IMG/VR virus record: IMGVR_UViG_3300025543_000243
Location: 1 to 22,389 of that record
Direction: 5' to 3' (one strand)
DNA: 22,389 nt
From: a virus
Shown here: positions 1 to 22,389 of the stretch, one piece after another
Position numbering within the stretch: the first letter of the stretch is position 1
How the letters are laid out: each line of letters starts with the position of its first letter
The notes under the pieces: model-generated
Seen by the model: only the letters and a program-made list of their open reading frames with translations
Told to the model about the DNA's origin: nothing
The model's database searches: none
Program-made: the position numbers and the translations under genes

Positions 1-138
1 GCCTTTTTGTTCTACCCGCAGTTCAGAAGTTTTGGGGTCTGGCAGGTCATGGGTGCCACGCTAGCACAACAGCGGGAAAACCACGACAACCGAGGCGTGC
101 TTGTTTTTGTTAGGCGCTTAGACAGGCGCACAGGGCGC

Positions 139-167
139 TTGCTTTGTTTATCGTTACACATTAGTAT
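139..167 (+). promoter_or_regulatory. Leaderless promoter for the PrimPol-like gene
   Basis: A -35-like TTGCTT (139-144), a 17-nt spacer and a -10-like TAGTAT (162-167) lie 7 nt before the ATG at 175. No Shine-Dalgarno sequence is visible. This is the geometry of a leaderless actinobacterial transcript, where transcription starts at or next to the start codon. The stretch before it (1-138) shows no assignable gene; the end of an upstream gene could lie there but I cannot recognise one. Confidence 0.55.
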
Positions 168-174
168 TAACGTT

Positions 175-750
175 ATGGATGCATGCATTGTTTGTGGTGG
201 TCCGGTTGCTATTCCTGCGCGGGGTCGCAGACCGAAGTTCTGTTCTGGGCGTTGTCGCGTGAAGGCGCATCGAGATCAGAAGCGTGTTGTTGAGGGTGTC
301 CCTGCGGAGTTGCGTGAGCGTGACCGGTGGATTCGTCACGAGCAAAAGCGCCCGATGGCTGTAGGTGGTTGGTGGGCTTCGGTCACTGATCCTGCGTGTT
401 GGTCAACGTATCAGGATGCCGCCAATTCGCCTCATGGTGACGGACTTGGTTTTGTGTTAAACGGTGATGGTGTTGTCTGCATCGACCTTGATGATTGTGT
501 GATTGATGGTGTCCCTAATACTCTGGCCCGCGAGTTAATTTTTTCACTGCCAAGAACTTATGTAGAGTTTTCTCCTTCTGGTCGCGGCTTGCATATTTGG
601 GGGTTTGCGGCGTTAGATGCTGGTCGCAAGTTTATGAGAAACGGGCTGAAGGTCGAGGTTTACCCGAATGGGCGTTATCTAACGGTGACGGGTCGCGCTT
701 ACCGCTCGGCACAGTTTGCTGAGTTAGATCTGACTGGGTTGCTAACCTAG
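175..750 (+). CDS. Zinc-ribbon protein with NrS-1-like primase-polymerase (AEP) domain
   Basis: A 191-aa protein. An N-terminal zinc-ribbon-like motif has C4, C7, C23 and C27. It is followed by a basic helix and then a region resembling the N-terminal module of NrS-1-type archaeo-eukaryotic primase-polymerases. D104 and D106 in CIDLDD fit catalytic motif I, SGRGLH (135-140) fits motif II (SxH-like), and E161 in VEVYPNGRYLTVTG may be the motif III acid. The TDPACW segment (72-77) is also typical of these proteins. There is no helicase domain, so it is far shorter than full NrS-1 polymerase and may be an accessory or degenerate primase. The reading frame stays open upstream to position 7, but the ATG at 175 is preferred because it starts just before the Cys motif and sits behind a leaderless promoter. 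It lies 4 bp before terS. Confidence 0.6.
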   Translation: MDACIVCGGPVAIPARGRRPKFCSGRCRVKAHRDQKRVVEGVPAELRERDRWIRHEQKRPMAVGGWWASVTDPACWSTYQDAANSPHGDGLGFVLNGDGVVCIDLDDCVIDGVPNTLARELIFSLPRTYVEFSPSGRGLHIWGFAALDAGRKFMRNGLKVEVYPNGRYLTVTGRAYRSAQFAELDLTGLLT

Positions 751-754
751 AGTT

Positions 755-1207
755 ATGCCTAATCCTCCTAAACCCTTAGAACAGAAACGTTTGCTCGGTA
801 ATCCTGGTAAACGTGCTATGCCCAGTGATGGCTCTACTATTACCCTGTTTGCTGGGGTCAGGGAACCGTTGGCTCCGCTTGGTGTGGCTGGTCAGGCGTT
901 GTGGGATTCTGTTTTCTCTGAGGGCGAGTTGTGGGTTAGCCCTCGCACTGATGTTGCTTGGTTGCAGGTTGTGTGTGAGTTGTTGGATAGGCGTGACGTG
1001 TTGAAGCAGGAGTGGAGTGCTGATCCTACTAACCGGCAGGTAAACATGTCGTTGTTGGAAACCGAGAGGCTCATTCAGTCTGGGTTGGGGTTGCTTGGGT
1101 TTACACCTACTGATCGGAGTCGTTTGGGTGTTGCCGAGGTGAAGGCGAAATCTAAGCTTGAGGAATTGATGGAGCGCCGCGCTAACCGCGAAGATGCTCG
1201 TGAATAG
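755..1207 (+). CDS. terS: Terminase small subunit, P27 family
   Basis: A 150-aa protein. The N-terminus MPNPPKPLEQKRLLGNPGKR matches the typical opening of P27-family small terminases from actinophages (a proline-rich start, then xLGNPGKR). The small subunit recognises the packaging site on concatemeric phage DNA and delivers it to the large subunit. The charged C-terminus probably contacts TerL. The stop codon overlaps the start of the large-subunit gene by 14 nt, so the two are translationally coupled. No strong Shine-Dalgarno precedes the ATG, so expression may depend on reading through from the upstream gene. Confidence 0.85.
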   Translation: MPNPPKPLEQKRLLGNPGKRAMPSDGSTITLFAGVREPLAPLGVAGQALWDSVFSEGELWVSPRTDVAWLQVVCELLDRRDVLKQEWSADPTNRQVNMSLLETERLIQSGLGLLGFTPTDRSRLGVAEVKAKSKLEELMERRANREDARE

Positions 1208-2708
1208 TTGGCCTCCTAAATGGTTGACTCCTATACCTGATGAGGCTATTGCTCGGGGAAAACTTGAGGAACCTGCGACAGAGTTTATTGGCGCGTATGG
1301 TCGCATCACGAAAGATTCTGTTGCGGGGAAGGCTGGTTCTCCGTTGGTGTTGCGGGATTGGCAGAAGTCGCTGGTCGAACATTTGTTCGCATGGGATGAG
1401 GATGGGCTCCGTAACCGTGTTTCTCTGGTGGGCATGCCACGCAAATCAGGAAAAAGTGCGCTTGGTTCTGCTATCGGTTTGTATTCGCTAATCCTTGGCC
1501 CTAAAGGTGCGGAGGTTTACAGCGTTGCTTCCGAGAAAGAACAGGCTCGCATCGTGTTTAGTGATGCTCGCCGCACAGTGGAGGCGTCACCTGAACTTTC
1601 CGCCATTACTAAACTGTATCGAGATGCTATTGAGCTGCCCTCGTTCAATTCTGTTTATCGGGTGCTATCGGCTGACAGTGCCTCCAAAGAAGGATACAGT
1701 CCCACCTGCGTAATTTTTGATGAAGTTCACGCCCAGGCTGACAGAACCCTTTGGGATGTTTTCTCGCTCGCAATGGGTTCGCGTGGAAAGCTCGCAACTA
1801 TGATTGGCATCACCACTGCTGGTGTGCGTTCAGACCGTACCGGTAAAGATTCAATCGCTTACTCTTTGTACCAGTACGGGCAAAAGGTGGCTCGCGGTGA
1901 GGAAAAAGATGACAGTTTCTTCATGGCATGGTGGGAGTCAGAAGGTGATCACAGGTTGCGCGAAACGTGGATGGAAGCGAACCCTGGCTTCGGCGATCTG
2001 AGCGCAGAATCAGATTTTGAGTCTGCTATCCGTAGGACACCAGAAGCAGAGTTTAGAATCAAGCGTTGCAACCAGTGGGTCAGCTCTGTGGAAACTTGGT
2101 TGCCTGCGGGTGTGTGGGATGAGCGTGTTGGCGAGGTGGTTCTTGCACCTGAAGATGAGATTGTTCTTGGTTTTGACGGTTCCTACAATGGTGACGCTTC
2201 GGTTATCTGTGGGGCGGTCATTCCCAAAGTTGAGGGCGAGCCAGTGAAACTGTTTTTGGTCAAAGCTTGGGAGAAAGACATTGAGCACGATGCGGATGAT
2301 TGGCGGGTGGACATCGGGGAGGTGGAACAAACCATCATGGATTTCTGTCAAAAGCACACAGTTCGAGAGATTGCTTGTGACCCTTTCCGATGGCAGCGCT
2401 CAATGGAGGTTTTAGAGAATAAGGGTTTGCCTGTTGTGGCGTTCCCGCAGTCCCCACAGCGCATGATCAAAGCTTGTGCTCGGTTTTATGATGCGGTTGC
2501 TGATGGGAACCTAATACATGACGGCGATCCGTTGTTTTCGCGCCATATCGGTAACACTGCGGTGAAGCTGACACCTGCAGGGCCACACATCAAGAAAGAG
2601 AATCCAAACTCTCCCAGGAAGATTGACGCGGCTGTGGCGGCGATACTGGCGCATGACCGCGCCTCCGGTAAGATAGAAGAACGAGTGGTCCCCGAGTTTT
2701 TCGGTTAG
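1194..2708 (+). CDS. terL: Terminase large subunit (ATPase-nuclease packaging motor)
   Basis: A 504-aa protein, the usual length for a P27-partner (Terminase_1 type) large subunit. The N-terminal ATPase has a Walker A motif GMPRKSGKS (80-88), Walker B CVIFDE (172-177) and a coupling motif ATMIGITTAG (201-210). The C-terminal RNase H-like nuclease has three conserved acids: D328 in GFDGSYNGD, D396 in ACDPFRW and D478 in RKIDAA. It cuts phage concatemers and pumps DNA into the prohead through the portal. The ATG at 1194 lies inside the end of terS. The protein is complete with no missing motif. Confidence 0.95.
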   Translation: MLVNSWPPKWLTPIPDEAIARGKLEEPATEFIGAYGRITKDSVAGKAGSPLVLRDWQKSLVEHLFAWDEDGLRNRVSLVGMPRKSGKSALGSAIGLYSLILGPKGAEVYSVASEKEQARIVFSDARRTVEASPELSAITKLYRDAIELPSFNSVYRVLSADSASKEGYSPTCVIFDEVHAQADRTLWDVFSLAMGSRGKLATMIGITTAGVRSDRTGKDSIAYSLYQYGQKVARGEEKDDSFFMAWWESEGDHRLRETWMEANPGFGDLSAESDFESAIRRTPEAEFRIKRCNQWVSSVETWLPAGVWDERVGEVVLAPEDEIVLGFDGSYNGDASVICGAVIPKVEGEPVKLFLVKAWEKDIEHDADDWRVDIGEVEQTIMDFCQKHTVREIACDPFRWQRSMEVLENKGLPVVAFPQSPQRMIKACARFYDAVADGNLIHDGDPLFSRHIGNTAVKLTPAGPHIKKENPNSPRKIDAAVAAILAHDRASGKIEERVVPEFFG

Positions 2709-2715
2709 GAACGGT

Positions 2716-2844
2716 ATGTCTACTGTGCTACAGGTTGTGGGTATGGTTGCAATCACCGCTGGTGCGGTTATGTTCAGCATTCCTGTTGGTCTAGTTGTGG
2801 GTGGCATTTTTTTGGTCGTTGTTGGTTTCGCGTTAGGGAAGTAA
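2716..2844 (+). CDS. 42-aa hydrophobic protein, two predicted membrane helices
   Basis: The 42-aa protein is almost entirely hydrophobic, with two probable membrane-spanning stretches (about residues 5-20 and 22-40) and a final GK. It starts 7 bp after terL and ends 3 bp before the portal GTG, so it is embedded in the packaging operon. It is short for a holin and far from the lysis genes, so a lysis role is doubtful. Small membrane proteins between terL and portal occur in other actinophages as unassigned genes. The Shine-Dalgarno is weak (GGAACGGT just upstream), so coupling to terL is likely. Function unknown. Confidence 0.65.
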   Translation: MSTVLQVVGMVAITAGAVMFSIPVGLVVGGIFLVVVGFALGK

Positions 2845-2847
2845 TTC

Positions 2848-4212
2848 GTGGTTCTTAATAAGTTGTTCGAGCAGCGCGCCATTTCGTTCCAGAACGTGTT
2901 TGAGTCTGGCGATGACATCAACTTTGGCAACCTGTCAGACACTTTCATTGACTCTAAAAACGTTTTCCAGGTCAACGCAGTCTTTTCCGCTGTTTCGTTG
3001 ATTGCTGACACGATTAGCACCCTGCCAATCGATTCTTATATTCGTTTAGATGGTCAGAGGCGCGCATTCCGGCCCAAACCGGCATGGGTGCAACAGCCTG
3101 ACATTGCTTTGCCTCGCACAGCTTTCTGGAACTCTGCGATTGTGTCTTTGTTGCTCGATGGCAACCTTTTTGTGCGCATTGTGCCTGGTCGTGACGGAAC
3201 GGTTGCAAACCTTGTAGTGCTAAACCCTAAAACGGTGGATGTGAAGCGTAATAAGCGCCAAGAGCTTACTTTCACTGTCGAGGGTGAGTCACGCCCACTA
3301 ACCTCTGAGCAGATCCTTTTTATCCCTGATGTGTTGCGCCCTGGGACTGTGCGCGGTGTGTCGAGGGTTGAAGCGCTGAAGGAGAACTTTGGTTTGGCTA
3401 TGGCGCTTGAAAAGTTTGCTGCTACTTTCTTTGGGCAGGGCACAAACCTTGCAGGTTATATTGAGTTTCCTGGCAACCTGACTGCTGAACAGGCCGAGAA
3501 TCTTGCTACAGGCTTTGACATCAAGCATAAGGGCTGGCGCAGAGGGCACCGCACAGGCATCCTAAGCGGTGGTGCAAGCTTCAAAACGACACAGGTGGAC
3601 CCTGCTTCATCACAGAGTATTGAGGCCCGCAGACTGGCTGTGGAGGATGTGGCCCGCGCGTTCAACGTGCCAGCTAACATGCTCAATATTCCTGGGACAA
3701 CAACTTACGCCTCGGTTGAGCAAAACAATTTGCAATTCATCACGCATACGCTGCGCCCCATTGTGCAAAAGCTTGAAGATTCATTCTCTATGCTTATGGC
3801 GCGTTACCCTGGTGGGGAAACAGCTTTCATCAAGTTCAACCTAGATGGTTTAGCCCGCGCTGACCTCCAAGCTCGCATGAGCGCTTACAGCACTGGATTA
3901 CAGGCCGGATTCTTGACCATCAACGATGTTCGCAGGTTGGAAGATTTGTCTGACATTACTGACCCTGCCGCTTCTGAGGTTCGGGTGCCTCTGGCAAACA
4001 TGAACATTGCTGCAGCTGACCTGATTGCCGATGAGAAGCGAGTGAAGATGGCGCAGGTTCTTGTTCTGTCTGGTTATGATCCTGCACAGGCTTTGGCAGC
4101 TGTCGGCCTTGACCCAATTACTCACACAGGTTTGGCTTCTACCCAGTTGCAGAGCGTTGCTCAGGTGGATCCTGAGAACCCTGATGCTGTGTATAAGGAT
4201 GAGGTGCAGTAA
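2848..4212 (+). CDS. Portal protein (HK97 family)
   Basis: A 454-aa protein with the overall pattern of HK97-type portals (Phage_portal, PF04860). It has an N-terminal VFSAVSLIADTISTLP helix region, a central beta-rich domain, and the segment ending NVPANMLNIPGTTTYASVEQ with following helices that form the ring crown and clip. The dodecameric portal is the DNA entry vertex and docks TerL and later the head-tail adaptor. The start is a GTG at 2848, 3 bp after the preceding stop. The TAA stop overlaps the next ATG (TAATG at 4210-4214). Confidence 0.93.
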   Translation: MVLNKLFEQRAISFQNVFESGDDINFGNLSDTFIDSKNVFQVNAVFSAVSLIADTISTLPIDSYIRLDGQRRAFRPKPAWVQQPDIALPRTAFWNSAIVSLLLDGNLFVRIVPGRDGTVANLVVLNPKTVDVKRNKRQELTFTVEGESRPLTSEQILFIPDVLRPGTVRGVSRVEALKENFGLAMALEKFAATFFGQGTNLAGYIEFPGNLTAEQAENLATGFDIKHKGWRRGHRTGILSGGASFKTTQVDPASSQSIEARRLAVEDVARAFNVPANMLNIPGTTTYASVEQNNLQFITHTLRPIVQKLEDSFSMLMARYPGGETAFIKFNLDGLARADLQARMSAYSTGLQAGFLTINDVRRLEDLSDITDPAASEVRVPLANMNIAAADLIADEKRVKMAQVLVLSGYDPAQALAAVGLDPITHTGLASTQLQSVAQVDPENPDAVYKDEVQ

Positions 4213-4934
4213 TGGCTTCTGAGGCAATCAATTCTTATGGGATGACTGTTGGAACAGCGACCACAACTATTGTGGGGATGTCTGCTGATGCACAATATGT
4301 GATTATTCAGAATCAGGAACCGTCATCGGACACACTTGATTATGCGCGTGACGGTCATCAGTATTTTGTGTTTCAAACATTTACGATTTCTGCTCTTGGG
4401 ACAGTCAATTTTGCTGTGGCTACTGGGGCTGGTGGCTTACAGGTGGACTATTTTGAAACTACTTCAACGGTTGAGAATGTTTCTACTTATCTAATTGAGG
4501 GGGCAACAGTGGTCACAACTGGTGCCGCGATTCCTGCCTACAATTTGAATAGGAATGTTTCGGATACGGTTTCGGCTGTGTTCAAAGCTGCCACGAGTGT
4601 CACTGGTGGAACGGTTGTTGCACAGGAGTTCATTACTGCGGATAAGAAGGCTGCCGGTGGCGGTAAGACTTCTGGGCAGATTTACACTTTGAAACCATCT
4701 AACGATTATGCTTTGCGTTTCGTAAATGAGGGGAATCAGGAAACTAAAATCTTCTACCAGTTGGGTTTCGTTGAGGACTTCAATGGTAATAATGATGTTT
4801 GGTTGGGTGGATCTGTGGGTTCGGGTTTGCGTTTGCGTGGCGGTCAGACTGTACACCTGCCAATGATTCAAGGGCAGACTCTCTCTGCTGTGGCAAGCCA
4901 GAATGTTCAAATCGCTGTTTTGAGGCAGGACTAA
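4212..4934 (+). CDS. Putative virion protein between portal and protease
   Basis: A 240-aa protein I do not recognise as a named family. It is rich in Thr, Val, Ala and Gly with alternating beta-strand-like stretches, few charged residues and no catalytic motif or signal peptide. It could be two similar beta domains (about 1-100 and 105-240), with a lysine/glycine stretch KKAAGGGK in the second. Position inside the head-assembly operon and composition suggest a structural role such as a capsid decoration or head-fibre protein. It overlaps its neighbours by 1 nt on each side (TAATG at both ends). Virion status is inferred from context. Confidence 0.6.
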   Translation: MASEAINSYGMTVGTATTTIVGMSADAQYVIIQNQEPSSDTLDYARDGHQYFVFQTFTISALGTVNFAVATGAGGLQVDYFETTSTVENVSTYLIEGATVVTTGAAIPAYNLNRNVSDTVSAVFKAATSVTGGTVVAQEFITADKKAAGGGKTSGQIYTLKPSNDYALRFVNEGNQETKIFYQLGFVEDFNGNNDVWLGGSVGSGLRLRGGQTVHLPMIQGQTLSAVASQNVQIAVLRQD

Positions 4935-6589
4935 TGCCGTATTACATTACTGACCAGAACCCTGAGTGTGAGGGTTGGGCTACCGTGAAAGAGGATGGGG
5001 AGTTGCTTGCTTGCCATGCCACGAAACAGGATGCTATTGATCAGGGTGTGGCGGTTGCTTTAGCTGAGGACAGCACGTTCGAGGGGGAACGGTCTGAGCA
5101 ACGCCTTGACTCTGGGCCTCCTGCCGTCATTGTGGATATTGATGGCACGTTGCTTTTCAATGATGGTGTGAATGAGCGCCTGGTGCGCTATTTGGACAGT
5201 TTTGATGACACTGAGATTATTGTGCTCACTGCTCGCGTTGAAACTGATCGCTCGACAACACTTGATGAGCTTGAGGCTGCTGGTGTGGACTATGACCAGC
5301 TGATTATGAAGCCTGATGCTGACCTGGATTCCGCCGATTTCAAAGAGGGTGAAGCTGTCAGGCTTTTGGAAACTTACAACGTGATGGTAGCTATCGATAA
5401 TGACCCTGATAACAGGGAACGGTTCAGGGCGCTTGGCATTACCGCTTTGGACACTGATGAGGTGCCAGATGTTGCCGATCAGCGGGAGATTCGACAGGTT
5501 GATTTGACTCCACCAGCATATATGCGCGCTAGTGCCCGTAGAGGCTTGGCGTGGCATGAGGCTGGACTATCCGGTGACGGTTTGACGCCAGCAACGGTGT
5601 CGGAGGCTCGCGCGATGGCTGACGGCAATATGACCGCTGATAAATGGGTGAGAGTTCGCGCTTTCATTGCAAGACATTTAGTTGATTTAGATGCGCCCGC
5701 TGCTTCTCCTAGTGACCCTGGATTCCCCAGTGCCGGTGTTGTTGCGATTGCTTTATGGGGTGGCGGTAGTTCAAAACGGTCAGCACAACGAGCTTTAGAT
5801 TACGCGGATGGTGTGATTGGTAGAATAGAGGCAGAGAATGAAGGCCGAGCTAAGGGGCAAGCATTGAGCAAGATGGAAACTCGCATTTTTGAGGTTGATG
5901 GTTTTGAGGTACGCGAGGATGCTGCCGGTATGCACCTTGAAGGGTACGCGGCGCTTTTCAACTCTCGTTCTGAGAACCTGGGCGGATTTACTGAAACTAT
6001 TCAGCCTGGTGCTTTCCGCGCTTCCCTGCGTGCCCGCAACGACATCAAAATGTTGTGGAATCATGACAGTGGCGCAGTCCTCGGGAGCACTAGAAGTGGC
6101 ACTCTCACACTGACCGAGGATGATCGCGGGTTGCGAGTGTCAGCCATTTTGCCAAACACTTCGCATGGGCGTGACGCTCGGGAGTTAGTTGCGCGTGGCG
6201 ATATTTCAGCTTTTTCTTTTGGTTTCTCTATGCCTGCTCGTGGCGGGGATCAGTGGAACGGTGAAGGAACCGAGCGCGTACTGAAGTCAGTGCGGTTGCA
6301 TGAAGTTTCGTTAGTTGCTTTCCCTGCGTATCCTGAAACTGCGGGGACTGCTACCGTTCGCGGTTTGGATAAGGTTGCCAAGCGTGCGCAGGTGGATGCA
6401 GATTCTTTAGCTGACGCTTTGTTGAAGATTGAGAACGGCGAGGACATTACTTCTGATGACCGCACATTGTTGCAGTCTGTGATCAATGAGCTGGCTCCGG
6501 AACCTGAAGCTAAAGATGCAGGGTTAGAAAGCGGGTTGGAGATGCTTGCGTTGAAGAAGAAAAAACTACAAATACTGATGGGAAGCTAA
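4934..6589 (+). CDS. Multidomain prohead protease (S78) with HAD phosphatase-like domain
   Basis: A 551-aa protein with four parts. (1) Residues 1-45 are a short N-terminal module (GWATVKEDGELLACH) seen on other actinophage proteases. (2) Residues 63-178 are a HAD-like domain with D68 and D70 in VDIDGT, T99 in VLTAR, K137 or a nearby lysine, and DNDPDN (155-160). (3) Residues 189-300 form a helical module (PPAYMRASARRGLAWHEAG, then LWGGGSSKRSAQRALDYAD) recurrent in actinophage structural proteins. (4) Residues 313-476 are an HK97-type S78 prohead protease with H377 in WNHD, a serine in DISAFSFGF (S425 or S428) and E457 in LHEVSL. The protease matures the capsid by removing the delta domain of the major capsid protein. 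The reading frame is open back to 4799, but ATG 4934 is chosen because it overlaps the previous stop (TAATG). An internal SD plus TTG start at 5864 could give the protease alone. Confidence 0.88.
   Translation: MPYYITDQNPECEGWATVKEDGELLACHATKQDAIDQGVAVALAEDSTFEGERSEQRLDSGPPAVIVDIDGTLLFNDGVNERLVRYLDSFDDTEIIVLTARVETDRSTTLDELEAAGVDYDQLIMKPDADLDSADFKEGEAVRLLETYNVMVAIDNDPDNRERFRALGITALDTDEVPDVADQREIRQVDLTPPAYMRASARRGLAWHEAGLSGDGLTPATVSEARAMADGNMTADKWVRVRAFIARHLVDLDAPAASPSDPGFPSAGVVAIALWGGGSSKRSAQRALDYADGVIGRIEAENEGRAKGQALSKMETRIFEVDGFEVREDAAGMHLEGYAALFNSRSENLGGFTETIQPGAFRASLRARNDIKMLWNHDSGAVLGSTRSGTLTLTEDDRGLRVSAILPNTSHGRDARELVARGDISAFSFGFSMPARGGDQWNGEGTERVLKSVRLHEVSLVAFPAYPETAGTATVRGLDKVAKRAQVDADSLADALLKIENGEDITSDDRTLLQSVINELAPEPEAKDAGLESGLEMLALKKKKLQILMGS
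5852..5866 (+). promoter_or_regulatory. Possible internal ribosome binding site and TTG start for the protease domain
   Basis: Within the protease gene, AAGGGG (5852-5857) lies 6 nt before an in-frame TTG (5864-5866). Translation there would begin MSKMETRIFEV, exactly at the N-terminal edge of the S78 domain. An in-frame ATG follows at 5873. A -10-like GGTAGAAT sits upstream at 5819-5826. This is a prediction from spacing and domain boundary only. Confidence 0.4.
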
Positions 6590-6753
6590 TGGCTACTAAA
6601 GAAGAAATCAAGCGCACCATTTTGAAGGTTGCGGGTAATCCTGAGTCTGGGATTATCAAGGAGCTTGCCGAGGAATGGTCACGCGCGATTGTTGCGCTCG
6701 ATGACGAGCCAACGAAAGAAATCCGTGTGCTGAAAGCTTCTGAGAAGCGCTAA
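6589..6753 (+). CDS. 54-aa conserved structural-operon protein
   Basis: A 54-aa protein with start MATKEEIKRTILKVAGNPESG and an acidic-to-basic helical body. Small proteins of this pattern (MATK-E-I---IL-VAGNP-SG-I--LA) are common near the capsid genes of actinophages and their prophages. Their function is not established as far as I know. The ATG overlaps the protease stop (TAATG at 6587-6591), indicating translational coupling. A terminator follows 10 bp after the stop, so this is the last gene of the packaging/protease operon. Confidence 0.8.
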   Translation: MATKEEIKRTILKVAGNPESGIIKELAEEWSRAIVALDDEPTKEIRVLKASEKR

Positions 6754-6763
6754 AACGGGTTTT

Positions 6764-6807
6764 CCCCTGCCAGGTATTCCCTTTCTCTGGTGGGGGTTTT
6801 TCTTTTC
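6764..6807 (+). terminator. Rho-independent terminator after the protease operon
   Basis: A 10-bp stem, CCCCTGCCAG (6764-6773) with CTGGTGGGGG (6787-6796), has two G-U pairs and a 13-nt loop. It is followed directly by TTTTTCTTTT. It separates the packaging operon from the next unit. Confidence 0.85.
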
Positions 6808-6827
6808 TAATTTGTTTGTGTTTGGGG

Positions 6828-6855
6828 TTGCGTTATCTGTGTCTACTGGTATACA
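6828..6855 (+). promoter_or_regulatory. Promoter of the insulated 76-aa gene (extended -10)
   Basis: TTGCGT (6828-6833), a 16-nt spacer and TATACA (6850-6855) preceded by TGG give a -35 plus extended -10 (TGn) promoter. It lies just after the terminator. The predicted start point is next to an in-frame ATG at 6864, 8 nt after the -10. A GCTGG/CCAGC hairpin (6888-6902) lies in the leader just before the Shine-Dalgarno. Confidence 0.65.
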
Positions 6856-6917
6856 CTTTAGATATGCTCACCAACTCAACCCCCACAGCTGGAACTACCA
6901 GCGGAAAGGAGTCCATC

Positions 6918-7148
6918 ATGGACTTGCTACTTCGTACCTCTGTTATTCACCCAGATCACGGTGTCGTGACTGTCGAGCTTGATGCTGAGGGAATCTTCCC
7001 TGGTGTCTACCCTCTGACTCAGTGCTGTGAGGCAGCTGCCTCTGGCATCGCAGACTATGTAGGGTGCAAGGGTTGCTACCAGCCTGTACCTGAGTGGTTC
7101 GGTTCCTTCGCTAAGGATCTGAATGGGCTCAAGGCAACATTCGCCTAA
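6918..7148 (+). CDS. 76-aa protein with CC and CxxC cysteines, own transcription unit
   Basis: A 76-aa protein with a beta-rich N-terminal half and a cysteine-bearing second half: QCCEAAASG and then GCKGCY. This is the spacing of a small zinc ribbon, and CC...CxxCY motifs occur in short actinobacterial and actinophage proteins of unknown function. The ATG at 6918 is chosen because AAAGGAG (6905-6911) lies 6 nt upstream. An alternative in-frame ATG at 6864 is 8 nt after the -10 box and would be leaderless, adding 18 residues rich in Thr and Ser. The gene has its own promoter and is flanked by terminators on both sides. It is expressed apart from the head genes around it, as expected of a regulatory or host-directed gene. 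Function unknown. Confidence 0.75.
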   Translation: MDLLLRTSVIHPDHGVVTVELDAEGIFPGVYPLTQCCEAAASGIADYVGCKGCYQPVPEWFGSFAKDLNGLKATFA

Positions 7149-7165
7149 GTCCTTCTCAAAGAGAG

Positions 7166-7192
7166 CCCTCGCTTCGGCGGGGGTTTTCTTTT
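7166..7192 (+). terminator. Rho-independent terminator with TTCG tetraloop
   Basis: CCCTCGC (7166-7172), a TTCG loop (7173-7176) and GCGGGGG (7177-7183) form a 7-bp stem with one G-U pair, followed by TTTTCTTTT. It ends the 76-aa gene unit and insulates the capsid gene. Confidence 0.85.
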
Positions 7193-7218
7193 GCCTCAAC
7201 TGATTACAAGTGACGGTT

Positions 7219-7224
7219 TACAAT
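7219..7224 (+). promoter_or_regulatory. Possible -10 box of the capsid gene
   Basis: TACAAT (7219-7224) is the best -10-like hexamer between the terminator and the capsid gene. No good -35 lies at the right distance. It would leave an untranslated leader of about 80 nt. The leader has two short GTCAAC copies (7242-7247 and 7268-7273) whose role, if any, is unknown. Because a terminator lies upstream, some promoter is required here. Confidence 0.35.
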
Positions 7225-7313
7225 AGAAGTATCCGGTGTGAGTCAACTCTACGGTGAGTAATTCTGCGTCAACGCGGTTGCGATTTCATAGTCATTCCAA
7301 TAAGGAGAAATAA

Positions 7314-8444
7314 ATGTCCGAGTTTGTTAAGCGCCAGCAGGAGCTTAAGGCAAACCTGACCATGCAGATCCGCGAAGTCATTGACGGTGCTGAATCTGAG
7401 GGTCGTGGCCTTGATGCTGCTGAGCTACAAAAAATTGACCGCATTGAAGCTGATATTGATTCTGCCGCACGCAGCATTGAAACAGCTTCCAAGAACGAAG
7501 AACGAGCAGCTGAAGTTGCTTTGGCTTCTCGCGGTTTTGAAGTTATTGAAGAAGCTCGCGGAGATGTTGAAGTATTCCGCTCAATGGCTCGTGGTGAGAT
7601 TCGTTCGCACACTTTCGCTGCTTCTGAAAGCCGCGCACTTGTTGCTTCGGCTAACACTGTTCCTGTCAACTTCCTTGACCGCGTTTATGCGCTGGCTAAG
7701 CTTGTTGGCCCTTACCTTGAAACTTCTGAGGTATTCACCAGGGACAACGGTGCAGATTTGCGTATCCCCGTTATGTCGGGTTACAGCACTGCTTCTGAAA
7801 CCACTGAAGGTTCGGCAATTTCCGAATCTAACCCAACTTATACCTCCATTCTTATCAACCCAGCTAAGCAGGCTTTCATCAGCCAGTTGAGCAACGAGTT
7901 GGTAATGGATGCCGGTTTTGACGTAGAGGCTAACCTTAGCGAGCAGGCCGGTATCGCAATCGGAACCCGCGCAAATGCGCTGATCCACACTGCTGTTACC
8001 GCTGTTGCTGGCTCTGGTGTTACCGCTGGAACCACTAACGCCTTCACCGCCGATGACCTCATTTCGCTGGCCTACTCGGTTGACGGAATGGCACGCATGC
8101 TGCCTGGTGCTGGCTACATGGCTAACACTTCGACTGTTGGTGCAATCCGGCGTTTGAAGGATGGAAATGGATCATATGTACTGAATCCAGTTGTCGGTGG
8201 GCCCGATACTATCCTTGGAATGCCAATCTACGAGAACCCTGCTGTGGCTGACATTGCTACCGGCGCAAAGGCAGTGTTGTTCGGACACTGGCCTTCTGTG
8301 AAGGTTGCTACGACTGGCCTCGAGGTGTCTGTTTCGACTGACGCTTACTTCGCCAACGATGTCACAGGTTACCGCTTCGTTTATCGCATTGGTGCTGGCG
8401 TTGCTAATGGCGCAGCCCACATCAAGTACTTGGCTCTTGCATAA
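7314..8444 (+). CDS. Major capsid protein (HK97 fold)
   Basis: A 376-aa protein. The first ~95 residues are highly charged and helical (coiled-coil-like), as expected for the delta/scaffolding domain removed by the prohead protease. The remainder has HK97-fold hallmarks: VPVNFLDRVYALAK, a PVMSGYSTASETTEG arm/E-loop region, a long spine-helix region after SQLSNELVMDAG, and the P-domain ending in GYRFVYRIGAGV. Cleavage probably falls around residues 95-110, by analogy only. A strong Shine-Dalgarno AAGGAG (7302-7307) is 6 nt before the ATG. The gene is bracketed by terminators, so it forms a monocistronic, highly expressed unit. Confidence 0.93.
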   Translation: MSEFVKRQQELKANLTMQIREVIDGAESEGRGLDAAELQKIDRIEADIDSAARSIETASKNEERAAEVALASRGFEVIEEARGDVEVFRSMARGEIRSHTFAASESRALVASANTVPVNFLDRVYALAKLVGPYLETSEVFTRDNGADLRIPVMSGYSTASETTEGSAISESNPTYTSILINPAKQAFISQLSNELVMDAGFDVEANLSEQAGIAIGTRANALIHTAVTAVAGSGVTAGTTNAFTADDLISLAYSVDGMARMLPGAGYMANTSTVGAIRRLKDGNGSYVLNPVVGGPDTILGMPIYENPAVADIATGAKAVLFGHWPSVKVATTGLEVSVSTDAYFANDVTGYRFVYRIGAGVANGAAHIKYLALA

Positions 8445-8467
8445 GGTCTAAGTTCATAGGCTGAAAG

Positions 8468-8503
8468 CCCTCGCTGTGTTGTAGGTTTCACAGCGGGGGT
8501 TTT
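8468..8503 (+). terminator. Rho-independent terminator after the capsid gene
   Basis: CCCTCGCTGTG (8468-8478) pairs with CACAGCGGGGG (8489-8499) over 11 bp with one G-U pair, followed by TTTT. The stem base matches that of the terminator before the capsid gene (both AGCCCTCGC...GCGGGGGTTTTC). Confidence 0.88.
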
Positions 8504-8506
8504 CGC

Positions 8507-8512
8507 TATTAT
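8507..8512 (+). promoter_or_regulatory. Probable leaderless promoter for the GT4 gene
   Basis: TATTAT (8507-8512) lies 6 nt before the ATG at 8519, directly after the capsid terminator tail. No Shine-Dalgarno is positioned for this ATG; only a G-run touching the start codon is seen. A -35 would overlap the terminator stem (GGTTTC at 8484-8489, weak). Promoter and terminator would share DNA. Confidence 0.45.
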
Positions 8513-8518
8513 GGGGGC

Positions 8519-9724
8519 ATGTCTACAGAGAAACTAAATGGTCTTATTGCTTTAGCATCGAACTCTCCTGGAGCGCCAACGGGGTATGGACAGCAGGCGG
8601 AACACTTGGTCAACAGTTTGGTCCAGCATGGTATCAAGACCGCCATTTTGTCTAACTATGGTCTTGAGGGTGGAATGTCTACCTATAAGACAAAACATGG
8701 CGATGCGGCGCACTATCCGCGCGGTGTGACACCTTATTCGGCGGATGTGTTTACTCCTTGGTTCAATCATTTCAGCGCCCAACATCCTGGTGTTCCTGGC
8801 GCAATCATGACTCTTTATGATGTGTGGGTTTACAACGCATGGAAGGATGACATCCCTGTCATTTCGTGGGTGCCTCTGGATCATGTGACGATGCCTCCAA
8901 TGGTTGCTTCTTTTCTGAAGCGCGACAATGTGACTCCTGTTGCGATGTCACCGTTTGGGCAACGACAAATGGAGGCTGTTGGTATTGATAGCACTTATGT
9001 CCCTCACGCTATCGACACAAAGGTCTATCAGAAGACACTGAAGATTGATAGGGGTGATGGGGAGAAGGTTCCCACGCGAGAGTTTATGGGTATTCCGGAG
9101 GATACGTTCCTGGTGGGTATGGTGGCAGCGAATAAGGCTAATGGGATTATCCATCGCAAGGCTTATGGCGAAAATCTGCTGTCGTTTGCCATGTTTCATG
9201 AAAAGTTCCCTAACTCTCACTTGTATATTCATGCTGACCCGTCACCGAGCACCGGCGGGTTTGATTTGAAAGTATTATTGAAAGCTTCGGGTGTAAAACC
9301 GGATTCTGTGACTATTGCCAATAGTGATAAGTTGCGCACTGGTTATTCGCGTGAGGAGTTAGCAGCGCTGTACACAGCTTTTGATGTGCTTTTAGCAACC
9401 TCATATGGAGAAGGCTTCGGTGTGCCCACTATGGAGGCACAGGCCTGTGGCACAAGGATTATTGGTTCAGGGTGGGCCGCAACACTAGATCTAGTGTCTG
9501 ATGATGGCTGGTTATGCGAGGGCTCCGCATTTTGGGATGAACCGCAAAAAGCCTTTTTTCAGATTCCTCAGATTGGTTCGATTGTTGCAGCTTTGGAGCA
9601 GGCGTACAACGCTGAGCGCGGATATTCTGCGACTGCTCGCAACTTTGCCCTGGACTTCGACATTCCGAAGGTCTTTGACAAGTATTGGATGCCTTTTTTG
9701 AGAGGATACTTCGGTGCTCCTTGA
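8519..9724 (+). CDS. Glycosyltransferase, GT-B fold, GT4-like
   Basis: A 401-aa retaining-type glycosyltransferase. The N-terminal Rossmann domain opens with a glycine-rich loop SPGAPTGYGQQAEHLVNSL (16-34). The C-terminal nucleotide-sugar domain carries the GT4 E-x7-E motif (E298 and E306 in SYGEGFGVPTMEAQACG). Such enzymes transfer a sugar from a nucleotide-sugar donor; donor and acceptor cannot be read from the sequence. There is no signal peptide or membrane helix, so it acts in the cytoplasm. It is the first of three consecutive sugar-transfer genes between the capsid and head-tail adaptor genes, and its end overlaps the next start by 11 nt. Glycosylation of a virion protein is the simplest role from context, but modification of host surface glycans is possible. 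Confidence 0.85.
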   Translation: MSTEKLNGLIALASNSPGAPTGYGQQAEHLVNSLVQHGIKTAILSNYGLEGGMSTYKTKHGDAAHYPRGVTPYSADVFTPWFNHFSAQHPGVPGAIMTLYDVWVYNAWKDDIPVISWVPLDHVTMPPMVASFLKRDNVTPVAMSPFGQRQMEAVGIDSTYVPHAIDTKVYQKTLKIDRGDGEKVPTREFMGIPEDTFLVGMVAANKANGIIHRKAYGENLLSFAMFHEKFPNSHLYIHADPSPSTGGFDLKVLLKASGVKPDSVTIANSDKLRTGYSREELAALYTAFDVLLATSYGEGFGVPTMEAQACGTRIIGSGWAATLDLVSDDGWLCEGSAFWDEPQKAFFQIPQIGSIVAALEQAYNAERGYSATARNFALDFDIPKVFDKYWMPFLRGYFGAP

Positions 9725-10346
9725 GGAACTGCGCGGCAGGCATGAGGGTGAAACTATTTGGGTGCTTGGCTCCGGCCCATCACTGAACTTTATTGATCCG
9801 AGTTTCTTTGCCGATAAGACTGTGGTGAGTACTAACTTCAGTGCAAACACTATCGGGGTAACACCTGAGTACATGTTTAGTCATTATCATTCTGTTTCGC
9901 AGAAAATGATGGAGCACTCTGGAACGGTTGTCACTTTGGGTTGCGACACTGTGAGTCAACAGGCTTGGCAGGGCGAGAAGCCTAACAATCTTTGCCTGGT
10001 GGAATTGGACAACTATCAGCCACCTGGATCTAACTGGAATCCGCTAACATCACACAAACCTGGGACTGGAACGCTCGCATACGGTTCTAGCAGCTTGCAT
10101 GGCGCAATGCACTTAGCAGCACACCTGGGTGCTTCTCACCTAATGCTCGCGGGCGCAGACTGTGGCACTCTTGATGGTGAGCATAGGGTGAAGGGCTACC
10201 CTGATGGTCACAAACTCTGGGAGCTGTACAACAGGCACCATAAGCTGATGAAGGATTATCTGCAGCAGGAATATGGCGTAACAACCTATTCACTCAATCC
10301 CTTCATCAACTTGAACCTCGAGGGGCACACTTTTGGTGGGGTGTGA
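9714..10346 (+). CDS. MptE/DUF115-like Rossmann protein, putative sugar transferase
   Basis: A 210-aa protein. An N-terminal nucleotide-binding loop WVLGSGPSL (16-24) is followed by a segment of the form PEYMFSHYHS. A conserved GTGTLAYGSSSLHGAMHLAAHLGA helix region leads into LMLAGADCG (143-151). This pattern matches the DUF115/MptE-like family, whose fold is related to GT42-type sialyltransferases and to flagellin glycosylation accessory factors. The start is a GTG at 9714 with AGAGGA 7 nt upstream, overlapping the GT4 gene. Its neighbours on both sides are glycosyltransferases, which favours a sugar-transfer role over pterin metabolism. Exact activity unknown. Confidence 0.65.
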   Translation: MLLEELRGRHEGETIWVLGSGPSLNFIDPSFFADKTVVSTNFSANTIGVTPEYMFSHYHSVSQKMMEHSGTVVTLGCDTVSQQAWQGEKPNNLCLVELDNYQPPGSNWNPLTSHKPGTGTLAYGSSSLHGAMHLAAHLGASHLMLAGADCGTLDGEHRVKGYPDGHKLWELYNRHHKLMKDYLQQEYGVTTYSLNPFINLNLEGHTFGGV

Positions 10347-11014
10347 TGCTTGAGAACCTGATCGTGCCGGTGCTGAACCGTTATGACCTGCTAGAGCGCA
10401 TGATTGCCAGCATCGACTACCCAATCAAGCATTTGCTAATCATTGACAACGGTGCGAGCGCTGTGCTGGAAGATATTGATGTTGATGTCCCCGATGTGGT
10501 CGAGATGACTACTTATTTGCCTATGCCTGCAAATCTTGGGGTTGCGGCGTCATGGAATCTGGGCATCAAATCGTTTCCGTACGATAATCGCTGGTTTTTT
10601 GCCTCCAACGATGTGGTGTTTGGCCCAGGTGCCCTTGAGAGGCTCTCAGAGGCCCGTAGCGAGGATATAACCCTTTGCGGGCTGGCACCTTTCTGGCAGG
10701 TCTTTTCGCTCGGCTACAAGGCCATTCAGAGGGTGGGTTTGGCTGACGAAGGATTTTTTCCAGCATATTTTGAAGATAACGATCTTGAGCGCAGGGCTGA
10801 CCATGCAGGTGTGACTGTTCGGAAAATTGATATGGATGTTGCGCATGACAACAGTTCCACGCTGAGGTCTGATTCACATTTTGTGAGAAGGAACTCAGAC
10901 ACATTTTTGAACAACCGCGACTATTATGCGAACAAATGTTCGACTAACGATTTCACTGCTGGCGGTTGGTCTGTGGAGCGCCGCAGACTGAACGGCTGGG
11001 AGGCCAACCGGTAG
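10346..11014 (+). CDS. Glycosyltransferase, GT-A fold, GT2-like
   Basis: A 222-aa protein. It has the GT2 opening (VPVLNRYDLLERMIASI, then LLIIDNGA), the NLGVAASWNLGI segment typical of the family (63-74), a DxD-like position occupied by SNDV (87-90), and FFPAYFEDNDLERR (137-150), which matches the acceptor-side ED motif of inverting GT2 enzymes. It lacks a membrane anchor and is short, essentially the catalytic core. ATG 10346 overlaps the previous TGA; GTG 10343, one codon earlier, is equally possible. It is the last gene of the sugar module. Its TAG stop lies inside a GGTAGAAT promoter-like motif just before the adaptor gene. Confidence 0.8.
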   Translation: MLENLIVPVLNRYDLLERMIASIDYPIKHLLIIDNGASAVLEDIDVDVPDVVEMTTYLPMPANLGVAASWNLGIKSFPYDNRWFFASNDVVFGPGALERLSEARSEDITLCGLAPFWQVFSLGYKAIQRVGLADEGFFPAYFEDNDLERRADHAGVTVRKIDMDVAHDNSSTLRSDSHFVRRNSDTFLNNRDYYANKCSTNDFTAGGWSVERRRLNGWEANR

Positions 11015-11035
11015 AATGGAATCTGGAGGCTTTTC

Positions 11036-11656
11036 ATGGCAATGACCAACCCTTACTGTTCGCTGGCGGATATAAAAGCGGCAGCTCGCATCACAGATAG
11101 CATTGACGATACGTTATTAGAGATTTCGATTGAATCCAGCTCGCGCGACATTGATGCTTATTGCGAGCGCGTGTTTTATTCATCAGGTGGTACCGCAATT
11201 TCCCGCGTGTATGTCCCCCAAGATTCTTTCGTTGTACAAACCGATGACATTATCTCTGTCACAAACATCAAGTCAGATAGCAACGGTGACGGCACCTTCG
11301 ACCAGACTTGGGCCGGAACCGATTATCAGCTGGAGCCTCTGAATGGGCTAGCCGGTGGGATTGACACACCCGCGACAAGGATTCGGGCTATAGGACAGTT
11401 TCTCTGGCCCGTGTATGAGCCTCGCAATGTTGATGCAGATCAGGCGAGCGTACAGGTCACTGGTGTATTTGGTTTCGCTTCCATTCCTATTGCTATTAGG
11501 CAAGCAACAATCCTTTCCGCTCTCAGGGCGTACAAGCGCTATGAAAGTCCTACTGGTGTCTTGGGCTTCTCAGACGTTGGAGTGGTCAGAATCGGAAGGC
11601 TAGATCCCGATGTGGAGCGCCTCGTTTCGCCTTACCGCAAAGTGAGGATGGGGTGA
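11036..11656 (+). CDS. Head-tail adaptor (connector)
   Basis: A 206-aa protein. The N-terminal YCSLADIKAAARI...DDTLLEISIESSSRDIDAYCERVF helix set and the later RAYKRYESPTG...VERLVSPYRK end match gp6/gp15-type head-tail adaptors. These form a ring under the portal after packaging. A Shine-Dalgarno GGAGG (11025-11029) lies 6 nt before the ATG at 11036; a second ATG is at 11042. It starts 21 bp after the GT2 stop. The stop overlaps the next GTG start. Confidence 0.82.
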   Translation: MAMTNPYCSLADIKAAARITDSIDDTLLEISIESSSRDIDAYCERVFYSSGGTAISRVYVPQDSFVVQTDDIISVTNIKSDSNGDGTFDQTWAGTDYQLEPLNGLAGGIDTPATRIRAIGQFLWPVYEPRNVDADQASVQVTGVFGFASIPIAIRQATILSALRAYKRYESPTGVLGFSDVGVVRIGRLDPDVERLVSPYRKVRMG

Positions 11657-12054
11657 GCATCAATGGGATGCGCACGGCCCTAGCTGACAACCTGGGCACA
11701 ATTTCTGGGATTCGCACTTATGCTGACATTCCAGATAACCCTGCAATGCCTGCTGCTGTGGTGCAACTAAGGTCTGTTTCTTACGATCAGGCTTTTGGTC
11801 AGGGAATGGCAGAATACAGTTTTATTGTTACTGTCATTTTTGGCAGGATTGCTACCAGCTCCGCGCAACGAAACATGGATGCGCTTATCTCTACAGGCAC
11901 AGGCTCTTTGAAAAGCGCTGTGGAGGTAGATAGGACCCTTGACGGTTATGCCTACGACACAAGGGTTACGGAGATGACAGACATCACCTCCGTTACAATA
12001 GGAGATATAACTTATCTTTCAGCGGATTTCGCTGTGAGTGTGTTCGCACAATAA
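11653..12054 (+). CDS. Tail terminator protein
   Basis: A 133-aa protein. The pattern IxGxRTALADNLGTISGIRTYADIPDNPAMPAAVV, then SYDQAFGQG, and a beta-rich C-terminus matches the small tail-terminator/neck proteins annotated in actinophages, which cap the tail tube and join it to the head. The start is GTG 11653, overlapping the TGA of the adaptor gene (GTGA). A separate head-tail stopper is not evident between adaptor and tail tube, so this protein or the later gp10-like protein may fill part of that role. Confidence 0.72.
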   Translation: MSINGMRTALADNLGTISGIRTYADIPDNPAMPAAVVQLRSVSYDQAFGQGMAEYSFIVTVIFGRIATSSAQRNMDALISTGTGSLKSAVEVDRTLDGYAYDTRVTEMTDITSVTIGDITYLSADFAVSVFAQ

Positions 12055-12064
12055 GGAGAAAACT

Positions 12065-12475
12065 GTGGCAAAGTTTGTCGCTACTAACTACAACATCAAA
12101 ATCAACGGCGTTGACTTCAGCTCTGCTATTGCCGCAGTTACGATGGATATCAGTGCAGCCGAGCAGGAAGTCACTGCCTTTGGCAACACCTTTGTTCAGC
12201 GTATTGCTGGCCTAAAGGATGCTTCGGTTTCGCTTGACTTCCACCAGGACTTCGGCGCTGCTGCTGTGGATGCTACATTGTTCCCGCTTCTGGGATCGCA
12301 GGCAACTGTGACTGTTATCCCTGCTGGTTCTGTCGTGTCGAGTACAAATCCCTCATATTCTGGGGTCTTTTTGTGCACCGAGTACAGCCCCTACAGCTCC
12401 TCGATTGGGGATTTAGCCACACTGTCAGTTTCCTGGCCCTTGGCTAACGGAACAATCACCAGAGGCACTGCGTAA
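12065..12475 (+). CDS. Major tail protein (tail tube)
   Basis: A 136-aa protein with a short beta-sandwich pattern: NIKINGVDFSSAIAAVTMDISA...VTAFGNTFVQRIAGLKDASVSLDF...LATLSVSWPLANGTITRGTA, typical of compact siphovirus tube proteins. It polymerises into hexameric rings around the tape measure. The start is GTG 12065, chosen because AAGGAG (12053-12058) lies 6 nt upstream; the frame is open further back but without a start signal. Its place just before the frameshifted chaperone genes is the standard order. Confidence 0.83.
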   Translation: MAKFVATNYNIKINGVDFSSAIAAVTMDISAAEQEVTAFGNTFVQRIAGLKDASVSLDFHQDFGAAAVDATLFPLLGSQATVTVIPAGSVVSSTNPSYSGVFLCTEYSPYSSSIGDLATLSVSWPLANGTITRGTA

Positions 12476-12478
12476 ACA

Positions 12479-12730
12479 ATGAATCCAATAAACCTACGAG
12501 TCGATTTCCTTGACGGTACTTCCGCCGAGGTTGTCGCTATTGCTGCAGACCTGATTGCTTTTGAAACACACTTCAATTTGAGTGTGGCACGCCTTGAAAA
12601 AGAAATCAGACTCACCCACTTGTTCTTCATGGCCTGGAGTGTGCTTCACCGCACAAAACTGACCACTGAAGGGTTCGACAAGTGGGTTGAGTCTGTTTCT
12701 ATGGTGTCTGAGGCTTCACCAAAAAAATAG
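12479..12730 (+). CDS. Tail assembly chaperone, short form (gpG-like)
   Basis: An 83-aa protein made when ribosomes read straight to the TAG at 12728. It is a helical, charged protein with NLRVDFLDGTSAEVVAIAADLIAFETHF and a Trp-containing C-terminal half (FFMAWSVLHRTKL), as in gpG-like chaperones that coat the tape measure before tube assembly. It ends on an A-run, CCA AAA AAA TAG, where a -1 slip gives the long form. It lies 3 bp after the major tail protein stop. Confidence 0.82.
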   Translation: MNPINLRVDFLDGTSAEVVAIAADLIAFETHFNLSVARLEKEIRLTHLFFMAWSVLHRTKLTTEGFDKWVESVSMVSEASPKK

Positions 12731-12897
12731 AGGGGCTAGGAGAATCTAGCCTCCATTGGGAGATTGCAGCTCTCGCTGTTGAAACTGGGATTAGCCCTCG
12801 TGAGCTGATACAGCTTGAGCCGCGAATGTTGTGGACTATGGCTCGCTATATTGTTGCGCGCTCTCAGGCCCAGGGTGGCAAGCGTGGTCGCCGGTAG
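12479..12897 (+). CDS. Tail assembly chaperone, frameshifted long form (gpGT-like)
   Basis: A -1 slip at A AAA AAA (12721-12727) moves ribosomes into a frame open to TAG 12895, adding 56 residues starting IEGLGESSLHWEIAALAVET to the 83-aa short form (139 aa in all). The added segment, with GISPRELIQLEPRMLWTMARYIV, is typical of the T-domain of tail chaperones and has no start codon of its own in a suitable place. The conserved position between tube and tape-measure genes supports this. The GT form is thought to link the chaperone-coated tape measure to tube subunits. Confidence 0.85.
12721..12751 (+). promoter_or_regulatory. Programmed -1 ribosomal frameshift signal
   Basis: The slippery heptamer A AAA AAA (12721-12727) is in the correct zero-frame phase. 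After a 6-nt spacer there is a perfect 6-bp stem GGCTAG (12734-12739) with CTAGCC (12746-12751) and a 6-nt loop. The zero-frame stop TAG lies directly after the heptamer. This is the standard layout for efficient -1 slippage. Confidence 0.85.
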
Positions 12898-12909
12898 AAT
12901 AGAGGTATT

Positions 12910-13479
12910 ATGGCGCAACAAATCAAAGCTGGCGGTCTTCCTGGGTTTGTTGTTAGTGCCGAGAATCTTCAGGTTGTTTTGAAAGAGCTGAAAGCTCTAG
13001 AACCTAGCCTTCGCAAAGAGCTTGTGGCGGAGATGAAGCGCGACCTACAACCTGTTGGCAAAAATCTATTGTCGAAGATTCCAGGCCCTGCACCTTTGAG
13101 CGGTTTTTCTTCGACAAAAGGTGAATCCCCGTATATTTGGCGAAAGCCTCGGATGGTTGTGAAGACTCCATTTGCTAAGCGCGCGAAGAAACCTGGAACT
13201 TTTCCTGTTGTGTCTATCCAATTCAATGACCGTAGACCTAACGCGGGATTGTCTATTTTGGAACTCGCGGGTAGTGCGAACATTGGAAAAGACAAGGGTG
13301 GCTTGACTCAGCGCGGGCGCAACATGATAAAGGGTCTTAACACTGCTGGCTTCACAGTAAAGAATGGCTTGGGCCGTTTTGTTATTCCTGAGTTCAAGGA
13401 GAAGCAGGCCGAGGTTACAAGAATTGCGGTGGGTATTTTGGAGAGTTACGCAGCCAAGGTGAACCGGAGGCTCAAGTGA
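12910..13479 (+). CDS. HK97 gp10-like tail protein
   Basis: A 189-aa basic protein. NLQVVLKELKALEPSLRKELVAEMKRDLQPVGKNLL followed by a Gly/Pro loop region and a C-terminal helix resembles the HK97-gp10-like family, implicated in head-tail joining or tail completion. In most phages this gene precedes the tail tube gene. Here it sits between the chaperones and the tape measure. ATG 12910 has AGAGG (12901-12905) 4 nt upstream. A TAGAAT -10-like box (12895-12900) overlaps the previous stop. The TGA stop overlaps the tape-measure GTG. Confidence 0.6.
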   Translation: MAQQIKAGGLPGFVVSAENLQVVLKELKALEPSLRKELVAEMKRDLQPVGKNLLSKIPGPAPLSGFSSTKGESPYIWRKPRMVVKTPFAKRAKKPGTFPVVSIQFNDRRPNAGLSILELAGSANIGKDKGGLTQRGRNMIKGLNTAGFTVKNGLGRFVIPEFKEKQAEVTRIAVGILESYAAKVNRRLK

Positions 13480-15665
13480 GTATTAATCTTCCTATTGTTT
13501 CAAAGTTTGATCCGAAGGGTTTACGGCAGGCACAGGATGGTCTGAAGGCTTTTGGAGAAAGCTCTAAAAGCGTTGCTTCAACTGCTGCAAAAGCATTTGG
13601 CGCGGTAAGCATCGCTGCGGGGGCAGCAGCGACAGGGCTCATTATCTCCTCCGTCAAAGCTTTCGGTGAACTAGAGCAAAATCTAGGCGGTTCAGAAGCC
13701 GTATTTGGCAAGTATGCTTTCGATCTTCAAGATACTGCGATGGCGGCCTTCAAAAACATGGGTATATCCCAATCTGAATATCTGGCTACTGCTAACAAGA
13801 TGGGTTCTTTGTTCCAGGGGTCGGGAATTGAGCAGGTCAAAGCTCTTGATATGACAGAAGAAGCTATGCAGCGTGCTGCTGACATGGCTTCTGTTATGGG
13901 TATTGACATGAGCGTGGCGATGGAGTCAGTTGCGGGAGCCGCTAAGGGCAACTTCACCATGATGGATAACCTTGGTGTGGCTATGAACGCGACCTCGATT
14001 GAGGCTTATGCGGCAAGCCAGGGGATGACCGATTTCTCTTTCGCAACTGCGAGTTCTGCCGAGAAAGCAGAAATGGCGATGCAGATGTTCTTGGATCGCA
14101 CCCAACAATATGCGGGAAACTTTGCTCGTGAATCGACTGAAACGATTTCTGGTTCGCTGGGAATGTTGCAGGCTTCTGCAAGCGATCTGCTCGCGGGCTT
14201 AGGTAACGTTGATGCTGATATTCAACAGATGGGCGTCAATGTTGTGGAAGCATTTGACGCTGTTATCAAGAATGTTGTTCCAATCATCGAAAATATCGCT
14301 GACGCTTTGCCCTGGGCAATTCAAAGTATGGTCGAAAGCGCTCAACCGCTCATCGAATCCCTTACTGAAGTGATAGTTGGTCTTATACCGACAATTATTG
14401 ATGCTGGTATTGGTTTGATAGAAGCCTTGTTGCAAGGAATCATGCAAGCCTTACCCGACCTAATCAGCGTGCTGCCGGAAGTTGTGCTTTCTATGGCAGA
14501 GGCGATTTCAGATTTGCTTCCAATGCTTATTGAGGCTGGTGTGGAGGCAATTCTCGCGTTATCGGATGGCATATTGAATACTGTGCCTATGCTGATTCCG
14601 CTTTTGGTGGATGGGTTGTTGAAAGCGATTGATGCGCTGATTGGAGCGCTCCCTGACTTGCTCTATGCGGGCATTTCTATCATTATTGCGCTGCTTGACG
14701 GGCTTTCAACCGCTATGCCGATGCTGATGGAGGCTTTGCCTGGAATTATTGATGCCTTATTAGAGTTCTTGATTGATGCGCTACCCGAAATCATAGACAT
14801 CGGGCTGAGGTTGTTCCTTGCTCTTGTTGGCGCATTGCCTCAGATAATCACAGGCATTGTGGGTGTTCTTCCTGAAATCATTGGCGGGCTTATCGGAGCT
14901 ATTTTGAGTGCTTTGCCGTTACTTATCGATGCGGGCATAGAGTTGTTTTTGGCTATCGTGGGAGCATTGCCGGAGATTATTGTCGGCATTGTCGGTGCGA
15001 TTCCTCAAATTATCACCAGTATTCTGGTCGCGGTTTTGGACTCGCTTCCCATGTTGATTGAGGCTGGATTGAAGCTGTTTGTTGCGCTTATTGGTGCATT
15101 GCCAGAAATAATAGTTGCGATTGTCGGTGCGATTCCCGAAATTATTACTGCCATTGTTGGTGCAATTATAGAATCTGTACCACAACTTATTGCTGCCGGT
15201 AGTGACCTAATTAAGGGTCTTTGGCAGGGTATCAAAGACATGGGTGCTTGGCTGCGAGAGAAAATCAGTGGGTTCTTTGGCGGTGTGGTGGATGACATCA
15301 AAGACTTCTTTGGTATCAGGTCACCTTCTAAAGTGTTTGCGGAAATGGGTAAAAATCTTGGGCGTGGAATGGCTGAAGGTATTGTGTCCTCCACTAAGGA
15401 TGTTCAGCAGGCCATGAACGGGATGATGGCTGCTTCTTCTGGCACTGTTCCTGCGATGAACGCCACAATGAGAATGAGTTCAATGGGTGTGGGAGCTTTG
15501 GGTACTGCGGGTGGCGGAGGTGCTGGGGTCGCTGGTGGGAAACGGGTTTACAACATCAATGTCAACGCTGGGATGGGTGCTAACGGTAAGCAGCTTGGTG
15601 AGCAGATTGTGACAGCTATCAAGAGGTATGAGCGCACTTCTGGCCCTGTGTTTGCGAGCGCCTAA
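13476..15665 (+). CDS. Tail tape measure protein
   Basis: A 729-aa protein that sets tail length and travels through the tube at infection. The N-terminal third is an alanine-rich helical region typical of TP901-type tape measures (ELEQNLGGSEAVFGKYA...MAAFKNMGISQSEYLATANKMGSLFQGSG). The middle (about residues 260-580) is extremely hydrophobic, with many LPxxI segments, and includes three tandem 44-residue repeats. The C-terminal DFFGIRSPSKVFAEMGKNLG motif is widespread in tape measures. The start is GTG 13476 with GGAGG (13466-13470) 5 nt upstream. By the usual 0.15 nm per residue rule, tail length would be near 110 nm (inference). Confidence 0.93.
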   Translation: MSINLPIVSKFDPKGLRQAQDGLKAFGESSKSVASTAAKAFGAVSIAAGAAATGLIISSVKAFGELEQNLGGSEAVFGKYAFDLQDTAMAAFKNMGISQSEYLATANKMGSLFQGSGIEQVKALDMTEEAMQRAADMASVMGIDMSVAMESVAGAAKGNFTMMDNLGVAMNATSIEAYAASQGMTDFSFATASSAEKAEMAMQMFLDRTQQYAGNFARESTETISGSLGMLQASASDLLAGLGNVDADIQQMGVNVVEAFDAVIKNVVPIIENIADALPWAIQSMVESAQPLIESLTEVIVGLIPTIIDAGIGLIEALLQGIMQALPDLISVLPEVVLSMAEAISDLLPMLIEAGVEAILALSDGILNTVPMLIPLLVDGLLKAIDALIGALPDLLYAGISIIIALLDGLSTAMPMLMEALPGIIDALLEFLIDALPEIIDIGLRLFLALVGALPQIITGIVGVLPEIIGGLIGAILSALPLLIDAGIELFLAIVGALPEIIVGIVGAIPQIITSILVAVLDSLPMLIEAGLKLFVALIGALPEIIVAIVGAIPEIITAIVGAIIESVPQLIAAGSDLIKGLWQGIKDMGAWLREKISGFFGGVVDDIKDFFGIRSPSKVFAEMGKNLGRGMAEGIVSSTKDVQQAMNGMMAASSGTVPAMNATMRMSSMGVGALGTAGGGGAGVAGGKRVYNINVNAGMGANGKQLGEQIVTAIKRYERTSGPVFASA
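14775..15170 (+). repeat. Three tandem 132-bp repeats in the tape-measure gene
   Basis: Three in-frame copies of 44 residues each: 14775-14906, 14907-15038 and 15039-15170. Each follows the pattern xALPxLIxxGxxLFxAxxGALPxII, then GIVGxxPxIIxxxxxAxx. A partial copy follows at 15171. The DNA copies have diverged at many third positions, so this is an old duplication rather than a recent one. Confidence 0.85.
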
Positions 15666-16861
15666 TGGCAGTAACAGTCGAGCTCGGTTTGAGCAAAGCC
15701 TTCACCCTTGATGACCCTGTGGCTGGTGTTATCGGGTCTACAGAGTTCACTATTGGTGGTGTGGCCTGGGCTGATGTTACTGACAGGGTGCGCGGGATTA
15801 GTATTTCGCGGGGAAAGAATCGTGACCTTGACAGGTTCAATGCGGGTTCATTGAGTGTGGAGCTCAACAACACTGATAGGGCTTTCGACCCTCTCTACAC
15901 TTCATCACCTTTCTACGGCAACATTGTGCCCAGGCGTGATGTGCGGGTGCTCGCTGATGGGACAGCACAATATGTGGGCAAGGTCACTGACTGGAACCTC
16001 GGCTATGACCCTTCAGGGCAATCTATTGCAGCACTTGACGCTGCTGATGCTCTCACCTTCCTAGCGCAGCAGGTACTCACTGTGGGCACTGCTGTGGAGC
16101 AAACCTCTGGTGCTCGCGTAAACGCTGTACTATCACAGGCAACTATTGACTGGCCCCTAACAGATCGTAACATTGACACTGGTGCTTCAACTTTGGGCGC
16201 TGATGTGTTTGATGGTAACGCTCTCACCTATTTGCAGAAGGTGGAGCTGTCTGAGGGCGGTTTGTTTTTCATTGATAAAGATGGGCGGGTGGCTTTCAAG
16301 GATAGGCTTTCCACACCTACTACTGACAATGTGACAGTGTTTGCTGATGATGGCACAGGTATTCCTTTTGCTCCCGCACAGGTTGAGTTTGGAACTGAGC
16401 AACTGTTCAACCAGATAACAGTGACTTCGCCTGCTGGGACTGCTACAGCTAATGGGGCATTGTCACAAACCAGGTATGGGATTTTGGAAAACTCTGTGGA
16501 CACTTTGCTTTCTACGGTCACACAGGTGGAAGATTATGCTGATTTTCTTGTGGGTCGTTATGATGAGCCTGAGTATCGTTTTGCACAAATCGCTATAGAC
16601 ATGAGTAATCTGTCGAGCGCTCAGAAAGCTTCCATGTTTGCGTTAGACATGGCCTCGGTAATTCAAATCAAGTTCACGCCTAATGATGTGGGCGATCCTA
16701 TTGAGCGTTATGGTCTTGTGATTTCTATTGGGCATGACATTAGCGCTGATGAGCACATCATGAATATCGGTGTGGGGTCATTGCAGACTTCACTATTTGT
16801 TATCGGTGACTCAGAGTTCGGTACAATAGGTGGGAGCGCTCCAGGCGTTCTCGGTTTCTAG
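15665..16861 (+). CDS. Minor tail protein (tail-tip/baseplate)
   Basis: A 398-aa protein. The opening part, with WADVTDRVRGISISRGKNRDLDRFNAGSLSVELNNTDRAFDP, is a hallmark of actinophage minor tail proteins that follow the tape measure. Later VTDWNLGYDPSGQSIAALDAADALTFLAQQ fits the same family. These proteins combine distal-tail and hub-like domains and form the tail tip. No hydrolase motif is evident. It overlaps the tape-measure stop by 1 nt (TAATG). A TACAAT box (16822-16827) near the end may help express downstream tail genes. Confidence 0.82.
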   Translation: MAVTVELGLSKAFTLDDPVAGVIGSTEFTIGGVAWADVTDRVRGISISRGKNRDLDRFNAGSLSVELNNTDRAFDPLYTSSPFYGNIVPRRDVRVLADGTAQYVGKVTDWNLGYDPSGQSIAALDAADALTFLAQQVLTVGTAVEQTSGARVNAVLSQATIDWPLTDRNIDTGASTLGADVFDGNALTYLQKVELSEGGLFFIDKDGRVAFKDRLSTPTTDNVTVFADDGTGIPFAPAQVEFGTEQLFNQITVTSPAGTATANGALSQTRYGILENSVDTLLSTVTQVEDYADFLVGRYDEPEYRFAQIAIDMSNLSSAQKASMFALDMASVIQIKFTPNDVGDPIERYGLVISIGHDISADEHIMNIGVGSLQTSLFVIGDSEFGTIGGSAPGVLGF

Positions 16862-16871
16862 GGGGTTTGAA

Positions 16872-17084
16872 TTGGCTGGTGCAGGGTTCAAATCTTTTGT
16901 GAATGGCAATGTGCTTCTCGCTTCTGAAGTGAACACTTATATGATGGAGCAACAGATTATGGTGTTCGCTGGAACAGCTGCTAGGGGTAGCGCGATTAGT
17001 TCACCAAGCGAGGGCATGTTTGCTTTCTTAAAAGACACTGACACGCTCACTTATCACGATGGTTCAGATTGGCAGGATTTCTAA
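16872..17084 (+). CDS. 70-aa tail module protein, paralogue of the next gene's N-terminus
   Basis: A 70-aa protein: MAGAGFKSFVNGNVLLASEVNTYMMEQ, then VFAGTAARGSAISSPSEGMF, then LTYHDGSDW. This module is common at the start of actinophage tail-fibre proteins, where VNTYLM...FA..AAR....P.EGM..YL.D....YYDGS.W repeats. The proposed start is TTG 16872, with AGGGGG (16860-16865) 6 nt upstream; the frame continues back to an ATG at 16830 inside the previous gene but without a start signal there. It is clearly homologous to residues 1-68 of the next protein. The 1-nt overlap TAATG couples the two. It is probably a tail-tip component. Confidence 0.75.
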   Translation: MAGAGFKSFVNGNVLLASEVNTYMMEQQIMVFAGTAARGSAISSPSEGMFAFLKDTDTLTYHDGSDWQDF

Positions 17085-18130
17085 TGGCTGCAGGCGGTTT
17101 TAAAGAGTTCGTGGCGGGGGAAACTCTTGACGAGGATGAGATCAACGATTACCTGATGCAAGGGATGTTGGTTTTCGCGGGGACAGCTGCGCGTGGGTCT
17201 GCGATTACTTCTCCTGTTGAGGGTCAGTTCACCTATCTCAAGGACAGCGACACGGTGGAGTTTTATGATTCAACGCAGTGGGTTGAATTATCCTCTGGCA
17301 ACGTAATGTTCGATTATCTTGTTATTGCTGGCGGCGGGGGTGGTGGCTCATCAAACAGTGGAAACGTTCAAGCTTCAGGCGGTGGCGGTGCTGGCGGATA
17401 CCGGTGTTCGGTTTCTGGCGAAAACACTGGAGGTGGCTATTCGGCAGAGGAGCCGTTGTATCTTGCCTCGGGTAGTTTTACGGTAACAGTGGGTGCAGGT
17501 GGCACTGGTGGCGCTGCGGATAACACTCCAGGGGTTATCGGTAGCCTTTCACGCTTCTCCTCAGTTGTTTCAATGGGTGGTGGCTTTGGAGGCAGTGGCG
17601 TCACTAATTCAACTTACTCATCATCGGGTGGTTCCGGTGGTGGCGGAAACAGTGCTGGTTATACGCGCGGCGGGGGCGTAACAGCTCAGGGTTACGATGG
17701 CGGGCTGGGCGCTGCGGGTCTTTCTGGTGGGGGTGGGGGTGCCTCACAAGTGGGGACAAACGCGGGCGGTGATGGTGTCTCATCCTCCATAACTGGGTCA
17801 GCGGTAACTAGAGCTGGCGGTGGTGGAGGTGGAACCTATTACACCTACGGTTCGGCACCTCTAGCCGGCGGTACTGGCGGTGGCGGTGCGGGAGCAAGGA
17901 CTTCGACAGCTGCGGTGGCGGGAACGGTAAACACTGGTGGCGGTGGCGGTGGCGGTGCGGGTTTCGAGTCTCAAGTACGCGGTAATTCTGGTGGCTCAGG
18001 GATTGTTATTCTGAAATATCCAGACACCATAACCTTGACAATCGGCGTTGGCCTGAGCTCATCAACTTCAAGCTCTGGCGGTTACAAAATCACAAGCTTT
18101 ACGGCTGGAACGGATACGGTAAGTTTCTAA
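17084..18130 (+). CDS. Tail protein with glycine-rich adhesin-like domain
   Basis: A 348-aa protein. Residues 1-70 are a paralogue of the preceding 70-aa protein (FVAGETLDEDEINDYLMQ...FAGTAARGSAITSPVEGQF...VEFYDSTQW). From about residue 80, FDYLVIAGGGGGG begins a glycine-rich domain of about 230 residues with many GGxGGGG runs, ending GGSGIVILKYPD. This boundary pattern is that of the Gly-rich domain which packs as polyglycine II helices in tail-tip adhesins, with variable loops between Gly runs forming a receptor-binding surface. It ends in a Ser-rich tail module. It is the most likely host-recognition protein of the window. The start ATG 17084 overlaps the previous stop. Confidence 0.8.
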   Translation: MAAGGFKEFVAGETLDEDEINDYLMQGMLVFAGTAARGSAITSPVEGQFTYLKDSDTVEFYDSTQWVELSSGNVMFDYLVIAGGGGGGSSNSGNVQASGGGGAGGYRCSVSGENTGGGYSAEEPLYLASGSFTVTVGAGGTGGAADNTPGVIGSLSRFSSVVSMGGGFGGSGVTNSTYSSSGGSGGGGNSAGYTRGGGVTAQGYDGGLGAAGLSGGGGGASQVGTNAGGDGVSSSITGSAVTRAGGGGGGTYYTYGSAPLAGGTGGGGAGARTSTAAVAGTVNTGGGGGGGAGFESQVRGNSGGSGIVILKYPDTITLTIGVGLSSSTSSSGGYKITSFTAGTDTVSF

Positions 18131-18516
18131 TGGCATACTACGCTTTCGTTGATGACCAAAATACGGTGACAGAGGTTATTGCAGGAAACGATGAAAAAAC
18201 AGGCGACTGGGAAACTTACTACGGTGAGTTTCGGGGTCAGACTTGCGTGCGGACTTCCTACAACACTCACGGCGGTGTGCACTATACGGACGGTTTGCCT
18301 TCCGATGACCAGAATAAGGCACTCCGGTTCAACTATGCGGGAATAGGGTTTTCGTATGATGAAACCCGCGATGCTTTCATCCCGCCACAACCATTCGCTT
18401 CCTGGGTGCTCGATGAGGACACTTGCCTATGGGTAGCACCTATCCCTATGCCCACCGATGGCGTTGCCTATGTGTGGGATGAGGATGCTGGGGACTGGGT
18501 TCCTGCTGATGTCTAA
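18130..18516 (+). CDS. Conserved tail-associated protein of aquatic phages
   Basis: A 128-aa protein. MAYYAFVDDQNTVTEVIAG, DWETYYGEFRGQTCVRTSYNTHGGVHY, NYAGIGFSYDETRDAFIPPQPFASWVLDEDTCLW and YVWDEDAGDW follow the pattern of a small protein I know mainly from cyanophages and other marine or freshwater phages. It usually lies near tail-fibre genes. No catalytic motif or signal is visible. Function is not established; context suggests a tail-fibre part or adaptor. The overlap TAATG with the adhesin gene indicates coupling. Confidence 0.78.
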   Translation: MAYYAFVDDQNTVTEVIAGNDEKTGDWETYYGEFRGQTCVRTSYNTHGGVHYTDGLPSDDQNKALRFNYAGIGFSYDETRDAFIPPQPFASWVLDEDTCLWVAPIPMPTDGVAYVWDEDAGDWVPADV

Positions 18517-18607
18517 ATGTGCTTGGTGTGACATTGAGCATGAATGCAGAGGGTTGTGCGGGGAATGGTGCCAGACACATATTTGCCCTGTGCGTTGCGA
18601 TATCTAA
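18509..18607 (+). CDS. Cysteine-rich 32-aa microprotein (candidate)
   Basis: The 32-residue ORF has seven cysteines (C4, C7, C13, C17, C21, C26, C30), two histidines (H11, H24) and three acids near the N-terminus. The CAWC start and regular Cys spacing suggest a zinc-binding or disulfide knuckle. It overlaps the end of the preceding gene by 8 nt in another frame and ends 36 bp before the endolysin. The Shine-Dalgarno is poor, so expression would depend on coupling. The high Cys density in an otherwise noncoding gap argues against chance. I do not recognise the family. Confidence 0.5.
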   Translation: MSKCAWCDIEHECRGLCGEWCQTHICPVRCDI

Positions 18608-18628
18608 AGAATCCTGAGAAACCCGCGC

Positions 18629-18637
18629 TGGTAGAAT
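18629..18637 (+). promoter_or_regulatory. Leaderless extended -10 promoter of the endolysin
   Basis: TGGTAGAAT (18629-18637) is an extended -10 (TGn plus TAGAAT) ending 6 nt before the endolysin ATG at 18644. No Shine-Dalgarno is seen and no clear -35 is present. It would let the lysis genes be transcribed separately from the tail genes. Confidence 0.55.
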
Positions 18638-18643
18638 TGGGTA

Positions 18644-19333
18644 ATGCGACTACAACAGCCTTGGCCTGCGGATAGGTCTATCAACAAAGCCTCGCCCTAT
18701 GGATGGCGCGTGCATCCAATTTCCCACAAGAAGGCATTTCACAGGGGCGTAGACGTTTCTGGTTCATTCCCTGTAACTGCTGCCGGTGATGGTGTTGTGG
18801 GGCATGTTGGGTTTTCGCGTACTGGTGGTGGGCATGTTGTGGGTATTGATCATGGTGCTGTGTGGACTTTTTATTATCATGGTGCTCAGGCCACTAAGTT
18901 GCGTAAAGGGCAGCGAGTTGAGGCTGGGGATTTCATTTATACCTCGGGGAGTACTGGTGCGAGCACGGGCGCTCATCTCCATTTTGAGGTGCGCAAATCT
19001 AAGACATGGGGCAACACTGTAGACCCTGAGCTTTATCTTTCTGGGCGGGCTCCTGTGGCTTCTAACAGGGTATCTGGGCGGTTGGATAAGGCTACTTGGA
19101 TGCAATGGCAGACTGCTCTGCGTGAATATGGGTATAAAGGGCGCATTGATGGTATCCCTGGCAAGATGACTTACACCGCAATGCAGAAGTGGGCGGGTGT
19201 GAAAGCTGATGGGATTATCGGGCCTAACACTCGTAAAGCTGTACAGTCCAAGCTTGGTGTGAAGGCTGATGGGAAATGGGGCAAGCTCACGATCAGTGCC
19301 CTGCAACGCAAACTGAATGAGGGCAAAATCTAA
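18644..19333 (+). CDS. Endolysin: M23 metallopeptidase plus peptidoglycan-binding repeats
   Basis: A 229-aa protein. Residues 15-135 form an M23 (LytM-type) zinc peptidase: HRGVD (33-37) supplies the first zinc His and Asp, H79 is a probable catalytic His and HLH (111-113) completes the HxH site. Residues 145-229 contain two peptidoglycan-binding repeats (RIDGIPGKMTYTAMQKW and KADGKWGKLTISALQRKL types). It cleaves cell-wall cross-bridge peptides at lysis. There is no signal peptide, so export depends on a holin. ATG 18644 is preferred as it follows the -10 box by 6 nt. It overlaps the next gene by 1 nt. Confidence 0.92.
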   Translation: MRLQQPWPADRSINKASPYGWRVHPISHKKAFHRGVDVSGSFPVTAAGDGVVGHVGFSRTGGGHVVGIDHGAVWTFYYHGAQATKLRKGQRVEAGDFIYTSGSTGASTGAHLHFEVRKSKTWGNTVDPELYLSGRAPVASNRVSGRLDKATWMQWQTALREYGYKGRIDGIPGKMTYTAMQKWAGVKADGIIGPNTRKAVQSKLGVKADGKWGKLTISALQRKLNEGKI

Positions 19334-19572
19334 TGGCTGATGATTCTCAAGACACAGCAACAGTAAAGGTTTCGATGCGGGATATTTATTTAGAGGTGCA
19401 ACGGCAGGGGCGCTTGCTGGAGAAGATTGCCAACTCATTGCCTGATAGTGAGGACAAGATTGATGACCATGAGGCACGCATTAGGAAACTTGAAATGCGT
19501 ATGGGTTGGGCTGTGGGCGGGTTCGGTCTAGTCGCTGCTGTAATGCCCTGGATTGTGAGCATCATTACATGA
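19333..19572 (+). CDS. Small coiled-coil membrane protein of the lysis cassette
   Basis: A 79-aa protein. A charged helical, coiled-coil-like part (about 12-56, with DDHEARIRKLEMRM) leads to a single C-terminal membrane helix (about 57-78). This resembles XhlA-type or other accessory lysis proteins that tether to the membrane and sometimes partner the holin. It overlaps both the endolysin (TAATG) and the next gene (ATGA). Function inferred from topology and neighbours. Confidence 0.7.
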   Translation: MADDSQDTATVKVSMRDIYLEVQRQGRLLEKIANSLPDSEDKIDDHEARIRKLEMRMGWAVGGFGLVAAVMPWIVSIIT

Positions 19573-19790
19573 AACCATCATGGAGAATTCGTAGGCGTTA
19601 CATATTCGCTGCCTTTGTGCTGGGAGCTCTCATGCTTCTCAGTGGATCAGTGGCAGTGCTTCTCAACAATGACAGTGCCACATCAGACCTCATCACTGGT
19701 GGGGTAGCATTGATAACCCTGATTCTTACCAGCTATATTTTCGGTGCTGTGTGGGAAGATAAAGCAAAGAAGGAGAACCTAGATGGATAA
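19569..19790 (+). CDS. Two-helix membrane protein of the lysis cassette
   Basis: A 73-aa protein. A basic N-terminus (KPSWRIRRRY) precedes two hydrophobic helices (about 11-32 and 42-62), and a charged C-terminus (EDKAKKENLDG) follows. The topology fits a holin or antiholin. The start ATG 19569 overlaps the previous TGA; the upstream frame back to 19506 has no start signal and sits inside the previous gene. Its 3' end overlaps the r1t-like holin by 8 nt and carries that gene's Shine-Dalgarno. Confidence 0.72.
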   Translation: MKPSWRIRRRYIFAAFVLGALMLLSGSVAVLLNNDSATSDLITGGVALITLILTSYIFGAVWEDKAKKENLDG

Positions 19791-19983
19791 GTGGAACAAG
19801 TTTTGGGCCTACGCGGGCGAGCGCTCTATCAAAACTGTGGCTCAGACTGCGTTAGCAACCATGAGCGTGGGTGCTGTCGGTATTTTCGATGTGGACTGGC
19901 TCAATGTTGCAAGTGTGGCAGCGCTCGCTGGTGTCATGTCTTTGCTCACCTCGGTGCTCCAGTATGACAAGGCTGGTGAATAA
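19783..19983 (+). CDS. Holin, phage r1t-like
   Basis: A 66-aa protein. WAYAGERSIKTVAQTALATMSVGAVGIFDVDWLNVASVAALAGVMSLLTSVLQ matches the r1t-type holin family common in actinophages: a basic amphipathic start, a first membrane helix, the VDWLxxxSVAALA turn and a second helix. It would form the membrane lesion that lets the endolysin reach the wall. A strong Shine-Dalgarno AAGGAG (19770-19775) lies 7 nt upstream. Confidence 0.85.
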   Translation: MDKWNKFWAYAGERSIKTVAQTALATMSVGAVGIFDVDWLNVASVAALAGVMSLLTSVLQYDKAGE

Positions 19984-20072
19984 TGGCTGACCTAGACCTC
20001 ATAGAGCAAGTAGATGGCTATGCATGCCCGGTAGATCCTATGGAAGCAATGCAGTGCGACTCTTGCCAGTGA
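19983..20072 (+). CDS. 29-aa cysteine-motif peptide after the holin
   Basis: A 29-aa product with acidic N-terminal half and a C-terminal block CPVDPMEAMQCDSCQ (C15, C25, C28). Short peptides ending in CP-DP-EA--C--CQ follow holin or lysis genes in other actinophages, so I think it is real despite its size. Start ATG 19983 overlaps the holin TAA (TAATG). The Cys spacing suits metal binding. Function unknown. Confidence 0.65.
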   Translation: MADLDLIEQVDGYACPVDPMEAMQCDSCQ

Positions 20073-20101
20073 TACACTAAAACCTGAGCAGAGATGCTCG
20101 T

Positions 20102-20141
20102 GAGGCTCGTAGCTCCCACCAGCTGCGGGCCTCTTTTTATT
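20102..20141 (+). terminator. Strong terminator at the end of the late operon
   Basis: GAGGCTCGTAGCT (20102-20114) and AGCTGCGGGCCTC (20121-20133) form a 13-bp stem with two G-U pairs and a 6-nt loop, followed by TTTTTATT. It stops rightward transcription just where the leftward HTH gene ends (20137). A second small hairpin, GAGCA/TGCTC (20086-20099), lies directly upstream. Confidence 0.9.
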
Positions 20142-20346
20142 GCTCTAACCAGCGGTACATTGTGACTCTGGTAACACCGCACTCTTTTGCGAGGGCTTTC
20201 ACTTCAGCACCATCAGCGTAGGCAGTCTTGACTCTGTTGCGTAATTCTATGGTGACTCTTTCGATGCGCTCTAGTTGCCATTCTCGTAGGTCTGCTAGTT
20301 GTGGCAGGCTCAGTGTTTGTAGATCGTAGCTTCCTTGATTCGTCAT
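20137..20346 (-). CDS. Small helix-turn-helix DNA-binding protein
   Basis: A 69-aa protein. A helical N-terminal part (LPQLADLREWQLERIERVTIELRNRVK) is followed by a C-terminal resolvase-like helix-turn-helix, EVKALAKECGVTRVTMYRWL. It is likely a transcription regulator, perhaps dimerising through the first helices. Start ATG at 20346 is chosen over an upstream in-frame GTG (20355) because a -10 box lies 7 nt before it and overlaps that GTG. It runs leftward against the late operon and diverges from the operon at 20439. It could control either side. Confidence 0.78.
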   Translation of the reverse strand: MTNQGSYDLQTLSLPQLADLREWQLERIERVTIELRNRVKTAYADGAEVKALAKECGVTRVTMYRWLEQ

Positions 20347-20353
20347 GCCCACC

Positions 20354-20359
20354 ACTATA
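20354..20359 (-). promoter_or_regulatory. -10 box of the leftward HTH gene
   Basis: On the minus strand TATAGT (20359-20354) lies 7 nt before the ATG at 20346, with no Shine-Dalgarno, the leaderless geometry. No good -35 is visible; the region 20377-20385 is shared with the rightward -35. Confidence 0.5.
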
Positions 20360-20379
20360 CACGCCGATAAACTAAATGG

Positions 20380-20409
20380 TTGCCTTTTCTGTGTCTATGT
20401 GTGTACACT
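20380..20409 (+). promoter_or_regulatory. Rightward promoter with overlapping GTGTACAC palindrome
   Basis: TTGCCT (20380-20385), an 18-nt spacer and TACACT (20404-20409) drive the operon at 20439. A perfect 8-bp palindrome GTGTACAC (20401-20408) overlaps the -10 and is a candidate operator. A Shine-Dalgarno-like AAAGGTGG (20426-20433) precedes the first gene. Confidence 0.6.
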
Positions 20410-20438
20410 CATGGTTATCCCAAAGAAAGGTGGAAATT

Positions 20439-20771
20439 ATGGGGTACTTCAAAAACCTGGAAATCGAGTTACAGGAAATCCAAGATGATGAGCTCAGGGA
20501 GATTGTGGCCTGGGATCGTGCACACAAAGGGAAGCTGACACCTAATGAGCGTTGGAAGATACTAACCAACGAAGTGCTGTTGAAGCGTGCATTGGTGTTG
20601 TGGAATAACGAAACCACACCAGCTCCTATGCCTGCTAGTGAGCATGTTGCTATACAGGTGCGTAGGCGTGACCTGCGTGCGCCCAAGAAGTCACTAATGT
20701 GCCCTATCGGGTGGAGCCTTATCGGTGTTGCACTTGTGACAGGTGTTGCACTTTTAGTGGTGAACCTCTGA
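20439..20771 (+). CDS. Membrane-anchored protein of unknown function
   Basis: A 110-aa protein. The first ~85 residues are charged and helical (YFKNLEIELQEIQDDELREIV...WDRAHKGKLTPNERWKIL). A C-terminal membrane helix (about 88-108, GWSLIGVALVTGVALLVVNL) anchors it, probably with the charged part in the cytoplasm. It is the first gene of a rightward operon of three small genes. The ATG at 20439 has AAAGGTGG about 6 nt upstream; earlier in-frame ATGs lie at or before the predicted transcription start. I do not recognise the family. Confidence 0.65.
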   Translation: MGYFKNLEIELQEIQDDELREIVAWDRAHKGKLTPNERWKILTNEVLLKRALVLWNNETTPAPMPASEHVAIQVRRRDLRAPKKSLMCPIGWSLIGVALVTGVALLVVNL

Positions 20772-20914
20772 TGTGGTGGGTTGTGATGGCTTCTGGTGCT
20801 GCGTTTGCGTTGGTGCCTAATCTTCTAAACCCTACTATTGGGGTGAATGGCTCAGTGATGCTTGGCGTGGGGCTGATGCTCTGGGCTGGGTTCAAGTTAG
20901 GAGAACAGAAATGA
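20771..20914 (+). CDS. 47-aa membrane protein of unknown function
   Basis: A 47-aa protein with two hydrophobic segments (about 3-16 and 26-42) and a short polar end KLGEQK. The ATG overlaps the TGA of the upstream gene (TGATG), and its end carries the Shine-Dalgarno of the next gene (AGGAG). Small two-helix membrane proteins in early phage operons are often host-takeover or superinfection factors, but nothing specific supports that here. Confidence 0.6.
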   Translation: MWWVVMASGAAFALVPNLLNPTIGVNGSVMLGVGLMLWAGFKLGEQK

Positions 20915-21087
20915 TTGAAGTAACAAGAGATGGGCGTGATGTTTGTGTGCGGTTGCGTGATGATGTTTGGCAACTGTCTGAGCCTGGGACACTGTGCCTC
21001 AGCTCAGCACAGGCGCAACACTTACGCCTTCACCTAAATCAGTTAGTGGATGCTGTGGAGCTCACTGATGACCATGAAGATGGCTAA
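20911..21087 (+). CDS. 58-aa hypothetical protein
   Basis: A 58-aa protein: VTRDGRDVCVRLRDDVWQLSEPGTLCLSSAQAQHLRLHLNQLVDAVEL, with an acidic tail. The beta-strand then helix pattern, with SSAQAQHLRLHLNQLVDAV, resembles small unnamed actinobacterial/actinophage proteins. AGGAG is 8 nt upstream and the ATG overlaps the previous TGA (ATGA). Its TAA overlaps the end of the leftward WhiB gene by 4 nt, so the two genes are tail to tail with no terminator between. Confidence 0.65.
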   Translation: MIEVTRDGRDVCVRLRDDVWQLSEPGTLCLSSAQAQHLRLHLNQLVDAVELTDDHEDG

Positions 21088-21335
21088 CGCTCCGATGGCA
21101 GTGTGCCAGCCCAAATCCCATAAGCCTGTTTTGTTTCGATAGCGTAGGCAAAACATTGAATACTAAGGGGACAGTCGTTACACAAAGCTTTGGCAACTCT
21201 GATCGCGTAATCTCTGGTCTGTTTGTCGGGGAAATCTTCGGGGAAAAATATCTCCGGCACAGCCTCGCATGGTGCGCCACCGTTATCAACGATGGCCTGT
21301 CCAAGTTCCCCATAGGAATGTCCCTGGTTGCTCAT
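21084..21335 (-). CDS. WhiB-family iron-sulfur transcription factor
   Basis: An 83-aa protein with the four WhiB cysteines at the canonical spacing: C23, then C52-x2-C55-x5-C61. AKALCNDCPLSIQCFAYAI is the Fe-S cluster core and is followed by GIWAG (73-77), the turn that contacts sigma factor in this family. The motif is usually GxWGG, so an Ala replaces one Gly. The C-terminal basic tail is short (TLPSER), as in phage WhiB proteins and unlike longer DNA-binding tails in hosts. WhiB proteins bind the housekeeping sigma factor of actinobacteria, so this one could redirect host or phage transcription. It is transcribed leftward, opposite to most genes here. Confidence 0.9.
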   Translation of the reverse strand: MSNQGHSYGELGQAIVDNGGAPCEAVPEIFFPEDFPDKQTRDYAIRVAKALCNDCPLSIQCFAYAIETKQAYGIWAGTLPSER

Positions 21336-21341
21336 AGTATA

Positions 21342-21347
21342 AGTCTA
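21342..21347 (-). promoter_or_regulatory. Possible -10 box of the WhiB gene
   Basis: On the minus strand TAGACT (21347-21342) lies 6 nt before the WhiB ATG, with TATACT filling that gap. No Shine-Dalgarno is present. The 25-bp divergent gap also holds the Shine-Dalgarno AAAGGAG (21347-21353) of the rightward gene at 21361, so the two start regions overlap. Confidence 0.35.
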
Positions 21348-21360
21348 AAGGAGAAATCTA

Positions 21361-21576
21361 ATGTCTGGTGACAATGTGGTAAGCATTGAAGCACATCAAC
21401 TTTCGCACAAGATTATGAATGATTGGCTCGCAGCTTATTCTGATAACGGTGCTATCTGGGCTGACTCTAATTCGCACCTTAGTGTGGCTAAACGTGACCT
21501 TCCAGAGGAAGTAATCCAGCAGGCTTATGAGCTGGCCCATGAACGGTGGAAGAAGATGCACAATGTTGCAGATTGA
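21361..21576 (+). CDS. 71-aa hypothetical protein
   Basis: A 71-aa protein, mostly helical: MSGDNVVSIEAHQLSHKIMNDW, a polar middle, and an alpha-helical end EEVIQQAYELAHERWKKMH. No known motif is recognised. A strong Shine-Dalgarno AAAGGAG (21347-21353) is 7 nt upstream. It overlaps the exonuclease gene by 14 nt, which suggests coupling, so it may act in the same DNA-processing operon. Confidence 0.7.
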   Translation: MSGDNVVSIEAHQLSHKIMNDWLAAYSDNGAIWADSNSHLSVAKRDLPEEVIQQAYELAHERWKKMHNVAD

Positions 21577-22147
21577 CCAGTTTGTTGCCTCTAAAGCCGT
21601 GAGCGCTGAACGGTGGCTGTCTGCTAGGCGTGAGGGTGTGACGGCTACACAGGTGGCGAAGGCGGCTTCTGGCCCTGGGGGCTTCGAGCAGGCTGTTAGC
21701 GACTATCAGGAGGATTGGGTGGAGCAGGATAACCCTTACATGGCTTTTGGTCGCGCCTGGGAGGGCCCAATTTCGATGGAGTTGAAGCAGCACTGGAATA
21801 TCATGCCTAACGATTGGCTTATCTGTCACGAGCAGTTCCGGCATCATATGGCTACACCCGATGGGTTGTCGCTTGCTCACAAGCAGATTAGCGAAATCAA
21901 AACTACTGGCAAAGAATGGAATCCTGCGCGGATCCCTATTCAGTACCGCAGGCAGGTGCAATGGCAACTTCATGTGACTGGTGCTGAAGTGTGTGTGTTT
22001 GCTTGGATGCTTCGGGAGGAACGGGATGGCGCTTTTATTCCGGCGTGGTTTGAACCTAACGTGATCATGATGGAAAGGGATGAGGGAATGATTGCTGAAT
22101 TGATTGTTACAGCCGATAAGTTGTGGGAAAGGGTTGAGCATGGATAG
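21563..22147 (+). CDS. YqaJ/RecB-like exonuclease (PD-(D/E)xK)
   Basis: A 194-aa protein with the pattern of the YqaJ viral recombinase/lambda-exonuclease fold. It has REGVTATQVAKA (23-34), GRAWE (63-67), D100 in ATPDG, E111 and K113 in EIKTTG, and QVQWQLHVTG (131-140), where the Q residues complete the active-site helix. It would degrade one strand of duplex ends to feed single-strand annealing or replication recombination. A paired annealing protein is not seen in this window but may lie beyond its end. Start ATG 21563 is chosen for overlap with the upstream gene; the frame extends to 21527 without a better signal. Confidence 0.88.
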   Translation: MLQIDQFVASKAVSAERWLSARREGVTATQVAKAASGPGGFEQAVSDYQEDWVEQDNPYMAFGRAWEGPISMELKQHWNIMPNDWLICHEQFRHHMATPDGLSLAHKQISEIKTTGKEWNPARIPIQYRRQVQWQLHVTGAEVCVFAWMLREERDGAFIPAWFEPNVIMMERDEGMIAELIVTADKLWERVEHG

Positions 22148-22271
22148 GAAAGATGTGAATGTGTTGCGGGTTGCTGATAAGTATGTGGCTGAGTTGAGGG
22201 AGCGCCCTGAGTCGTGGCGTGACTTTTGGCAGGTTGAGGGGAAACTGTTGGAACAGAAGAAGGGGAAATGA
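22140..22271 (+). CDS. 43-aa hypothetical protein
   Basis: A 43-aa charged helical protein (MDRKDVNVLRVADKYVAELRERPESWRDFWQVEGKLLEQKKGK). It overlaps the exonuclease by 8 nt and the next gene by a few nucleotides, so it is part of the same operon. No motif is recognised. The overlap pattern and composition support coding. Confidence 0.65.
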   Translation: MDRKDVNVLRVADKYVAELRERPESWRDFWQVEGKLLEQKKGK

Positions 22272-22389
22272 TGGAACTGAAACTGGATGAGATTACGCCT
22301 AACAACCTGATTATGGTTGCTGCTAATCGTGAGGAAATGAAACTGAGGAACCTGGTCAGGTCTGAGGCGATTGCTTTGGGTGATGAGTT
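22271..22389 (+). CDS. Start of a further operon gene, cut by the window end
   Basis: Thirty-nine codons are visible, MELKLDEITPNNLIMVAANREEMK and on, running off the window. AAGGGG (22260-22265) is 5 nt upstream of ATG 22271; an ATG one codon earlier (22268) is also possible. Too little is present to assign a family. Its place after a YqaJ-like exonuclease makes a DNA-metabolism gene likely, by inference only. Confidence 0.6.
   Translation, partial: MELKLDEITPNNLIMVAANREEMKLRNLVRSEAIALGDE

Follow-up and report, generated by a model that had tools for sequence, protein, structure and literature searches.

Three adjacent genes between the capsid and head-tail adaptor genes of an aquatic actinophage probably form a virion O-glycosylation module, in which a GT4-family glycosyltransferase would prime and its partner enzymes would extend or cap the sugar. 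The proposal rests on the comparison of related loci, in which one capsid residue, Ser234 here, varies with the presence of the cassette. The window, that is, the whole 22.4 kb stretch of DNA that was analysed, is an IMG/VR virus record. It is a fragment of a siphovirus-like genome, with genes for the terminase, portal, protease, HK97-type capsid, adaptor, tail terminator, major tail protein, tape measure and endolysin. Its virus is a phage of water-dwelling actinobacteria. The nearest annotated phage genome is that of Pontimonas phage phiPsal1 (MG835450), and two relatives of the MptE-like gene are located in a Microbacteriaceae metagenome bin; from these two observations we infer that the hosts are Microbacteriaceae.

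The glycosylation of virions in the mycobacteriophages Che8, Corndog and Myrna was reportedly studied by Freeman et al. in 2023. Virion glycosylation by phage enzymes is already known, and it is documented for a few mycobacteriophages, whose own enzymes act on the capsid and the tail tube (PMC12363180). Che8, Corndog and Myrna resemble the virus of the window in being actinophages with phage-encoded glycosyltransferases (PMC11256854, PMC12363180). The differences are that Maravista, an F1 relative, has its glycosyltransferases near the 3′ end of the genome (PMC11256854), whereas those of the window lie behind the capsid gene, and that glycosylation is reported as found for Che8 and Corndog, while that of the window is predicted. 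In the literature searched, we found no description of a cassette site behind the capsid gene, of a single-domain Maf/GT42-like partner or of a predicted acceptor residue.

Gene content, signals and variability of the cassette site

The site is bordered by the gene of the major capsid protein (7314-8444, +; HK97 fold, PF05065 with E 4.8e-30, phrog_10), the proposed acceptor, and on the right by the head-tail adaptor gene (11036-11656, +; PF05135, phrog_442 with 2e-18). The earlier note had described GT4, MptE-like and GT2 genes in a row with overlapping ends between these borders, and the open reading frames and profile matches confirm this arrangement. The first gene (8519-9724, +) encodes the GT4-family glycosyltransferase, which matches phrog_2170 (7e-37) and PF13692 (Glyco_trans_1_4), the latter with 34.9 bits, above the curated cut-off of 27. 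Its E-x7-E motif, EGFGVPTME in the window, is found in 71 of 73 relatives, and a scan of bacterial genomes, sensitive to close relatives only, found no relative of this protein. The MptE-like open reading frame (9714-10346, +) overlaps GT4 by 11 bp and is itself overlapped by 4 bp by the GT2-family glycosyltransferase gene (10343-11014, +). GT2 matches phrog_29879 (1e-54) and PF00535 (Glycos_transf_2), the latter with 23.4 bits, a bare margin over the cut-off of 23.3. A check for DXD/ED motifs gave SND and EDNDL in the window; ED.DL is present in 44 of 55 relatives and ND/DD variants in 37 of 55.

A strong terminator hairpin lies 3′ of the capsid gene (8463-8504, +; RNA fold z -5.45), with GUAGGU in its loop. 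It escaped the terminator scan because the loop has 10 nt, and a hairpin is present at this place in empty and occupied relatives alike. The hairpin is followed by TATTAT (8507-8512, +), the putative -10 box of a leaderless cassette promoter, which ends 6 nt before the ATG of GT4. The sigma-70 promoter scan gave nothing above chance in the window and did not report this box, which was recognized by comparative conservation. A TANNNT box stands 4-9 nt, nearly always 6-7 nt, ahead of the GT4 start in 40 of 60 distinct relatives; the loci fetched later gave 52 of 60, and the regions upstream of capsid genes 0 of 72. Some misses in the first count are due to start-codon mistakes, since the box itself contains ATG. 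GT4 is not preceded by a Shine-Dalgarno site. Leaderless transcription is common in Actinobacteria, and the geometry from TANNNT to ATG fits it. The hairpin and the conserved box thus bear out the suggestion of a separate cassette promoter downstream of the capsid terminator. Whether the site is occupied or empty, the adaptor has a -10 box to itself, in most cases together with a Shine-Dalgarno site; in the window, upstream comparison places it at TAGAAT (11012-11017, +), overlapping the GT2 stop codon. As a separate observation, of 147 distinct capsid 3′ ends, 70 have the loop motif GUAGGU, mostly unpaired and between flanks of 46 different sequences. It is conserved though the stems differ widely in sequence, and an ordinary terminator needs no conserved loop. 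No Rfam family matched within the window.

Relatives were fetched with MptE-like, GT4 and capsid queries and later with three further capsid queries. The module is found at the same site in these relatives, with variable gene content. The interval between capsid and adaptor is found in three states: empty (84-117 bp), filled by an unrelated piece of 0.5-0.8 kb, or occupied by a cassette of 1.3-3.9 kb. The unrelated piece, seen in the empty-site relatives L038, L040, L053 and L086, carries a reverse-strand open reading frame. Complete cassettes consist of GT4 alone, GT4-GT2, GT4-MptE-GT2, GT4-GT2-MptE or a longer series, and GT4 comes first in every classed cassette; L268 and L277, whose first detected gene is GT2, were left out of the classes. 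The additional genes encode a cytidylyltransferase, an NAD-dependent epimerase, a UDP-glucose/GDP-mannose dehydrogenase, a methyltransferase, a GT17 enzyme and a second GT4, and are parts of sugar pathways.

The direct capsid-to-adaptor junction, taken in the earlier note for the usual state, is the less common one: occupied sites outnumber empty ones by 39 to 28 in the first capsid-query set and by 87 to 28 in the later loci. The empty site occurs in four capsid lineages, and the capsid tree, on an unproven root, reads more naturally as loss in these four than as insertion. Neither GT4 (protein and profile search) nor GT2 (profile search) was found anywhere in ten empty-site records of 8-30 kb, which are possibly incomplete, while the GT4 profile matched 14 of 14 occupied records.

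In phiPsal1, the same site has the same order of capsid, GT4, a third gene, GT2 and neck protein, with identities to the window of 54% for GT4, 52% for GT2 and 47% for the capsid. The third gene differs, being a reverse-strand SAM methyltransferase gene in phiPsal1 and MptE-like in the window. A trio of GT4, GT2-like and methyltransferase genes is also present in Synechococcus phage S-CBS4 (HQ698895, 9916-12282; L151), where it comes between the portal gene and the head genes, whereas the cassette of the window follows the capsid gene.

Fold and putative role of the MptE-like protein

The MptE-like protein matches PF01973 with an E-value of 3e-7, yet its 30.8 bits are under the curated cut-off of 34.6; the family is matched by 20 of 20 relatives. 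The structure model (pLDDT 89.7) comprises a single domain of 210 amino acids. In Foldseek, the solved structures that match it best are Maf (5mu5, 5e-5) and then CstII (3e-4), with further sialyltransferases after them. Structural realignment gave Z scores of 12.8 for Maf 5mu5, 12.7 for Methanocaldococcus MptE (8sd5), 10.3 for Cst-I and about 10 for CstII, over 158-178 residues. These matches support a sialyltransferase-like fold. The likeness to the GT42 sialyltransferases Cst-I and CstII is one of fold: the profile of the protein, compared by sequence with solved structures, gave nothing relevant and no significant match to a solved sialyltransferase. It matched phrog_4603, an alpha-2,3-sialyltransferase family, at 3e-4, and phage records gave no sequence match to the protein.

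A sialic-acid-like transferase, as suggested in the earlier note, agrees with the fold, but the fold of archaeal MptE, a pterin diphosphokinase, is equally close. As Maf and MptE have nearly the same Z, a sugar transferase and a pterin kinase cannot be told apart by the fold. The protein could accordingly be read as a pterin diphosphokinase with no tie to sugars, having the same fold as Methanocaldococcus MptE/HPPK and belonging to a Pfam family of that name. This is very improbable, given that the gene belongs to glycosyltransferase cassettes, where it can precede or follow GT2, and that the Pfam family also includes Maf, a glycosyltransferase. Taken together with the fold, the neighbourhood favours a sugar transferase, probably of the CMP-sugar type.

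Maf attaches nonulosonic acids to Ser/Thr residues of flagellin, and a resemblance to Cst-II is described for its central domain, pfam01973 (PMC11339370). Maf has the MptE/Maf_flag10 fold in common with the protein of the window, and its acceptor is a Ser/Thr of an abundant structural protein, as proposed here. However, Maf has three domains and 632 residues, while the window protein has one domain and 210 residues and is not accompanied by flagellin-related partner genes. Pontimonas salivibrio is reported to have sialic acid and KDO genes (PMC6106888), so that a CMP-sugar donor may be at hand; the phage that infects this bacterium, however, is only related to the one in the window.

Candidate acceptor residues in capsid and tail

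Should a virion protein carry the sugar, phages that lack the cassette would be free to lose the residue to which it is attached. The first scan compared 42 occupied capsids with two empty clades, E1 and E2. In both clades, four Ser/Thr columns were lost; of the remaining conserved columns, about 199, one was lost in this way (Fisher p 5e-4). A capsid tree built without the four columns rejected E1 and E2 as a single clade (AU p 3e-6). The residue prediction was fixed before new loci were fetched. In the new loci, residue 234 is Ser or Thr in 59 of 69 occupied and 0 of 14 empty capsids, and eight of these 14 form two further clades. Sites 167, 241 and 272, which had initially looked equal to 234, failed in the new loci.

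Over all 159 capsids, residue 234 is Ser or Thr in 114 of 128 occupied and 0 of 31 empty ones, the latter having Ala, Leu, Glu, Gln or Gly. Loss in each of the four empty clades is seen for residue 234 alone among the 202 conserved columns; 0.003 such columns would be expected if columns behaved alike. Among 1500 random sets of four occupied clades, any such column appeared in 45 and a Ser/Thr column in 5. A paired sign test gave three pairs in the same direction, none opposite and one equal; with four independent losses, 0.05 is out of its reach. Linkage alone is insufficient as an explanation, since adjacency predicts clade-specific capsid residues and not one same residue in four clades. 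Recombination of the loop between empty clades was rejected: its nucleotide identity, 0.57-0.74, is not consistently above that of the rest of the capsid gene. The loss in four empty clades, which held in the new loci, argues for the capsid as target of the enzymes, one of the two targets named in the earlier note.

The 14 occupied capsids without Ser/Thr234 include ten, in two lineages, that carry a shifted GGT at 235-237; one of these lineages has a GT4-only cassette and its own GT4 clade. The other four (L027, L041, L042 and L043) have neither Ser/Thr234 nor this GGT.

Ser234 (codon 8013-8015, +), the candidate O-glycosylation site, is part of the loop GSGVTAGTTNA, residues 233-243. The capsid model is of low confidence (pLDDT 59.8). 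In it, a long helix spans residues 204-231 and is followed by another at 246-253, which would place residues 234-244 behind the spine helix. The 234 loop may be exposed to the outside and may be equivalent to the G-loop of the P-domain, a contact site of decoration proteins in phage P74-26 (PMC6775164). This contact and the four unexplained occupied exceptions would be compatible with residue 234 changing for another cause, such as a decoration protein sitting on the loop in empty-site phages, with another virion part as sugar target. We hold this to be quite unlikely, as the residue lost is specifically Ser/Thr, its replacements are the five residues listed above, and the tail protein also shows a Ser/Thr loss.

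The major tail (tube) protein (12074-12475, +; phrog_4574, 9e-29) is a possible second acceptor. It has one column lost like capsid 234, again Ser/Thr; no such column was found in the adaptor, tail terminator, protease, portal or gene 12910-13479. Residue 89 (Ser89 in the window, numbered from 12074; codon 12338-12340, +) is Ser or Thr in 65 of the 74 occupied phages and in 4 of the 24 empty ones, and the signal is weak on the protein's own tree, at about 2.1 versus 0.3 pairs. The tail protein, also named as a target in the earlier note, is thus supported more weakly than the capsid. The loss is in line with the glycosylation of capsid and tail tube in mycobacteriophages (PMC12363180). Gly is found at position 89 in the tail protein of phiPsal1, a difference from the window, and in L186, L191, L192 and L196, which belong to the GT4-only lineage with GGT at capsid 235-237. 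Having Gly89 and lacking Ser/Thr234, this lineage may use another acceptor.

Alternatively, the enzymes could alter surface glycans of the host, blocking superinfection or helping to release progeny, and the link to the capsid would be coincidental. Phage glycosyltransferases are commonly interpreted in this way, as has been proposed for those of Nanopelagicales phages (PMC10202952), and P. salivibrio has many cell-wall glycosyltransferases (PMC6106888). It is nevertheless unlikely here, because the cassette is located in the head-tail gene block, because phiPsal1 is called lytic in the paper that describes it, where the phage is otherwise undiscussed (PMC6106888), and because this reading does not predict a link to one capsid Ser/Thr. 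Glycosylation of phage DNA, another option put forward for Nanopelagicales phages (PMC10202952), would leave the pattern at the capsid residue unexplained, and no gene for modified-base synthesis is annotated in phiPsal1; we regard it as extremely improbable.

Proposed order of events

For virion glycosylation, the preferred explanation, we propose the following sequence. The cassette would be expressed from its own leaderless promoter, probably late in infection. GT4 would most likely add the first sugar to the capsid Ser/Thr in the loop behind the spine helix, with Ser89 of the major tail protein as a possible further acceptor. This sugar would then be extended or capped by GT2 and the MptE/Maf/GT42-fold protein, the latter perhaps adding a nonulosonic-acid-type sugar from CMP-sugar pools of the host. 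With partner genes swapped among relatives, the glycan would differ between phages and the attachment point would stay constant; a protective effect of the glycan is conceivable. More tentatively, and as a possibility that we would not yet favour, aquatic actinophages may share an exchangeable glycan-writing locus, in which an unvarying GT4 primes one Ser/Thr of the capsid and one of the tail tube. Shuffled partners, a single-domain Maf/sialyltransferase-like enzyme among them, would build a coat that differs from strain to strain, and it would be the virion, not the host, that has a serotype system.

If the proposal is true, virion glycosylation would be common in aquatic actinophages, at one exchangeable site. 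The attachment residue would be predictable from genomes alone and hence testable on one capsid peptide, and virus particles would be made with the help of a minimal Maf-like enzyme, whose family is known from flagellin.

Two further features of the window were noticed. The prohead protease (4934-6589) has an N-terminal HAD or polynucleotide-kinase-phosphatase-like domain (PF03767, 3e-7; phrog_415, 6e-15). A small, cysteine-containing open reading frame (21084-21335, -) looks WhiB-like, by eye only, and phiPsal1 has an annotated WhiB gene.
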